Shown here piece by piece: positions 1 to 64,000 of a stretch of DNA of 64,000 nt. The DNA comes from Microbacterium terrisoli (GTDB lineage: Bacteria > Actinomycetota > Actinomycetes > Actinomycetales > Microbacteriaceae). How positions within the stretch are numbered: the stretch's first letter is position 1; every line of letters starts with the position of its first letter. Location: positions 2,170,001 to 2,234,000 of the forward strand of contig NZ_CP133019.1 of the NCBI RefSeq assembly GCF_030866805.1. Direction: 5' to 3'. Both the position numbers and the translations under genes were made by a program. The notes under the pieces are model-generated. The model saw nothing but the letters and a program-made list of their open reading frames with translations, did not search any database and was not told the origin of the DNA.

Positions 1-807
1 GCCTCGGCGGGAGTCGTCGCCTGCGGTGCGACCGTCGCCTGTGCCGCCTCTGCGGGTGCAGCCGCTGCCGGCGCGGTCCGTTCCGGAGCGAAGGCATGGG
101 CGGGAACCGGCGACAGCACCGGCTTGGGCCGGGGCGCGACCGGACGCGCCAGGCGCGCGCTGCGATGTGAGACGGTCTCGGGGCGGTGCCGGAAGTCGTC
201 CGAGAGCCCCGGGATGAACGGGGCGAACACCGTCAGCACGACGCCGGCGAGCATGAGCACCAGCTCCACCCACGGCACCCAGGTCGTGACCCACGGCACA
301 CTGACCACGGCGATCCCCGTCTGCGAGCGCACGCCTCCGCCGGCGATGACTACCGCGACCTGCAACCACAGCATCTGCAGCCAGACGACTGCTGCGACGC
401 TGAAGGCGACCGAGGCGAACTGGTCGATGCCCAGCGAGCCGACACGACGGATGCCGGTGGGCGAAAGTCGGCGCAGCACGAGCAGGAAGACGGCCCACCG
501 GTCGGCACGACCGATTGCGAGGATCCAGTCGATGCCGTGCGTCCACACCGAGCTGAACACGTACGAGCTGTTCGAGAAGAACGAGACGACGAATGCGACG
601 ATCCACACACCGGCGAGGATCACTTCGCGCAACGAGAACGGCCCCGACGCCGTACTGCACCGGGGTCGTGTCTTCGGCGGCCTGGGCGTCGGCCACCGGA
701 AACGCCGTCGCCCTCGTGCTAGCGCCGTGACCGGCGGCATCCGTCAGTCATGCATCATCGTGCGCGTTGACGCCCTGCCGCGGGTCTGTGTGCTGTTCGT
801 CGGTCAC
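1..807 (-). pseudogene. Membrane protein gene with disrupted 5' end, partial (runs off left edge)
   Basis: A minus-strand gene downstream of dnaE. A strong ribosome site (GGAAGGAG at 811-820) precedes a GTG at 807, which opens 19 codons (VTDEQHTDPRQG...) ending at TGA 748-750. The same frame then continues with plausible soluble sequence (LTDAAGHG...AEDTTPVQYGVG) to a run of four G at 642-645. Beyond it the coding frame moves by one base into SLREVILAGVWIVAFVVSFF and at least three hydrophobic segments, then a Pro/Ala-rich cytosolic tail running off the window. Dropping one G would join VQYGVG to PFSLRE. An ATG at 740 opens the downstream frame directly but gives an Arg/Pro-rich N terminus that looks like off-frame sequence. 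I do not recognise the family. Either this is a decaying gene with two lesions or the assembly has an indel; translation might also begin at a GTG near 696. Confidence 0.5.
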
Positions 808-870
808 AGGGTCTCCTTCCGATGGCCGCGGCGCGTGTCGGCCCGGCGCCGTCCGATCCTATCTGAGCGG

Positions 871-4389
<3,519 letters not shown>

Positions 4390-4444
4390 GAGATCGAGTC
4401 TACGTACCGGCTCCGACCTCGGCGCCCGGCGCGGCGGTCAGCGG

Positions 4445-5365
4445 TCAGTCTTCGCGCAAGATGTCCAGCGCATGCTGGAAATCGGCCGGATACGGCGACT
4501 CGAATGACACCCGTTCGCCCGCGCGGGGGTGCGTGAACGCGAGCCTATGCGCGTGCAGCCACTGCCGCGTCATGCCCAGCCGCGCCGACAGCGTCGGATC
4601 CGAGCCGTAGAGCGGGTCGCCGACACAGGGATGCCGATGCGCGGCCATGTGCACGCGGATCTGATGCGTGCGGCCGGTCTCGAGGTGGATCTCCAGCAGA
4701 GATGCCCCGCGGAACGCCTCGATCGTCTCGTAGTGGGTGATCGAGTCCTTGCCGTCGGGCGTGACAGCGAACTTCCACGGGTGCGAGCGGTGCCGACCGA
4801 TGGGGGCATCGATCGTGCCCGCCAGCGGATCGGGGTGGCCCTGCACGACCGCGTGGTAGATCTTCTCGACCGTGCGCTCTTTGAACGCGCGCTTGAGCGC
4901 GACGTAGGCGCGTTCGCTGGATGCCACGACCATCAGACCGCTGGTTCCGGCATCCAGCCGATGCACGATCCCCTGCCGTTCGGCAGGTCCCGTGGTCGCG
5001 ATGCGGAATCCGGCCGCCGCCAGCGCCCCGAGCACCGTCGGGCCCCCCCACCCCAGCGACGGATGGGCGGCCACGCCCGCCGGCTTGTCGACGACGACGA
5101 TGTCGTCGTCGGAGTACACGATGCCCAGGTCCGGCACCGCGACCGGCACCACCACGGGCTCGGCCTTCGGCGTCCACGACACATCGACCCACGAACCGGC
5201 GTGCAGCCGATCGGACTTGCCGGCCGTACGCCCGTCCACGCTCACGCCGCCGGCGTCTGCGACCTCGGCCGCGAACGTGCGCGAGAAGCCGAGCATCTTC
5301 GCCAGAGCGGCATCGACCCGAGAGCCGGCCAGGCCGTCGGGCACCGGAAGCGTGCGGGACTCCAC
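4445..5365 (-). CDS. rluD: RluD-family pseudouridine synthase
   Basis: A 23S rRNA-type pseudouridine synthase of 306 residues. It carries an N-terminal S4 RNA-binding domain (about residues 15-65) and a catalytic domain with the signature HRLDAGTSG, whose Asp138 is the expected nucleophile. The GTG at 5365 is chosen because it sits one base after the lspA stop and yields [12 protein letters not shown]; an upstream ATG would add 17 Arg/Pro-rich residues overlapping lspA. The lspA-rluD order is conserved in actinobacteria and other Gram-positives. The family is clear; the exact uridines modified (RluD versus RluC or RluA type) cannot be read from sequence alone. Confidence 0.92.
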
Positions 5366-5366
5366 C

Positions 5367-5945
5367 TCAGTCCTTCGAGGACGTGTCGGCCTTGGACGCC
5401 TCGCCCGCGTCATCACCCATGGTCGAGGCGTGCTTGTCTCGCGTGCCGTCCAGGCGCAGCCCCGTGAGCACGAGGATCGCCACGGCCACCATCATCGTCG
5501 TGATGAACATGTCGGCCACGTTGAAGGTCGCGGGCATCATCCACGGCATGTTGATGAAGTCGACGACGTGACCGACCGGGAAACCGGGCTCGCGGAACAG
5601 CCGATCCGACAGATTGCCGAGCACGCCGCCCAGCAGCAGGCCCAGAACGATGGCCCATGCGCGGGAGTGCACCCGCGTGCCCACCAGCCAGATGATCACC
5701 AGAGCGACCACGGCGAGGGCGATCGTGAACAGCCAGGTCACGCTCTCGCCGAGGGAGAAGGCCGCACCGGCGTTCTTGATCAGGAAGAAGATCAGGAAGT
5801 CCCCGATCACGTGCACACCTTGCTCGAACGGCAGGTGCTTCAGCGCGAGGTACTTCGTGAACTGATCGGCGACCAGCACCAGCGCCGACAGAACGACGAC
5901 GATGGTACCGGCCGCGACCGTCCGCAGAGGGGCGCGGCCACTCAC
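5367..5945 (-). CDS. lspA: Lipoprotein signal peptidase (signal peptidase II)
   Basis: Membrane aspartyl protease that cleaves signal peptides from diacylglyceryl-prolipoproteins. The 192 residues form four predicted membrane helices, near residues 9-27, 48-66, 68-90 and 138-161. The catalytic pair is Asp129 (in GHVVDF) and Asp145 (in FNVADMF), and the NLSDR signature lies at 111-115. The C-terminal tail (about residues 165-192) is charged and Ser/Asp/Lys-rich. It lies 8 bases after divIVA and one base before rluD, so co-transcription is likely. Confidence 0.96.
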
Positions 5946-5953
5946 CGCCGGCC

Positions 5954-6535
5954 CTACAGGCCGACGGACGAGACCGGCGTCGGGCCGGAAGCGTTCGCCG
6001 TGGTCTCGAGCTCGCGCAGCTTGCCTTCGATGTAGCTGCGCAGCTGGGCGCGATAGTCGCGCTCGAACGTGCTCAGCTCGGAGATGCGGCTCTCCAGAGC
6101 TGAGCGCTCCTTGTCGAGGCGGGCGATCTCGTCACGGCCACGGGCTTCGGCCTGCGACACGATCGTGGCCGCCTGCGCCTGCGCATCGGCGATGAGCTTG
6201 TCCCGCTGGGCCTTGCCCTCGGCGACGTGCTCGTCGTGCAGACGCTGAGCCAGCTCGATGATGCCGGCGCTCTGGCTCGCACCGCCGACGGCCGCAGGCT
6301 GCACGGCCGGCGCTGCGGCAGCAGGTGCCTGCTCGGCGGCGGCCGGTGCGGGGGCGGGCTGACCGGACTCGAGGGCGGCGATCTTCGCCTTGAGCTCTTC
6401 GTTCTCAGCCAGGGCCTTGCGCCACTCGACGACGACCTCGTCGAGGAAATCGTCGACCTCGTCGGGGTCGAAACCCTCCTTGAACCGGACGTGCTGGAAC
6501 TGCTTGGTGACGACGTCATCCGGAGTCAAAGGCAT
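5954..6535 (-). CDS. divIVA: DivIVA/Wag31 polar growth protein
   Basis: Coiled-coil scaffold that marks negatively curved membrane at cell poles and septa and directs polar wall growth in actinobacteria. The 193 residues start with the conserved lipid-binding segment MPLTPDDVVTKQFQHVRFKE and GFDPDEVDDFLDEV. A first coiled coil, an Ala/Pro-rich linker (about residues 55-90) and a long second coiled coil (about 100-180) follow. The ATG is preceded by GAGGAAGA. The gene is shorter than mycobacterial Wag31, mostly in the linker. It lies in the standard ftsZ-yggS-sepF-yggT-divIVA order. In mycobacteria Wag31 is a substrate of PASTA kinases such as the one at 26.4 kb; that link here is inference. 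Confidence 0.96.
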   Translation of the reverse strand: MPLTPDDVVTKQFQHVRFKEGFDPDEVDDFLDEVVVEWRKALAENEELKAKIAALESGQPAPAPAAAEQAPAAAAPAVQPAAVGGASQSAGIIELAQRLHDEHVAEGKAQRDKLIADAQAQAATIVSQAEARGRDEIARLDKERSALESRISELSTFERDYRAQLRSYIEGKLRELETTANASGPTPVSSVGL

Positions 6536-6620
6536 TTCTTCCTCGTTTCGGGGCTCGTTGTGAACGTGATGCTGACCGATGTCTGGGCACCCCGGCCCAG
6601 TGAACCGGTGTTACCTGGAC

Positions 6621-6649
6621 AGCATAGTCGGCGCTGTGACGGGGTGCGA
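6621..6649 (-). promoter_or_regulatory. Possible divIVA promoter
   Basis: In the 123-base gap between yggT and divIVA the minus strand shows TATGCT (6626-6621) as a -10 candidate, 17 bases after TCGCAC (6649-6644). The -35 match is weak, but the gap is the longest inside this part of the cluster and divIVA is often expressed separately. Confidence 0.3.
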
Positions 6650-6658
6650 GGAGGGCAC

Positions 6659-6961
6659 TCACAGAAACGTGAGAGCACGCACGATCGACATCAGGATGAA
6701 GCAGGCGATCAGCACGATCGTGAAAGCGAGATCGATCGCGATCGAACCGATGCGCACGGGCCGCACGAACCGGCGGAGGAACCGGATCGGCGGATCGGTG
6801 ATGGTGTAGACCACTTCGGCGGCGATGAGACCGGCGCCGCTCGGGCGCCACCCTCGATTGACGAGCGGGATGATGTCCAGCACCATCCGTGCGAACAGCG
6901 CCACGACGTACAGCAGCAGCAGCCAGTAGACGACGGCTGCTATGACATGGACGATCTGCAC
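6659..6961 (-). CDS. yggT: YggT family membrane protein
   Basis: A 100-residue membrane protein of the YggT family, with two hydrophobic segments (about residues 4-28 and 76-96) separated by a loop containing TDPPIRFLRRFVRPVR, the family signature. It begins six bases after sepF stops. YggT-family proteins next to sepF and divIVA are thought to take part in division or envelope organisation; the biochemical role is unknown. Confidence 0.9.
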   Translation of the reverse strand: MQIVHVIAAVVYWLLLLYVVALFARMVLDIIPLVNRGWRPSGAGLIAAEVVYTITDPPIRFLRRFVRPVRIGSIAIDLAFTIVLIACFILMSIVRALTFL

Positions 6962-6967
6962 GCCGCG

Positions 6968-7426
6968 TCAGTGCTGGGTGAAGGGCGTGACGTCGGGATC
7001 GGCCTGGGCGACCGTGCCGTCGCCGGACAGCGCGACGTTCTCGGGTGAGAGCAGGAAGACCTTGCTCGTCACGCGCTCGATGCGGCCGTACAGCCCCAAC
7101 GACAGCCCACTCGCGAAGTCCACGAGGCGGCGCGCGTCGGCGTCGCTCATCTGCGACAGGTTGATGATGACCGGGATTCCCTCACGGAAGTTCTCGGCGA
7201 TCAGCTGTGCGTCGCGATACTGCTTCGGGTGCACGGTGAGGATCTCGCTGACAGCGGCAGGGGCCGGCTGGCGCACGACGGCGGGCCGGTGGATGGGCGT
7301 GACCGGGGCCGGAGCCTTCTCGATGGTCTTGGCCGTGCTGTGCGGTGCGGCGGTGGGCTCGTCTTCGATCTCTTCTTCGTCGGCGAGGCCCAGGTACACC
7401 ATGGTCTTCTTGAGCGGGTTCGACAT
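6968..7426 (-). CDS. sepF: Cell division protein SepF
   Basis: Membrane anchor for FtsZ in organisms lacking FtsA. The 152 residues begin with [16 protein letters not shown], an amphipathic membrane-binding helix followed by an acidic stretch. An Ala/Pro linker comes next, and then the SepF core (about residues 70-140) with [20 protein letters not shown] and [16 protein letters not shown]. The ATG at 7426 is preceded by GGAGG; upstream in-frame codons would add an unrelated 30-residue extension. The core contains the FtsZ-tail-binding groove. It sits 31 bases after yggS. Confidence 0.96.
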
Positions 7427-7457
7427 CGCATCCTCCGTTTGCTTGTCTGAGTCGAGG

Positions 7458-8144
7458 CTAATCGTGCACGGGTCGCGGTCCCGTGATTGCCGAGCCGATC
7501 CGCAGGTGTGTCGCACCGGCGGCGATCGCCTCGCCGAAGTCGGCCGTCATCCCGGCCGAGATCCAGTCGGCATCCGGCACCACGGTGCGAAGGCGCTGCG
7601 CGAAGCCTGCCAGTCGTGCGAACGCGGCGGCCGGCTCCTCGTCGAGCGGAGCGACGGCCATGATCCCGCGCACGCGCAGGGTGCGGCATCCCGCCGTGTG
7701 CTCGGCCAGCCGCTCCAGCTGTGCGGGAGCCACCCCTCCGCGATCCGGATCCTGGGTGAGGTTGACCTGCAGCAGCACGTCCAGCACGGCGTCGGTGTCT
7801 TCGCCGGCGCGTTCGAGCGCGTCGGCGAGTCTGTCACGGTCGAGCGAATGCACGACGGATGCCGCCGCCCGAATGGCGCGCGCCTTCTTGGTCTGCGCCT
7901 GCCCGATGAAGTGCCACCGCAGATCGGTCAGCGTCGCCAGTTCCGCCGTCTTGCCGGTCAGCTCCTGCTGCCGGTTCTCGCCCACGTCGCGCACTCCGAG
8001 ACGGTGGAGCTGCGCGACCAGTGCGGCCGGATGGAACTTGGTGACGACGATCCGCGTCAGCGAAGCCGGATCGCGGCCCGCCGCGCGCGCGGCATCGGCG
8101 ATGCGCGCGTCGACTGCGGCGAGCCGCGAGGCGAGGTCGTCCAC
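7458..8144 (-). CDS. yggS: YggS family PLP-binding protein
   Basis: Pyridoxal-phosphate homeostasis protein with an alanine-racemase-like TIM barrel but no racemase C-terminal domain, 228 residues. The PLP-binding lysine is in VVTKFHP near residue 35; the family motifs GENRQQEL and [11 protein letters not shown] (usually HFIGxLQxNK) follow. It starts at a GTG that shares its first base with the TAG stop of ftsZ, so translation is probably coupled. The TKKARAI variant in place of NK is visible. Its place between ftsZ and sepF is standard for Gram-positive division clusters. Confidence 0.93.
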
Positions 8145-9313
8145 TACTTCAGGAAGTCGGGGATGTCGAGGTCGTCGTCGCCGAACGCCGAGTCGTAGCC
8201 CGTTTCGGCGACGACCGCGACCGGCACGCTCTTGACTGCCGGCTTCTGGTCGGAGCCGTCCTTCGGCTCGTCGCCCGCGTTCCGGGATGCGGCCTCATCG
8301 GCCGTCGTCGCCGGCAGCGCCGGTGCCGTGCGGCTGCCGATCATCGGCTCGATGCGCGCCTGCGGCTCGCCGCCGTCGAAGCCCGCCGCGATGACCGTGA
8401 CCCGCACCTCGTCGCCCAGCGTGTCGTCGATGACCGTGCCGAAGATGATGTTCGCTTCGGGGTGCGCGGCCTCCTTGACCAGCTGCGCGGCGTCATTGAT
8501 CTCGAAGATGCCGAGGTTGGATCCGCCCTGCACCGACAGCAGCACGCCGTGCGCACCCTCGATCGAAGCCTCCAGCAGCGGAGATTCGACGGCGAGCTCT
8601 GCCGCCTTGATCGCGCGATCCGCGCCGCGGGCCGAGCCGATGCCCATCAGGGCCGAGCCCGCCCCCTGCATGACCGACTTGACGTCGGCGAAGTCGAGGT
8701 TGATCAGACCGGGCGTGGTGATCAGGTCGGTGATGCCCTGAACGCCGGCCAGCAGCACCTGGTCCGCGGTGGCGAACGCCTCGATCATCGAGATGCCGCG
8801 GTCGCTGATCTCCAGCAGCCGGTCGTTGGGCACCACGATGAGCGTGTCGACCTCTTCTTTCAGCTTGGCCACACCGGCTTCGGCCTGACTCTGGCGCCGA
8901 CGGCCCTCGAACGAGAAGGGCTTGGTGACCACGCCGATCGTGAGAGCCCCGATCGACTTGGCGATCTTGGCCACCACGGGCGCGCCGCCCGTTCCCGTGC
9001 CGCCGCCCTCGCCTGCCGTGACGAAGACCATGTCGGCCCCGGCGAGGGCCTCTTCGATCTCTTCGGCGTGGTCTTCGGCCGCACGCCGACCCACTTCGGG
9101 ATCGGCACCCGCACCGAGCCCGCGCGTGAGCTCGCGCCCGACGTCGAGCTTGATGTCGGCGTCGCTCATGAGCAGCGCCTGCGCGTCGGTGTTGACGGCG
9201 ATGAACTCGACACCGCGCAGCCCCAGCTCGATCATGCGGTTCACGGCGTTGACACCACCGCCGCCGACGCCGACCACCTTTATCACTGCGAGGTAGTTCT
9301 GGTTCTGGCTCAT
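8144..9313 (-). CDS. ftsZ: Cell division protein FtsZ
   Basis: Tubulin-like GTPase that forms the Z ring. The 389 residues include the GTP-binding signature GGGTGTG at residues 103-109, the T7 loop around NLDFADVK (near residue 205), a variable acidic linker and the conserved C-terminal tail [11 protein letters not shown] that binds SepF and FtsW. The ATG at 9313 ([15 protein letters not shown]) follows GGAGG; an upstream in-frame ATG gives 16 extra residues not expected for the family. A 183-base AT-richer gap upstream holds palindromes and probably a dedicated promoter. It follows ftsQ, as in most actinobacteria. Confidence 0.99.
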
Positions 9314-9353
9314 GCCGGCCTCCGTCTCGTCCCGAACCAAGCTGTAAACCTTC

Positions 9354-9395
9354 AACCTCATCTAGAGGTTTAAAGAATTGCCCGGTATGCAATTC
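9354..9395 (-). promoter_or_regulatory. Palindromic region upstream of ftsZ
   Basis: Two short inverted repeats lie in the ftsQ-ftsZ gap, the most AT-rich stretch of the cluster. AACCTC (9354-9359) pairs with GAGGTT (9365-9370) across five bases. GAATTGC (9375-9381) pairs with GCAATTC (9389-9395) across seven. They lie 41-82 bases before the ftsZ ATG and could be operators or 5'-leader hairpins. FtsR, encoded at 42.5 kb, activates ftsZ in Corynebacterium, so these are candidate sites; that assignment is inference. Confidence 0.4.
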
Positions 9396-9496
9396 CTTTT
9401 GATTGAAGATAAGCGGAGGGGGCACGACAGCCCGCGACGCCGTGGGCGTGTCGCGAAGAGCGAGTCGAAACTCCCCCGATCGGGCGCACGCTGTCG

Positions 9497-10540
9497 CTAC
9501 TTCACGAGGACCGCGTCAGGCGATGACACATCGTACAGACCCGTCTTGGCCGGTGGGTACCGTTTCATCAGCGCCTTCAGCACCAGCACCTTCCGCCCGG
9601 AGTCGTCCTCGCCGCCCCACATGACCTTCGATCCGGTCTTGCCCAGCGTGAGCGTCACGTCATCGGGGGTGGATGCCGACACCGCGGTGACCAGTGCACG
9701 CAGATCAGATGGCAGAGAGCGGATGACGAGCCCCGTCGAGCGGAAGGCATCCGAGTCCACTCCCCCGGTCACCGTCAGCACCGGTTCACCTTCCGGCGCC
9801 GTCGCCGTGGTCGACAGCGCCACTCCGGCAGCATCCACGAGCGTGTAGCCGGCGGGACCCGTCACCACACCGACGGGTGTGCGCTCCACGATCCGCACGA
9901 CCAGCTCGTGCGGAGGTCTGGCCTGCAGCGTGTAGGTCTCCACGAGCGGAAAGCGCACGAGCGCGGCCTTGACCGCCGCATCGTCGACCAAGGGCAGCGG
10001 CGTTCCCAGCTGCGAGGCCAGGGCGTGTTCGACGGCGGCAGCCTTCAGGCTGTGCGCGCCGACCACTGAGATGCGCTGCACGGCGAACAGCGGACTGTAC
10101 GCCACGCCGAACGACCCGGCGATGAGCACCGCGAAGGCGACGGCCACACAGATCCAGATGGCGCGGCGCCGGCGCTGGCGCCCGGTGAACCGGCGCACCT
10201 CGGCGCGCAGCGCCCGACGCCGTGCGCGGGCCGCCCGCCACACATCACGCATCCCGACGATGCCGTCGTCCGCGACAGAGCCGGCGCCGGCTCCCGCGTC
10301 GAGGCCGGCACCCGCGCCGGCCCCCACTGCCGGGCCTGTGGCGTCAGCGACGCCGGCATGCTCCCCGCCGGCCGGACGGTCACCGTCCGGTGCCGCACCG
10401 CCGGCGAGCGCAACCACCCGGGCCGCGGCATCCCGCCCCGTCTCGTCCGTGCCGTCCACGCCGGGCGACGAGGCCCCACCGGCTGCGGACGGCCGCGGCG
10501 CGGGCCGTGCCGGAGCGGGAAGCGGTGCGGGCCGGCGCAT
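9497..10540 (-). CDS. ftsQ: Cell division protein FtsQ/DivIB
   Basis: Bitopic divisome protein that links FtsB/FtsL/FtsI to the Z ring. The 347 residues have an unusually long Ala/Gly/Pro-rich cytosolic N terminus (about 125 residues), an Arg-rich stop and one transmembrane helix (AIWICVAVAFAVLIAG, near 130-148). The POTRA domain begins with FAVQRISVVGAHSLKAAAV, followed by the FtsQ/DivIB domain with VRIVERTPVGVV. The ATG lies three bases after the murC stop. The low-complexity N terminus is the only odd feature; the start could be internal. Confidence 0.94.
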   Translation of the reverse strand: MRRPAPLPAPARPAPRPSAAGGASSPGVDGTDETGRDAAARVVALAGGAAPDGDRPAGGEHAGVADATGPAVGAGAGAGLDAGAGAGSVADDGIVGMRDVWRAARARRRALRAEVRRFTGRQRRRRAIWICVAVAFAVLIAGSFGVAYSPLFAVQRISVVGAHSLKAAAVEHALASQLGTPLPLVDDAAVKAALVRFPLVETYTLQARPPHELVVRIVERTPVGVVTGPAGYTLVDAAGVALSTTATAPEGEPVLTVTGGVDSDAFRSTGLVIRSLPSDLRALVTAVSASTPDDVTLTLGKTGSKVMWGGEDDSGRKVLVLKALMKRYPPAKTGLYDVSSPDAVLVK

Positions 10541-10543
10541 GGG

Positions 10544-11956
10544 CTATCCCTGGTCGGCCGCGGCGGGGGTCCGGCCGAGCGCCTCGAGCACCTGCGGGAT
10601 GATCTGATACACGTTGCCGCAGCCGAGGGTGATGACGTAGTCGCCGTCACGGGCGATCGAGGCGGTGTAGTCCGCGGCATCCTGCCAGTCGGCCACATAA
10701 TGCACGTTCGACGGGTCGGCGAAGTCGTCGCTGACGAGCTTGCCGGTCACACCGGGCACCGGGTCCTCGCGCGCACCGTAGACGTCCAGCATGACGGTGT
10801 GATCGGCCAGGTGCTCGAGCACCTCGGCGAACTCGTGGTGCATCTGCTGCGTGCGCGAGTATGTGTGCGGCTGCTGGATCGCGATGATCCGCCCCTCGCC
10901 GACGACGCTGCGCGCGGCGGTGAGGGCCGCGGCGACCTCGGTCGGGTGGTGTGCGTAGTCGTCGTACACGCTGACCCCGCGCTGGACGCCGTGCAGCTCG
11001 AACCGGCGCACGGTGCCGGTGAAGCCCTCGATCGCGTGCACGGCGTCGGCCAGGTCGAACCCCAGCGTGAGCAGCACGGCGGCGGCCCCCGCGGCGTTGA
11101 CCGCATTGTGTGCTCCCGGCACCGGCAGACGCGCGGCGACCGAGACCCCGCCGTGCGAGACGGTGAACGTGACAGGCCCGTCGGTGCGGATGTCACTCAC
11201 GCGCACGTCGGCTGCGGCATCCTGCCCGAACGTCACGATGTGCGCGTGTGCCAGCTGGGCGCGCACACGGGTGGCGCCCGCGTCGTCGGCCGAGATGACC
11301 ACGGCCTCACGCGCCTTGTCGGCGAAGCGTGCGAACGCGTCGTAGAACGCATCGGCGGTGCCGTAGTGGTCCAGGTGGTCGGGGTCGACGTTGGTGACCA
11401 GCGCCACCGACGTGTCGTACAGCTCGAACGTGCCGTCGGATTCGTCGGCCTCGATCACGAACAGCTCGTCGGACCCGGTGCCGCTGGAAACGCCGAGCTG
11501 GGCGATCACTCCCCCGTTGACGAATGTCGGGTCGGTGCCCAGTGCCTGCAGGGCCGTGACGATCATGCCCGTCGAGGTTGTCTTGCCGTGCGCGCCGGCG
11601 ACCGAGACCAGACGGCGACCGCCGATGAGCCAATGCAGCGCCTGCGAACGGTGGATGACCGCGAGCCCCCGCTGCCGGGCGGTGACGTATTCGGGATTGG
11701 TCGGCCAGATGGCGCCGGTGTGGATGACGGTATCGGCGTCGCCGAGGTGCGCTGCGTCGTGCCCGACGTGCACGTCGGCGCCGAGAGCGGCCAGAGCCCG
11801 CAGGTTCGCGCTGTCGGCACGGTCGGAGCCGGAGACCCGGATGCCGCGGGCCAGGAACATGCGCGCGAGCCCCGACATGCCGGATCCGCCGATGCCGATG
11901 AAGTGCGCAGCGTGGATGTCGTCGGGGATGGGAAGGCTCAGGTCGGGTCTGATCAT
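10544..11956 (-). CDS. murC: UDP-N-acetylmuramate--L-alanine ligase
   Basis: Cytosolic ATP-dependent ligase that adds L-Ala to UDP-MurNAc, the first step of stem-peptide synthesis. The 470 residues show the N-terminal Rossmann motif [14 protein letters not shown] (about 18-31), the Mur-ligase P-loop GAHGKTT (121-127), a central HAVNAAGA-like segment ([12 protein letters not shown]) and [10 protein letters not shown] in the C-terminal domain. The ATG start gives [21 protein letters not shown]. Directly followed by ftsQ. Upstream, a gene on the opposite strand separates it from murG, so it probably has its own promoter in 11957-12086. Confidence 0.98.
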
Positions 11957-12086
11957 GACGGATCCATCCTAGATTGGCCCGGCGATGCCCCCGGGCGTGG
12001 CGCGCTGTGAGGTGGCTGGGCGGGATGCCGCGGTCCGGCCGCAGGCACGCGGTGTGACGCTGATCCAGACGGTGGTACAAACGGGT

Positions 12087-12461
12087 ATGGACGCCGAGCA
12101 GACCCTGCACATCGATCCGGCGAACGCTGCACCGCCGTTCGAGCAGCTGCGGGCGCAGCTGGTGGCCACCATCGCCTCGGGTGGACTGGTCGCCGGTGAG
12201 CGTCTGCCGACCGTGCGTCGCCTGGCCGACGACCTGGGTCTGGCCACGGGCACCGTGGCGCGCGCGTACCGCGAGCTCGAGGCATCCGGCATCATCGAGA
12301 CCCGGGGACGCGCGGGGAGCTTCGTGAGCCTGGACCGCGACCCGCTGCGTCAGCAGGCGCAGCGGGCGGCTGCCGCGTTCGCGGAGCAGATCCGCGGTCT
12401 CGGGCTCGACGCCGACGAGGCACTCGCCCTGGCTGCAGCGGCCCTGCGCGCGGGCGCGTGA
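12087..12461 (+). CDS. GntR family transcriptional regulator (YtrA-like, short)
   Basis: A 124-residue DNA-binding protein on the opposite strand to the dcw cluster. It has a GntR winged helix: PPFEQLRAQLVATIASGGL then GERLPTVRRLADDLGLATGT, VARAYRELEASGIIETRGRAG (about residues 13-80). A short helical tail is too small for a ligand-binding FCD or UTRA domain, which places it with the YtrA subfamily. The ATG at 12087 is chosen because the family N terminus follows (MDAEQTLHIDPANAAPPFEQ); there is no clear ribosome site. No transporter gene, the usual partner of YtrA regulators, is adjacent. Target unknown. Confidence 0.85.
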   Translation: MDAEQTLHIDPANAAPPFEQLRAQLVATIASGGLVAGERLPTVRRLADDLGLATGTVARAYRELEASGIIETRGRAGSFVSLDRDPLRQQAQRAAAAFAEQIRGLGLDADEALALAAAALRAGA

Positions 12462-12567
12462 CGCCGACCCGCGCGTGCGGTCCCCGACCGGGCAGTCTGC
12501 GCGATCTCGAGGCACCGGGCGACGCCAGTGGACGACGCAGGCCGGGCCACGACCGAGATCGGGCCCG

Positions 12568-13647
12568 TCAGCGGTCGGCGAGGGCCCGGTCGATCAGGGC
12601 GATGACGTTCTGCGTTCCGGCGCGCGTGCCGACCGATGCCGCAGCCTGCCGCATCTCGTCGATCCCGTCGGCATCGCCCAGCAGGCCGATGATCGCACTC
12701 GTGACGACCTCGGGGGTGAACGCGCCGTCTGGGATGATCCGTGCCGCGCCGGCGCGTACGGCCGAGGCGGCGTTCAGGCTCTGCTCGCCGTTGCCGACCG
12801 GATAGGGCACGTACACCGCCGGGATCCCCAGGGCGCTGATCTCGCTCACCGTGGCCGCACCCGATCGCGACACGATCAGATCGGCGAGGGCGAAGGCGAG
12901 GTCCATCCGGTCGACGTAGCGCCGCATCGCATAACCGGGCACACCCGGGTCGGCCAGGTCACTGCGCTCGCCGGTGACGTGGATCAGCTGCCACCCGGCA
13001 TCCAGCACGTCCTGCCACGACCCGGCGAACGCCTCGTTCAGCCGGCGCGCGCCGAGTGAGCCGCCGAACACCAGCAGCGTGGGCTTGCCGGCATCCAGCC
13101 CGAAGAACTCTGCGGCCTGCACGCGCAGCCCGACGCGGTCGAGGTCGACGATCTCGCGCCGCAAGGGCATGCCCACCGGCTCGGCGCCGCGCAGCCGCGT
13201 GCCCTCGAAGGCGACCCCGACCGCCGCCGCGCGGCGTGCGCCGAGCACGTTGGCAAGGCCCGGCTTGGCGTTGGCCTCGTGCACGACGAACGGCACCTTC
13301 TCACGCCGCGCCGCGACGTAGGCCGGCGCAGACGCGTACCCGCCGAACCCGGCCACGACATCGACGCCGCGTTCTCGCACGTGCTGCCGCACCTGTGCGA
13401 TCGCGCGACGGAATCGACCCGGGAACCTCACCGCGTCGCCGTTCGGCCGGCGGGGGAAGGGCACCTTGTCGACGAACAGCAGTTCGTAGCCGCGTTCGGG
13501 GACCAGGCGCGCCTCGAGTCCCTCCCGCGTGCCGAGCACGAGTACGTGTGCGGCCGGGTCGCGCTCGCGCAGACCATCGGCCACGGCCAGCAGCGGGTTG
13601 ACATGGCCGGCGGTTCCGCCTCCGGCCAGTAAGTAGGTCGTCACCAC
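12568..13647 (-). CDS. murG: UDP-GlcNAc:undecaprenyl-PP-MurNAc-pentapeptide transferase
   Basis: Peripheral membrane glycosyltransferase that converts lipid I to lipid II. The 359 residues form two Rossmann domains. The first glycine loop is GGGTAGHVN (9-17); GGSLGARRLNEAF starts the second domain, and the UDP-GlcNAc site includes SRSGAATVSEISALGIPAVYVPYP. The start is one of two tandem GTG codons; the first gives MVTTYLLAGGG. It lies six bases after ftsW. Downstream lies the oppositely oriented GntR gene, so the transcript probably ends there. Confidence 0.98.
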   Translation of the reverse strand: MVTTYLLAGGGTAGHVNPLLAVADGLRERDPAAHVLVLGTREGLEARLVPERGYELLFVDKVPFPRRPNGDAVRFPGRFRRAIAQVRQHVRERGVDVVAGFGGYASAPAYVAARREKVPFVVHEANAKPGLANVLGARRAAAVGVAFEGTRLRGAEPVGMPLRREIVDLDRVGLRVQAAEFFGLDAGKPTLLVFGGSLGARRLNEAFAGSWQDVLDAGWQLIHVTGERSDLADPGVPGYAMRRYVDRMDLAFALADLIVSRSGAATVSEISALGIPAVYVPYPVGNGEQSLNAASAVRAGAARIIPDGAFTPEVVTSAIIGLLGDADGIDEMRQAAASVGTRAGTQNVIALIDRALADR

Positions 13648-13653
13648 ACGAGG

Positions 13654-14904
13654 CTAGCGGGTGCGCCGCGGAGTCTTCGCCGCCGCAGGGGCGGCGACGG
13701 GCGTCGGGCCCTTCGCGGGCAGAGATCTGGCGAAGGACAGCAGCACCCCGCACGCCAGCAGCGTCGACAGCAGCGACGTGCCGCCCTGCGACAGGAACGG
13801 CAGCGGCACGCCCAGCACCGGGAACAGGCGCAGGACCACGCCGATGTTCAGCAGCGCCTCGCCCACGATCCAGATCACGATCGCACCCGCCGCGATGCGC
13901 ACGAACATGTCGTCGGTCTTGCGGATGACGTGGAACGCGCCCACGGCGAACAGCGCGAGCAGCACGAGGACGACGCAGCACCCGACCAGGCCCAGCTCTT
14001 CGCCGACGATCGCGAAGATGTAGTCGTTGGCGGCCGCCGGCAGCCAGTCGTACTTCTGCTTGGAGTTGCCCAGCCCCAGGCCGAAGAACCCGCCGCTGGC
14101 CAGGCCCCAGATGCCGTGCAGCGGCTGGTAGCAGGTGTTGTAGTAGTCGGCGCAGACCGGGTCGAGGAAGCTCATGATGCGCCGCATGCGGTCGGTGCTG
14201 GTCACCGCGAGCACGGCGACGCCGATCACTCCCAGCAGGAGCGGGATGATGAAGATGCGCAGCTTGACGCCGGAGAAGAACAGCGCCGCGATCACGATCA
14301 GCACCAGGATCATCGCGGTGCCCAGGTCGTGACCGGCCATGACGGTGGCGATCACTAGGGCGGCCACCGGCACCACGGGGATGAACACGTGCCGCCACAG
14401 TCCGAGCAGGGTCTGCTTACGGTAGAGCACGTAGCCCAGCCATAGCGCGAGGGCGAGCTTGAGGAACTCGGACGGCTGGGCCTGCATGCCGGCGATGACG
14501 ATCCAGTTGCGGTTGCCGTCGTTGCTGTGGCCGAGCGGGGTGAACACGAGCATCTGACCGAGGGTCGCGATGATCAGCGCCGGCCAGGCCATCCGCTTCC
14601 AGAAGGCGATCGGAAAGCGGCTCATGATGAACATGAGCGGCACGCCGATCACGGCGAAGATCCCCTGCTTGAGCAGTGCCTCGTACGGCTGGTCGCCGTT
14701 CGCGGTGCCGATGGCCGAGGTGGCCGAGAGCACCATCACCAGACCGAAGCCGGTCAGCAGCAGCGATGTCGAGGCGATCAGCAGGAACTCGCTGGGAACC
14801 GGCGCGAACACGCGGCCCAGGGACACGCGCGCGGTCAGCCCGCGCCCGGAGCGCTCAGCCGGCTCAGGCGTCCCGCGAGCCGGACGGGTCGTCGTGCTCG
14901 TCAT
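13654..14904 (-). CDS. ftsW: Septal peptidoglycan polymerase FtsW
   Basis: SEDS-family glycosyltransferase that polymerises lipid II at the septum with FtsI. The 416 residues carry about ten membrane helices and SEDS hallmarks: NDGNRNWIVIAGMQAQPSEFLKLA in the middle, the long extracellular loop with YYNTCYQPLHGIWGLASGG, and the closing LPFLSQGGTSLLSTLLACG. The start codon lies inside the 3' end of murD (41-base overlap), so coupling is likely; a later start would shorten the charged cytosolic N terminus. The C terminus is basic (KTPRRTR). Confidence 0.96.
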   Translation of the reverse strand: MTSTTTRPARGTPEPAERSGRGLTARVSLGRVFAPVPSEFLLIASTSLLLTGFGLVMVLSATSAIGTANGDQPYEALLKQGIFAVIGVPLMFIMSRFPIAFWKRMAWPALIIATLGQMLVFTPLGHSNDGNRNWIVIAGMQAQPSEFLKLALALWLGYVLYRKQTLLGLWRHVFIPVVPVAALVIATVMAGHDLGTAMILVLIVIAALFFSGVKLRIFIIPLLLGVIGVAVLAVTSTDRMRRIMSFLDPVCADYYNTCYQPLHGIWGLASGGFFGLGLGNSKQKYDWLPAAANDYIFAIVGEELGLVGCCVVLVLLALFAVGAFHVIRKTDDMFVRIAAGAIVIWIVGEALLNIGVVLRLFPVLGVPLPFLSQGGTSLLSTLLACGVLLSFARSLPAKGPTPVAAPAAAKTPRRTR

Positions 14905-16405
14905 CGGCTCCCCCCGCCGTCAGGTCCTGCACGGCGGCGGCGAAGCGCCTCCCCCGGTCGGCGTAGGAGGTGAACTGATCGAACGATGCCGCGGCGGGGG
15001 CGAGGAGCACCACGTCCCCGTCATCGGCGACGCCCGCAGCGATTCGGACGACCTGCGCCATGACATCTTCAGTCTCACCGGCATCGACCTCGATCACCGG
15101 CACCGACGGCGCGTGTCGGGCGAACGCCGCGACGATCTCGGTGCGATCCAGGCCGATCACGATGGCGGCCTTCGTTGCGGGCCCGCGGCTTTCGACCAGG
15201 CCGTTGATGTCGACACCCTTGAGCCGTCCCCCGACGATCCAGACCGCACCCGGGTAGGCGGCGAGCGAGGATGCCGCGGCATGCGGGTTGGTCGCCTTCG
15301 AATCGTCGATCCAGGTGATGCCGCGGACGGTGCCCACGTTCTGGATGCGGTGCGCATCCAGATGGAAGGCGATCAGCGCCTCACGGATCGCCGCGGGCGG
15401 CACCTCGAGCGAGCGGGCCAGGGCGGCGGCGGCCAGCGCGTCGGCGACGAGGTGCGCCGCGGCGAGACCGTGCGCGGCGAGGTCGTCGACGGTGCACAGT
15501 TCGAGCGCGCTCGTGCGTCGATCGTCCAGGAAGGCGCGGTCCACGAGGATCCCCTCGACCACTCCCACGTCGCTGGGGCCGGGAATGTCCAGACCGAAGC
15601 CCACGGCCCGCGCGCCCTCGACCACCTCGGCGTCTTCGACCATGCGCCGGGTCGCGGCATCCGTTCTGTTGTACACGCAGGCGACCCGTGTGTTGGCGTA
15701 CACGACGGCCTTGGCGTCGCGATACGCCTCGAACGACCCGTGCCACTTCAGGTGATCGGGAGCGAGGTTCAGGCACACGCTCGCGTGGGGTGAGACCGCG
15801 CCCTCCCGCGAGATCTGGTGTGAGAGATACCAGAGCTGGTGGCTGGAGATCTCAACGACCAGCACGTCGAAACCGCCCGGGTCGCGGACCGCGTCGAGCA
15901 CGGGTACGCCGATGTTGCCGCACGGGGCAGCCCGCAGGCCGCCCTCGACGAGCATGGCGGCCGTCATCTGGGTCGTGGTGGTCTTGCCGTTCGTTCCGGT
16001 GATCAGCAGCCATTCGGCGGGCGTGCCGTCGGCGCGCAGGACCTTGTCGCGCACACGCCAGGCCAGCTCGATGTCGCCCCACAGCGCGATGCCCGATGCC
16101 TGCGCCCACGCCACCACCGGGTGATGCGGGGCGAACCCCGGTGAGGCCACGATCACGTCGGGGGCGAAGGCCACCAGCTCGGCGGGCACCTCATCCAAGC
16201 CGCCCACGTGCAGCCGCGCACCGATCACCGGCAGCAGCCGCGCATATTCGGGATCGGCACCCTCGGTGACCACGAGCACGTCGGCGCCGAGTTCGGCGAG
16301 GGTGTCGGCGACGGAGAACCCCGTCATCGACAGGCCGAGAACCGCCACACGCAGGCCGGACCAGTCAGCGTTCCAGCTGGTCAGCGAGTCCAGTCGGTCG
16401 TTCAT
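14864..16405 (-). CDS. murD: UDP-N-acetylmuramoyl-L-alanine--D-glutamate ligase
   Basis: Cytosolic Mur ligase that adds D-Glu. The 513 residues show an N-terminal AVLGLSMTGFSVADTLAELGADV domain, the P-loop GTNGKTT (137-143), LNLAPDHLKWHGSFEAYRDAK with the expected His/Asp/Lys residues, and a C-terminal domain with DDSKATNPHAAASSL and SFDQFTSYADRGRRF. It lies 13 bases after mraY, and its 3' end overlaps ftsW. It is slightly longer than typical because of an acidic C-terminal tail (DDEHDDPSGSRDA) that lies within the overlap. Confidence 0.97.
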   Translation of the reverse strand: MNDRLDSLTSWNADWSGLRVAVLGLSMTGFSVADTLAELGADVLVVTEGADPEYARLLPVIGARLHVGGLDEVPAELVAFAPDVIVASPGFAPHHPVVAWAQASGIALWGDIELAWRVRDKVLRADGTPAEWLLITGTNGKTTTTQMTAAMLVEGGLRAAPCGNIGVPVLDAVRDPGGFDVLVVEISSHQLWYLSHQISREGAVSPHASVCLNLAPDHLKWHGSFEAYRDAKAVVYANTRVACVYNRTDAATRRMVEDAEVVEGARAVGFGLDIPGPSDVGVVEGILVDRAFLDDRRTSALELCTVDDLAAHGLAAAHLVADALAAAALARSLEVPPAAIREALIAFHLDAHRIQNVGTVRGITWIDDSKATNPHAAASSLAAYPGAVWIVGGRLKGVDINGLVESRGPATKAAIVIGLDRTEIVAAFARHAPSVPVIEVDAGETEDVMAQVVRIAAGVADDGDVVLLAPAAASFDQFTSYADRGRRFAAAVQDLTAGGADDEHDDPSGSRDA

Positions 16406-16418
16406 CTGCGCCCGTCGT

Positions 16419-17528
16419 TCATGTGCGCGAGAGCCATTCGACGTAGAACAGGCCGATGCCGGTGACCGCGAGCATGCCGGCGATGATCCACATGCGCACC
16501 ACGATTGTGATCTCCGGCCAGCCGCGCATCTCGAGATGGTGATGGAACGGACTCATGAGGAACAGCCGTCTGCCACGCGAGAGCTTGAAGTAGATGCGCT
16601 GCAGAATCACCGAGCCGGGGCCGACGATGAAGGCACCGGCCAGCAGGACGGCCAGCAGTTCGGTGTGCGACAGGATCGACAGCGCCGCGATCACCCCGCC
16701 GATCGACATCGAGCCGACGTCGCCCATGAAGACCTTGGCCTTGGGCGCGTTCCACCAGAGGAACCCGATCAGTGCGCTGACGAACGATGCCGCGATGATC
16801 GTGAGATCCATCGGGTCGCGTGTCGGGTAGCAGGCGGGCTGGTAGGCGTCGACGAGGCCGATGCCGCTGCAGGACTGGTTGAACTGCCAGAACGTGACCA
16901 GGCTCATCGCGGCGATCGTGAAGATGCCGATGCCGGTGGCCAGGCCGTCCAGCCCGTCGGTGACGTTGGTGCTGTTCGACCAGGCGACGCCGATGAACGT
17001 GATCCAGATCAGGTAGAGGATCCAGCCGATCACCGCACCCAGCGCGAACAGGTTCAGCACCGGCACGTCGCGCACGACCGAGATCATTCCCGAGGCCGGC
17101 GTCTGCTGGTACCGGTCGGGGAAGTTCATCGCCATCACGCCGAACGGCACGATCACGACCACCTGGCCGAGGATCTTGCGCCACCCGCTCAGACCGAGGC
17201 TGCGCTGGCTGCGCACCTTCATGAAGTCGTCGATGAATCCGACCACCCCGAACCCGACCATCATCCAGATCACCAGCAGGCCCGAGATCGTGGGTGGGTT
17301 GTTGCCGGTGTAGCAGCCGACGAGATACCCGACCACCGCCCCGACGATGAAGATGACCCCGCCCATCGTGGCGGTGCCGCGTTTGGCGGCATGGCTGGGG
17401 TTGTGCACGTCTTCGGGCGTGCGGATGACCTGACCCCAGCCCCATCTGCGGAACACCCGGAGGAATACCGGCGTGAGGAACAGGGTGAACGCCAGCGAGA
17501 CCGCGGCTGCTGTCAGGAGTGACCTCAC
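16419..17528 (-). CDS. mraY: Phospho-N-acetylmuramoyl-pentapeptide transferase
   Basis: Membrane enzyme that transfers phospho-MurNAc-pentapeptide to undecaprenyl phosphate to make lipid I. The 369 residues give about ten helices. Signatures include TPEDVHNPSHAAKRGTATMG, the catalytic NSTNVTDGLDGLATG segment, and FMGDVGSMSIGG plus PFHHHLEMRGW near the C terminus. The GTG start overlaps the murF stop by four bases (GTGA), indicating coupled translation. Confidence 0.98.
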   Translation of the reverse strand: MRSLLTAAAVSLAFTLFLTPVFLRVFRRWGWGQVIRTPEDVHNPSHAAKRGTATMGGVIFIVGAVVGYLVGCYTGNNPPTISGLLVIWMMVGFGVVGFIDDFMKVRSQRSLGLSGWRKILGQVVVIVPFGVMAMNFPDRYQQTPASGMISVVRDVPVLNLFALGAVIGWILYLIWITFIGVAWSNSTNVTDGLDGLATGIGIFTIAAMSLVTFWQFNQSCSGIGLVDAYQPACYPTRDPMDLTIIAASFVSALIGFLWWNAPKAKVFMGDVGSMSIGGVIAALSILSHTELLAVLLAGAFIVGPGSVILQRIYFKLSRGRRLFLMSPFHHHLEMRGWPEITIVVRMWIIAGMLAVTGIGLFYVEWLSRT

Positions 17529-18937
17529 GAGAACGATTCTCCCAGACGATCGCCGAGGAACCGCAGCCCCACGGAGTTGGACGATTTCACCAGCACGCGA
17601 TCGCCGTCGCGCAGCTCACCCATCAGGTAGTCGTAGGCCTCGTCGGCGGTGGCGAAGAACATCGCCTCGCCGTCCCACGACCCTTCGCCCACGGCTGCGA
17701 GGAACAGGCGGCGCGCCTCGGCGCCGACGACCACGATGCGCTGGATGTGCAGTCGCACCGCGAGTTCGCCGATGCGGTCGTGCTCTTCGCCGGCGTACTC
17801 GCCGAGCTCGCTCATCGCGCCCAGCACGGCGACCGTGCGCTCGTCCGGGCCGGTGATCTGGGCGAGGGTCCGCAGGGCTGCCGACATCGAGTCGGGGCTG
17901 GCGTTGTAGGCGTCGTTGATGATGCGCACCCGGTCGCTGCCCATCGGCTGCATGCGCCAGCGTTCGGCCAGCTCGACGGTCTCCAGCCGCGCGATGGCGG
18001 CGGATGCCTCGACTCCGAGTACGGCCGCTGCGGTCAGTGCGGCGATGGCGTTCATCACGTGGTGGGCGCCGAGCACCTTCAGGCGCAGCGGGAGGCCGAC
18101 GCCGTCGACACTGACCGTGCACCGCGTGCCGGCGGCATCCGTCTCGATGTCATCGGCGCGCACGTCGGCCGACGGGCCCGTGCCGAACCACCGGACCGCC
18201 AGCCCGCGCTCCTGCGCGATCGAGGCCATCGAGGCGACACGGCCGTCGTCGGCGTTCAGTACGGCGACACCGCCCGGGCGCAGCGCACGGATCAGCTCGG
18301 CCTTGGCCTTCACCGTGCCCTCGATGCCGCCGAAGCCGCCGGCATGGGCCATGCCCACCATCAGCACGACGCCGATGTCGGGTTGGACAAGACCGGCCAG
18401 GTGCGCGATGGCGCCGGGGCCGGAGGCGCCGAACTCGCTGACCAGGAAGCGGGTCGACGGCGTCACGCGCAGCATGGTCAGCGGCGCGCCGACCTCGTTG
18501 TTGAACGACGCGCGCGGAGCGACGGTCTCGCCCTCGTCCTGCAGAATGCGCGCCAGAAGGTTCTTCGTGGTCGTCTTGCCGTTGGAGCCGGTGATGCCGA
18601 CGATGCGCAGCTGCCCGCCCGCCCGCACACGCGCGACGACCTCGCGCGCGAGATCGGCCAGCGCCTGGACCGCGTCGGGCACCACGATCTGGGTGACGGC
18701 GGCCTCGACGGTGTGCTCGACGATGGCCAGCACGGCGCCTGCGGCCACGGCGGCGCCGACGAACAGGTGTCCGTCGGTGGCCTCGCCGGGCTTGGCGACG
18801 AAGATCCCGCCGGGCTCCATCTGACGCGAGTCGGTGTCGACCGCACCCGAGACGACCGTCTGGTCGGTGTCGGATCCGGCAAGGTGAAGCTGCCCGCCGA
18901 CGGCGCGGGCGAGCTCGTGGAGTGTGAGTGCGATCAT
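17525..18937 (-). CDS. murF: UDP-MurNAc-tripeptide--D-alanyl-D-alanine ligase
   Basis: Ligase that adds D-Ala-D-Ala to complete the stem pentapeptide. The 470 residues carry the P-loop GSNGKTT (117-123), SFNNEVGAPLTMLR, and the MurF-specific segments INDAYNASPDSMSAAL and LGAMSELGEYAGEEHDR. These distinguish it from MurE, which is missing here although it normally sits just upstream. It starts 21 bases after ftsI. A C-terminal VLVKSSNSVGLRFLGDRL is the usual VKGSRxxxME position with variation (KSSNSVGL). Confidence 0.97.
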   Translation of the reverse strand: MIALTLHELARAVGGQLHLAGSDTDQTVVSGAVDTDSRQMEPGGIFVAKPGEATDGHLFVGAAVAAGAVLAIVEHTVEAAVTQIVVPDAVQALADLAREVVARVRAGGQLRIVGITGSNGKTTTKNLLARILQDEGETVAPRASFNNEVGAPLTMLRVTPSTRFLVSEFGASGPGAIAHLAGLVQPDIGVVLMVGMAHAGGFGGIEGTVKAKAELIRALRPGGVAVLNADDGRVASMASIAQERGLAVRWFGTGPSADVRADDIETDAAGTRCTVSVDGVGLPLRLKVLGAHHVMNAIAALTAAAVLGVEASAAIARLETVELAERWRMQPMGSDRVRIINDAYNASPDSMSAALRTLAQITGPDERTVAVLGAMSELGEYAGEEHDRIGELAVRLHIQRIVVVGAEARRLFLAAVGEGSWDGEAMFFATADEAYDYLMGELRDGDRVLVKSSNSVGLRFLGDRLGESFS

Positions 18938-18958
18938 GTGAAATGCGGGCCCGCGGGG

Positions 18959-20740
18959 TCAGCCGAACTTCGGCAGAATGGTCGGCTTGCTGGTGGCCGG
19001 CATGACCCGGTACGTCTTGAGAACCTGGGTCATCGCCTTCTGGAAGTACGGCGCGTTGGCCGAAGATGACCTTACCTTAGTCGGCTCGTCGAGCGTGACG
19101 GCGACGAGGTACTGCGGGTCGTTCGCCGGGGCGAATCCGATCATCGTCGTGTAGTAGACACCGGCCTTGTAATGCCCGTTCGCCGCGATCTGACCGGTAC
19201 CGGTCTTCACGCCGATCCGGTAGCCGGGGATCTTGATCATCTTGGCGTACGAGGCCTGCAGCGCGACGTTCTCGAGGATCTCGCGCATCTGCGCCGATGT
19301 CTTGGAGCTGATCACGCGTGTGGCCTTCGGCAGCGTCGGCTTGACGACCGTGCCGTCGGGCTTGGTGCACGATTCCACCAGCTGCAGCGGCTTCTTCACG
19401 CCGCCGTCGATGATCGCGTCGTAGGCGCCGAGCAGCTCGGGCACCGTGGTGGTCAGACCCTGGCCGTACGACGTGTCGTAGCGCATCTGGTTGTCCCACT
19501 GCTGGTACGGGTGCACGATGCCCTGCGTCTGCCCGGGGAACGTGATCGCGCTGCCGGACCCGATGCCGAACTTCTTGAGGTAGTCGTACCGGGTCTTCAG
19601 GCTCACCCGCTGGCTGAACGTCGAGGCGCCGACGTTGGACGAGTCCATCAGCACGCCCGCAAGGGTGTAGTCGTAGGTGGGATGCCGGGTGGCATCGCTG
19701 ACGACGGCGCCATTGGGGAAGTGCTTGCGGTCGGGCACGATCTCCGTCGAGGTGGGAGTGGCCGCGCCGGAATCCAGCAGCGTCGAGGCCGTGATGCCCT
19801 TGAAGGTTGAGCCCGGCTCGAACTGCCAGTTGAAGATGCGGCTGGACAGGTAGCTGCCCTTCGCGTCGAAATTGTTGGGATCGACGGTCGGATACTCCGC
19901 GGCCGCCTTCAGCTTTCCCGTCTTCACGTCCAGGACGGTGATGGTCGCGAACGTGGCGTGCATGTCCTGCTTGGCCTGCTGCGCGAGCTGGGTCATGTAC
20001 CACTGCAGGTCGGTGTCGATCGTGAGTGTGAGAGTGCCGCCGTCCGTGGCCGGCTGCTCGCTCTCGGTGCCCGGGATGATCACGCCGTCCTTGCCCTTCT
20101 GAAAGGTCAAGGTGCCGCTCTTGGCGGCCAGACACCGGTTGTACTCGCTCTCCAGCCCGGCGAGCGGCTTGCCGTCCCCCCGCACGAAGCCGACGAGGTT
20201 TCCGGCCACCGCGCCGTTCGGATAGGCGCGGGCGGGGTCGGCGGTGCAGGTGATGTAGTCGACGCCGAGGTCCATGAGCGCGCGGTACTGCTCGGTGGAC
20301 AAGCCCTTCTTCAGCTGCGCGTACTGCGCGTGCGGGTTGTTCACCAGCGCATCCGACACCGTCGCGCGCACCTGGTCGACCGACTGACCGGTGATCTTGG
20401 CGATCTGCGTGGACACGTGCGACCACGCGGTGACCAGCTTCGTGCCGTCGGCGGCGGTGCGGGAGATGTCGCGCACGTTCGACGGGTCGTACTGGCACGT
20501 GTAGGTGAGGATGCTGGAGGCCAGCGGCCGACCGGATGCATCGACGATGGCGCCGCGCGTGCCGGCGATGGTCTGGGTGACCCCGAGGCCGTGCTCGACG
20601 GCGGCGTCGACGTTCTCGCGCGCGTTGACCACCTGGATGTCGACCAAGCGGATCACGAACGCGCAGAGCACGATGAGCACAACGGCAAGGGCCACCACGG
20701 TGCGGCGCCGTGGCGAACGGGTGCTGCTGCTGGGCGTCAT
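18959..20740 (-). CDS. ftsI: Septal penicillin-binding protein (class B, FtsI/PBP3)
   Basis: Transpeptidase partner of FtsW, 593 residues. One N-terminal membrane helix (TVVALAVVLIVLCAFVIRLV, about 15-33) precedes the dimerisation domain with GTRGAIVDASGRPLA. The transpeptidase domain has nucleophile Ser311 in the SxxK motif (STFK), SSN at 367-369 and KTG at 512-514. The gene starts four bases after ftsL. No PASTA domain is present, unlike mycobacterial PonA2 or staphylococcal PBP1. A D-rich or phospho-site analysis was not possible. Confidence 0.97.
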   Translation of the reverse strand: MTPSSSTRSPRRRTVVALAVVLIVLCAFVIRLVDIQVVNARENVDAAVEHGLGVTQTIAGTRGAIVDASGRPLASSILTYTCQYDPSNVRDISRTAADGTKLVTAWSHVSTQIAKITGQSVDQVRATVSDALVNNPHAQYAQLKKGLSTEQYRALMDLGVDYITCTADPARAYPNGAVAGNLVGFVRGDGKPLAGLESEYNRCLAAKSGTLTFQKGKDGVIIPGTESEQPATDGGTLTLTIDTDLQWYMTQLAQQAKQDMHATFATITVLDVKTGKLKAAAEYPTVDPNNFDAKGSYLSSRIFNWQFEPGSTFKGITASTLLDSGAATPTSTEIVPDRKHFPNGAVVSDATRHPTYDYTLAGVLMDSSNVGASTFSQRVSLKTRYDYLKKFGIGSGSAITFPGQTQGIVHPYQQWDNQMRYDTSYGQGLTTTVPELLGAYDAIIDGGVKKPLQLVESCTKPDGTVVKPTLPKATRVISSKTSAQMREILENVALQASYAKMIKIPGYRIGVKTGTGQIAANGHYKAGVYYTTMIGFAPANDPQYLVAVTLDEPTKVRSSSANAPYFQKAMTQVLKTYRVMPATSKPTILPKFG

Positions 20741-20744
20741 GGTC

Positions 20745-21323
20745 TCAGTGTGTGCGCACGGTGGGCAAGCCGTCGGTCACGGGCACGGGTGTCACGTTCT
20801 TGCTCGCCGTTCCCCGCCCGCTCCCCTCGATCGTGGCCTGCGGATCGGTCACCAGCGGAGTATCGGCGATGAGGTGGTTGGCCACGGCTCCGCGCCCGAG
20901 CGGGTCGACCGACGAACGATAGGACGCCTTCTTGCCCGCCCCGACGATCTTGCCGTCGCTCAGACGCAGATAGCTCGGCGACTCGTTGACGACCATGCCG
21001 AGGGCCGCGGCGTTGGCGGCGATGTACTGCGGCGAACTGAGTCCGGTGACCTCGTCATCCAGGATCTGCTTCTGCCAGGTCAGCTGACGCTGCTGAGTGG
21101 TCAGCTGCGCCATCTGATACGAGGTCTGCGTCGTCATCACCGACAGCACCATCTGCGCCCCGACGATGGCGAGGGCCCCGACCACGGCGACCAGCCCGTA
21201 CACCAGGCGTGGCTTGCGACGCGGTGCCGGGGCTGCGACGGCGTGCAGTCGTCGCGGCGCGTCGGTGCGCGGCGTGAGCCCGGGCGCGCTCAGCGGCCGG
21301 ACGGCCGCGGTCTGGGTGCTCAT
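20745..21323 (-). CDS. ftsL: FtsL-like division protein
   Basis: A bitopic protein of 192 residues in the ftsL position between rsmH and ftsI. It has a Pro/Arg cytosolic N terminus (1-40), one membrane helix ([20 protein letters not shown], about 40-60) and a short coiled coil [20 protein letters not shown], then [15 protein letters not shown]. This matches FtsL/FtsB-type leucine-zipper proteins that scaffold FtsQ and FtsWI. The start overlaps the rsmH stop by four bases (ATGA). The extended C-terminal tail after residue 120 is poorly conserved in the family and of unknown role. Called by position and topology, as sequence signatures are weak. Confidence 0.85.
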
Positions 21324-22285
21324 GCGTCCTCCTTCACAGCAGCGCGCACGCGTTCGGCGGCGCGCAACCGCACGGGTGTCGCACGCGGGTTGCGCGCGCG
21401 CTCTTCGTCGGTCGCCAGCTCTGCGCCTTTGACCAGCGGGCGGAATCGGGGGGCGTGTTCGGGAAGTTCGACCGGCAGTCCCGCGGGGGCGGTGGATGCC
21501 GATGCCTGGGCGATCGCCCTCTTGACGAGGCGATCTTCCAAGGACTGGTACGACAGCACGACGATGCGGCCGCCGACGTTCAGTGCCGCCAGGGCGGCGG
21601 GGATGGCGTGCTCGAGGGCGGACAGTTCCGCGTTGACTTCGATGCGCAGCGCCTGGAACACCCGCTTGGCGGGATGCCCTGCGCGCTGGACGGCCGCGGG
21701 GGTCGCCTCCTGCAGGATCTGCACGAGCTGGCCCGACCGCTCGATCGGCGCGGTCTTTCGTGCGGCGATGATCGCGCGGGCGTAGCGTCCGGCGAGCTTC
21801 TCTTCGCCGTAGCGCTCGAAGATGCGCCGCAGGTCGCCCTCGCCGTAGGTGGCCACGACGTCGGCCGCGGTGAGCCCGACGGACTGGTCCATGCGCATGT
21901 CCAGCGGCGCGTCGTGCGCATAGGCGAAGCCGCGTGCGGTCTCATCCAGCTGCAGGGACGAGACTCCCAGGTCGAACAGAATGCCTTCGACACCGGACAG
22001 GCCGGCGCCGGCGATCGCGTCGCCGATGCCGTCGTACACCGTGTGCACCAGCCGCACCCGGTCGGCGAACGGCGCCAGGCGCTCCCCCGCGATGCGCAGC
22101 GCATCCTGATCGCGATCCAAGCCGACCAGCTGCAGGCGGTCGAAGCGCTGCAGGAACGCCTCGGAGTGGCCGCCCATCCCGAGCGTGGCATCGACCAGGA
22201 CGGCGCCGTCTCGCTCGAGGGCAGGTGCGAGCAGCTCGACGCAGCGTTCGAGCATGACGGGGGTGTGGATGTCGCGGATGTCCAT
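21320..22285 (-). CDS. rsmH: 16S rRNA (cytosine1402-N4)-methyltransferase
   Basis: SAM-dependent methyltransferase (MraW) acting on C1402 in the 30S P site. The 321 residues have the SAM motif [15 protein letters not shown] (about 32-45), [15 protein letters not shown] and [22 protein letters not shown], all hallmark segments. The ATG at 22285 ([12 protein letters not shown]) is preceded by AGGA; an upstream in-frame start would add 13 residues. It lies 103 bases after mraZ and overlaps ftsL. Confidence 0.97.
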
Positions 22286-22388
22286 GGTGTGTCCTGGCAT
22301 CTGATCCCGATCCCTGATCCCCATCCGCTCTGACCTGGCACCGGGGAAGTGTGTCAGGGCGTGAGCGGCTGGGCATCACGGACAGGGA

Positions 22389-22820
22389 TCAGAACAGCCC
22401 CGGAATCACCTCCTGCTCCATCTCGCTGTAGGCGTCTTCGTAGTTCTCGGCGTAGGTGTTCCACGCCGCGGCATCCCAGATCTCGGCGTGGGCTCCGACG
22501 CCGGTGACGACGAGCTCCTTCTCGAGGCCGGCGTAGGTGCGCAGCGGCGGCGGGATCGTGATGCGGTTCTGGCCGTCGGGCTTCTCGGCGCTGGCGCCCG
22601 ACAGGAACATGCGCAGGAAGTCGCGGGCCTGCTTGTTGGTCAGCGGCGCTTCGCGGATGCGCTCGTGGATGCGCTCGAACTCCTCGGTGGAGAACACGTA
22701 GAGGCAGCGCTCCTGGCCGCGGGTGACCACGATGCCGGCGCCGAGGTCCTCACGGAACTTCGCGGGCAGGATGACGCGGCCCTTGTCGTCGAGCTTCGGA
22801 GTATGCGTTCCGAGCAACAT
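22389..22820 (-). CDS. mraZ: Transcriptional regulator MraZ
   Basis: First gene of the dcw cluster, 143 residues. It contains two AbrB/SpoVT-like halves, each with a DxxGR-type motif: [17 protein letters not shown] (about 9-26) and [20 protein letters not shown] (about 80-100, the GQ form replacing GR). MraZ forms a ring and binds tandem repeats in its own promoter to control the cluster. Such repeats are present just upstream at 22869-22893. The ATG ([15 protein letters not shown]) follows a run of eight G on the minus strand that may serve as the ribosome site. Confidence 0.97.
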
Positions 22821-22868
22821 CGCCGATCACCCCCCCCCTCTTTGTCCGGCCCCCCGTGAGGTTCTCCC

Positions 22869-22893
22869 CCACTTTACTCCACTACCCTCCACT
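22869..22893 (-). promoter_or_regulatory. MraZ-box repeats (three copies, 10-base period)
   Basis: On the minus strand AGTGG occurs three times at exactly 10-base intervals (plus-strand CCACT at 22869-22873, 22879-22883 and 22889-22893), each within the pattern AGTGGRG or AGTGGAG. In Escherichia coli and other bacteria MraZ binds about three or four direct repeats with a 10-base period upstream of mraZ. The array ends about 48 bases before the mraZ ATG, so autoregulation of the dcw operon is expected. A -10-like TAATGG lies just upstream (minus 22905-22900). Confidence 0.75.
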
Positions 22894-23040
22894 TCACCAC
22901 CATTAGGAAGGCATTTCCTCCACGTCGGCTCCCTGGCACGCGGCACGGTACGGGCGCGAGTGACGACGGCACGGCGTCAGAGCGGCGCCGGAACAGCGCC
23001 GCATCCCCGCCCAGACGGGGCGCGGGAGTCACTCGGGCAC

Positions 23041-23068
23041 AAAAAAACACCGACCCGAAGGTCGGTGT
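23041..23068 (-). terminator. Rho-independent terminator after the DUF3040 gene
   Basis: On the minus strand a nine-base-pair stem, ACACCGACC with GGTCGGTGT, encloses a TTCG tetraloop and is followed by a run of T (plus-strand A at 23041-23047). It starts 39 bases after the stop of the DUF3040 gene and insulates that gene from mraZ. UUCG-capped stem plus U-tract is a strong intrinsic terminator. Confidence 0.88.
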
Positions 23069-23106
23069 GGGTGTGGTGGAGCGCGGTGGAGGCTGGAGGG
23101 GCGGGC

Positions 23107-23469
23107 CTACTGCTGGTCGTGCCCGCGGCGATCCCATCGCTCGTTCATCTTGTCCATGAACGACGGACGGGCAGTCTCGACCGGTCGCGGATCACGCGCG
23201 CCGCGCAGACGATGACGGCTGGGAGTGACGGCGAGCACGACACCGCCGAGCATCAGCACGAAGCCGATGACCCCGATGACGATCTGCGGAAGTGCGACCC
23301 CGGCGATCAGGCCGCCGAGGCCGACGAGTACGAGCAGAGCCCCGTACACGACATTGCGATAACTCAGGGCGCGCCCATCGCTCGGAGCGCGCACGACATC
23401 GGCGTCGTTGTTCATGAGATGGCGTTCCATCTCATCGAGCAGGCGCTGCTCTTGTTCGGAGAGTGGCAT
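23107..23469 (-). CDS. DUF3040 family small membrane protein
   Basis: A 120-residue actinobacterial protein. It opens with MPLSEQEQRLLDEMERHLM, the DUF3040 signature, followed by two hydrophobic segments (about residues 37-58 and 60-80) and a basic C-terminal tail. Function is unknown; the gene is commonly found beside mraZ in actinobacteria. It is divergent from the polyprenyl synthase gene and ends in a strong terminator. Confidence 0.88.
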   Translation of the reverse strand: MPLSEQEQRLLDEMERHLMNNDADVVRAPSDGRALSYRNVVYGALLVLVGLGGLIAGVALPQIVIGVIGFVLMLGGVVLAVTPSRHRLRGARDPRPVETARPSFMDKMNERWDRRGHDQQ

Positions 23470-23534
23470 GCATCCCCCTCGGCTGGAATTCTTGCTTCGA
23501 GTCTACCCGTCGGTTCGCTCACTAGGCTAGGCCC

Positions 23535-24632
23535 GTGGCATCCTCCCCCGGTACGATCGCGGCGCTTTCCCAGCAACTGGATGACTTCTTCACACGCCAG
23601 CGCCGCGCGATCGCAGAATTCGGCTCGGAGGCGACGTTGCTGATGGATGCCGCCGCCGACGCAGTGGTCGGCGGAAAGCGCTTGCGCGCCCGCTTCTGCT
23701 TCACAGGATTCGCCTCGGTGGCCGAGATGTCCTCCGTCGGCACGCCCGACATCCCGGCCTCGGTGATCGGCGTCGGAGCCGCCCTGGAGGTGTTCCACGC
23801 CGCCGCTCTCGTGCACGACGATCTGATCGACAACTCCGACACGCGGCGCGGCCGCCCCGCCGCCCACCGGCGTCTGCAGAGCCTGCACCGCACCGCATCG
23901 TGGGACGGGGATGCCGCGGCCTTCGGCCGTGCCGGGGGGATCCTCGTCGGCGACCTGCTGGTCGCCCTCAGCGACGACCTGATGGAGCGCTCGCTCCTCG
24001 CCGAGCCCGCCGAGATCGCCGCCGCGACCCGCGCGCAGTACGCCACGATGCGCCGCGATGTCACGATCGGGCAGTTCCTGGACGTCGCCGAGGAGTCGGC
24101 GCATGTCGACGCCGACGATTCCGAGCATGCCCATCGCGCACTGCGTGTGGCCTCGTTGAAGTCCGCGCGCTACAGCGTCGAGCAGCCGCTGCTGATCGGA
24201 GCGCGCCTGGCCGGGGCCGACGCCGCTCAGCTGAAGGCGCTGGCCGACTTCGGTCACCCGGTGGGGCTGGCCTTCCAGCTGCGCGACGATGTGCTGGGAG
24301 TGTTCGGCGACACCGAGGTGACCGGCAAGCCCGCCGGCGACGACCTGCGCGAAGGCAAGCGCACAGTGCTCATCGCGTACGCGCGCGAGGCGCTGGCACC
24401 CACGGCCCGTCGGATCATGGACGAACTGGTCGGAGACCCCGACCTCGACGACGCACAGGTGGCGGCGCTGCGCCGCACGATCGAAGACAGCGGCGCCCTC
24501 GAACGTGTCGAGACGCTCATCAGCGAGTACGCCGCCGACGCCGACCGCGCCCTGCGGGGGGCGCCCCTGGGAAATGCGGCCGTCGCGCAGCTGCGCGATC
24601 TGGCCCGCGATGCGGTGGTGCGTTCGGCCTGA
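23535..24632 (+). CDS. idsA: Polyprenyl (geranylgeranyl-type) diphosphate synthase
   Basis: Trans-prenyltransferase that condenses isopentenyl diphosphate with allylic diphosphates. The 365 residues have the first Asp-rich motif DDLID at 95-99 (HDDLIDNSDTRRGRP) and the second around Asp251-Asp252 (LRDDVLGVFGD). GGKRLRAR near residue 47 binds substrate. The GTG at 23535 gives MASSPGTIAALSQQL. Product length cannot be fixed by eye; the position beside DUF3040 and Rv2175c is conserved in actinobacteria, where the enzyme is usually a GGPP or similar synthase (IdsA). Confidence 0.9.
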   Translation: MASSPGTIAALSQQLDDFFTRQRRAIAEFGSEATLLMDAAADAVVGGKRLRARFCFTGFASVAEMSSVGTPDIPASVIGVGAALEVFHAAALVHDDLIDNSDTRRGRPAAHRRLQSLHRTASWDGDAAAFGRAGGILVGDLLVALSDDLMERSLLAEPAEIAAATRAQYATMRRDVTIGQFLDVAEESAHVDADDSEHAHRALRVASLKSARYSVEQPLLIGARLAGADAAQLKALADFGHPVGLAFQLRDDVLGVFGDTEVTGKPAGDDLREGKRTVLIAYAREALAPTARRIMDELVGDPDLDDAQVAALRRTIEDSGALERVETLISEYAADADRALRGAPLGNAAVAQLRDLARDAVVRSA

Positions 24633-24641
24633 CCGGGCGGG

Positions 24642-24992
24642 TCAGGCCAGGGTGCGCGCCACGCGACGCACTTCGCTCTTGCGCCCCTGCAGCAGCGCGT
24701 CGATCGGACGCTGACCGATCGTCTCTTCGGGGCTGAACAGCCAATCGATCGATTCGTCGTCGTCCAAGCCCGCGTCGTGCAGGGCGAACAGCGTGCCGCG
24801 CAGCGACGGCAGCGGGCGGTCTTCGATGAAGAACGCCGCCGGCACCTTGGCCGCACCGTCACGCCGCGATGCGGCGAACTGGCGATCGTCGAGCATGCGA
24901 TGCACGCGCCCGATGCTCTCGTCCAGCAATTCGGCGATCTCGGGCAGTGTCAACCAGTCGATGGACGTGGATGCCGTGTTCTCAGCGCTCAC
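24642..24992 (-). CDS. Rv2175c family DNA-binding protein
   Basis: A 116-residue helix-turn-helix protein. It contains WLTLPEIAELLDESIGRVHR (about residues 13-32), then PAAFFIEDRPLPSLRGTLFAL and a C-terminal winged part. The order and spacing match Rv2175c of Mycobacterium tuberculosis, a DNA-binding protein phosphorylated by the PASTA-less kinase PknL. The convergent polyprenyl synthase ends nine bases away. Target genes unknown. Confidence 0.88.
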   Translation of the reverse strand: MSAENTASTSIDWLTLPEIAELLDESIGRVHRMLDDRQFAASRRDGAAKVPAAFFIEDRPLPSLRGTLFALHDAGLDDDESIDWLFSPEETIGQRPIDALLQGRKSEVRRVARTLA

Positions 24993-25029
24993 CAGGCCAC
25001 TATCTCATGCCGCGGACGCTCCGGTTGTC

Positions 25030-25115
25030 GTCACAGCTGTCACAGGTGTCACATCAGCCACGTCTTCATCTCCTGTTGACACTGATCGCCATCCGTGACA
25101 CGGTGACATGGTCAC
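25030..25115. promoter_or_regulatory. Clustered GTCAC/GTGAC repeats upstream of the LysM gene
   Basis: Three direct copies of GTCACA with a nine-base period (25030, 25039, 25048) are followed by GTGAC at 25095 and 25103 and GTCAC at 25111. The last two form GTGAC-ATG-GTCAC (25103-25115). A TTGACA (25076-25081) lies between. The group occupies the divergent gap between the Rv2175c-like gene and the LysM gene and probably contains operators; the regulator is unknown. Confidence 0.45.
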
Positions 25116-25130
25116 TGAGGGGGGAAACTC

Positions 25131-26360
25131 GTGCCACAGCATCACCGCACTATTCGGCATGCAGCCATGGCAGTGCCGGCCGCGATCGGATCGCTGGCGC
25201 TGTCTCTGACAGCGCTGCCCGCACACGCCGCAACCGCTGTCGAACGCGCGCCGATGGCGCCGCAGACCGGGATCATGCCGACGATCTCACCCGCCGTCGC
25301 TCCGGCGACGATCGCTGCGGTGCCGGCGCGACGCACGCCCGCCACGCACCGCGTCGTGCGTGGTGACACGGTGTGGGCGATCGCCGTGCGGTATCGGCTG
25401 CGCACGGCCGATGTGCTGGCGTGGAACAGACTGGGGAGGTCTGCCGTGATCCATCCTGGGCAGGTCCTGCGGCTCACGCCGCCGGCAAGCACCAAGGCCG
25501 CGACACCCACGAAGCGGGCGGCCGCGGCATCCCCTCACAAGAAGAGCGCCATGCGACCTGCCGCCGGCGCGACCTATACGGTGCGCTCCGGCGACACCAT
25601 CAGTGCCATCGCCCGCCGGCATGGGCAGAGCACGCAGACACTGCTCAACGCCAACCACCTGCGCTGGTCGTCGGTGATCTTCCCCGGCCAGAAGCTCGTG
25701 ATCCCGGCCAAAGCCGGCGCCCCCGCGGCGACGAAGGCCACGGTCAAGCCAACGGTCAAGCCCGCGCCCCGCCCCGACACGTCCCCGGCTTCCGCCGGCA
25801 GCGCCTACACGGTGCGCGCCGGCGACACGATGTCGGCCGTCGCCGCCGCCCACGGGGTGAGCGTGACGGCGCTGCTGCACGCGAACGGCATGGACTGGAA
25901 CTCGATCATCTACCCGGGTCAGCGCGTGCGCATCCCCACCAGCGGCCTGCCCGGCCTGTCGAACGAACAGGCCGCCAATGCGCGCCTGATCGTACGGATC
26001 GGCCGTCAGCTCGGCGTGCCGAACAGGGGGCTGGCGATCGCCCTGGGCACTGCGATGCAGGAATCCGGACTGCGCAACCTCGACTACGGCGACCGCGATT
26101 CGCTGGGACTGTTCCAGCAGCGGCCGAGCGCCGGGTGGGGAACGGCCGCGCAGACCCGCGACGCCGACCGCGCCGTGCGCGCGTTCTTCGGCGGGCGGGG
26201 CAACCCGAACGCCGGGCGCACCCGCGGGCTTCTGGACATCGCCGGCTGGCAGAAGATGGACTTCGCCGACGCGGCGCAGGCCGTGCAGATCTCGGCTTAT
26301 CCGCGGGCGTATGCCCAGTGGGAGAAGCCTGCCTACGCGTGGCTCGCCGCCATCGGATGA
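25131..26360 (+). CDS. Secreted protein with three LysM domains and a lytic-transglycosylase-like C terminus
   Basis: A 409-residue exported protein starting at GTG 25131 after GGGGGGAA. A signal peptide runs to about residue 33 (LPAHA). Three LysM peptidoglycan-binding repeats follow, at about 74-118, 145-188 and 224-267, each with TVRSGDT-like starts and IxPGQ ends, separated by Ala/Lys/Pro linkers. The C-terminal 130 residues (AIALGTAMQESGLRNLDYGD, DSLGLFQQRPSAGWGT) resemble a lysozyme-like or transglycosylase fold in which Glu of MQESGL would be catalytic, a form common in actinobacteria. Likely binds and perhaps remodels the cell wall. Catalysis is inferred, not seen. Confidence 0.85.
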   Translation: MPQHHRTIRHAAMAVPAAIGSLALSLTALPAHAATAVERAPMAPQTGIMPTISPAVAPATIAAVPARRTPATHRVVRGDTVWAIAVRYRLRTADVLAWNRLGRSAVIHPGQVLRLTPPASTKAATPTKRAAAASPHKKSAMRPAAGATYTVRSGDTISAIARRHGQSTQTLLNANHLRWSSVIFPGQKLVIPAKAGAPAATKATVKPTVKPAPRPDTSPASAGSAYTVRAGDTMSAVAAAHGVSVTALLHANGMDWNSIIYPGQRVRIPTSGLPGLSNEQAANARLIVRIGRQLGVPNRGLAIALGTAMQESGLRNLDYGDRDSLGLFQQRPSAGWGTAAQTRDADRAVRAFFGGRGNPNAGRTRGLLDIAGWQKMDFADAAQAVQISAYPRAYAQWEKPAYAWLAAIG

Positions 26361-26442
26361 GCGCATCGCATCACCGCGGCCGGCGGCCCGGAGGGGTGCG
26401 CCGCTGCCCTGGCTCGCGGCCAATCCTCCGTAGACTCGCAGC

Positions 26443-28383
26443 GTGAGCACGAGCGCGCAGGCAGACCCCCTCATCGGGCGTCTTGTCGACGGCCGCTATC
26501 GTGTGCGCGCTCGCATCGCCCGTGGCGGCATGGCCACCGTCTATGTGGCCACCGACCTTCGGCTCGAGCGCCGCGTGGCCCTGAAGGTCATGCACAGCCA
26601 TCTCAGCGATGACGTGATCTTCCAGAGCCGCTTCATCCAAGAGGCGCGCGCCGCCGCCCGCCTGGCCGACCCGCACGTGGTCAACGTGTTCGACCAGGGG
26701 CAGGAAGGCGACATGGCCTACCTGGTCATGGAGTACCTGCCGGGGATCACCCTGCGCGAGCTGCTGCGCGAGCAGAAGCGACTGAGCGTCGCGCAGACGG
26801 TGACGATCATGGATGCCGTGCTGTCGGGGCTGGCCGCGGCCCACCGTGCCGGCATCGTCCACCGCGACGTCAAGCCCGAGAATGTGCTGCTGGCCGAAGA
26901 CGGCCGCATCAAGATCGGCGATTTCGGCCTGGCCCGGGCGACCACGGCGAACACGTCCAGTGGGCAGCTGCTGCTCGGGACGATCGCCTACATCGCGCCC
27001 GAGCTGGTCACCCGCGGCACCGCCGATGCCCGCAGCGACATCTACGCCCTCGGGATCATGCTGTACGAGATGCTCACCGGCGAACAGCCCTACAAGGGCG
27101 AGCAGCCCATGCAAATCGCCTTCCAGCACGCGACCGACTCTGTGCCGCGCCCCAGCATGAAGAACCCCGGCGTTCCCGAGCAGCTCGACGAGCTCGTTCT
27201 GTGGTCCACCGAGAAAGAGCCCGCCGAGCGCCCCGCCGACGCCACCGAGATGCTCGACCGCATGCGCGAGATCGAGCAGCAGCTGGGCATCGCGCCGCAG
27301 GTGCAGCGCACTCTGGCCGTCGCCGGCACCCTGGGCGTCACGGAGCGACTGGACACCGGCGAGCTGACCAAAGTGCTGCCCACGGCCGTGAGCGTGCCCA
27401 CCGTGCCGACAGAGGGCGACGACAACGCGACGCGTCTGCGCAACCGCGCCAAGCGGCGGCGCACCCGCGGCGCGTGGCTGCTCGTGCTGGTGGTTCTGCT
27501 CGCGGCCCTGGCGGGGGGCACCGGCTGGTGGTTCGGCTCGGGACCCGGTTCGCTGATCGCCGTGCCACAGGTCGCCGGCAAGACGCTTGGCCAGGCGGAG
27601 CAGGCCATCACCACCGCGAACCTCACACCGGCCCACAAGGACGCCTACGACCTCGACGTCGCCAAGGGCACGGTCATCGACACGACTCCCGCGGCCGGGG
27701 ACCGTGTCGACAAACACACGACGGTGACGATCGTGGTGTCGAACGGGCCTGCGCCGCACGACATCCCGGCCCTGGCCGGCATGGACGAGAAGGACGCACG
27801 CGACCAATTCAGCAGGGCGAAGGTCGCCGTCGGCGATGCCGCGTACTTCTTCACCGATGCGAAGGACGGAGCCGTGATCGCGGCATCCTTCACCGCCCGT
27901 GGCAGCGACAAGGCCGTCGACTGCACGAAGGGGTGCGTTGTCTACGAGGGCGGCGCGGCGACCCTGTCGGTGTCGAAGGGCCCGCTGCCCGACGTGGTCG
28001 GCACCTCAGCGACAGATGCGACCTCGACGCTGACCGACCTCGGCCTGAAGGTCAAGACCACGGAAGACTTCAGCGACTCCGTCACCAAGGGCGATGTGAT
28101 CAGCGTCGGCCCGCGTCCCGGCGGCGGCGACTGGCGCCCCGGCGATACCGTGACGCTCGTGGTCTCGAAGGGGCCGCAGCCGTTTCCGATCCCGGATGTC
28201 AGCGGCAAGACCCGCGACCAGGCGGCCCGGACCCTCGAGAGCCAGGGCTTCACGGTCGATTACGCTCCGATCTGGAAGCTCTTCCCCAACGGGCTCACCC
28301 AGGTGACCGGGACGGACCCCGCAGCCGGCCAGATGCGCCCGAAGGGCACGTCCGTCTATCTGCAGATCACCGGCACCCAGTAG
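26443..28383 (+). CDS. pknB: PASTA-domain Ser/Thr protein kinase (PknB-like)
   Basis: Membrane receptor kinase of 646 residues that senses wall fragments or lipid II and phosphorylates division and metabolic proteins. The kinase domain (about 14-270) has ARGGMATVY, Lys48 in VALKVM, the catalytic Asp142 in HRDVKPEN and the DFG loop DFGLA. A membrane helix lies near 342-362 (GAWLLVLVVLLAALAGG). Four extracellular PASTA repeats follow, with the fourth being VPDVSG-type (IPDVSGKTRDQAARTL). The GTG start at 26443 gives MSTSAQADPL. In Microbacteriaceae this stand-alone gene is typical; GarA (43.2 kb) and Wag31 are substrates of such kinases in mycobacteria. Confidence 0.95.
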   Translation: MSTSAQADPLIGRLVDGRYRVRARIARGGMATVYVATDLRLERRVALKVMHSHLSDDVIFQSRFIQEARAAARLADPHVVNVFDQGQEGDMAYLVMEYLPGITLRELLREQKRLSVAQTVTIMDAVLSGLAAAHRAGIVHRDVKPENVLLAEDGRIKIGDFGLARATTANTSSGQLLLGTIAYIAPELVTRGTADARSDIYALGIMLYEMLTGEQPYKGEQPMQIAFQHATDSVPRPSMKNPGVPEQLDELVLWSTEKEPAERPADATEMLDRMREIEQQLGIAPQVQRTLAVAGTLGVTERLDTGELTKVLPTAVSVPTVPTEGDDNATRLRNRAKRRRTRGAWLLVLVVLLAALAGGTGWWFGSGPGSLIAVPQVAGKTLGQAEQAITTANLTPAHKDAYDLDVAKGTVIDTTPAAGDRVDKHTTVTIVVSNGPAPHDIPALAGMDEKDARDQFSRAKVAVGDAAYFFTDAKDGAVIAASFTARGSDKAVDCTKGCVVYEGGAATLSVSKGPLPDVVGTSATDATSTLTDLGLKVKTTEDFSDSVTKGDVISVGPRPGGGDWRPGDTVTLVVSKGPQPFPIPDVSGKTRDQAARTLESQGFTVDYAPIWKLFPNGLTQVTGTDPAAGQMRPKGTSVYLQITGTQ

Positions 28384-28421
28384 CATCGCCCGCGCCCTGG
28401 ACGGGAGCGACCCCCGGTGAG

Positions 28422-28448
28422 GGCTCGGCGAGCAGCCCAGGCCGAGCC
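28422..28448. terminator. Hairpin between convergent kinase and aroG
   Basis: GGCTCGGC (28422-28429) and GCCGAGCC (28441-28448) form a perfect eight-base-pair stem with an 11-base loop between the converging genes. There is no T-run on either side, so if it terminates transcription it may need Rho or act weakly in both directions. Confidence 0.45.
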
Positions 28449-28469
28449 GAGCGGCCCACACCACGCGGA

Positions 28470-29807
28470 TCAGAGCCGCTCAAGCTCCTCGGCGACCAGG
28501 AACGCCAGTTCCAGACTCTGCATGTGGTTCAGGCGCGGGTCGCACAGCGACTCGTACCGCGTCGCCAGGGTGCCCTCGTCGATCTGCTCCGACCCGCCGA
28601 GGCACTCGGTGACGTCATCGCCGGTGAGCTCGATGTGGATGCCGCCGGGGAACGTGCCGACCTCGCGGTGCGCGTCGAAGAACCCGCGCACCTCGTCGAC
28701 GACGTCGTCGAAACGGCGCGTCTTGTACCCGGTGGGTGTGGTGATGCCGTTGCCGTGCATGGGGTCGGTGACCCAGAGGGGCGTGGCACCGGCATCCTTC
28801 ACTGCTTCCAGCAGCGGCGGCAGCGCGTCGCGGATCTTGCCTGCACCCATCCGCGTGATGAAGGTGAGTCGACCGGGCTCGCGCTCGGGATCGAGCTTGT
28901 CGATCAGCGCCAGCGCCGTGTCGGGCGTGGTGGAGGGCCCGAGCTTCACGCCGATCGGGTTGCGGATGCGCGAGAAGTAGTCCACGTGCGCGCCGTCGAG
29001 GTCGCGCGTGCGCTCACCGATCCACAGGAAGTGCGCCGACGTGTTGTAGGGCAGGTCGGTACGCGAGTCGATGCGCGTCATCGGCCGCTCGTAGTCCATC
29101 AGCAGGCCCTCATGGCCCGTGTAGAACTCGACGCGGCGCAGCTCGTCGAAGTCGGCGCCGGCTGCCTCCATGAACTTGATCGCACGGTCGATCTCGGCGG
29201 CCAGGCCCTCATAGCGCTGGTTGGCCGGGTTCTTGGCGAAGCCCTGGTTCCAGCTGTGCACTTCGCGCAGGTCGGCGAAGCCGCCCTGGGTGAACGCGCG
29301 GATGAGGTTCAGCGTCGCCGATGCCGCGTGGTAGCCGCGCAGCAGCCGCTGCGGGTCGGGCACGCGTGAGCCCTCGGTGAAGTCGTAGCCGTTGACGATG
29401 TCGCCGCGGTAGGCCGGCAGCGTGACGTCGCCGCGGGTCTCGGTCTCGCTGGAGCGCGGCTTGGCGAACTGCCCCGCCATGCGGCCCATCTTGATCACCG
29501 GCAGCGAAGCGCCGTAGGTGAGCACGACCGCCATCTGCAGCACCGTCTTGATGCGGTTGCGGATCTTGTCGGCCGTGGCCCCCGCGAACGTCTCGGCGCA
29601 GTCGCCGCCCTGCAGCAGGAAGGCCTGTCCCGCCGCTGCGCGGCCGAGTTTCATGCGCAGCGCATCCACTTCGCCGGCGAAGACGAGCGGGGGCATCGAC
29701 GCTATTTCAGCGGATGCCTCAGCCACGGCTTCGGGGTCTGTCCAGGCGGGCTGCTGCTTGATGGGAAGTGTCCGCCAGTGGTCCAGGCCATCCAGGTGCT
29801 GCAGCAT
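28470..29807 (-). CDS. aroG: Class II DAHP synthase
   Basis: 3-Deoxy-7-phosphoheptulonate synthase, first enzyme of the shikimate pathway: phosphoenolpyruvate plus erythrose-4-phosphate. The 445 residues show the class II (plant/actinobacterial) pattern: QQPAWTDPEAV, LLQGGDCAETF with metal-ligand Cys70, YRGDIVNG, WIGERTRDLDGAHV, RMGAGKIRDALPPLLEAV and VTDPMHGNG. The ATG at 29807 gives MLQHLDGLDHWRTLP. The gene is separated by 26 bases from plsC, on the same strand. Confidence 0.97.
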   Translation of the reverse strand: MLQHLDGLDHWRTLPIKQQPAWTDPEAVAEASAEIASMPPLVFAGEVDALRMKLGRAAAGQAFLLQGGDCAETFAGATADKIRNRIKTVLQMAVVLTYGASLPVIKMGRMAGQFAKPRSSETETRGDVTLPAYRGDIVNGYDFTEGSRVPDPQRLLRGYHAASATLNLIRAFTQGGFADLREVHSWNQGFAKNPANQRYEGLAAEIDRAIKFMEAAGADFDELRRVEFYTGHEGLLMDYERPMTRIDSRTDLPYNTSAHFLWIGERTRDLDGAHVDYFSRIRNPIGVKLGPSTTPDTALALIDKLDPEREPGRLTFITRMGAGKIRDALPPLLEAVKDAGATPLWVTDPMHGNGITTPTGYKTRRFDDVVDEVRGFFDAHREVGTFPGGIHIELTGDDVTECLGGSEQIDEGTLATRYESLCDPRLNHMQSLELAFLVAEELERL

Positions 29808-29833
29808 CCGGCAAGTCTACCGGCCGCGCGATA

Positions 29834-30526
29834 TCACGCCTTCGCTGATGACGGAAGGCGATCCTTGACCGTCGAGGCGTAGACGTCGTCGTACTGCTGC
29901 TGACCGAGCCGCTGCAGCGCGACCATGATCTCGTCGACGACCGAGCGCAGGATGTAGCGGTCGTTCTCCATGCCCGCGTAGCGGCTGAAGTCCAGCGGCT
30001 CGCCGATGACCACGCCCACCCGCACGATGTGCGGCAGGCGCCGGCCGATCGGCATCATCGTGTCGGTGTCGACCATCACGACCGGGACGACGGGGACCTT
30101 GGCCTCCAGCGCCATGCGGGCGATGCCGGTGCGTCCTCGGTAGAGCCTGCCATCGGGACTGCGGGTGCCTTCGGGGTAGATGCCCAGCAGCTCGCCGCGC
30201 CCCAGCACCTGAAGTCCGGTATTCAGCGATGCCTCGGACGCCTTGCCGCCGGACCGGTCGATGGGCAGCTGCCCGGTCGCCTTCATGAACACGCGCGTGG
30301 CCCAGCCGCGGATGCCCTGGCCGGTGAAGTAGTCGCTCTTGGCGAGGAATGCGACAGGGCGGTCGATCAGCAGCGGCAGGAAGATCGAGTCGGCGAACGA
30401 CAGGTGGTTGCTCGCGAGGATCGCGGCCCCCGTCTTGGGGATCTTGCGACGTCCCACGATCCACGGACGGAAGATCGCCTTCAGGATCGGCCCGATCACC
30501 ACATACTTCATCAGCCAGTAGAACAT
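29834..30526 (-). CDS. plsC: 1-acyl-sn-glycerol-3-phosphate acyltransferase (PlsC family)
   Basis: Phospholipid-synthesis acyltransferase of 230 residues. Motif I is NHLSFAD (N40, H41, D46); motif III is YPEGTRSPDG (about 117-126). An N-terminal hydrophobic stretch (MFYWLMKYVVIGPILKAIF) anchors it to the membrane. The ATG at 30526 is the correct start; an open frame continues far upstream across the divergent fadD gene but is antisense to it. It is divergent from the acyl-CoA synthetase gene and probably co-transcribed with aroG. Confidence 0.94.
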   Translation of the reverse strand: MFYWLMKYVVIGPILKAIFRPWIVGRRKIPKTGAAILASNHLSFADSIFLPLLIDRPVAFLAKSDYFTGQGIRGWATRVFMKATGQLPIDRSGGKASEASLNTGLQVLGRGELLGIYPEGTRSPDGRLYRGRTGIARMALEAKVPVVPVVMVDTDTMMPIGRRLPHIVRVGVVIGEPLDFSRYAGMENDRYILRSVVDEIMVALQRLGQQQYDDVYASTVKDRLPSSAKA

Positions 30527-30727
30527 CGCTCGCCTCCCTCCCGTGCCGTGCGTGTGCCGTGCCTGTGCGTGCAAAAGTCTACCCAGCGCGCATGCGCCGG
30601 CCCGCGGCATGCCGAAGGGCGAGATCGAGTGTCGCAATAAGTGAGACTGAATGTCAGGAGCGTGGCCCCGTGCGCAGGTTAGACTCGAAGCACAGCAACC
30701 CGTAACGGTACCGAAGGAGATGCCGGA

Positions 30728-32563
30728 ATGCCCACTGTCACATATGACGTTCCAGCCATCGTGCCCGCCGACCCGCAGGCCAACATCACAGATCTGCTCG
30801 AGGACCGGGTCGCGGCCACGCCTGACCTCGCGCTGTTCTCGGTTCCAGAGGGAGACGGATGGCGGGATGTCTCGGCCTCCGCATTCCGTGCGCAGGTGGT
30901 CGCCCTGGCCAAAGGGTTCGTCGCCGGCGGCATCCAACCCGGTGACAAGGTCGGCTTGATCGCGCGCACGACGTATGACTGGACCCTCGTCGACTTCGCG
31001 CTCTTCTATGCCGGAGCCGTCATGGTTCCCATCTATGAGACGAGTTCGGCGGCACAGATCCAGTGGAACCTCGCGGACTCGGGCGCGATCGCGTGCATCG
31101 CCGAGCTGCCCGAGCACTCCGCCCGCCTTGCCGAGGCGCAGAAGGACCTGCCGCTTGTGCGTACGACCTGGAACATGCACGAGGGAGTCCTCGACACGTT
31201 GCGGTCCGAAGGCGCGTCGGTTGCCGACGACGAGATCGAGCGGCGCCGGTCGCTGGCCAACGGCGACGACATCGCCACGCTCATCTACACCGCGGGCACC
31301 ACCGGACGCCCGAAGGGCTGCGTGCTCACGCACAGCAACTTCGTCGAACTCGCCCGCAACTCGTCGCGAGCGCTGCGCGAGGTCGTGGAGACTCCGGGCG
31401 CATCCACTCTGCTGTTCATCACGACCGCGCACGTGTTCGCGCGGTTCATCAGCATCCTCAACATCCACGCCGGAGTGAAGACAGGTCACCAGCCCGACAC
31501 GAAGCACCTGCTGCCGGCACTCGGGTCGTTCAAGCCCACGTTCCTGCTGGCCGTGCCGCGCGTGTTCGAGAAGGTGTACAACTCGGCCGAGCAGAAGGCC
31601 GAGTCCGCCGGCAAGGGAAAGATCTTCCGCTCTGCCGCCCGCACCGCGATCGAGCACTCGCGACTGACGCAGAACGGGCAGAAGATCCCGTTCTGGCTCG
31701 GCGTGAAGTTCCGCGTGTTCGACCGGCTCGTCTACAGCACGCTGCGCACGGCGATGGGCGGCAACATCGTCTACGCGATCTCGGGCTCGGCGCCGCTGGG
31801 CGAGCGGCTCGGCCACTTCTTCGCGAGCCTGGGCGTGACGGTGCTCGAAGGCTACGGCCTGACCGAGACCACGGCGCCGGCCACGGTGAACCTGGCGACC
31901 AAGACCAAGATCGGCACCGTGGGACCGGCACTGCCGGGCGTCGGGGTGCGCGTCGCCGAAGACGGCGAGGTGCAGGTGCGCGGGATCAACGTGTTCCGCG
32001 AGTACTGGCGCAACCCCGAGGCCACGGCGGCCGCGTTCGACGACGGCTGGTTCCGCACCGGCGACCTGGGCTCGTTCGACGACGACGGATTCTTGACGAT
32101 CACCGGCCGCAAGAAGGAGATCATCGTCACCGCGGGCGGCAAGAACGTCGCCCCCGCGACGCTCGAAGACCCGATCCGCGCCAACCCGGTGGTCAGTCAG
32201 GTGGTCGTGGTCGGCGAGAAGCGTCCGTTCATCGCGGCACTGGTGACGCTCGATGACGAGATGCTGCCGACGTGGCTGGCCAACAACGGCCTGCCCGCCG
32301 ACATGTCGATGGAGGAATGCGCCGCCAACCCGCAGGTGCGCGCCGAGGTGCAGCGTGCAGTCGACGAGGCGAATGCGATGGTCTCGCGGGCCGAGTCGAT
32401 CCGCAAGTTCACGATTCTGCCGACGGAGTGGACCGAGGCCAGCGGCCACCTCACCCCGAAGCTCAGCATCAAGCGCAACGTGATCCTGAAGGACTTCGCG
32501 GCGGCCATCGACGACATCTACAACCTGCCGGCCACCGCGACCACGGGCGTGTCGCTGAAGTAG
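30728..32563 (+). CDS. Long-chain fatty acid--CoA ligase (FadD15-like)
   Basis: AMP-forming acyl-CoA synthetase of 611 residues, preceded by GAAGGAG and the ATG at 30728. The phosphate loop reads LIYTAGTTGRPKG (about 187-199, Ala instead of the usual Ser at the third position). GYGLTETTAP and GWFRTGDLGSFDDDGFL (the adenylate motif) and GRKKEIIVTAGGKNVAP follow, with the catalytic Lys close to the C-terminal end. The divergent neighbour is PlsC, so the pair could activate and use fatty acids for phospholipids. The exact chain-length preference is not readable. Confidence 0.94.
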   Translation: MPTVTYDVPAIVPADPQANITDLLEDRVAATPDLALFSVPEGDGWRDVSASAFRAQVVALAKGFVAGGIQPGDKVGLIARTTYDWTLVDFALFYAGAVMVPIYETSSAAQIQWNLADSGAIACIAELPEHSARLAEAQKDLPLVRTTWNMHEGVLDTLRSEGASVADDEIERRRSLANGDDIATLIYTAGTTGRPKGCVLTHSNFVELARNSSRALREVVETPGASTLLFITTAHVFARFISILNIHAGVKTGHQPDTKHLLPALGSFKPTFLLAVPRVFEKVYNSAEQKAESAGKGKIFRSAARTAIEHSRLTQNGQKIPFWLGVKFRVFDRLVYSTLRTAMGGNIVYAISGSAPLGERLGHFFASLGVTVLEGYGLTETTAPATVNLATKTKIGTVGPALPGVGVRVAEDGEVQVRGINVFREYWRNPEATAAAFDDGWFRTGDLGSFDDDGFLTITGRKKEIIVTAGGKNVAPATLEDPIRANPVVSQVVVVGEKRPFIAALVTLDDEMLPTWLANNGLPADMSMEECAANPQVRAEVQRAVDEANAMVSRAESIRKFTILPTEWTEASGHLTPKLSIKRNVILKDFAAAIDDIYNLPATATTGVSLK

Positions 32564-32593
32564 CCGCCCGCCCGGCCGCGCGTCGCGCGTCTC

Positions 32594-32650
32594 GTCGAAA
32601 TCATGTGATTTCAACGGGCACACATGCGTTTGACGTCGATCACATGTGTG
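32594..32650 (+). repeat. Intergenic palindromic element, copy 1 (degenerate right end)
   Basis: The left arm GTCGAAATCATGTGATTTC (32594-32612) contains the near-palindrome GAAATCA-TG-TGATTTC. It is followed by CACACAT (32619-32625) and ATGTGTG (32644-32650), a seven-base inner inverted repeat. TTGACGTCG lies in the middle. The 22-base left arm plus AAC matches the reverse complement of copy 2 exactly. The right terminal arm is degraded (TCATGTGTGCTCG). Same orientation as copy 3. Confidence 0.7.
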
Positions 32651-32889
32651 GCCGTGGTCTTCATGTGTGCTCGTGGTCTCCGTGGTCGGCCACGGTGCGC
32701 ATTTGTGCGCGTGCCCGTACCGCTGGCTTCGGCCGTGGTCGCATGTGCGCCGGTGGCCCCGGTGTTCGGCGCAGCGCACGGTCGGTCATGACCGCGGTGC
32801 GGTGACCGCCCTCAGCGCGACTGCGGGACGATCGGTCCGCGCCGCCGTTGCCCGCTCAAGGCGTTCGGCACCCGCGGCCCATGCACGCT

Positions 32890-33042
32890 CGATACGCGCG
32901 ACACGCCCGACACGCGCGACACGCGCAGCGTTCGTCCGCTCGACACGCGCCGGCCGCCCGACGCGCTCGACACGCCCGGCCCGCTCGACACGCGCCGCCC
33001 ACCCGACACGCTCAACCCCCGCACGACCCGTTCGACACGCTG
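32890..33042. repeat. Degenerate nine-base tandem repeat (CGACACGC family)
   Basis: The unit CGACACGC recurs eight times, at 32899, 32908, 32917, 32941, 32968, 32986, 33004 and 33033. The spacings of 9, 9, 24, 27, 18, 18 and 29 are mostly multiples of nine. The stretch is GC-rich and lies upstream of no obvious promoter. It looks like an expanded and decayed minisatellite; function unknown. Confidence 0.6.
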
Positions 33043-33106
33043 AGCCCGCGCAACCCTCGCAAGACGTTCGACCGCACGCGAGCCCGACCCGTGCCGAGCG
33101 CAGCAG

Positions 33107-34132
33107 CTAGCCGAACGACGGCCCGGCCTCAGGACGTGGACGACGGGTCGGAGAGTGGATGCCGTAGGCCGCGAGTCGGCCCGCGAAAGCCGGGATCGAC
33201 ACGATGTGCTCGCCTGTCGCGCGGATCAGCCGTCGACCGCTGGATGCGCGAATCACGTCCTCACGCTTCTTCTCATCGAGCACGGTCTCCTCGATCGACA
33301 CTCCCTTGCGCATCGATTCGTCGAGGTACTTCGCCTTGCCGTCGAACTCGAACCACCAGTCGTCGGTGTCGATATCGACGTAATACATCCCGCCGTCGGG
33401 CCGCGGCACTCCTACCTGCAACCCCCGAATGACGAAACCGAGCTGCACCAGCCGCAAGCGGCTCACGCTCTCGCCCGGGAGTTGCGCTCGGCCGTCGGCG
33501 AACGCGAGAACCCACGCTGCCTTGCGGGCACCGCGTGTCGCGGACATGCGGCCGAGAACTGCGCGCATCTGGTCGCGGAGCTGTTCCGCGGCATCCTCGT
33601 CATACAGCCGTGACGGCGAGGATGCCGCGACACTGTGCAATGCCGCATCCGCGCAGCTCACCGCCGTCTCGAGTGAGGCCGACCTTGCGACATCCACAAC
33701 CGAACGCGCCAGCGTGGTGCAGCGGATGCCGTCGACTTCTTCAATGTCGTCCGCGTCGTGTGCCTCACGATGCCGGAGGACATCGCGGGTGCTGGAAGCT
33801 CTGACTCCGTCGCTGCAGAGAACGTGAACACGATCGGGTGGACGGCCGAAGAGCGGCAATCCATGCACGACCGCGGCCGACTCATGGCAGGCGACCGGCC
33901 CGGGCTCTTCTCGGGCATCCTCCATCACGGCGGCCACGTGCGCGAGGTGCTGCTGCTCCCAGTAGAGGTCGTCCCAGAAGTCCTGTGCCACGTACCATCC
34001 CTGATGCACGCGGCGCACCGATTCGAGGCGCACCGCGGTTCGAATCTGCCGATCGGTCCATCCGGTGGCAACGAGGCCGGCTCGCGATCGCAGGGCGGAG
34101 CGGATCGTCCCGATGTCGTGCGCCGTTCGCAT
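33107..34132 (-). CDS. AbiEi-like antitoxin-domain / nuclease-like protein (orphan)
   Basis: A 341-residue protein. The N terminus (about 10-50: SRAGLVATGWTDRQIRTAVR, RRVHQGWYV) is the winged-helix type seen in AbiEi-family type IV antitoxin domains. The C-terminal part (GMYYVDIDTDDWWFEFDGKA then KREDVIRASSGRRLIRAT) has an acidic pair followed by FDGK and looks like a DUF559/PD-(D/E)XK nuclease-like domain. In Microbacteriaceae such solitary genes are common; no AbiEii toxin partner is adjacent. It is bracketed by inverted copies of a palindromic element. Ribosome site weak. Function unknown. Confidence 0.8.
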   Translation of the reverse strand: MRTAHDIGTIRSALRSRAGLVATGWTDRQIRTAVRLESVRRVHQGWYVAQDFWDDLYWEQQHLAHVAAVMEDAREEPGPVACHESAAVVHGLPLFGRPPDRVHVLCSDGVRASSTRDVLRHREAHDADDIEEVDGIRCTTLARSVVDVARSASLETAVSCADAALHSVAASSPSRLYDEDAAEQLRDQMRAVLGRMSATRGARKAAWVLAFADGRAQLPGESVSRLRLVQLGFVIRGLQVGVPRPDGGMYYVDIDTDDWWFEFDGKAKYLDESMRKGVSIEETVLDEKKREDVIRASSGRRLIRATGEHIVSIPAFAGRLAAYGIHSPTRRPRPEAGPSFG

Positions 34133-34236
34133 ACCGACAGCCTGCTCGGGCCATCAGGTCAGGATCCGGCGCCCTACGCGATCGGTGGACGATCGCCAGC
34201 GTTGGCACCGTTGGGGAGGAGGCGCCGCCGCGCGGC

Positions 34237-34318
34237 CAAAATCATATGTACTCGTCCAGCACACATCATTCCGACGTCAATTTGATGTGCCCATGTTGAA
34301 ATCACATGATTTCGACAC
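34237..34318 (-). repeat. Intergenic palindromic element, copy 2 (inverted)
   Basis: This copy reads on the minus strand: its strong arm GAAATCACATGATTTCGAC ends at 34316, the inner pair is CACATCA (34262-34268) with TGATGTG (34283-34289), and AAATCATATG lies at the other end (34239-34248). The reverse complement carries the same 22-base left arm as copy 1 and the same TTGACGTCG core. It lies just downstream of def (stop at 34332) and upstream of the AbiEi-like gene, so it could also act as a terminator. Confidence 0.7.
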
Positions 34319-34331
34319 GAAGGGAGCCGGG

Positions 34332-34823
34332 TCAGAACCAGCTGGACTCGCGGATCTCACGCATCGCGACGCGACGCGTGTCCTTGTCGAGCCGGTCGAT
34401 GTACAGCTTGCCGTCGAGATGGTCGGTCTCGTGCTGCAGCGCCTGCGCGAGCACGCCGTCGCCCTCGATCGTGACCGGGTTGCCGTCGGCGTCGACGCCT
34501 TCGACCTTCGCGTGCGGGTACCGCACGACCTCGTGCCACAGTCCGGGCACCGACAGGCATCCCTCACCGATCGCCGTCGGCTCCCCCGACACTTCGACGA
34601 GTACGGGGTTGAACACGCAGCCGATGTCTCCGTCGACGTTGTAGCTGAACGCGCGCACGCCGACACCGATTTGGGATGCCGCGACTCCCGCGCGTCCGGG
34701 CAGCTCGACGGTGTCGACCAGGTCGCGCGCAAGCGCGCGGGTGCCCTCGTCGAACGTGGTCACCTCGGTGCCCGTCGAACGCAAAACGGGGTCGCCGAAC
34801 AGACGGATCTCTCGCACCGCCAT
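34332..34823 (-). CDS. def: Peptide deformylase
   Basis: Metalloenzyme that removes the N-formyl group from nascent proteins. The 163 residues carry motif 1 as GVAASQIGV (46-54; G replaced by A at the usual GLAAPQIG Pro position and Ser in place of Pro), motif 2 EGCLSVPG (87-94, metal-ligand Cys89), and motif 3 QHETDHLDG (130-138, His131, Glu132, His135). It starts two bases after the stop of the MinD-like ATPase gene, so the two are an operon. Confidence 0.95.
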   Translation of the reverse strand: MAVREIRLFGDPVLRSTGTEVTTFDEGTRALARDLVDTVELPGRAGVAASQIGVGVRAFSYNVDGDIGCVFNPVLVEVSGEPTAIGEGCLSVPGLWHEVVRYPHAKVEGVDADGNPVTIEGDGVLAQALQHETDHLDGKLYIDRLDKDTRRVAMREIRESSWF

Positions 34824-34825
34824 GG

Positions 34826-37225
34826 TCAGGCCGCTGCCGTCGCGTTCTCGCGCAGGCCCTCGACGACCGCGACGGCGAGCCGCCGGGCCGCCTGACGCGT
34901 GGCAGGCTGCAGGTCGTGGAACGTGATGGCGCTGCCCGTGCCGATCAGCGGGTCATACGGCATGCGCACCACCGTGCGTACGCGTGTGGTGAAGTGCGCT
35001 TCGAGCTCGTCTTCGCGCACGAGCGGGGTGCCCGGGCGGGAGTTGTTCAGCACCACGACGGCACTGCGCACCAGCCCGGCGAAGCCGTTGGTCTCCAACC
35101 AGGTCAGGGTCTCGGACGCCAGCCGTGCCTCGTCGATGCTCAGTCCCGACACGACCACGAGCTGGTCGGCGCTGTTCAGCGTCGCGCCCATGACCGAGTG
35201 CACGATGCCGGTGCCGGTGTCGGTGAGCACGATCGAGTAGTAGTGAGCGGCCAGGCCCGCGACATCCTGATAATCGACGTCGCTGAACGCCTCGGAGACA
35301 CGCGGGTCGGCATCGGATGCCAGGACGTCCAAGCGCGTCTGATCGCGCGCGACGATCGACGAGATGTCGTTGTAGCCGGCGACGGCCCCCTGCATGCGCG
35401 CGAGGTCGCGCACCGTCTTGCCGCTCGGGCGCGCGATCCGTTCGGCGAGAGTGCCCCGGTCGGGGTTCGCGTCGATCGCGATCACGCGGTCATCACGCGC
35501 ATCGGCCAAGGCCATGCCGAGCAGGGTCGTGATCGTCGTCTTGCCGACGCCGCCCTTGCGCGAGAGCACCGGCACGAACCGCGCTCCGCCGCTCAGAGGC
35601 GCCGCGATCCGGGTGGTGAGCTCTTTGCGTTCGCGTGCACGCTTGCCGTCGCCCAGGTTTATGCGCCCGCCCGAGAGCGAATACACGAAGTGCTGCCAGG
35701 TGCCTTCGGGCTCGCCACCGGCGATCTTGCCGCGTTCGAGCAGGCGGTCGGCGGTGAGCAGGTCAGAGGTCTCTTTGCCGGAGTCGAACTGATCAAGCCG
35801 CTTCGATGTCAGGCTGACCTCGGGACGGTGAGTCTGCACGCGCTCCACGTCGTGGCCACGCCCGGCGGGATTTTCATTCACGGATGCCTCCTCCAGCGCG
35901 CCTGCGGCAGGCTCGGTTTCGATCGGTTCGGCGTCAACCGGTTCGGCGTCGACGACGGTCGGATATGCGACGCCGATGTTCGGTGCCGCCGTGGCCACCG
36001 CTACCGTATCGCGCGCATCGTCCGCCTCGTCGGCGCCGCCCGCCTCGGCGGGGATGTCATCAGTGTCACCAGTCGCGGCCTCCACGTCACCGGCGGGCGC
36101 TTGCGCATCGGTCGTGTCTGCGGCCGGCGCATCCGGAGCCGGCTCAACCGTCTCAGGATGCGCATACCGTGCGATCGTGTTGTCGATGAGGGCTGCGAAC
36201 GCCGCGCGGTCGAACGGCTCGTCGCCGGCATGCCAGTCGTCGTCCGAATCGTCGACGAGGTCCGCGGCGTCGCCTCCGGCGTCTGCGGCGCCTGCTTCGT
36301 CGACCGCGGCTGTGTCGCCGAGGCCGTCGGTCCGGACGACGTCGCCTCTGATGTCGGCGTGATCAGCGGCTTCCCTCTCGGCCTCGTCGGCCCCGACAAC
36401 ATCCGCGTCTGCCACCTCGGTGACATCGGCATCAGCGCCAGCAACGTCCACGACGGTCTCGTCGGCGTCAGCGTCAGCAACTTCGTCGGCGTCGGCGCCG
36501 GCCGTGCAGTCCTCGGCCGCCTCGACCTCGATCACATCAAGGTCATCGTCGAGGTCGTCGGCTCGGGCCGCACGAGCCCCGTCGTCGTCCCCGTCGACTT
36601 CATCGTCGACCACATCCGCGTCAACCACGTCGTCGTCCTCGTTCACGTCGACCTCGTCGAGCTCGACGTCGACCACATCCGCATCATCCGCGTCGGAGTT
36701 GGCGTCGACAGGGCCACCGGCCGCGTCATCCGCGTCCGAGCCGGCCGCGGCATCCACCTCGACCACGTCAGCATCGTCGACCACGTGGACCTCATCGACC
36801 TCATCGGCCTGATCGACCTGAGCAGCCTCGTCGGCCTCGTCCACGTCGACCGCTTCCGGACCATCGACCGCGCCGTCCGCTTCAACGACCTCGACCGCGT
36901 CATCACCCTCGACCGCGCCATCACCTTCGTCCGCGACAGCATCGTCGGCGGCGGCATCCACGTCCATCGCACGCACCGGCGCGACCGGTCCATCATCGTA
37001 CGTCACACTCTCGCCGCCGTCGTCGAACGAGACCTCGTCTCCGACGACGTCGTCGTCGGAGAGCTCGTCCTCGTCGACCGTCGGCAGAGCGACACTCACC
37101 TGTGCCGTGGCCGTCGTCGTGGTGCCGAGGATGCCGAGGATGCCGGTGTCGGCTCGCGTCACCTCGGGAAGGATCCCGAGTTCGGTGGACTCGTCAGGGG
37201 TATGGTCGGGGTGATCGGGCGTCAC
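34826..37225 (-). CDS. MinD/ParA-like ATPase with a very long acidic N-terminal region
   Basis: A 799-residue protein. The C-terminal 250 residues form a MinD/ParA-type ATPase with deviant Walker A SRKGGVGKTT (about 555-564), IDANPDRGTLAERI, TVRDLARMQG and VRMPYDPLIGTGSAI. This resembles EspI/ESX-associated MinD-like ATPases of actinobacteria. Residues 1 to about 450 are low-complexity, rich in Asp, Glu, Val and Ala (for example VDEADEAAQVDQADEVDEVH), with a linker (RLDQFDSGKETSDLLTADRL) before the ATPase. No ParB or type VII secretion gene is adjacent. GTG start at 37225 after GGAG. Co-transcribed with def. Role not known. Confidence 0.8.
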   Translation of the reverse strand: MTPDHPDHTPDESTELGILPEVTRADTGILGILGTTTTATAQVSVALPTVDEDELSDDDVVGDEVSFDDGGESVTYDDGPVAPVRAMDVDAAADDAVADEGDGAVEGDDAVEVVEADGAVDGPEAVDVDEADEAAQVDQADEVDEVHVVDDADVVEVDAAAGSDADDAAGGPVDANSDADDADVVDVELDEVDVNEDDDVVDADVVDDEVDGDDDGARAARADDLDDDLDVIEVEAAEDCTAGADADEVADADADETVVDVAGADADVTEVADADVVGADEAEREAADHADIRGDVVRTDGLGDTAAVDEAGAADAGGDAADLVDDSDDDWHAGDEPFDRAAFAALIDNTIARYAHPETVEPAPDAPAADTTDAQAPAGDVEAATGDTDDIPAEAGGADEADDARDTVAVATAAPNIGVAYPTVVDAEPVDAEPIETEPAAGALEEASVNENPAGRGHDVERVQTHRPEVSLTSKRLDQFDSGKETSDLLTADRLLERGKIAGGEPEGTWQHFVYSLSGGRINLGDGKRARERKELTTRIAAPLSGGARFVPVLSRKGGVGKTTITTLLGMALADARDDRVIAIDANPDRGTLAERIARPSGKTVRDLARMQGAVAGYNDISSIVARDQTRLDVLASDADPRVSEAFSDVDYQDVAGLAAHYYSIVLTDTGTGIVHSVMGATLNSADQLVVVSGLSIDEARLASETLTWLETNGFAGLVRSAVVVLNNSRPGTPLVREDELEAHFTTRVRTVVRMPYDPLIGTGSAITFHDLQPATRQAARRLAVAVVEGLRENATAAA

Positions 37226-37274
37226 AGCGGGTTGTCTCCAAGAAGCGTCGGGGCCGGTTAGCCCGCCCTCCAGG

Positions 37275-40200
37275 CTACTGCCGCGGGTGGATGACGACCA
37301 AAAGATCCCCTGCTTCGACCTGAGAAGTGCCGTCCAGAACCACGCGTTCGATCACGCCTCCCACCGGTGCGGTGATGGCCGCTTCCATCTTCATCGCCTC
37401 GATCGAGGCGACTGGCTGTCCGGCCTCGACGACATCGCCTTCGGCGACCTTGACGGTCACGGCACCCGAGAAGGGAGCCGCGACCTGTCCCGGCCGCGAA
37501 GCGTCGGCCTTCTCGGCCTGCCGCGCTTCGACGTCGATGCTGCGGTCACGCACGAACACGGGCCGCAGCTGGCCGTTCAGAGTCGTCATGACCGAGCGCA
37601 TGCCCTTCTCGTCGGCCTCGCCGATGGCCTCGAGCCCGACGTACAGCTGCACGCCGCGTTCGAGGTCGACGACGTGCTCGACGCCGGGGACCAGGCCATA
37701 GAGGTAGTCGGCTGTCTCGAGCACGCTCAGGTCGCCGTACTGCTCCCGCAGCTGGCGGAACGAGTGGGTCGGCGCGGGGAACAGCAGCTCGTTGAGCATC
37801 TCGCGCCGGGTCGAGGAGTCGGCATCCAGCGCCGCCGCCTGATCGTCGGTGAGCGGCGTCACACCGTGCTTGATGTCGCGACCGGCGAGCACCTTGGTGC
37901 GGAACGGCTCGGGCCATCCGCCGGGAAGGTCCCCGAGCTCCCCCGCCATGAACGCGACGACCGAGTCGGGCACGTCATAGTGTTCGGGGTTCTCGGCGAA
38001 GTCCGCCGGGTCCGCCTTGACGGCGGCCAGGTGCAGCGCCAGATCGCCGACCACCTTCGAGGACGGAGTGACCTTGGGCACCCGTCCGAGGATCGCGTCG
38101 GCCGCGGCGTACATGTCCTCGATGAGCTCGAAGTCCTCCGACAGGCCCAGCGCGATGGCCTGCTGGCGCAGGTTCGACAGCTGCCCACCGGGGATCTCGT
38201 GGTGATACACGCGCCCTGTGGGGCCGGGCAGTCCCGACTCGAACGGCCCGTACAGGTGGCGCACCGCCTCCCAGTACGGCTCCAGATCGGTCACGGCCGA
38301 CAGGTCGATGCCGGTGTCGCGATCGGTGTGCGCCAGGGCCGCGATCAGTGCCGACAGGGAGGGCTGGCTCGTCGTTCCCGACATCGGAGCGGCCGCGGCA
38401 TCCACCGCATCGGCGCCGGCCGCACTCGCCGCCAGCAGCGTGCCCAGCTGCCCGCCTGCGGTGTCGTGCGTGTGCACGTGGACAGGCAGGTCGAACCGGT
38501 CGCGCAGCGCCGCGACGAGCTTCGCTGCGGCGCCCGGCCGCAGCAGGCCCGCCATGTCTTTGATCGCCAGGATGTGCGCGCCGGCCTGAACGATCTGCTC
38601 CGCCAGGCGCAGGTAGTAGTCCAGCGTGTAGAGGTCCTCGGCGGGGTTGAGCAGGTCGCCGGTGTAGCAGACGGCGACCTCGGCCACGGCGGTGTCGGTG
38701 GACAGGACCGCATCGATGGCGGGGCGCATCTGGGCGACGTCGTTGAGGGCGTCGAAGATGCGGAAGATGTCGATTCCGGATGCCGCGGCCTCGCGCACGA
38801 ACGCGTCGGTGACCTGCGTCGGATAGGGCGTGTACCCGACCGTGTTGCGACCGCGCAGCAGCATCTGGATCGCGATGTTCGGCATGGCGGTGCGCAGAGC
38901 GTCCAGGCGCTCCCACGGGTCTTCGCCCAGGAACCGCAGCGCGACGTCGTAGGTGGCCCCGCCCCACGCTTCGACCGACAGCAGCTGCGGGGTCAGGCGT
39001 GCCACGTACGGGGCGACGGCGGCGAGGTCCTTGGTGCGCACCCGGGTGGCCAGCAGAGACTGGTGCGCGTCGCGGAAGGTCGTATCGGTGACCGCCAGCG
39101 CCTGCCGGCCGCGCAGCTCAGCGGCGAAGCCTGTCGGCCCCAGCCGCAGCAGACGCTGACGCGAACCCTCGGGGGCCGGCACCGTGAGGTCGACGGCGGG
39201 CAGCTTGGCCACGGGGTCGACGGTCACCGGGTTCGGCCCGTGCGGCCGGTTGACGGTCGTGTCGGCGAGCCAGGTGAGGATCTTGCTGCCGCGGTCCTTC
39301 GAGACGCGGCCGCGCAGCAGCTCGGGACGGGACTCGATGAACAGCGTCGAGACGTCGCCTGCGAGGAACTCGGGGTCGTCGAAGACCGCCTGCAGGAACG
39401 GGATGTTGGTGGCCACACCGCGGATGCGGAACTCGGCCAGAGCGCGTCGTGCGCGCTTGACGGCGGCGGGAAAATCGCGGCCGCGGCAGATCAGCTTCGC
39501 GAGCATCGAGTCGAAGTGCGGGCTGATCTGGGACCCGGCCGCGGTCGTCCCGCCGTCGAGGCGGATGCCGGCGCCGCCCGGCGACCGGTAGGTGGTGATC
39601 TTGCCGGTGTCGGGGCGGAAGTTCTGCGACGGATCCTCGGTGGTGATGCGGCACTGCACGGCCGACCCGCGCAGCCGGATCTCGTCCTGCCGCAGGCCGA
39701 GATCGGCGAGCGTCTCGCCGGCGGCGATGCGCATCTGCGCCTGGACGAGGTCGACGTCGGTGACCTCTTCGGTCACCGTGTGCTCGACCTGGATGCGCGG
39801 GTTCATCTCGATGAAGACGACCTCGCCGGTGCGCTCCCCCTCGGTCTCGAGCAGGAACTCGACGGTGCCCGCGTTCTGATAGCCGATCGAGCGTGCGAAT
39901 GCGATGGCGTGCCGGTGCAGGCTGCGGCGGATCTCGTCGTCGAGGTTCGGCGCGGGTGCGATCTCGACGACCTTCTGGTGGCGGCGCTGCATCGAGCAGT
40001 CGCGTTCGAACAGGTGCACTGTCTCGCCGTGCGCGTCGGCCAGAACCTGCACTTCGATGTGACGCGGGCGCAGGACCGCCTGCTCGAGGAACATGCGCGG
40101 GTCGCCGAACGCGCTGCCGGCCTCGTGCATCGCCTCTGCCAGTGCCTGCGCGAGTTCGCCCTTCGACGCGACCCGCCGCATCCCGCGTCCGCCGCCGCCG

Positions 40201-40682
40201 GCGACGGCCTTCGCGAACAGCGGGAACCCGATCTCGTCGGATTGTGCGACCAGCGCGTCGATGTCGTCGGATGCCTCGGTCGAGCGCAGCACCGGCACGC
40301 CCGCCTCGATCGCGTGGTGCTTGGCCTCGACCTTGTTGCCGGCCATCTCGAGCACCGCGGCGGGCGGTCCGATGAACGCGACGCCGTTGGCTGCCGCCTT
40401 CTCGGCCAGCTCGGGGTTCTCCGACAAGAACCCGTAGCCCGGGTAGATGGCGTCGGCCCCGGCCTGGAGCGCGACGCGGACGATCTCGTCGACGTCGAGG
40501 TATGCGCGTACGGGATGCCCCTGCTCGCCGATCTGGTAGGCCTCGTCGGCCTTCAGCCTGTGCAGTGAATGTCGATCCTCGTAGGGGAAGACGGCGACGG
40601 TGCGAGCACCCAGTTCGTATGCGGCTCGGAACGCGCGAATTGCGATTTCACCGCGGTTGGCAACCAGGATCTTCTCGAACAT
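37275..40682 (-). CDS. pyc: Pyruvate carboxylase
   Basis: Biotin enzyme that makes oxaloacetate from pyruvate and bicarbonate, an anaplerotic step. The 1135 residues run through the biotin carboxylase domain (MFEKILVANRGEIAIRAFRA, AVAGGGGRGMR, EMNPRIQVEHTVTEEVT). The carboxyltransferase barrel follows (DTTFRDAHQSLLATRVRT, VEAWGGATYD, KDMAGLLRPGAA), then the PYC allosteric/tetramerisation segment and a C-terminal biotinyl domain with the lysine in IEAMKMEAAI. Length is standard for the single-chain enzyme. It follows nothing on the same strand within 90 bases; a promoter is expected in 40683-40777. Confidence 0.98.
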   Translation of the reverse strand: MFEKILVANRGEIAIRAFRAAYELGARTVAVFPYEDRHSLHRLKADEAYQIGEQGHPVRAYLDVDEIVRVALQAGADAIYPGYGFLSENPELAEKAAANGVAFIGPPAAVLEMAGNKVEAKHHAIEAGVPVLRSTEASDDIDALVAQSDEIGFPLFAKAVAGGGGRGMRRVASKGELAQALAEAMHEAGSAFGDPRMFLEQAVLRPRHIEVQVLADAHGETVHLFERDCSMQRRHQKVVEIAPAPNLDDEIRRSLHRHAIAFARSIGYQNAGTVEFLLETEGERTGEVVFIEMNPRIQVEHTVTEEVTDVDLVQAQMRIAAGETLADLGLRQDEIRLRGSAVQCRITTEDPSQNFRPDTGKITTYRSPGGAGIRLDGGTTAAGSQISPHFDSMLAKLICRGRDFPAAVKRARRALAEFRIRGVATNIPFLQAVFDDPEFLAGDVSTLFIESRPELLRGRVSKDRGSKILTWLADTTVNRPHGPNPVTVDPVAKLPAVDLTVPAPEGSRQRLLRLGPTGFAAELRGRQALAVTDTTFRDAHQSLLATRVRTKDLAAVAPYVARLTPQLLSVEAWGGATYDVALRFLGEDPWERLDALRTAMPNIAIQMLLRGRNTVGYTPYPTQVTDAFVREAAASGIDIFRIFDALNDVAQMRPAIDAVLSTDTAVAEVAVCYTGDLLNPAEDLYTLDYYLRLAEQIVQAGAHILAIKDMAGLLRPGAAAKLVAALRDRFDLPVHVHTHDTAGGQLGTLLAASAAGADAVDAAAAPMSGTTSQPSLSALIAALAHTDRDTGIDLSAVTDLEPYWEAVRHLYGPFESGLPGPTGRVYHHEIPGGQLSNLRQQAIALGLSEDFELIEDMYAAADAILGRVPKVTPSSKVVGDLALHLAAVKADPADFAENPEHYDVPDSVVAFMAGELGDLPGGWPEPFRTKVLAGRDIKHGVTPLTDDQAAALDADSSTRREMLNELLFPAPTHSFRQLREQYGDLSVLETADYLYGLVPGVEHVVDLERGVQLYVGLEAIGEADEKGMRSVMTTLNGQLRPVFVRDRSIDVEARQAEKADASRPGQVAAPFSGAVTVKVAEGDVVEAGQPVASIEAMKMEAAITAPVGGVIERVVLDGTSQVEAGDLLVVIHPRQ

Positions 40683-40777
40683 GCGACTCCCAATAAGGCG
40701 ACGATCATGCGGGCAGGCGTGATCGCCTTTCGTGGCTGAGTGTGCTCTCAGCCTAGGGGACGGTAACGTAGAGCCTT

Positions 40778-41590
40778 GTGCACGTCCTCTCGGTCAGCTC
40801 CCTCAAGGGCGGTGTCGGTAAGACAACCGTGACCCTCGGTCTCGCCTCCGCGGCGTTCGCCCGGGGTGTCAAGACGCTCGTTGTCGATCTCGACCCGCAG
40901 TCCGACGTCTCCACGGGGATGGACATCCAGGTGGCAGGCCGCCTGAACGTCGCCGATGTGCTGGCCAGCCCGAAAGAGAAGGTCGTACGCCAGGCCATCA
41001 CTTCCAGCGGCTGGACCAAGGTGCACCCTGGCACGATCGATGTCATGATCGGCAGCCCTTCGGCCATCAACTTCGACGGTCCGCACCCGAGCATCCGCGA
41101 CGTCTGGAAGCTCGAAGAGGCGCTCGCCGCCGTCGAGGCCGACTACGACCTCGTGCTCGTGGACTGCGCGCCGTCGCTGAATGCGCTCACGCGCACGGCG
41201 TGGGCTGCCAGTGATCGTGTCATCGTGATCACCGAGCCGGGCCTGTTCTCCGTGGCCGCCGCCGACCGCGCGTTGCGCGCGATCGAAGAGATCCGCCGCG
41301 GCCTCTCGCCGCGCCTGCAGCCGCTGGGCATCGTCGTCAACCGCGTGCGCCCGCAGTCGATCGAGCACCAGTTCCGCATCAAGGAGCTGCGCGACATGTT
41401 CGGCCCGCTGGTGCTGTCCCCGCAGCTGCCCGAGCGCACGTCGCTGCAGCAGGCGCAGGGCGCGGCCAAGCCGCTGCACATCTGGCCGGGCGACTCGGCC
41501 CAGGAGCTCGCGGCGGACTTCGACCAGCTGCTGGATCGCATCATGCGCACCGGCCGCATCCCGTCGCCCGACGGCCTCCCCGTAGCCTGA
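40778..41590 (+). CDS. ParA family ATPase (chromosome-partition type)
   Basis: A 270-residue ParA/Soj-like ATPase starting at GTG 40778. It carries the deviant Walker A LKGGVGKTT (9-17), LVVDLDPQSDVSTGMD for Walker A', and YDLVLVDCAPSLNALTRTAWA for Walker B. C-terminal residues match VNRVRPQSIEHQFRIKEL. There is no ParB neighbour, so this is either an orphan ParA or one of the non-partitioning ParA-like proteins frequent in Microbacteriaceae. It is convergent with the MerR gene across an intergenic palindromic element. Confidence 0.88.
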   Translation: MHVLSVSSLKGGVGKTTVTLGLASAAFARGVKTLVVDLDPQSDVSTGMDIQVAGRLNVADVLASPKEKVVRQAITSSGWTKVHPGTIDVMIGSPSAINFDGPHPSIRDVWKLEEALAAVEADYDLVLVDCAPSLNALTRTAWAASDRVIVITEPGLFSVAAADRALRAIEEIRRGLSPRLQPLGIVVNRVRPQSIEHQFRIKELRDMFGPLVLSPQLPERTSLQQAQGAAKPLHIWPGDSAQELAADFDQLLDRIMRTGRIPSPDGLPVA

Positions 41591-41631
41591 CCGCGCGCCG
41601 CGCTCGCCCCGCGGCCCCGCCCCGCCCCCGC

Positions 41632-41714
41632 GTCGAAATCATGTGATCTCGACGCGCACACATCAAATTTGCGTCAAACCCATGTGTCGCCGGCGAAGTC
41701 ATATGATTTCGACA
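41632..41714 (+). repeat. Intergenic palindromic element, copy 3
   Basis: The most complete copy, about 83 bases. The left arm GTCGAAATCATGTGATCTC begins at 41632; an inner inverted pair ACACAT (41658-41663) and ATGTGT (41682-41687) lies within; and the right arm ends CATATGATTTCGACAC (to 41714), which is the inverted complement of the left end. It sits between convergent ParA-like and MerR genes, so it may act as a bidirectional terminator or be a REP/MITE-like sequence. Confidence 0.72.
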
Positions 41715-41764
41715 CCAAGTGCCACGCGCACTGCGGGCACAGGACGGCAGAGGCCGGGCGGCGG

Positions 41765-42310
41765 TCAGGCGGTGCGCTGCGCGCGACGGGCCGCCAGCTC
41801 GTCGACCGGGTCGGGCCGTTGCGGGTCGAACTCGAGCAATGTCGATTCGACCTCGGTGAGCACCTTGCCGACGGCGATGCCGAAGACGCCCTGACCGCGG
41901 CTGACCAGGTCGATGACCTCGTCGTTCGAGGTGCACAGATACACTGAGGCGCCGTCGCTCATGAGCGTCGTGCCGGCCAGGTCACGGATGCCGGCGACCC
42001 GCAGCTGCTCAACGGCCGTGCGGATCTGCTGCAGTGAGATTCCGGTGTCGAGCAGCCGTTTGACGAGCTTGAGCACCAGGATGTCGCGGAATCCGTACAG
42101 GCGCTGCGATCCCGATCCGCTCGCTCCGCGCACGGTGGGCTCGACGAGTTCGGTGCGCGCCCAGTAGTCCAGCTGCCGGTACGTGATGCCGGCCGCCCGC
42201 GCGGCCACCGCACCGCGATAGCCGACTTCGTCGTCCATGGCGGGCAACCCGTCGGTGAACAGGAGATCGACGCCGAATCGATGCTCGCCTGCCGCTTCAT
42301 CCGCGGTCAT
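41765..42310 (-). CDS. MerR family regulator (MlrA/FtsR-neighbour type)
   Basis: A 181-residue MerR-family protein. The N-terminal helix-turn-helix contains GITYRQLDYWARTELVEPTVRG (about 41-62) and LYGFRDILVLKLVKRLLDTG. The second half, with SDGASVYLCTSNDEVIDLVSRGQGVFGIAVG, has the ligand-like domain seen in Rv1828/CarD-adjacent MerR proteins that accompany GarA and FtsR in actinobacteria. Preceded by a G-rich ribosome site; two further starts exist downstream. The target is unknown. Confidence 0.9.
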   Translation of the reverse strand: MTADEAAGEHRFGVDLLFTDGLPAMDDEVGYRGAVAARAAGITYRQLDYWARTELVEPTVRGASGSGSQRLYGFRDILVLKLVKRLLDTGISLQQIRTAVEQLRVAGIRDLAGTTLMSDGASVYLCTSNDEVIDLVSRGQGVFGIAVGKVLTEVESTLLEFDPQRPDPVDELAARRAQRTA

Positions 42311-42482
42311 CGAGATCCCCCTTCTCCGAAGTCCAATGGACCTTCCCCCACGCTAGAGGACCATCCTCCTCCCGGCAACGACCTCCGGCGTGGAGCCGGT
42401 CGCGTGTCGCGCACCTTCGCGGCTCGGCCGCCCCGTGTCGCGGCTCGGCCGCCCCGTGCGGAGGGCTCCGTGCGCGCCCCCG

Positions 42483-43172
42483 TCACTGGACGAGTCGATC
42501 GATCGCGTGGCGCACGAAGACCGTGCGCACCTCGCCCAGCCGAGCCGCCAGCTCGGGGGCCAGCTCGCCGGCTCGCCCACGGGATGTGGAGTCGGTGCGA
42601 CGCAGCAGCGGTGCCAGCGCCGTCTCGATCAGCGCGACCTCGCGTTCTGCCGCCTGACGCATGCCCCGCATATGGCGCGGCTCGATGCCGTGCCGATCCA
42701 GCGCCACGAGTGCACGCAGCACGGCCAGCGCCTGCTCGTCGTATGTGTCCGCGCCGGGGATCATGCCGGTGCTGACCGCGTCGTTCAGCAGCTGCGGCGC
42801 CGCTCCCGCTGCCGCGAGCAGTTCGGCGCGCCGGTAGCGGCGGGCGGTGGGTGTGATCGAGGGCGGCACGGAGGTGGGCGATGCGGGCGCACGGCCGGCG
42901 TCGACATCCTCCATGTACGCGCGGATGCGCGCCAGCGGCAGATAGTGATCGCGCTGCAGCGTGAGCGCGAGCCGCAGCCGCTCGACGTTCTCGGGCGTGA
43001 ACTTGCGATATCCGGACGCGGTGCGCATCGGCGTCACGATCCCCTGCACTTCGAGAAAGCGCAGCTTGCTGGCCGTCAGTGCGGGAAACTCCGGGCTGAG
43101 GCGAGCGAGGACCTGACCGATGCTCAGCGCGCCCCCGGCCGCGGCGCGGCGGGGTGCGGGTGAGGCGGGCAT
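42483..43172 (-). CDS. ftsR: FtsR, MerR-type regulator of division
   Basis: A 229-residue MerR-like regulator in the conserved GarA-ftsR-merR order. The domain LSIGQVLARLSPEFPALTAS, KLRFLEVQGIVTPMRTASGY and RKFTPENVERLRLALTLQ binds DNA (about residues 16-80). The remaining part is helical. FtsR activates ftsZ in Corynebacterium glutamicum. The start shares one base with the garA stop (TGATG), so the two are translated together. The tail ends RHAIDRLVQ. Confidence 0.88.
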   Translation of the reverse strand: MPASPAPRRAAAGGALSIGQVLARLSPEFPALTASKLRFLEVQGIVTPMRTASGYRKFTPENVERLRLALTLQRDHYLPLARIRAYMEDVDAGRAPASPTSVPPSITPTARRYRRAELLAAAGAAPQLLNDAVSTGMIPGADTYDEQALAVLRALVALDRHGIEPRHMRGMRQAAEREVALIETALAPLLRRTDSTSRGRAGELAPELAARLGEVRTVFVRHAIDRLVQ

Positions 43173-43660
43173 CAGCTCTCCGCGACCTGCTCGAGATCAG
43201 CGGGAGAGACGAAGAAGTTCAATCTGAACTTGCCGATGCGCACTTCGGCGCCGTTGGCGAGTGCCGCACGGTCCACGCGCTCGCCGTTCACATACGTGCC
43301 GTTCAGCGACCGCTGGTCGACGATCTCGAAGCGCTTGCCGTCACGGGTGATCTCGGCATGACGTCGCGACACCGTCACGTCGTCGAAGAAGATGTCGGCT
43401 TCGGGATGCCGCCCCACGGTCATGACGTCGGTGTCGAGCAGGTAGCGGGCTCCGGCAGTGGGGCCCGACCGGACCACCAGCAGCGCCACACCCGAAGGCA
43501 ACGCGTCGATCGCGGCGAGCTCGGCGCTGGACAGATCGCTGCCGAACGGCACGAACGACAGATCAGAGTCGTGGCCGAACGTCTGGGTCGCGTCGCTGTT
43601 GCGCGACGCCCCGGAGCCACGATGAATGCCCCCCGCGTCGGGTCGACGGAAATCGTCCAC
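43172..43660 (-). CDS. garA: FHA-domain protein (GarA/OdhI homologue)
   Basis: A 162-residue phosphopeptide-binding regulator of 2-oxoglutarate metabolism. The FHA domain (about 65-150) holds VGRHPEADIFFDDVTVSRRHAEI and DQRSLNGTYVNGERVDRAAL, with the conserved Arg, Ser, His and Asn. In GarA/OdhI a Thr-Thr pair near residue 20-25 is phosphorylated by PASTA kinases; here the corresponding stretch is DATQTFGHDSDLSF with Thr25 and Thr27 but no adjacent pair. GTG start. Forms an operon with ftsR. The kinase at 26.4 kb is a candidate partner (inference). Confidence 0.92.
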   Translation of the reverse strand: MDDFRRPDAGGIHRGSGASRNSDATQTFGHDSDLSFVPFGSDLSSAELAAIDALPSGVALLVVRSGPTAGARYLLDTDVMTVGRHPEADIFFDDVTVSRRHAEITRDGKRFEIVDQRSLNGTYVNGERVDRAALANGAEVRIGKFRLNFFVSPADLEQVAES

Positions 43661-43825
43661 GGTCGTCCTTCCTTTCCCCCCAGACTAACCGATCGCGCTT
43701 CCGCTGCGAGAGCGGATAGCGCCGATAGTCGACCCTATTGAACGGCGGGTGCCGCTGTCCACTCGAACACCGTCCCGAGCCTCGGTCCGGCCCGGCCCTC
43801 AGCGCAGGCGGGTAGGCTCCCGCCC

Positions 43826-44374
43826 GTGAGGATCCCCGCTGTCATCGCCGCCGCCGTTCTTGCCGCCTTCGCCGTTCTCGGCGTCGCAGGACCCGCTTTC
43901 GCACACGATCAGCTGCTGTCGACCAGCCCTCAGGACGGGGCGACGGTCTCGTCTCTGCCTACCGCGGTGACCCTCACCTTCAATGACACCGTGGATGACG
44001 CAGGCTCCGACGCCAACCAGGTCAAGGTGATGGATGCCTCGTGCAAAGTCATCAACGACGGCCCCCTGCAACTGCAGGATAACGTGGTGACCCAGCCCAT
44101 CGCAGGAGAATCCACCGGTCCGGTGACGGTGCTGTGGCGCGTGGTCTCCCGCGACGGCCACCCCGTCTCGGGCGATTTCACCTTCACCGTGTCGGGATCG
44201 GGGGCGGCTGCGGCATCCCCCGCGTCGTCGTGCGACGCAGCTCCCGCCACGACCGCTCCCACCGGCTCATCGGACGGGATGCTGCCCTGGATCATCGGCG
44301 GGGGCGTGGTGGTGATCGTGGCAGCGGTGATCGTGCTCCTGGTCACCCGCTCGAGCCGTGCCGGCGACCGCTAG
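43826..44374 (+). CDS. copC: CopC-domain copper-binding protein
   Basis: A 182-residue secreted, membrane-tethered protein. A signal peptide (residues 1-26) ends at AFA, so mature His27 ([12 protein letters not shown]) would be the N-terminal copper ligand. CopC-like beta sandwich follows with [11 protein letters not shown], and a Ser/Ala/Pro linker leads to a C-terminal membrane helix ([20 protein letters not shown]). No copD partner lies next to it. GTG start; the gene lies just before lpd and may be co-transcribed with it. Confidence 0.85.
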
Positions 44375-44384
44375 GCTGGAAGGC

Positions 44385-45782
44385 ATGCCACATTATGACG
44401 TCGTGATCCTCGGCGCCGGCCCCGGCGGGTATGTCGCGGCCGTTCGCAGCGCTCAGTTGGGTCTTTCCACCGCAATCATCGAAGAGAAGTACTGGGGCGG
44501 TGTGTGCCTGAACGTGGGCTGCATCCCCTCGAAGGCTCTGCTGAAGAATGCCGACCTCGCGCACCAGGTGCTGCACAAGGCCGAGCTGTTCGGCATCTCG
44601 GGTGACGTGCACTTCGACTTCGGCGTCGCGTGGGACCGCAGCCGCAAGGTGGCCGAGACGCACGTCAAGGGCATCCACTTCCTGATGAAGAAGAACAAGG
44701 TCACCGAGTACGACGGCCGCGGCTCTTTCACCGGCGCGAACGCGATCACCGTGACCAAGTCCGACGGGTCCACCGAGGAGGTCACGTTCGACAACGCGAT
44801 CATCTCGACCGGCTCGAAGGTGCGCAGCCTGCCGGGTGTGACCATCGGCGGCAACATCGTGTCGTTCGAGGAGCAGATCCTCACGCGCGAGCTGCCGAAG
44901 TCGATCGTCATCGTCGGAGCCGGCGCGATCGGCATGGAGTTCGCCTTCGTCCTGCGCAACTACGGCGTCGAGGTCACGATCATCGAATACCTCGACCGGG
45001 CGCTGCCCAACGAAGACGCCGAGGTCTCGAAGGAGATCACAAAGCAGTACAAGGGCTACGGCATCCCGATCCTCACCTCGACCAAGGTCGAGACGGTCAC
45101 TGACGACGGCTCGAAGGTCACCGTCACCTACACCGACAAAGACGGAGTGGCCGGCTCGGTCGAGGCCGACAAGGTGCTCATGTCGGTCGGCTTCGCGCCG
45201 AACGTCGAGAACTTCGGCCTGGAGAACACCGGGGTCGCCCTCACCGAGCGCGGCGCGATCGACATCGATGACTACATGCGCACCAACGTGCCGCACATCT
45301 ACGCGATCGGCGACGTGACCGCGAAGCTGCAGCTCGCGCACGTGGCCGAGGCGCAGGCCGTCGTCGCCGCCGAGACCATCGCCGGTGCCGAGACCATGAC
45401 GCTGGGTGACTACCGCATGATGCCGCGCGCGACCTTCTGCTCGCCGCAGATCGCCTCGTTCGGTCTGACCGAGCAGCAGGCGCGCGACGCCGGCTACGAC
45501 GTCAAGGTCGCGAAGTTCCCGTTCTCGGCGAACGGCAAGGCCAACGGTCTGGGCGAGCCGGTCGGGTTCGTCAAGCTGATCGCCGACGGCGAGCACCTCG
45601 AGCTGCTGGGCGGCCACATGGTCGGCCCCGACGTGTCGGAGCTGCTGCCCGAACTGACCCTCGCGCAGAAGTGGGATCTGACCGCTCTGGAGGCCGCCCG
45701 CAACGTGCACACCCACCCGACGCTGTCGGAGGCCCTCCAAGAAGGCTTCCATGGTCTGGCCGGACACATGATCAACCTCTAG
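44385..45782 (+). CDS. lpdA: Dihydrolipoamide dehydrogenase (E3)
   Basis: FAD-linked disulfide oxidoreductase of the pyruvate and 2-oxoglutarate dehydrogenase complexes, 465 residues. The FAD loop [19 protein letters not shown] (8-26) is followed by the redox disulfide [13 protein letters not shown] (Cys41, Cys46), [13 protein letters not shown] for NAD and the catalytic His-Glu near the C terminus (HTHPTLSE). The ATG at 44385, preceded by GGAAGG, is chosen over an earlier in-frame start. Ten bases after copC. No dehydrogenase partner subunits are nearby. A strong hairpin follows the stop. Confidence 0.96.
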
Positions 45783-45817
45783 ACTGTTGGTCAGTCTCCC
45801 GGATTCCGGGAACCCAA

Positions 45818-45852
45818 CGACGCCGCCCTGCTCGAAGCCGAGGGCGGCGTCG
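45818..45852. terminator. Hairpin after lpdA, between convergent genes
   Basis: CGACGCCGCCCT (45818-45829) pairs with AGGGCGGCGTCG (45841-45852), a perfect 12-base-pair stem with an 11-base loop. It lies 36 bases after the lpdA stop and before the converging secreted-protein gene, so it likely ends lpdA transcription; the U-tract is weak. Confidence 0.6.
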
Positions 45853-45944
45853 CTGATTTCCGGCGGCACCCGCGGTCGTTCTCGCGGCGCCCTCGGCGCC
45901 TCGCGGGCGCAGCCGGCCGACACGCCGCGCCCGCACGGAGGCGG

Positions 45945-46418
45945 TCAGCGCACGAGCATGAACCCCGTGTCGCTGACCGGGGTCTCGAAGCCGGTCGTCG
46001 CGTCGAACAGACAGAACTGCACCCACGCGGACCCCGACGCCAGCTCGCCGAAGCCCTGCTCGGTCTGATCGACGGTGAAGGTGGCGACATGGTTCATCCC
46101 GTCGCAGTCCAGCACGCCGGCGTGCGTCTGACTCCACGCAGCTGACGCCTGGGACGAGCCCTCGGTCGCCAGGATCGGGTCGGCCGTGCGATCCGCGGTC
46201 TGCTTGACCGAGATCCACAGGTGGGTCTGGTCGGCCCCGCCGGTGCAGGTGTACCGGGCCGTGACCGTCGCGGTGGTGGCGCCCGTCTGATGGACGATGC
46301 CGACCAGCTGAGCCGAGGTCGACCGCGCGGGCGGTGCGGCCAATGCGGGCCCGGCGGTGCCGAGCACAGCGAAACCGGCCAGAGCGAGCAGCGTGAAGAA
46401 CTTTCGAGACGTGCGCAT
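45945..46418 (-). CDS. Secreted protein of unknown function
   Basis: A 157-residue exported protein whose ATG at 46418 follows AAAGGGG. A signal peptide (FFTLLALAGFAVLGTAGPALA, about 7-27) precedes a beta-rich domain with AQLVGIVHQTGATTATVTAR and three cysteines (YTCTGG, VLDCDG, VQFCLFD). Similar small secreted Microbacteriaceae proteins exist. I do not recognise the family reliably. It is followed by the lpdA terminator. Confidence 0.8.
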   Translation of the reverse strand: MRTSRKFFTLLALAGFAVLGTAGPALAAPPARSTSAQLVGIVHQTGATTATVTARYTCTGGADQTHLWISVKQTADRTADPILATEGSSQASAAWSQTHAGVLDCDGMNHVATFTVDQTEQGFGELASGSAWVQFCLFDATTGFETPVSDTGFMLVR

Positions 46419-46624
46419 GGAAATCCCCTTTGATCCATAAACGGGGCTCGACCAGCGGAATACCGGCCGAACTCCCCCCAGAATGAGGTTCAGACTAGAC
46501 CTCAGGAGCTTGCCGGCGATAGCCCCAATATCGGACCCCCCGGATCCCGCCCTCGCACGGCGCCGGTGGCGAGACCATACGCTCCCGCTGCACGGTCGGC
46601 GGGGGTGCCGAGCGGCCGGGCGAG

Positions 46625-46672
46625 CCAGGCCGAGAAGGCCCGGGCGAGTCAGGCAGAGAGGGCCCGGGCGAG
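46625..46672. repeat. 24-base tandem duplication spanning the CYTH gene stop
   Basis: Unit 1 (46625-46648) and unit 2 (46649-46672) differ at three of 24 positions, and a truncated third piece (46612-46624) follows. On the minus strand the stop codon TGA at 46649-46651 lies in unit 2, and unit 1 has TGG at the same place, so the duplication has left a copy of the C-terminal codons (LARALSA) beyond the stop. Confidence 0.75.
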
Positions 46673-47335
46673 CTTTGACGGGGATGCCGATACCCGGCCG
46701 CCTGCGGCGGCGACCAGTGCATCCACTTCGGTGAAGAACGCCGCGATCTGGGCCGGGGTCGCAGGGCCGGCCGGGCCGAGCTCGACCTCCCACTCGCGCC
46801 AGGACTGCTCGCCGCCCGAACGCTCGTTGCGCGCGGTGACGTGGTCGTCGACGACTTCGGCCACCAGTTTTCCGGCGACATCGCGCAGCCCGTAGGCGAC
46901 GCGGTGGTTGCGGATGCGGGCGATCGGCACGAACGGCCCTGCGGAGCGGTCGGCGAGAGCTGCCGCCACCGCGGCCGGAACGCCGCCGGTCCCGCCATCG
47001 CCGCCATCGCCGCCATCGCCGCCATCGCCGCCATCGGCAGAATCGGAGGCCGCGGCATCCACCGTCAACGGCCAGTGGTATTCATGCTTGCCGTCCACGG
47101 CCGACACCTTGATGTGCCAGCCGGCGTCGGGGCCGCCTTCGCGGCGGCGCACCGCCGCTCCCCCGCGGGCGAGCGCCAGATCGGCCGTGTCGAAGTATCG
47201 GGCGTCGAGCTCGCGCGGCTCGGGCGCGTCGACGCCGACCACGCCGGGCAGCGCGCGCCAGTTCGGCAGTACCACGCCGTCGTCGACGTCGTACTTGCGC
47301 TCGATCTCGAGGGAATGCTCCGGCTGCGAGCTCAC
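46649..47335 (-). CDS. CYTH domain protein
   Basis: A 228-residue CYTH/triphosphate-tunnel metalloenzyme-like protein. It contains the N-terminal EIERK motif (10-14), [28 protein letters not shown], the [11 protein letters not shown] segment and SWREWEVEL near the end. Such proteins hydrolyse inorganic triphosphate or ThTP-like substrates; the specific substrate is unknown. The coding region has a Gly-Asp repeat insertion ([13 protein letters not shown], near residues 102-114), encoded by a nine-base tandem repeat. GTG start overlaps the small upstream protein by four bases. The reading frame ends in a 24-base tandem duplication. Confidence 0.88.
46994..47038. repeat. Nine-base coding tandem repeat (GDG run)
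   Basis: GCCATCGCC repeats at 46994, 47003, 47012 and 47021, with a last GCCATCGGC at 47030. On the minus strand it encodes the Gly-Asp-Gly run of the CYTH protein. Multiples of nine keep the frame, so copy-number change would lengthen or shorten a surface loop without disrupting the gene. Confidence 0.85.
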
Positions 47336-47559
47336 TCGTCCCGGCCGTCGGGGTCGGGATTGATGTCTTCGGTCGCCTCGGCATAGACGAATCGCGTCTC
47401 GGTGGGTCCGTCGTGGGCTCCGGTATTGGCCGCAGCGCCCTCGCGGCGATAGACCAGCTGGCCACCGCCGTACGGCATGATGAGCGAGTCGGAGGCTCCC
47501 GGTTCGAGCGGGATGATCTGCCCGTCGAGCGGGCCGCCGGAGAGACGTGCGATTGCCAT
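47332..47559 (-). CDS. Small conserved protein of unknown function
   Basis: A 75-residue protein that starts [20 protein letters not shown] and ends PDPDGRDE. It contains [13 protein letters not shown] and RFVYAE; this pattern of short hypothetical proteins is frequent in Microbacteriaceae next to CYTH or NAD synthetase genes. Its stop overlaps the CYTH GTG by four bases (GTGA), so the two are an operon. ATG at 47559. Function not known. Confidence 0.75.
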
Positions 47560-47691
47560 GGTCACATGGTAGTGCGCGGGCAGGGATTGGGCGGGAATGT
47601 GCGCGTGCCGGCCTCGCGGGACTGCAACCCGGTCGTTGACACGCGACTCACGGCGTTCGCGGTGTCGCCGAGAGCAGACCAGACTAGGGAC

Positions 47692-48522
47692 ATGACTCTT
47701 CAGCACGAGATCGCCCGGGCACTCGGGGTGCGGTCCGAGATCGATCCGGCCACCGAGATCGAGCGGCGGGTGCAGTTCCTCGCCGACTATCTGATGGAGA
47801 CCGGCGCGAACGGGTTCGTGCTCGGCATCTCGGGCGGACAGGACTCGACGCTGGCCGGGCGTCTGGCCCAGCTCGCCGTCCAGCGCGTCCGTGCCGGCGG
47901 CGGTACGGCCGGTTTCATCGCGGTCCGCCTGCCGTACAAAATTCAGCACGATGCGGATGACGCGGCGGCGGCGCTCGAGTTCATCTCTGCCGATCGGGTG
48001 GTCGAGGTGAACATCCAGCATGGCGTGGAGGGTGTGGAGGCCGACATCGAGCAGGCCTCGGGAGCATCCGTCTCGGATTTCAACCGGGGCAACATCAAGG
48101 CCCGCATCCGCATGGTCACGCAGTACGCGCTGGCCGGCGCCGACCGACACCTCGTGGTCGGCACCGACCATGCCGCCGAGGCGGTGACCGGCTTCTACAC
48201 GAAGTTCGGTGACGGCGCCGCCGACATCCTGCCGCTGGCCGGCCTCACCAAGCGTCAGGGCAAGAGCCTCTTGCGCGAACTCGGGGCACCCGATCGACTC
48301 TGGCTGAAGGTCCCGACCGCCGACCTGCTCGACGACCGCCCCGGACGCGCCGACGAGGATGAACTCGGCCTCACCTACGAGCAGATCGACGACTATCTCG
48401 AAGGCAAGCCCGTGGATGCGGCGACCGCTGCCCGCATTGAGCAGAAATACCGGGTTTCAGAGCACAAACGCCATCTGCCGGTGTCGCCCGACGACACCTG
48501 GTGGCGCTCCGCCGGTCGTTGA
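47692..48522 (+). CDS. nadE: NH3-dependent NAD+ synthetase
   Basis: Adenylates nicotinic-acid adenine dinucleotide and amidates it to NAD, using ammonia. The 276 residues lack a glutaminase domain. The ATP P-loop is SGGQDS (47-52) in [37 protein letters not shown] and [18 protein letters not shown] are the other signatures. The ATG at 47692 sits at the family N terminus ([13 protein letters not shown]); upstream in-frame sequence is not homologous. Convergent with mmsA; the stop lies in a perfect inverted repeat. Confidence 0.97.
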
Positions 48523-48545
48523 GCACCGACTCGCTCAACGACCGG
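48512..48545. terminator. Perfect 13-base-pair hairpin between nadE and mmsA
   Basis: CCGGTCGTTGAGC (48512-48524) and GCTCAACGACCGG (48533-48545) are perfect inverted repeats with an eight-base loop. The nadE stop codon (TGA, 48520-48522) is inside the left arm and the mmsA stop lies a few bases beyond. This is the obvious bidirectional terminator, though it has no T-run. Confidence 0.7.
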
Positions 48546-48552
48546 GGGCGAC

Positions 48553-50058
48553 TCAGTGCGTCGGGAAGCCCAGGCTGATCTGGCTCTCGCTGGGCTCGGG
48601 CCAGCGGCTGGTGACCACCTTGCGGCGGGTGTAGAAGTTGAACGCCTCCGGCCCGTACATGTGCGTGTCGCCGAACAGCGAGTTCTTCCAGCCGCCGAAC
48701 GAGAATGACCCGACCGGCACGGGGATCGGCACGTTGATGCCGACCATGCCGACCTCGATGTCGTACTCGAACTGGCGGGCGGTCTTGCCGTCGCGGGTGA
48801 ACACCGCCGTGCCGTTTCCGTACGGGTTCTCGTTGATCATCTTGACGGCCTCGTCGTAGGTGTCCACGCGCAGCACCGAGAGCACCGGGCCGAACACCTC
48901 TTCGTCGTACACGGCCATGCCGGGCGTGACGTCGTCGACCAGCGACGCGCCCAGGAAGAACCCGTCCGAGTCGAACTGCTGCTCACGTCCGTCCACGACG
49001 AGGGTCGCCCCCGCATCGGAGACGCCGTCGACGAACCCGCGCACCCGCTCGCGCGCGGCGGCGGTGATCAGCGGGCCGATCTCGTTGTCGGGGTCGAAGC
49101 CGTCGCCGATGCGCAGGTTCTTCATGCGCTCGGCGACCTTGGCCACCAGCGCATCGCCCACGCCGCCGACGGCGACCACGGCCGAGATCGCCATGCAGCG
49201 CTCCCCCGCCGAGCCGAATCCGGCGGACACCGCCGCGTCGGCTGCGGCATCCAGGTCTGCATCGGGCATGACCACCATGTGGTTCTTCGCGCCGCCCAGG
49301 GCCTGCACGCGCTTGCCGTGCGCGGCGGCCTCGGTGTAGATGTACTTGGCGATCGGCGTGGAGCCGACGAACGAGACGGCCTTGATGATCGGGTCGGCCA
49401 GGATCGCGTCGACGGTCTCTTTGTCGCCGTGCACGACGTTGAGCACTCCGTCGGGCAGTCCCGCCTCACGGAAGATGTCGGCGATCCACACGGCGGCCGA
49501 GGGGTCGCGTTCGCTCGGCTTGAGGATCACCGCGTTGCCGGCGGCGATGGCGGTGGGCACCATCCACAGCGGCAGCATGGCCGGGAAGTTGAACGGCGTG
49601 ATGCAGGCGACCACGCCCAGCGGCTGGCGCACCTGGTGCACGTCCAGGCCGGTCGCGATCTGCTCGGAGTACTCGCCCTTCAGGTGATGCATGAGGCCCG
49701 TGCAGAACTCGACGTTCTCCAGCCCCCGGGTGACCTCGCCGAGCGCGTCGGCGACGGTCTTGCCGTGCTGTGCGGTGATGATGCGGGCGAGCTCTTCGCC
49801 GCGGGTGACGATCAGGTCGCGCACGCGGAACATCAGCTGCGCGCGCTTGACCAGACCCACATCGCGCCACTTCTTCTGCGCTTCGGCGGCCACGCGGGCC
49901 GCCTCGGCGACGAGGCCGGCAGAGGCGAGGCCGACCTCGCCGGTCTGGGTGCCCAGCGACGGGTTGTAGACGGCTCCGCGTCGCTCTGCGGGGTCGATGC
50001 GCCGGCCGCCGACGATGTGCGGAATCTGGGTGAGGGTTGACTGGAGTGTCGTACTCAT
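48553..50058 (-). CDS. mmsA: Methylmalonate-semialdehyde dehydrogenase (CoA-acylating)
   Basis: NAD-dependent aldehyde dehydrogenase acting late in valine catabolism, converting (S)-methylmalonate semialdehyde to propionyl-CoA. The 501 residues hold the ALDH signatures VACITPFNFPAMLPLWMVP, GSTPIAKYIYTEAAAHGKRV and the catalytic Cys in GSAGERCMAIS, plus FVDGVSDAGATLVVDG. The ATG at 50058 starts MSTTLQSTLTQIPHIVGGRR; an earlier in-frame start would add 12 residues. It lies 37 bases after mmsB and the pair forms an operon; the divergent LysR gene is the probable regulator. Confidence 0.93.
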   Translation of the reverse strand: MSTTLQSTLTQIPHIVGGRRIDPAERRGAVYNPSLGTQTGEVGLASAGLVAEAARVAAEAQKKWRDVGLVKRAQLMFRVRDLIVTRGEELARIITAQHGKTVADALGEVTRGLENVEFCTGLMHHLKGEYSEQIATGLDVHQVRQPLGVVACITPFNFPAMLPLWMVPTAIAAGNAVILKPSERDPSAAVWIADIFREAGLPDGVLNVVHGDKETVDAILADPIIKAVSFVGSTPIAKYIYTEAAAHGKRVQALGGAKNHMVVMPDADLDAAADAAVSAGFGSAGERCMAISAVVAVGGVGDALVAKVAERMKNLRIGDGFDPDNEIGPLITAAARERVRGFVDGVSDAGATLVVDGREQQFDSDGFFLGASLVDDVTPGMAVYDEEVFGPVLSVLRVDTYDEAVKMINENPYGNGTAVFTRDGKTARQFEYDIEVGMVGINVPIPVPVGSFSFGGWKNSLFGDTHMYGPEAFNFYTRRKVVTSRWPEPSESQISLGFPTH

Positions 50059-50095
50059 GATGTGTCCTTCGTGTGGAGTGTGGATGCCGCGCACC

Positions 50096-51007
50096 TCAGG
50101 GGGTGTAGCCGCGCAGGGTGCCGTCGGGTGTGACGAGCTTGGTCACCAGCGAGCAGTCCTTGCCGCCCAGGCCTTCGGCCGACAGCTGCTCGAGCTGCGA
50201 GAGCGCGAGCTCGGCGGCCGGCAGGTGCATGCCGGTGGATTCGCCCGCTTTGACGGCCAGACCGCAGTCCTTGCGGGCCAGGTCGACCGAGAACGTCGCG
50301 TCGAAGTTGCGGTTGGCTGCGGCGCTGTCGACCACGCCCGGCACCGGGTACCACGTGCGCTGCGGCCAGGATTGGCCCGACGACACGTTGGCGACGCTGT
50401 AGAAGACCTTGGGGTCAAGGCCCAGCTGCTCTGCCAGCTGCGATCCTTCGGCCACGCCCATCATCGAGACGAACAGCATCATGTTGTTCACGAGCTTCGC
50501 GGCGATGCCGGCGGTCGGCCCGCCGCAGGCGATCACCGAACCGGCCATCGCCTGCGCGTACACCGCGGCCCGTTCGACGTCGGCGCTGTCGCCGCCGAGC
50601 ATGAATGTCAGCGTGTGCGCCTCGGCGCCTGCGGTGCCGCCCGAGATGGGACTGTCGACGAAGTGGAAGCCGCGGGCCGCCGACTCGTCATGGCACCAGC
50701 GCGAGGTCTCGACGTCGACGGTCGAGGTGTCCAGCAGCAGCGTGTCGGTCGACGCGTGCGCCCAGATGCCGTCGTCGCTCTCGTAGACGCCGCGCACGTG
50801 CTGCGGCATCGGCAGTGAGGTGAAGCACGCGTCGGCACCGTCCAGCGCCTCGGCGATGCTGCCGACGGTGCCGATGCCTCGTGCCTCTGCGGCGGCGATG
50901 CAGTCCGGAGAGATGTCGAAGCCGCGCACCGTGTGTCCGGCGGCGACGAGGTTTGCACTCATGGGCGCGCCCATATGACCGAGCCCGATCCACGCGATGG
51001 TCGACAT
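50096..51007 (-). CDS. mmsB: 3-hydroxyisobutyrate dehydrogenase
   Basis: Oxidises 3-hydroxyisobutyrate to methylmalonate semialdehyde, the step before MmsA. The 303 residues start MSTIAWIGLGHMGAPMSANL with the Rossmann glycines, DSPISGGTAGAEAHTLTFML, and the catalytic Lys in AAKLVNNMM. The family match is strong, though a related beta-hydroxyacid dehydrogenase is possible; the adjacent mmsA supports this call. Promoter and operator are expected in 51008-51205. Confidence 0.93.
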   Translation of the reverse strand: MSTIAWIGLGHMGAPMSANLVAAGHTVRGFDISPDCIAAAEARGIGTVGSIAEALDGADACFTSLPMPQHVRGVYESDDGIWAHASTDTLLLDTSTVDVETSRWCHDESAARGFHFVDSPISGGTAGAEAHTLTFMLGGDSADVERAAVYAQAMAGSVIACGGPTAGIAAKLVNNMMLFVSMMGVAEGSQLAEQLGLDPKVFYSVANVSSGQSWPQRTWYPVPGVVDSAAANRNFDATFSVDLARKDCGLAVKAGESTGMHLPAAELALSQLEQLSAEGLGGKDCSLVTKLVTPDGTLRGYTP

Positions 51008-51171
51008 CCTGCCTCCTTGTAGGTGTCAGCGCCTGCCGCACGCCTGCCAGCGCAGGTTCACTGCGGCAAGCACGTCTTGCACGTGCCGCGCGGCGGCATC
51101 GTGACCACCGCGTCATGGCCAGGATAGGCTCGGTCCGACTGCAGATCAATGCACACAGCGGCGGCAATGTT

Positions 51172-51186
51172 GCACGGTCACCGTGC
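51172..51186. promoter_or_regulatory. Palindrome between mmsB and LysR gene (candidate LysR operator)
   Basis: GCACGGT (51172-51178) and ACCGTGC (51180-51186) form a perfect palindrome around one base. It lies 20 bases before the LysR start and between the divergent genes, where a LysR-type regulator would bind. TGCACAC copies flank it at 51150 and 51192. The spacing (T-N11-A) is only loosely satisfied. Confidence 0.45.
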
Positions 51187-51205
51187 GCGGATGCACACTG
51201 TGAGG

Positions 51206-52084
51206 ATGCCTTCCGATCCTCAGCCCGACGCGCTGCTGACCTTGCTCGCCGTCGCGCGGCTGGGTCGTTACACGGCCGCCGCCGAAGTGCTGGGTGTGAA
51301 CCACTCGACGGTGTCGCGGCGCTTGGCGGGGCTGGAAGACGCGATGGGCGGCAGGATGCTGGTGCGCACATCGAGCGGGTGGGAGATCACCGCGCTCGGC
51401 AGGCGTGCGCTGTCTGCGGCCGAGGCCATCGAATCGACACTGCACGATCTGGGTGAGGACACCGGCCGCGATTCGCTGCAGGGCATGGTGCGGGTGGCGG
51501 CGCCGGAGGGTTTCACCTCGGCGTTCCTGGTGCCGGCGATGGTGGAGCTGCAGCGCACGCATCCGGGTCTGGCGATCGAGCTGCTGGCCGCCACGCAGCG
51601 TGTGCGGCAGAACCGGTCGGGCGTCGACCTCGAGATCGTGGTCGGCCGCCCGGTCGTGCACCGTGCGTTCGCGACACCGGTGTGCGATTATTCGCTGCGG
51701 CTGTATGCGGCGCCGTCCTACCTTGAGCGCCACGGCGCGCCGGCCTCGCTCGATGAGCTGTCGCGGCATCCTGTCATCTATTACGTGGAGTCGTCTCTGC
51801 AGGTGGACGAATTGGATGCTGCGACCCTGCGGCTGCCGGCCTCTCCCCCGTCGATCCGGTCGACGAGCGTGTTCGCGCACATGGAGGCGACGGCTGCCGG
51901 CGCCGGAATCGGGGTGCTGCCGGACTTTCTGGCCGACGTCGATGACCGGGTGGTGCCGGTGCTGCGCGACGCGTATGCGCATCCGCTGTCGTATTGGGCG
52001 GTCGTGCGCGACGAGGGGCCGCGCAATCAGGCGGTCGCGGCGACTCTGGAGGCGCTGCGCCGGATCGTGGACCGCGCCGGCTGA
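51206..52084 (+). CDS. LysR family transcriptional regulator
   Basis: A LysR-type regulator of about 292 residues. The winged helix (LLTLLAVARLGRYTAAAEVL, GVNHSTVSRRLAGLEDAMGG) occupies residues 10-60, and the effector-binding domain with AFLVPAMVELQRTHPGLAIE and GAGIGVLPDFLADVDDRVVP follows. The start could be the ATG at 51206 or ones at 51191 or 51149; the first fits the family N terminus best. Divergent from mmsB-mmsA, so it probably controls valine degradation or a related substrate. Confidence 0.85.
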   Translation: MPSDPQPDALLTLLAVARLGRYTAAAEVLGVNHSTVSRRLAGLEDAMGGRMLVRTSSGWEITALGRRALSAAEAIESTLHDLGEDTGRDSLQGMVRVAAPEGFTSAFLVPAMVELQRTHPGLAIELLAATQRVRQNRSGVDLEIVVGRPVVHRAFATPVCDYSLRLYAAPSYLERHGAPASLDELSRHPVIYYVESSLQVDELDAATLRLPASPPSIRSTSVFAHMEATAAGAGIGVLPDFLADVDDRVVPVLRDAYAHPLSYWAVVRDEGPRNQAVAATLEALRRIVDRAG

Positions 52085-52212
52085 TCGGGAGGTACTGCCG
52101 TCCGCCGCGGCGGGCGCGCCGGGACGCCCACCCGCTTAGGATGTTCCTGGGGAACTGCGGCGATTGACCGCGGGAATTGACCGCGGGAATGCGACGGGGA
52201 TTGGGGACACGT

Positions 52213-53883
52213 GTGAGAGGACTCGCGCAGACGCTCGTGCTGACCGGCGCGATGCGCGCGGCCGAGATGTCGGAGGCGATTGCTCAACACGGTGACGGCG
52301 CCGAGCTGACCGCGCAGCTGGTGGCTTCGCGGGCGATCACGCCGGCGCAGCTGGCCGAGGCCGTCGCGGTGCACACCGGGTACCGCTACGTCGACATGAG
52401 CGGGGCCACACTGGATCCGACGGTCGTCGCGCTGGTGTCGGGGGCGCTGTGTCGCCGCTATCAGATCATTCCGCTCGATCGACGTGGCGAGCGGCTGCTT
52501 GTGGGCATGCTCGATCCGACCGACATCATCGCGATCGACGATGTGACGAGCATCACCGACCTGCAGGTCGAGCCGGTGGTCGTGGCATCCGATGCCCTGG
52601 AGCAGGCGTTCGAACGCTACCTGCGCAGCGACGAAGAGCTCAGCGACCTGTCCGAGCAGCTGGGCGAGGCGGCCGATCAGACGGATTCGATCGCGTTCAC
52701 CGAGGCTCTGGACGGGCAGGATGCCGATGCCCCCGTCGTGCGGTTCGTCAATCTGCTGATCTCGCAGGCCATCAACGACCGTGCCAGCGACATCCACATC
52801 GAGCCCGGTGAACGGCAGCTGACGGTGCGGTACCGCATCGACGGTGTGCTGCACGAGATGCAGAAGGCCGACCGGGCGATTCAGGACGGCATCATCTCGC
52901 GGCTGAAGATCATGTCGTCGATCGACATCGCCGAGAAGCGCAAGCCGCAGGACGGACGTCTGAGCGTCTCGCACGACGGACGCACGATCGATGTGCGTGT
53001 GGCGACCCTGCCGACGGTGTGGGGCGAGAAGATCGTCATGCGCATCCTCGACACGTCGGCGCAGCTGCTGACGATGAGCGATCTGCGGTTCTCGACCGCC
53101 AACGAGGAACGGTTCACCGCGGCGATCACGCGGCCGCACGGCATGGTGCTGGTGACGGGCCCCACCGGGTCGGGCAAGTCGACGACGCTGTACACGGCGT
53201 TGCGTGCGGTGGCCGATCCGCGGGTGAACATCATCACGGTCGAAGATCCGGTGGAGTTCCGCATTCCGGGCATCAATCAGGTTCAGGTGAACCCGCGTGC
53301 GGGGCTGACATTCCAGTCGGCACTGCGGTCGATTCTGCGCAGCGACCCGGATGTCGTGCTGGTCGGCGAGATCCGCGACCAAGAGACCGCCGTCATCTCG
53401 ATCGAGGCGGCGCTGACCGGTCACCTGGTGCTCTCGACGCTGCACACGAATGATGCGCCCAGTGCGCTGACCCGTCTCACCGAGATCGGCACGGAGCCGT
53501 ATCTGGTGGCCACGGCGCTGTCGGCGGTGGTGGCGCAGCGGCTGGCGCGGCAGTTGTGCACGCGGTGTCGAGTGCCGTTGGGAGCGGATGCCGACACCCT
53601 GGCAGCAGTGGGTCTGCCCGAGCACCTGGTGGAGGGTTCGCAGGTGTATCGCGCGGTCGGATGCAACGCGTGCTCGAACACGGGCTATCGCGGCCGGATC
53701 GCGCTGCACGAGGTCATGAGCGTGTCGGATGAGATCGAACAGCGTCTGGTGGCGCATGCGACCGGCACCGAACTGCGTGAGCTGGCGCTGGCGCAGGGCA
53801 TGGTGTCGCTGCGCGACGACGGCTGGGAGAAGGCGGCGTCGGGTCTGACGACGATCGAAGAGGTGTTGCGCGTCTCGATGTGA
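52213..53883 (+). CDS. pilB: Type IV pilus / type II secretion assembly ATPase PilB
   Basis: Hexameric extension ATPase of the pilus motor. With the GTG at 52213, placed after GGGGA, it has about 556 residues. The N-terminal MshEN-like region (about 15-150) precedes FVNLLISQAINDRASDIHIE, Walker A GPTGSGKSTT (about 316-325), the Asp box and Walker B DPDVVLVGEIRD, and HLVLSTLHTNDAPS. A four-Cys zinc motif (CTRCRVPLG, CNACSNTGYRGR) closes the protein. An earlier start at 52177 is possible. It is on the opposite strand from the rest of the pilus genes and separated from them by 3.3 kb. Confidence 0.94.
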   Translation: MRGLAQTLVLTGAMRAAEMSEAIAQHGDGAELTAQLVASRAITPAQLAEAVAVHTGYRYVDMSGATLDPTVVALVSGALCRRYQIIPLDRRGERLLVGMLDPTDIIAIDDVTSITDLQVEPVVVASDALEQAFERYLRSDEELSDLSEQLGEAADQTDSIAFTEALDGQDADAPVVRFVNLLISQAINDRASDIHIEPGERQLTVRYRIDGVLHEMQKADRAIQDGIISRLKIMSSIDIAEKRKPQDGRLSVSHDGRTIDVRVATLPTVWGEKIVMRILDTSAQLLTMSDLRFSTANEERFTAAITRPHGMVLVTGPTGSGKSTTLYTALRAVADPRVNIITVEDPVEFRIPGINQVQVNPRAGLTFQSALRSILRSDPDVVLVGEIRDQETAVISIEAALTGHLVLSTLHTNDAPSALTRLTEIGTEPYLVATALSAVVAQRLARQLCTRCRVPLGADADTLAAVGLPEHLVEGSQVYRAVGCNACSNTGYRGRIALHEVMSVSDEIEQRLVAHATGTELRELALAQGMVSLRDDGWEKAASGLTTIEEVLRVSM

Positions 53884-53953
53884 GACATGGTTCGGCCGAG
53901 GCGACTCGCGCGTCTCATCGGACTCACGCCGCTCGCGCAGTCTCATCGCGCGC

Positions 53954-53969
53954 CGCGCTGCGCAGCGCG
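53954..53969. terminator. Perfect palindrome after pilB
   Basis: CGCGCTGCGCAGCGCG is a 16-base perfect palindrome 70 bases after the pilB stop and before the convergent TetR gene. It could fold as a short hairpin in either transcript. No T-run. Confidence 0.35.
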
Positions 53970-54012
53970 CTCGTCACGCGGCAGCGGTTTCCGGCGTGGG
54001 ATGGAAACCCCG

Positions 54013-54633
54013 TCACGCCGCAACGCCCGCCAGCCGCACCCCCACCTGCCGACGGATCGCCTCGACATCAACGTCCTCCGTCAGCGTCTGGATCTCAGGC
54101 ACGTCGGGCCGCGTCTCGCTGAGGCCGAACAGCAGCCGCGGCAGCTCGGGATAGACCGTGGCGCCGAGCAGCTCCCCCGCCAGCGACTGCGCAGCTGCGG
54201 CATCCAGTGTGTACGACGCCCCCACATGATCAGCCAGTCGCGCCGTGGTCGAACCGAAGAACACCTCGTGCAGCCGCGCGGCGGCGTCGGGGAACTGCAC
54301 GGCCACCTCGATGCCCAGCCGACAGGTCTGGGTCAGCGACGCCCAGCCGAGCATCTGCAGAAAGCGCGCGCAGTAGAGCGCGGCTGCGTCGACGGGGTCG
54401 TCCGCGTAGCTGGCCGGGGTCATCATCCGGTGCTGGAACAGCTCGTCGACATAGTCGAGCACGGCGAGCAGCAGCACCTCTTTCGTCGCGAAATGCGCAT
54501 AGAGCGATCGCTTCGACGTCGCCGCGCGGGCGGCCACGGCATCCATCGACGTGCGCTCGAACCCGGCCTCGAGAAAGGCCTCTTTGGCCTGCTCGAGGAT
54601 GTGATCACGCAGCACCGCCCCGCGACGCGCCAT
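54013..54633 (-). CDS. TetR family transcriptional regulator
   Basis: A 206-residue TetR repressor. The helix-turn-helix (ILEQAKEAFLEAGFERTSMD, AVAARAATSKRSLYAHFATK) occupies residues 13-54. A helical ligand domain follows. The ATG at 54633 is preceded by AAGGAGGG. It is divergent from the NmrA-like gene and an AT-rich operator-like palindrome separates them, so it likely represses both. No transporter or drug-resistance gene is nearby. Confidence 0.9.
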   Translation of the reverse strand: MARRGAVLRDHILEQAKEAFLEAGFERTSMDAVAARAATSKRSLYAHFATKEVLLLAVLDYVDELFQHRMMTPASYADDPVDAAALYCARFLQMLGWASLTQTCRLGIEVAVQFPDAAARLHEVFFGSTTARLADHVGASYTLDAAAAQSLAGELLGATVYPELPRLLFGLSETRPDVPEIQTLTEDVDVEAIRRQVGVRLAGVAA

Positions 54634-54650
54634 GGTGCCCTCCTTCATTC

Positions 54651-54677
54651 AAGTATACGGTACAGTATAGTTTACTT
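54651..54677. promoter_or_regulatory. Palindromic operator between TetR and NmrA-like genes
   Basis: AAGTATAC (54651-54658) and GTTTACTT (54670-54677) are inverted repeats matching at seven of eight positions, spaced by 11 bases. The 27-base block is AT-rich in a 70% GC neighbourhood and lies immediately upstream of both divergent start codons. Its size and place suit a TetR dimer and probably overlap both promoters. Confidence 0.65.
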
Positions 54678-54703
54678 ATCCCCCACGACAGGAGCCCATA
54701 CCC

Positions 54704-55603
54704 ATGATCGTCGTCACCGCCCCCACCGGTCACATCGGCAGCAAAGTTCTGACCGGACTGCTCGACCAGCCCGAGCCCGTGCGGGTCATCGCCCGCGATC
54801 CGCAGAAGCTGCCCCCGGCCGCGCTCGAGCGCTTCGACGTCATCACGGGATCGCACCACGATCCGTCCGTCCTCGACCGGGCGCTGACGGATGCCAACGC
54901 GCTCTTCTGGCTGATGCCCGCCGAGCGCACCGCCCCCAGCATCTATGACGCGTACGTCACCGCGAGCATCCCCGGCGCCGAGGCATCCCGCCGCCACGGA
55001 GTCCAGCGCGTGGTCATCGTCTCGGCCCTCGGTCGCGGCACCGGCATCTACGGCGGCCACATCTCCGCGTCGCTCGCGATGGAAGATCTGTTCCGCTCCA
55101 CCGGTGTGCACGTGCGCGCCCTGGCCAACCCGACGTTCATCGACAACCTGCTGCGGCAGATCCCCGCACTGCAGGCCGGCGTCCTCACCGGCAACCTGCC
55201 GGGCGACCTCGCGCTGCCCACCGTGGCGACCGCTGACATCGCGACCACCGCCGTGCGGCTGCTGCTCGATCACACCTGGACCGGTCAGGACACGATCGGC
55301 GTGATGGGCCCCGAGGACCTGTCGATGAACGACACGGCGCGCATCCTCACCGAGGTATTGGGCACTCCGATCCGCTACGAGCGCGGCGACCGCGCCGGCG
55401 ACCTGCAGGCGTTCATGGGGTACGGGTTCTCTGAGGCCGTCGCCCAGGCGCTGGTCGACATGGACGTCGCCAAAGAGCGCGGCATCGATCGGGCCATCGC
55501 GCGCACGCCCGAGAACACGACCCCGACGTCGCTGCGCCGGTTCGCCGAAGAGGTGCTGAAGCCGGCGATGGATGCCGCGTCACCGCGGCACGCTGCCGCC
55601 TGA
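54704..55603 (+). CDS. NmrA-like / atypical SDR family NAD(P)-binding protein
   Basis: A 299-residue protein with an N-terminal Rossmann glycine loop in VTAPTGHIGSKVLTGLL, and the NmrA-type lack of a catalytic YxxxK. GVQRVVIVSALGRGTG and LRQIPALQAGVLTGNLP are typical. Such proteins sense redox cofactors or act as quinone/NADPH-dependent reductases; no substrate is evident. The ATG at 54704 follows CAGGAG. Divergent from TetR. It converges 25 bases from the ATP-grasp gene. Confidence 0.88.
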   Translation: MIVVTAPTGHIGSKVLTGLLDQPEPVRVIARDPQKLPPAALERFDVITGSHHDPSVLDRALTDANALFWLMPAERTAPSIYDAYVTASIPGAEASRRHGVQRVVIVSALGRGTGIYGGHISASLAMEDLFRSTGVHVRALANPTFIDNLLRQIPALQAGVLTGNLPGDLALPTVATADIATTAVRLLLDHTWTGQDTIGVMGPEDLSMNDTARILTEVLGTPIRYERGDRAGDLQAFMGYGFSEAVAQALVDMDVAKERGIDRAIARTPENTTPTSLRRFAEEVLKPAMDAASPRHAAA

Positions 55604-55628
55604 CCTCGGCGCGATGCAGCAGCGGATC

Positions 55629-56576
55629 TCAGACAGCACCCTCACCCGAACGCGCGAGCAGAAAATCGGCGAACGGCTTGGCGACCTCCGGGCCGCCCAG
55701 CCCTTCGAGAAAGAGGAACTGCCCTTGCGGATTGACCTCCAACCAGTACGGCGGCCCACCGTCGGCCGCCGGCTTCAGGTCAGAGATCCCCATCTCGAGG
55801 CCCAGCCTGTCGTTGAGCGCGCACAGGCGACCCGCGGTGTCGGCGTCGATCTCGGCAGTGTCCACTCTCGGCCTCGGGTCGGTGCGCCAGTCCATGATGG
55901 GCGACTCGAGACGCCCGCAGATGACCGTCGAGCCCCACGCGCAGGCACGCAGATGCTGCGACCCCGGCGCGAACTCCTGATAGATGGCGGGAGAAAGGGA
56001 GAGCGCGTCATCCCCCGGCAGGTCCTCCAGCTCGAGCACACCTGCCCGTAACGGCACATCCATCGTGCTCGCGACGGGTTTGACGACCATGCGGCCGCCG
56101 ACCCGCACGCAGAACTCCCGGATGTCGTCGGGCACCTGGCTGACCAGGGTGGCGGGAACCCGCAGCCCGACGTCGACGGCCGCCCTCAGCTGCACGAGCT
56201 TGAACTCTGCGTTCCTCGTCGCGTCCGGGTCGCTGACCCAGACACCGCGGAAGCCCGACCGGAACAGACCCACCACCGAATCCCGGCTGTCGTTCGAGAC
56301 GACCTCGCGGGCATCGGCATCTTGCACCTGCTCGGGGACGCGGGCTTTGCCGACCCGACGCCACCACACCAGATCGAGATCCTCTGGCGTGATGACGCCG
56401 TCGGCAGACCGCAGCCGCGCTCTGGCCGCGTGGGCCGGATCGAAACTGATTCCGCCCTCTGCCGGCACGCAGTCGGCGTACACCAAAGACACCCGACCGC
56501 CGGCCTGCCTGATCCAGTGCGCCACCAATTCGGCGTGCAGATCACCGACCTGCGTCAGGATGCCGATGTGCGACAA
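55629..56576 (-). CDS. ATP-grasp ligase, MvdD/RimK-type (graspetide synthetase candidate)
   Basis: An ATP-grasp enzyme of about 315 residues. N-terminal IGILTQVGDLHAELVAHWIR and DLVWWRRVGK match the pre-ATP-grasp domain of MvdC/MvdD-like maturases. The ATP lobe includes RNAEFKLVQLRAAVDVGLRV, the lysine of MVVKPV and GISDLKP. The metal-binding end WLEVNPQGQFLFLEG corresponds to the ExNPxGQ(W/F) hallmark of microviridin-type ligases. The TTG at 56576 follows the precursor stop by one base; a GTG at 56621 inside the precursor's core region would give a Thr/Ala-rich 15-residue extension. It would join Ser/Thr/Lys side chains to Asp/Glu carboxylates of the adjacent peptide, inferred from family. 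Confidence 0.82.
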   Translation of the reverse strand: MSHIGILTQVGDLHAELVAHWIRQAGGRVSLVYADCVPAEGGISFDPAHAARARLRSADGVITPEDLDLVWWRRVGKARVPEQVQDADAREVVSNDSRDSVVGLFRSGFRGVWVSDPDATRNAEFKLVQLRAAVDVGLRVPATLVSQVPDDIREFCVRVGGRMVVKPVASTMDVPLRAGVLELEDLPGDDALSLSPAIYQEFAPGSQHLRACAWGSTVICGRLESPIMDWRTDPRPRVDTAEIDADTAGRLCALNDRLGLEMGISDLKPAADGGPPYWLEVNPQGQFLFLEGLGGPEVAKPFADFLLARSGEGAV

Positions 56577-56577
56577 C

Positions 56578-56877
56578 TCAGCAGCCGTTGCCCCAGTAGT
56601 CGCAGTCGTCCCAGCCGTCACCGGAGCCCGATGTCGTCACGCACCCCGGCTTGTAGGCCATGCGCGCATCGATCGGAATCCCGACCTTGGTGCGCATCGC
56701 CTCTTCCCACTCCGCCAGCCCGTCCTGACCGGCGAATTCGAACCACTCGGCCTTGAACGGCCACACGGTGGGCACCAGCGCGCCGACCTCCTTCTCTTCC
56801 GCAAGGACGTAACGGCGGCCCGCGGTGTTGTCGAGCGCCGGCAAGGCCTCCGCGCCCGCGTTTTCGTTGTTTTCCAT
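56578..56877 (-). CDS. Putative graspetide precursor peptide
   Basis: A 99-residue peptide with an ATG at 56877 after AAGGGGAA. A leader of about 75 residues, acidic with a WPFKAEWFEF stretch, is followed by a C-terminal core: KPGC, then VTTSGSGDGWDDCDYWGNGC (residues 80-99). Four hydroxyl residues (Thr81, Thr82, Ser83, Ser85) precede four aspartates (Asp87, Asp90, Asp91, Asp93), the arrangement seen in omega-ester peptides; Cys79, Cys92 and Cys99 are also present. Its stop lies one base from the TTG of the ATP-grasp ligase. The PFFxRFL leader motif of classical microviridins is absent, so this is a new group if real. Confidence 0.75.
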   Translation of the reverse strand: MENNENAGAEALPALDNTAGRRYVLAEEKEVGALVPTVWPFKAEWFEFAGQDGLAEWEEAMRTKVGIPIDARMAYKPGCVTTSGSGDGWDDCDYWGNGC

Positions 56878-56991
56878 GGTCGTTTCCCCTTCGATCCCAG
56901 TATCGAAAAGAGCCGCTGCACGAACGCAGTCCCACAGCCTGAAGGCCGCCTCCCCGAATCTGCTGTCCGATCAGCCACTCGATTACGAATG

Positions 56992-57020
56992 AGGATGGCG
57001 GAGAACCACACCGAAGTCAA
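56992..57020 (-). promoter_or_regulatory. Possible promoter and hairpin upstream of the precursor gene
   Basis: On the minus strand TTGACT (57020-57015) is followed 17 bases later by CATCCT (56997-56992), a weak -10. Just upstream lies the hairpin GGGTGC/GCACCC (57022-57037). The leader to the precursor ATG is about 115 bases. The rest of 56878-57162 holds no supported gene. Confidence 0.35.
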
Positions 57021-57162
57021 TGGGTGCACCAGCACCCGCAACGCGAAGGAGAAGAAGGATGCCGCGACTCGGCGTGTGCCTGGGGGTGCAACCACTGGAG
57101 GGTTACGCACATTACTCGCACGGGTCGCGGCATCCGGTCATTCAGGCGTGAAGCCCGGTCTC

Positions 57163-58401
57163 TCAGTGTTGGTTGGCGATGTCTCCGTACAGCGTGAAGA
57201 TCGGCAGATACAGCGAGACCACCATGCCGCCGATGACGATGCCGAGCCCGACGATCAGAATCGGCTCGATCATCGACGACAGCTGGTCGGTCGCGGTGGC
57301 GACCTCTTCTTCGTAGAAGTCCGCGATGCTGGCGAGCATCTCAGCGAGGGTTCCTGATTCTTCTCCGACGGCGACCATCTGCGGCACGATCTCGGGGAAG
57401 ACCTCGGCGCGCGACAAGGGCGCCGCGAACGACTTGCCGGACCGGACCGAGTCCTGCACGTCACGCACGGCCTGCTCGATCTTCCAGTTGTTCGACGCCT
57501 GCCCCACGATCGACAGGGCCTGGATGATGGGCACGCCCGCATCGAGCATCATCGACAGGTTGCGCGCGAACCGGGCGACGGCGATCTTGGTGGTCAGCTT
57601 GCCGAAGATCGGCAGCTTCAGCTTGAACGGGTCGACCACGCGCCGGTAGCCGTCGGTGTAGCGGTTGCGCGCCCACCACACCCACCCCACGATCACCAGC
57701 ACGATCAGCAGCGGCAAGATCCAGATCATGTTGTGCGAGATGTTCACGAGAATCTGCGTGGGTAGCGGGAGTGCCTTGCCCAATCCGGCAAACATCTTCT
57801 CGAAGATCGGCACGACGAAAGTGACCATGACCACCACGCCGATGAGCGCGATGATCAGCACGACAAGCGGGTAGGTCGTCGCCGCGCGGATCTTGCCGTG
57901 CAGTTCCGCCTCTTTGCGGTAGTTCTCCGCGATCGTGTTCAACGCCTGACCCAAGAAGCCGCCAGTCTCGCCGACGCGGATGATCGAGATCATCAGCGGC
58001 GGAAAGACCAGCCCGTGCCGGCCGAGCGCTGCCGAGAAGGACGATCCGCTCTCGACGTCGGCGGCGACCTGCGTCAGCACGGGCTTGAGCTTCTTGTCGG
58101 CGGTCTGGTCGGTGAGAATCGCGAGCGTGCGCATCAGCGGCAGGCCGGCGTTGATCAGCGCCGCCATCTGCCGCGAGAACACGGCCAGCGACTTGGCCGA
58201 GATCGTCTTGCTGAAGCTCGGCAGCGTGATCTCGCGGTGCAGCCCGGTCTTGGACAACAGCGAGACGTCGAGTGGTGTCAATCCCTGCGCACGCAGCTTG
58301 CCCGCGACGGCCGACTCGTTGGATGCCTCGACCGTCCCCTTGACGACGCTGCCGGTCGTCTGCTCCAAGGCCTTGTACGCGAACTCCTGCACGATGCTCA
58401 T
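57163..58401 (-). CDS. pilC: Type IV pilus inner-membrane platform protein PilC
   Basis: Polytopic protein that couples the PilB and PilT ATPases to pilin assembly, 412 residues. Two GspF/T2SSF domains are visible, FSRQMAALINAGLPLMRTLA then FARNLSMMLDAGVPIIQALS, with membrane helices in between (VVLIIALIGVVVMVTFVVP, IWILPLLIVLVIVGWVWWA) and a final helix (IEPILIVGLGIVIGGMVVS). The ATG at 58401 overlaps the pilT stop by four bases (ATGA). Last gene of the operon in this window. Confidence 0.94.
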   Translation of the reverse strand: MSIVQEFAYKALEQTTGSVVKGTVEASNESAVAGKLRAQGLTPLDVSLLSKTGLHREITLPSFSKTISAKSLAVFSRQMAALINAGLPLMRTLAILTDQTADKKLKPVLTQVAADVESGSSFSAALGRHGLVFPPLMISIIRVGETGGFLGQALNTIAENYRKEAELHGKIRAATTYPLVVLIIALIGVVVMVTFVVPIFEKMFAGLGKALPLPTQILVNISHNMIWILPLLIVLVIVGWVWWARNRYTDGYRRVVDPFKLKLPIFGKLTTKIAVARFARNLSMMLDAGVPIIQALSIVGQASNNWKIEQAVRDVQDSVRSGKSFAAPLSRAEVFPEIVPQMVAVGEESGTLAEMLASIADFYEEEVATATDQLSSMIEPILIVGLGIVIGGMVVSLYLPIFTLYGDIANQH

Positions 58402-59540
58402 GCGAGAGTCCCCCATTCGTCCAGCTGCTCATCGGCGTGCACCGACCACGATTCGGCGTCGAAGTCCTTGTGGCGCACGACCACTCCGTCCAGCGACTTC
58501 GGATCGTCGGCGAACGTGCGGGCGACGGCCATCGACACAAGCCCTTCCGAGACCATCCGCCGCAGGTCTTGATCAAGAGTGTGCATGCCGACGCCGACAC
58601 CTGCCTGCATGGCCGTGTAGAGCTGGGCGACCTGACCCTCGCGAATGAGGTTGGCCACCGCCGGCGTGTTGATCAGTACTTCGGTCGCGATGCAGCGGCC
58701 GTTGGACTGTGCCATCGGCAGCAGCGTCTGGCTGATGATGCCGCGCAGCGTGTCGCCCAGCTGTGCACGGATCTGGTGCTGCTGGTCGGCGGGAAAGACG
58801 TCGACGATGCGGTTTACGGCCTTTGCCGCGCCCTGAGTGTGCAGGGTCGAGAGCACCAGGTGCCCGGTCTCGGCCGCCGACAGGGCGATCGAGATCGATT
58901 CGGGGTCACGAAGCTCGCCGACGAGGATCACGTCGGGGTCTTGCCGCAGCACGCGGCGCAGCGCCTCGGTGAACGATGCGGTGTCGCTGCCGACCTCGCG
59001 CTGGTGGATCAGCGCCTTGCGGCTGGTGTGCTGAAACTCGATCGGGTCTTCGATCGTGACCACGTGCACGGGGCGGGTGCTGTTGATGATGTCGACCATC
59101 GCTGTCAGCGTCGTCGACTTTCCCGACCCGGTGGGGCCGGTCAGCAGCACGAGGCCACGTGGGTGCAGTGCGAGCTCGCGGGCGATCTGCGGAATACCGA
59201 GTTCGTCGAGTGAGAACACCCGCTCGGGAATGTAGCGCAGGGCGATCGCGATCTCACCGAGCTGGCGGAACACGTTCACTCGGAACCGGCCGATCGCCGG
59301 CTCGGCGTGGGCCAGGTCGACCTCATGCTGCTCGTGGAACTCGTCGCGCTGCTCGAGGCTCATCAGCCCGTAGGCCACGTCTTCGACCCATTCGGTCGCC
59401 AGCGGCGCCTCATAGCCCGGAACCGGCACCAGGTCACCGTCCACGCGCATGAGAGGCGGCTGCCCCGCCGTGATGTGGACGTCGGATGCCGCGCGCCGCG
59501 CGCCGACGGTAAGCAGGTGGGTGAGATCATCGGCACTCAT
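58398..59540 (-). CDS. pilT: Type IV pilus retraction ATPase PilT
   Basis: A 380-residue hexameric ATPase that depolymerises the pilus. The N-terminal PAS-like region (ASDVHITAGQPPLMRVDGDL) is followed by Walker A GPTGSGKSTT, the Asp box, Walker B and QDPDVILVGELRDPESI, and the characteristic AIRNLIREG-like ANLIREGQVAQLYTAMQ segment. Overlaps pilO by ATGA at its start and pilC at its end. Together with PilB it predicts a retractable pilus and possibly twitching or DNA uptake. Confidence 0.94.
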   Translation of the reverse strand: MSADDLTHLLTVGARRAASDVHITAGQPPLMRVDGDLVPVPGYEAPLATEWVEDVAYGLMSLEQRDEFHEQHEVDLAHAEPAIGRFRVNVFRQLGEIAIALRYIPERVFSLDELGIPQIARELALHPRGLVLLTGPTGSGKSTTLTAMVDIINSTRPVHVVTIEDPIEFQHTSRKALIHQREVGSDTASFTEALRRVLRQDPDVILVGELRDPESISIALSAAETGHLVLSTLHTQGAAKAVNRIVDVFPADQQHQIRAQLGDTLRGIISQTLLPMAQSNGRCIATEVLINTPAVANLIREGQVAQLYTAMQAGVGVGMHTLDQDLRRMVSEGLVSMAVARTFADDPKSLDGVVVRHKDFDAESWSVHADEQLDEWGTLA

Positions 59541-60229
59541 TTCGCCGCTCCTTCCTTGGTCGGCTCGGCGAACGCCAGCGCGTTGACGTCGAGTCGGATA
59601 CCGTCGGCGCTCTGCGACGCCGCGGTTGCGGTGACGACGCCGATCAGCCGCGGTCCCTTACGCAGCCCATCCAAGAAGGCGATGGCGGCCTTCGCATCTG
59701 GCACGGTCACCGAGATCGTGAACGGAACCTGCAGGCGACCGTCGGCCGATGCAGTGGCCGGTGCTGTCGATGCGGTGCCGGAGGCCGCAGCCCCGGCATC
59801 CGTGTTCGCCGAAGGCGACGGAGCCGGCGTTGGAGTTGGTGTTGGTGCGGGCGTCGGGCTGCCGGCGGGCACGGGGGCGGCCTGCTGCACGAACGCGACC
59901 GGGTCGTCGGCGTCGATCGATTCCACGGTGGCCTTGGCCGCGTCGGCGGCAACGGCGATCTGACGGAATACCTGCCAGTTCAGCGGATCAGCCGAGATCT
60001 GAGTGTGCAACTGGGCGACGCTGGCCTGTGTCTGACCGATGTTCTCTTTCGCCCTCTGCAGCTGGGTGATCTGCGCGCGGTATGCCTGGTTCGTGGCATC
60101 GACCTGTGCCGCCTGTGCGTTCGTGCTGTTCGCAGCGGTGAGTTGCGGCACGACGCCCGCGACGAAGGCGAGCACGAGCACGCCAGCGGCGACCAGACCT
60201 CCGATGAGCGAGATGATCTGCTTGTTCAT
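59537..60229 (-). CDS. pilO: Pilus alignment protein PilO-like
   Basis: A 230-residue bitopic protein with an N-terminal helix (IISLIGGLVAAGVLVLAFVA, about 5-24), a coiled coil (ALIGQ-type, LQRAKENIGQTQASVAQLHT) and a Pro/Thr/Ala linker (about 119-155) before a ferredoxin-like C-terminal domain. Together with PilN and PilM it forms the inner-membrane alignment complex. The ATG at 60229 shares one base with the pilN stop. Annotated by position and topology. Confidence 0.82.
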   Translation of the reverse strand: MNKQIISLIGGLVAAGVLVLAFVAGVVPQLTAANSTNAQAAQVDATNQAYRAQITQLQRAKENIGQTQASVAQLHTQISADPLNWQVFRQIAVAADAAKATVESIDADDPVAFVQQAAPVPAGSPTPAPTPTPTPAPSPSANTDAGAAASGTASTAPATASADGRLQVPFTISVTVPDAKAAIAFLDGLRKGPRLIGVVTATAASQSADGIRLDVNALAFAEPTKEGAAK

Positions 60230-60882
60230 CACTTCGCCTCTTTCGCGTAAGCACCGGAATAGATCGACTGGTCCCACGTGACGTCAACGGTGTAGTCGAA
60301 CCCATCGGTGCCGCTCGCGGTCTTGGTCGCACGGGCGTCAGCGTGCTGTACGCCGGGGACTGTGGCGAGCTTGCGCGAGAGGCCCGCGATGTCGACGACG
60401 TTCGGGCTCGTCAGGGTGAGCGTGCCGGTGAGCCCGACCTCGCTCGCCGGTTCGCTGCCGGCTTTCGGCGGTGCGCCGGTGGCGAGGTCGAAGCCGGTCA
60501 CCTTCACGTCCTTGGGCAAGGTGCCTTCGACGGACGTCAACAGCGGCTTCCACGCGAAATCGCCGCCCATCGCGTCGGCGCGGAACGATTGCAGCTCCTG
60601 CTCGGCGGCGAGGGAGGACGAGACATCCGACATGCTGCCGATCTGCGTCAGCAGGCTGTTCGTCTGCGCTTGCGCCGCAGACAAGCGCTGGGTTGATAAG
60701 AGGCTCCATGCGAACGCGGCGCCGATTGCGACAGCCGCGACCACGATCGCGGCGAACACGACCCAGAACCATTTGCGGGTGAGCACGGCGCGCTCGCGGC
60801 GGTCGACCTCGCTGCGCGGCAGCAAGCTGACGCGGGGGGCGCCGCCGACGGCGCCGGCGAAGGCGGGTGCTGTGCGGGCCAT
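60229..60882 (-). CDS. pilN: Pilus alignment protein PilN-like
   Basis: A 217-residue protein with the PilN-type cytosolic motif APRVSLLPRSEVDRRER (about 15-31), one transmembrane helix (WFWVVFAAIVVAAVAIGAAF, about 38-58) and a periplasmic-side alpha/beta domain. The NLLP-like motif binds PilM in other systems. ATG shares a base with the pilM stop (TGATG). Called by position and this motif. Confidence 0.85.
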   Translation of the reverse strand: MARTAPAFAGAVGGAPRVSLLPRSEVDRRERAVLTRKWFWVVFAAIVVAAVAIGAAFAWSLLSTQRLSAAQAQTNSLLTQIGSMSDVSSSLAAEQELQSFRADAMGGDFAWKPLLTSVEGTLPKDVKVTGFDLATGAPPKAGSEPASEVGLTGTLTLTSPNVVDIAGLSRKLATVPGVQHADARATKTASGTDGFDYTVDVTWDQSIYSGAYAKEAK

Positions 60883-61928
60883 CAGCGGTCCTTTCCGAGA
60901 ACGAGTCCGAGCGTGCTCACCAGCGCGTGTGCATGCTCACCGGGTGGCAACGGCATCCGGCCTACGGCCAGATCGGTGGCTCCGACCAGGCGCACGGGCG
61001 CCTCGACGCTGCCCGCGAGCGATTCGGCGACGCCGTCGATGACTGCGCCGGGGCCGGTGAGCAGCACTTGGTCGAACGGCTGGGCATCTGGCCGGTTCGA
61101 ATAGAACGAGAGCGTGCTGCGCACCCGGGCCAGGAAGTCGCCATACGGCCGCTCGGCTTCGCTCGCACGCAGCCCGCTGCGGCGCACAGGTGTGACGCCT
61201 GCGGCCACGAGCTCGGCCTCGGGCACCTGTGCGGGCCGACCCGCCAGCAGGGCATCGAGGGCGTCCTCCTCAGTGGGAGCGATCTGGCGCCGGCGAACAG
61301 CGGGTGTCGCAAGGTCCACAGGCACTATGCGCACGAAGTCGGGCACGCCGTCTCTGGTGACGACGACCTGCGTCGTGTGGTCGCCGGCATACACGATCGC
61401 TCCCGTGCCCGTGGGCACCAGAGCGGCCGTCGCACGGGCGAGCCCGAACGCAGTCAGGTCGACGTCGCTGATGCGCACCTTGGCACGAGCGAAGGTCGCG
61501 ATGATCTGCTCGATGGTCTCTGACACCGCAGCTACCAGCAGACCGTGCACCTGGTCACCGGTCTGTGAGATCGGGTAATAGTCGAGCACGGCCTGGCTGA
61601 CCGGCACCGGCAGCAGGTCTTGCACCTGGAACGGCAGCGCCTTGCGCAGCAGGTCGGGCTTCATTGCCGTGGTGGTGTATTCGCGCACCAGAATGCGTCG
61701 ACTTGCGACGCCGAGCGTGACGTTGCGCGAGCGGAATTTCGCCGTCGACCACAGCTGGCGGATCGCTAGGGCCACCGCGCCCGGGTCGAGCACTTCGGAG
61801 TCGTGCGCGGCCTCAGCCGGCAGCGGCGCTTCACCCGAAGCGACGATCTGCGGCGTGCGGCCGGTCGTGACTTCGACCGCGCGCGCGCATTCCTCGGTGA
61901 TCTCCACACCGATGATCGATCTGCTCAT
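60882..61928 (-). CDS. pilM: Pilus assembly ATP-binding protein PilM
   Basis: Actin-like cytosolic protein of 348 residues that anchors PilN. Phosphate-loop features are IIGVEITEECARAVEV (about 4-19), IVYAGDHTTQVVV and TGPGAVIDGVAESLAG. The fold and operon position identify it. It is followed by pilN, overlapping by one base, and preceded by pilD 12 bases away. Confidence 0.9.
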   Translation of the reverse strand: MSRSIIGVEITEECARAVEVTTGRTPQIVASGEAPLPAEAAHDSEVLDPGAVALAIRQLWSTAKFRSRNVTLGVASRRILVREYTTTAMKPDLLRKALPFQVQDLLPVPVSQAVLDYYPISQTGDQVHGLLVAAVSETIEQIIATFARAKVRISDVDLTAFGLARATAALVPTGTGAIVYAGDHTTQVVVTRDGVPDFVRIVPVDLATPAVRRRQIAPTEEDALDALLAGRPAQVPEAELVAAGVTPVRRSGLRASEAERPYGDFLARVRSTLSFYSNRPDAQPFDQVLLTGPGAVIDGVAESLAGSVEAPVRLVGATDLAVGRMPLPPGEHAHALVSTLGLVLGKDR

Positions 61929-61940
61929 CTTCCATTCCCC

Positions 61941-62798
61941 TCAGCTGTACAGCCCCAGATACCAGCGTCCGACCCATGCGCCCGCGAACAGCCCCGCCCA
62001 CGCGCCCAGCAGCATCCACGGTCCGAACGGAATCGCCGTCTTGCGCCCGGCGCGGCGCAGCAGAATCAGCAGGATGCCGAAGACTCCGCCGAACAGAAAT
62101 GCGGCGAAGGCGCCCACCACGAGCGTGCTCCAGCCGACCCACCCGAGATACAGGCCGATCACGCCGGCGAGTTTGACGTCGCCGCCGCCCATGCCGCGCG
62201 GACTGATCAGGCGAACGATGAAGTAGAAGACATACATCGCGGCGCCGCCGACGGCTGCCCGCAGCAGGCTCGACCAGTCGGCACCGAGCAGACACGCGAC
62301 CGTGAACAGAATGAGCGTGACCGGGTATGCCGGCAGCACGATGCTGTTCGGCAGCCGATGCACGTCAAGATCGATGAGCGTGAGCACGATCGCCAAACTC
62401 ACGAAGTAGAGATAGCCAACGAGCACAACCCACACACTCGGGTCATCCAAATAGGTCCCTGTGCGAGCCCCGGCGAAGCCGGCGCGAGACGAAGGGCCAG
62501 TACCCGCTCCCCCACTGATGACCCACCACGTCACAACTACGAACGCCACCCCCGTGATCGCTTCAACAATCGGGTACCGCTTCGCGATCGGCGCCTTGCA
62601 GTTCGAGCACCTGGCGCGCAGCGCGATCCACGACAGCACCGGCACGTTCTGGTACGCCCGAATTGGTGCGTCGCAGGCGGGGCACCGGCTCTCGCGCATA
62701 AGCGAAACCTTTGCCGGCACACGGTACGCAACGACGTTGAGGAACGATCCGATGGCGAGCCCGAACAGGGCTGCGAAGATGAGAATGAAGGCAGTCAC
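61941..62798 (-). CDS. pilD: Prepilin peptidase PilD
   Basis: Membrane aspartyl protease (A24) and methyltransferase that processes type IV prepilins. The GTG start at 62798 gives about 285 residues; upstream frame is noise. The N-terminal methylase-like part has FLNVVAYRVP and a four-Cys zinc motif (CPACDAPIRAYQNVP, CSNCKAP). The peptidase aspartates are in LTLIDLDVHRLPN and GMGGGDVKLAG. About eight membrane helices. Prepilin substrates are probably encoded just beyond the right edge of the window. Confidence 0.94.
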   Translation of the reverse strand: MTAFILIFAALFGLAIGSFLNVVAYRVPAKVSLMRESRCPACDAPIRAYQNVPVLSWIALRARCSNCKAPIAKRYPIVEAITGVAFVVVTWWVISGGAGTGPSSRAGFAGARTGTYLDDPSVWVVLVGYLYFVSLAIVLTLIDLDVHRLPNSIVLPAYPVTLILFTVACLLGADWSSLLRAAVGGAAMYVFYFIVRLISPRGMGGGDVKLAGVIGLYLGWVGWSTLVVGAFAAFLFGGVFGILLILLRRAGRKTAIPFGPWMLLGAWAGLFAGAWVGRWYLGLYS

Positions 62799-62806
62799 GG
62801 GCTCAA

Positions 62807-64000
62807 CTATTCCTCGGCCTGCGTCAAGCGGATCGGCTTCTGCACTTGCACCAGTGTCCCGTGGGGCCCCGTGTCGGAGCTCGTCAAGTTGCAACTCAGA
62901 TCGACGAGTGGCTGCCATGCCATCGGAACGCAGGTGAACTCGGGCTGAACCCAGTTGCTGCCGTCAGCACTGCCTGAGTAGTACTGACCGTGGAACGTGT
63001 CCTTGAAACTCCCGGTGATCTTAGGGATCCCGCAAGGGGTGTAGAACATCAGGTTGACGCCGGTCTCGGGCACGGCGACCATCGTGTCGGAAGCAGGGCC
63101 GTTGACGCACGTCGGCTTCTGGTCGGGAACGGAATCGGCGTGGATGACGAACAGCTGCGTTGTCTGTCCCACCGGAGAGGTGATCGTTCCGCCCATGTTC
63201 ACCGTGACTCGGCGATTCCCCGGGATCAGAAAAAGGGTGTCGTGCGGAACGACCACGGAACCGCCGATGGTGACAGTGACGTCGCCGCCGCACGACGAAT
63301 AGTCGATGCCCCAGCGGGTCTTGCCTGCGGGGAGCGCAGATTTGAGTTGAGCCGTCATATCTGCAGCGCACGAGCCAGCGGGCACGTCGTACCACTCGAC
63401 GTCATCACCCCACTGCCCACGATTCGCGCTGATATCGACCCACGTGGTCATGTCGTAGACCTGCTGCAGCGTGGGAACGAACACCGCTGGATCGGGTTGA
63501 CCGCCCTGTGCCGTGCCGCCGATGGTCAGGCTGCTCGAGCCGGGCGTGTAGGTGCCGCCGGCGGTCACGTTGCCCGCGATCGTCCCCTTGACATTGCTGA
63601 GATTGATGTCGCCCGTCGCACGAATGTCGGTGTCACCGGTAACTCGAGGGTTCAGCGGAGTCACGCCCACACTCAGTCCGTTGGTGCTGGAGGCCACCAC
63701 GCTGCCTGCTGTGGTGATGCCGCCGCCGACGGTCACACTATTCGAGCCGATCTGCACGTTGCCCTTCGCGTAGACGTTCCCCGTGACCGTGCACCCCTGG
63801 CTGAGAATCGCCTGGCCATTGAGCACCCAGAGATCGCCGTCGATGGTCGACTTGCTCGTCCCGCAGTCGTAATCTCCATGACGCACGACCACGGTGCCGG
63901 CATATGACGCGTGAGTCACCGTGAACGTGCCGTCGATGTACGCGAGAGAACCGCCAGGCTGGTTCTCATACGTTACGAGACGCTCATACACGGCTGTGAT
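62807..64000 (-). CDS. PilX-like / polymer-forming surface protein, partial
   Basis: A gene that enters the right edge and is open at its 5' end; the frame continues upstream of residue ITAVYERLVTY. The visible 397 residues contain a beta-helix-like stretch (DGDLWVLNGQAILSQGCTVT, GNVYAKGNVQIGSNSVTVGG, SVVASSTNGLSVG, GDTDIRATGDINLSNVKGT) resembling bactofilin/PilX-type repeats, then a region with paired cysteines (TCVNGP, TPCGIP, TCVPMA, LSCNLT). It ends nine bases before the pilD GTG. Probably a minor pilin or pilus-associated surface protein with an N-terminal prepilin helix outside the window; DUF identity uncertain. Confidence 0.7.
   Translation of the reverse strand: MTAVYERLVTYENQPGGSLAYIDGTFTVTHASYAGTVVVRHGDYDCGTSKSTIDGDLWVLNGQAILSQGCTVTGNVYAKGNVQIGSNSVTVGGGITTAGSVVASSTNGLSVGVTPLNPRVTGDTDIRATGDINLSNVKGTIAGNVTAGGTYTPGSSSLTIGGTAQGGQPDPAVFVPTLQQVYDMTTWVDISANRGQWGDDVEWYDVPAGSCAADMTAQLKSALPAGKTRWGIDYSSCGGDVTVTIGGSVVVPHDTLFLIPGNRRVTVNMGGTITSPVGQTTQLFVIHADSVPDQKPTCVNGPASDTMVAVPETGVNLMFYTPCGIPKITGSFKDTFHGQYYSGSADGSNWVQPEFTCVPMAWQPLVDLSCNLTSSDTGPHGTLVQVQKPIRLTQAEE

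Follow-up and report, generated by a model that had tools for sequence, protein, structure and literature searches.

A candidate two-gene graspetide cassette in Microbacterium terrisoli with a conserved core predicted to carry three side-chain cross-links

Among graspetides, the microviridins have a TxRxPSDxDE-type core and a gene set with two ligases and an acetyltransferase, while the SAV_5884-type maturases (TIGR04187) are often accompanied by a methyltransferase. Fuscimiditide (ThfA/ThfB) is, in the available text of its description, a hairpin peptide with a 22-residue core in which an ATP-grasp ligase joins N-side Thr donors to C-side Asp acceptors through two esters (Thr7-Asp18 and Thr3-Asp22), and a methyltransferase forms an aspartimide (PMC12291112). 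According to the same text, its synthetase accepts Ser in place of Thr and rejects Glu in place of Asp, and changes in the loop are tolerated better than changes in the stem. Rosaritide (MirA/MirB, group 21), as presented in the available text, has three Ser/Thr donors ahead of its three Asp acceptors, forms interlocked rather than nested rings, requires the partner MirC and is accompanied by a peptidase-transporter; its synthetase also falls under TIGR04187 (PMC13097080). That text further describes groups 27, 28 and 35 as clusters of a synthetase and a precursor alone (Carter et al. 2026, PMC13097080).

The cassette considered here lies in a stretch of 64,000 nucleotides of the Microbacterium terrisoli genome, hereafter the window, and has the same gene content as groups 27, 28 and 35; as the available text gives no core sequences for these groups, it may be identical with one of them. 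It resembles fuscimiditide in its ATP-grasp ligase, predicted hairpin, order of donors and acceptors, exchange of Ser for Thr and retention of Asp, and differs from it in having three predicted pairs, a shorter loop of four residues and no methyltransferase beside the gene pair, a gap that also separates it from the SAV_5884-type clusters. With rosaritide, it shares three donors ahead of three acceptors. The microviridin ligases have the closest solved folds to the ligase of the window, yet the PFFARFL leader, the TxRxPSDxDE-type core, the second ligase and the acetyltransferase are all absent. Taken together, the cassette is real and probably a working one, as judged from sequence and models, and we hold with good confidence that it encodes a graspetide with three Asp cross-links; its product is most likely a small peptide with three ester bonds, belonging to a known class.

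Both genes are on the minus strand, the precursor preceding the ligase (Table 1). The initial annotation had described a 99-residue peptide and an ATP-grasp ligase one base apart, which the sequence and its open reading frames bear out, and the residues named in it (C79, T81, T82, S83, S85, D87, D90, D91, C92, D93 and C99) all stand at those positions. The precursor frame opens with ATG at 56877 and closes with TGA at 56580-56578, and the ligase frame runs from TTG at 56576 to a stop ending at 55629. A GTG upstream, at 56621, would give a longer ligase frame; the TTG fits as the start, since the TGA-N-TTG junction is common to the window and Microbacterium bovistercoris, and several close ligases begin at that point (alignment of 42, every second row). 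Differences between the precursors of these two species fall 13, 15 and 31 times on the first, second and third codon positions (95 aligned codons), which argues that the precursor is a translated gene, and the 14 homologues found at E <= 1 among 15 candidates in a single-sequence search place the frame beyond chance. Next to the cassette are NmrA-like and TetR genes on one side and, on the other, a frame that we take from its sequence to be pilC; thus, as had been claimed, no transporter, acetyltransferase or protease adjoins it. A scan of the cassette region for promoters and terminators was uninformative, returning no promoter-like site and one terminator-like site (56929-56916, minus strand) where 0.6 were expected, and the composition check found nothing unusual in the G+C of the cassette.

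Table 1. Features of the cassette and its surroundings, in window coordinates.
Feature	Position	Strand	Basis
Graspetide precursor, 99 aa	56578..56877	-	ORF, homologues, conservation; leader about 1-75, core about 76-99
Predicted core K76-C99 (KPGCVTTSGSGDGWDDCDYWGNGC) with stop codon	56578..56652	-	Conservation in 71 distinct precursors; exact leader/core cut approximate
Leader helix region, residues 51-66	56680..56727	-	W57, E58, R62, V65 and G66 invariant in 15/15; helix 51-65 in a low-confidence model
Leader motif P36-T-V-W39-P-F41-K42	56752..56772	-	PxxWx[FH][KR] in 20/20 close homologues
Single base, precursor stop to ligase start	56577..56577	-	Equal spacing in M. bovistercoris
Graspetide synthetase (MvdC/MvdD-like ATP-grasp ligase), 315 aa, TTG start	55629..56576	-	ORF, family models, structures
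3279-base stretch between pilB-like and pilC-like frames (TetR, NmrA, cassette)	53884..57162	.	Frames and congener comparison

The assignment of the ligase as a graspetide-type synthetase is well supported by sequence and modelled fold. Its best curated model is that of the SAV_5884-type maturases (TIGR04187), at 123.8 bits, ahead of TIGR04185 (MvdC, 109 bits) and TIGR04184 (MvdD, 88 bits), all below the respective cut-offs of 350, 425 and 475 bits, as is its score of 18.7 of 27 bits with the Pfam MvdD pre-ATP-grasp model PF21068. It therefore belongs neither to the SAV_5884 subfamily nor, given also the leader and core, to the microviridins, and is best placed as a graspetide-type enzyme outside the named subfamilies; what the locus does present, with each subfamily cut-off unreached, is an MvdC/MvdD-like ATP-grasp ligase adjoining a short precursor, as in graspetide cassettes. 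By sequence, it matches the solved structures of MdnB, AMdnB, PruB, MdnC, PsnB and CdnC (three more matches, at E 0.7-0.8, were taken as chance). A model built from 42 homologues (mean pLDDT 91.9) placed AMdnB, MdnC, PruB, CdnC and PsnB first in Foldseek, at E values from 7e-23 to about 1e-20. K126, K166, the DWR motif at 229-231, D266, E280 and N282, which we take to be the catalytic residues, are invariant in the 42 aligned ligases, and the same motifs are visible in the alignments to MdnB and AMdnB. The Foldseek comparison also shows that the ATP-grasp fold is common to RimK and LysX, and the core is acidic and has cysteines, so one could imagine an enzyme that attaches amino acids, or links the peptide to a different molecule, as RimK or the pheganomycin ligase do, with a core made for metal binding or disulfides. 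We regard this as improbable, because the first RimK match (1.5e-14) ranks behind the graspetide macrocyclases by fold, graspetide maturase models come first by sequence, and metal binding by the core acids would not require the tolerance of T, S or C (one A) that is seen at positions 81, 83 and 85.

Homologues of the ligase are numerous (620 at E <= 0.001 among 7996 candidates scored), and looser relatives match its profile at E <= 1e-30 in 72 of 394 genomes sampled from the class. Upstream regions were inspected at 37 and, with a wider list, 52 of 72 ligase loci in GTDB genomes, and further at two loci of the class sample (L097 and L098) and seven of congeners (L016-L022). A precursor with the core of the window was found at 12 of the 52 loci, as well as at L097 and L098, beside ligases that are 36-41% identical to that of the window, or 80% in M. 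bovistercoris; precursor homologues beside ATP-grasp genes, which the initial annotation had proposed to seek, thus exist in other genomes. The same core takes the form GGSISGSDDGWDDCDE in Terrabacter, CATISGSDSGWDDSDCF in Nostoc, CGTTSGCRSGWDDSDCF in Rhodobacter and Tabrizicola, DETISGSGDGWDDCDYMP in an actinomycete and CESISGSWDGWDDCDQYC in Intrasporangium, and a related unit, SVTGGPYGWDDCD, with Gly at 85, occurs in Blastococcus (L029). Other loci of the same ligase clade have different cores, for example in Streptomyces and Kribbella, and at some of the inspected ones, for example in Mycobacterium, no clear precursor was seen upstream of the ligase. A profile search with 20 rows (alignment A3) scored 7994 candidates, of which 57 proteins reached E <= 0.01. 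For 7 of 20 close precursors, the longest contig equals in length that of one of the 120 ligase matches listed out of the 620, so these probably share a contig with a ligase. Neither the precursor nor any of nine relatives scored above a curated cut-off in Pfam or NCBIfam, and weak family matches of precursors, the best being PF08701 at 18.0 of 22.3 bits (P0014), were put down to chance.

A tree of 46 ligases, several of them on long branches, unites 41 in one supported group (100/99), apart from five others, which include Lysobacter, an acidobacterium and two congeners. The rows labelled as having a GWDD core, 16 with Blastococcus included, span Actinomycetota, Cyanobacteriota and Pseudomonadota and need 4 changes on this tree, against a mean of 13.5 for shuffled labels, none of 500 shuffles being as low; a single origin of the core on the ligase tree is possible. 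By a definition that is our own, the GWDD-core family comprises precursors with [TS]x[ST]G[SC]xxGWDDxD whose neighbouring ligase falls in the 41-row clade, and the cassette of the window is one of its members.

Several precursors differ in their arrangement. That of Blastococcus (L029:6321-6950) is a single protein with two units of leader and core, and Gly takes the place of the third donor in the first of its cores. Two diverged precursors, P0166 and P0171, each without one acceptor Asp, have longest contigs of 7832 bases alike, probably lie on one contig and may form a multi-precursor array served by one ligase. At five loci of the same genus (L018-L022, in G270, G226, G328, G282 and G350), small frames ending in a TxTExxxExxDxDE-like run are found about 330 bases before the ligase match and, since that match starts near residue 110, are probably directly upstream of the ligase; from their sequences, these frames and ligases are probably another graspetide type in the genus.

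In the predicted core, T81, S83 and S85 would be the donors and D90, D91 and D93 the acceptors, Cys79 and Cys99 would form a pair, and Cys92 would be unpaired. T81, S83, D91, D93, C79 and C99 are invariant in an alignment of 15 precursors; T82 and D87 are not. A larger pool comprised 59 database proteins, 13 locus precursors and the precursor of the window (73 sequences, 71 distinct), lined up on T/S at 81, S/T at 83, W/M/C at 89, D/N/G at 90 and D at 91, a pattern that no row failed. Because the core itself had guided both the choice of the locus precursors and, through a profile, the search that supplied 45 later database proteins, the counts are a description of the family and no test of it. 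Among the 71, the donor positions hold T (59) or S (12) at 81, S (69) or T (2) at 83, and S (56), C (14) or A (1) at 85, while the acceptor positions hold D (68), G (2) or N (1) at 90, D throughout at 91, and D (67), R (2) or G (2) at 93, with Glu at none of the three. Ser/Thr donors thus stand ahead of acidic acceptors in a C-terminal core, as in graspetides (15 of 15 for T81, S83, D91 and D93). Exchange of Ser and Thr at the donors, the lack of Glu and the variable loop positions 86 and 87 fit the tolerance reported for the fuscimiditide synthetase in the available text (PMC12291112).

The initial annotation had counted four hydroxyl and four carboxyl partners, and all eight residues are indeed in the window's own precursor, so that a peptide with four esters, joining T81, T82, S83 and S85 with D87, D90, D91 and D93, could be drawn. 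Position 82, however, is Thr in just 26 of the 71 precursors and something else in 45 (I 38, K 2, V 2, E 2, R 1), and position 87 is Asp in just 18 and something else in 53 (S 27, G 13, N 9, R 2, Y 1, C 1); moreover, M. bovistercoris has Val and Gly at these places beside the ligase that is 80% identical. The four-ester product is accordingly very improbable. The expected TTSxS-DxxDDxD pattern is kept among homologues in T81, S83, S85, D90, D91 and D93, for the most part, and given up at T82 and D87. Since these six positions are kept and the other two vary, three donor/acceptor pairs are predicted, and the sequences make three cross-links likelier than four.

For the order of the three rings, a nested ladder of T81-D93, S83-D91 and S85-D90 is our tentative preference. 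It is suggested by P0012, in the alignment of 15, where S85 and D90 are both missing and the other residues remain, as expected of an inner pair, and a four-residue loop that varies at 86 and 87 would suit a hairpin. Other relatives run counter to this pairing: P0171 and P0172 lack D90 and keep S85, P0166 and P0167 lack D93 and keep T81, in P0178 and P0180 the last Asp is displaced by two residues towards the C terminus, and the first Blastococcus unit, which lies outside the 71, keeps D90 with Gly at 85. Such losses of an acid or donor without its presumed partner, together with the adjacency of D90 and D91, which is compatible with several orders, would also agree with three esters in interlocked or cage-like rings, as in microviridin or rosaritide, the latter being un-nested in the available text although its donors and Asp acceptors, three of each, are ordered alike (PMC13097080). 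Against the interlocked layout stand the joint loss in P0012 and the short variable loop; we consider it possible, if on the unlikely side, and its probability overlaps with that of the three-cross-link reading as a whole. The nested order thus remains a matter of inference.

The leader was initially said to lack the canonical motif. This is correct for the microviridin PFFxRFL, but a variant of a wider graspetide motif of proline and hydrophobic residues, the Phhx(1,2)h motif that the available text of one survey reports in about half of graspetide precursors (Makarova 2022, PMC8939145), appears to be present in its place, as far as sequence comparison can tell. All 20 rows of alignment A3 have P36, and the close relatives have P-[TVM]-[IVM]-W-x-[FH]-[KR] in 20 of 20, position 37 being Thr in 14. 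More distant leaders have PVVF, PAIY, PAVL or PAVM, and in most of them an L-x-x-[WY] stretch comes next. The precursor model is of low confidence (mean pLDDT 56.9) and, beyond the leader helix at 51-65, is too uncertain to use. Same-core precursors of the cyanobacterial and Rhodobacter type (L034:6709-6990, L036:6706-6990 and L032:6598-6921) open with an LLPAVM-like element and have a hydrophobic, Ala-rich stretch resembling a signal peptide, with the PAVL/PAVM element repeated later.

The cysteines of the core suggest a disulfide clamp between Cys79 and the C-terminal Cys. Of the 71 precursors, 58 have both Cys79 and a Cys after position 93, eight have neither, one (P0172) has Cys79 alone, and four combine Cys79 with an upstream Cys instead, five residues before it, where the C-terminal one is absent. 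After de-replication at 70% identity, 27 of 29 precursors agree in having both or neither, which 24 of 10,000 shuffles reach; at 50%, with seven precursors left, 1517 of 10,000 shuffles do so and the test is empty. As related sequences are not independent, this co-occurrence is a lead and no proof. At position 92, 27 precursors have C and 42 have S, so Cys92 is probably free. In the available text, removal of a Cys from ThfA is described as a means of avoiding disulfides (PMC13003496), and a disulfide together with a side-chain link is known in nature from sponge knottins (PMC13418204).

The 14 precursors with Cys at the donor position 85 comprise 13 of the Rhodobacter/Tabrizicola type and, separately, Intrasporangiaceae bacterium URHB0013 (L033). 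SGC in place of SGS can be seen at L033:6777-6953, L032:6598-6921 and L035:6587-6904, in two separate lineages, which makes these loci candidates for a natural thioester. Graspetide ligases are reported, in the available texts, to form thioesters with non-native or substituted nucleophiles (PMC12291112; PMC13097080), so a natural thioester at position 85 is possible in the Cys85 lineages.

The cassette is rare in its genus. A close ligase was found in 2 of 366 genus genomes, that of the window included, with distant ones (30-37%) in eight more; the precursor was found in 2 of 149 genus genomes, again with its own, and, in a family-wide sample of 398 genomes, in its own alone. Two weak genus matches to the precursor (G115 and G023; 33-35% identity at E near 1e-3) fall inside long frames and were taken as chance. 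In the window, the cassette stands between pilB-like and pilC-like frames. Matches to pilC were found in 12 of 59 genus genomes, the window's own excluded; pilB faces pilC as a neighbour in nine of the 12, with about 9 to 252 bases between match ends, and in the other three was not found on that side within 1.5 kb. In M. bovistercoris, none of the window cassette's neighbours was found in the 16 kb around the cassette, which is flanked by an HD-domain gene on one side and, about 1 kb off on the other, by a GmrSD_C gene, with one frame between. It is thus an accessory unit found at different sites. In the window, the type IV pilus-like genes at 57163-60277, which we take to be pilC, pilT and pilO-like, are on the minus strand and face the pilB-like gene (52177-53883) across the insert.

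Rarity raises the question of whether the cassette is a decaying or inactive remnant of a horizontally moved unit, a view to which the lack of a promoter-like site and a ligase remnant in a Propionibacterium metagenome-assembled genome would also lend themselves. Both frames, however, are intact, codon changes favour the third position, and the invariant residues of ligase and core are kept, so that we find decay hardly credible. The Propionibacterium case (L073:6995-7261) consists of just the C-terminal quarter of a ligase, 83% identical, in a 197-kb contig, and is either a remnant or a mis-assembly. Plasmid and phage records gave no precursor match at 1e-5, and no case for phage carriage arose from viral contigs, which yielded one ligase relative, 33% identical. 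On that IMG/VR contig, the precursor upstream of the ligase (L139:4770-4985) was read by eye as ending in HGDHYHACDSDEV, which resembles the precursor of Paenibacillus oenotherae (L047).

Among its neighbours, no dedicated protease or transporter could be linked to the pair. The C39 double-glycine peptidase (PF03412) had no match in the whole genome, while the control matched in 8 of 14 genomes. A comparison of 24 loci (frames of at least 90 aa within 6.5 kb, E <= 1e-12) showed that close relatives share much of their surroundings, and that across genera few neighbouring frames recur, each in at most four loci and in varying places, one of them an alcohol dehydrogenase in Rhodobacter; no third gene common to the GWDD-core family was found in it. 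The two-gene form therefore looks typical of the family rather than the result of a truncated cluster.

These elements can be arranged into a putative pathway. The ligase would bind the conserved leader through P36-x-x-W39-x-F41-K42 and the following helix, and would phosphorylate core aspartates with ATP, upon which nearby Ser/Thr hydroxyls would attack, giving three side-chain esters and a mass change of about -54 Da. In the likeliest layout, a hairpin, T81-D93 would lie outside, S83-D91 in the middle and S85-D90 inside, around the loop G86-D87-G88-W89, with a Cys79-Cys99 disulfide closing the base and Cys92 free. As no dedicated protease or transporter is linked, leader removal and release of the peptide may be left to general cell enzymes, or may not take place. 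The two genes would travel together as an accessory unit. To judge from other hairpin graspetides, the product may act as a protease inhibitor or in a similar binding role.

The system had been flagged as a minimal graspetide-like cassette and as the likeliest undescribed system in the window. The pairing of a precursor with a graspetide-type ligase, and of homologues with ligases, upholds the first part, with the four pairs and the missing motif in need of correction; as for the second, core strings such as GWDDCD were not found in the searchable text of papers, as distinct from supplements and figures, and the two-gene architecture is already known, to go by the available text (PMC13097080). 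The core is strongly conserved, and its family appears to be absent from print as far as this text reaches. A further-reaching reading, which we regard as doubtful, is that of an undescribed graspetide family extending across phyla, with a conserved three-rung ladder, a Cys79-Cys99 disulfide and, where Cys replaces the inner Ser donor, a native thioester made by the same ligase clade. If it were true, a core held constant over three phyla while leaders diverge would point to a common conserved target; and should the Cys clamp and the Cys donor prove real, graspetides would unite an ester ladder and a disulfide in one molecule, and a thioester would be native to the class. With just two genes, the cassette is a clean system in which to study a graspetide core found repeatedly in Actinomycetota, Cyanobacteriota and Pseudomonadota, and its predicted ring number and pairing are experimentally testable.
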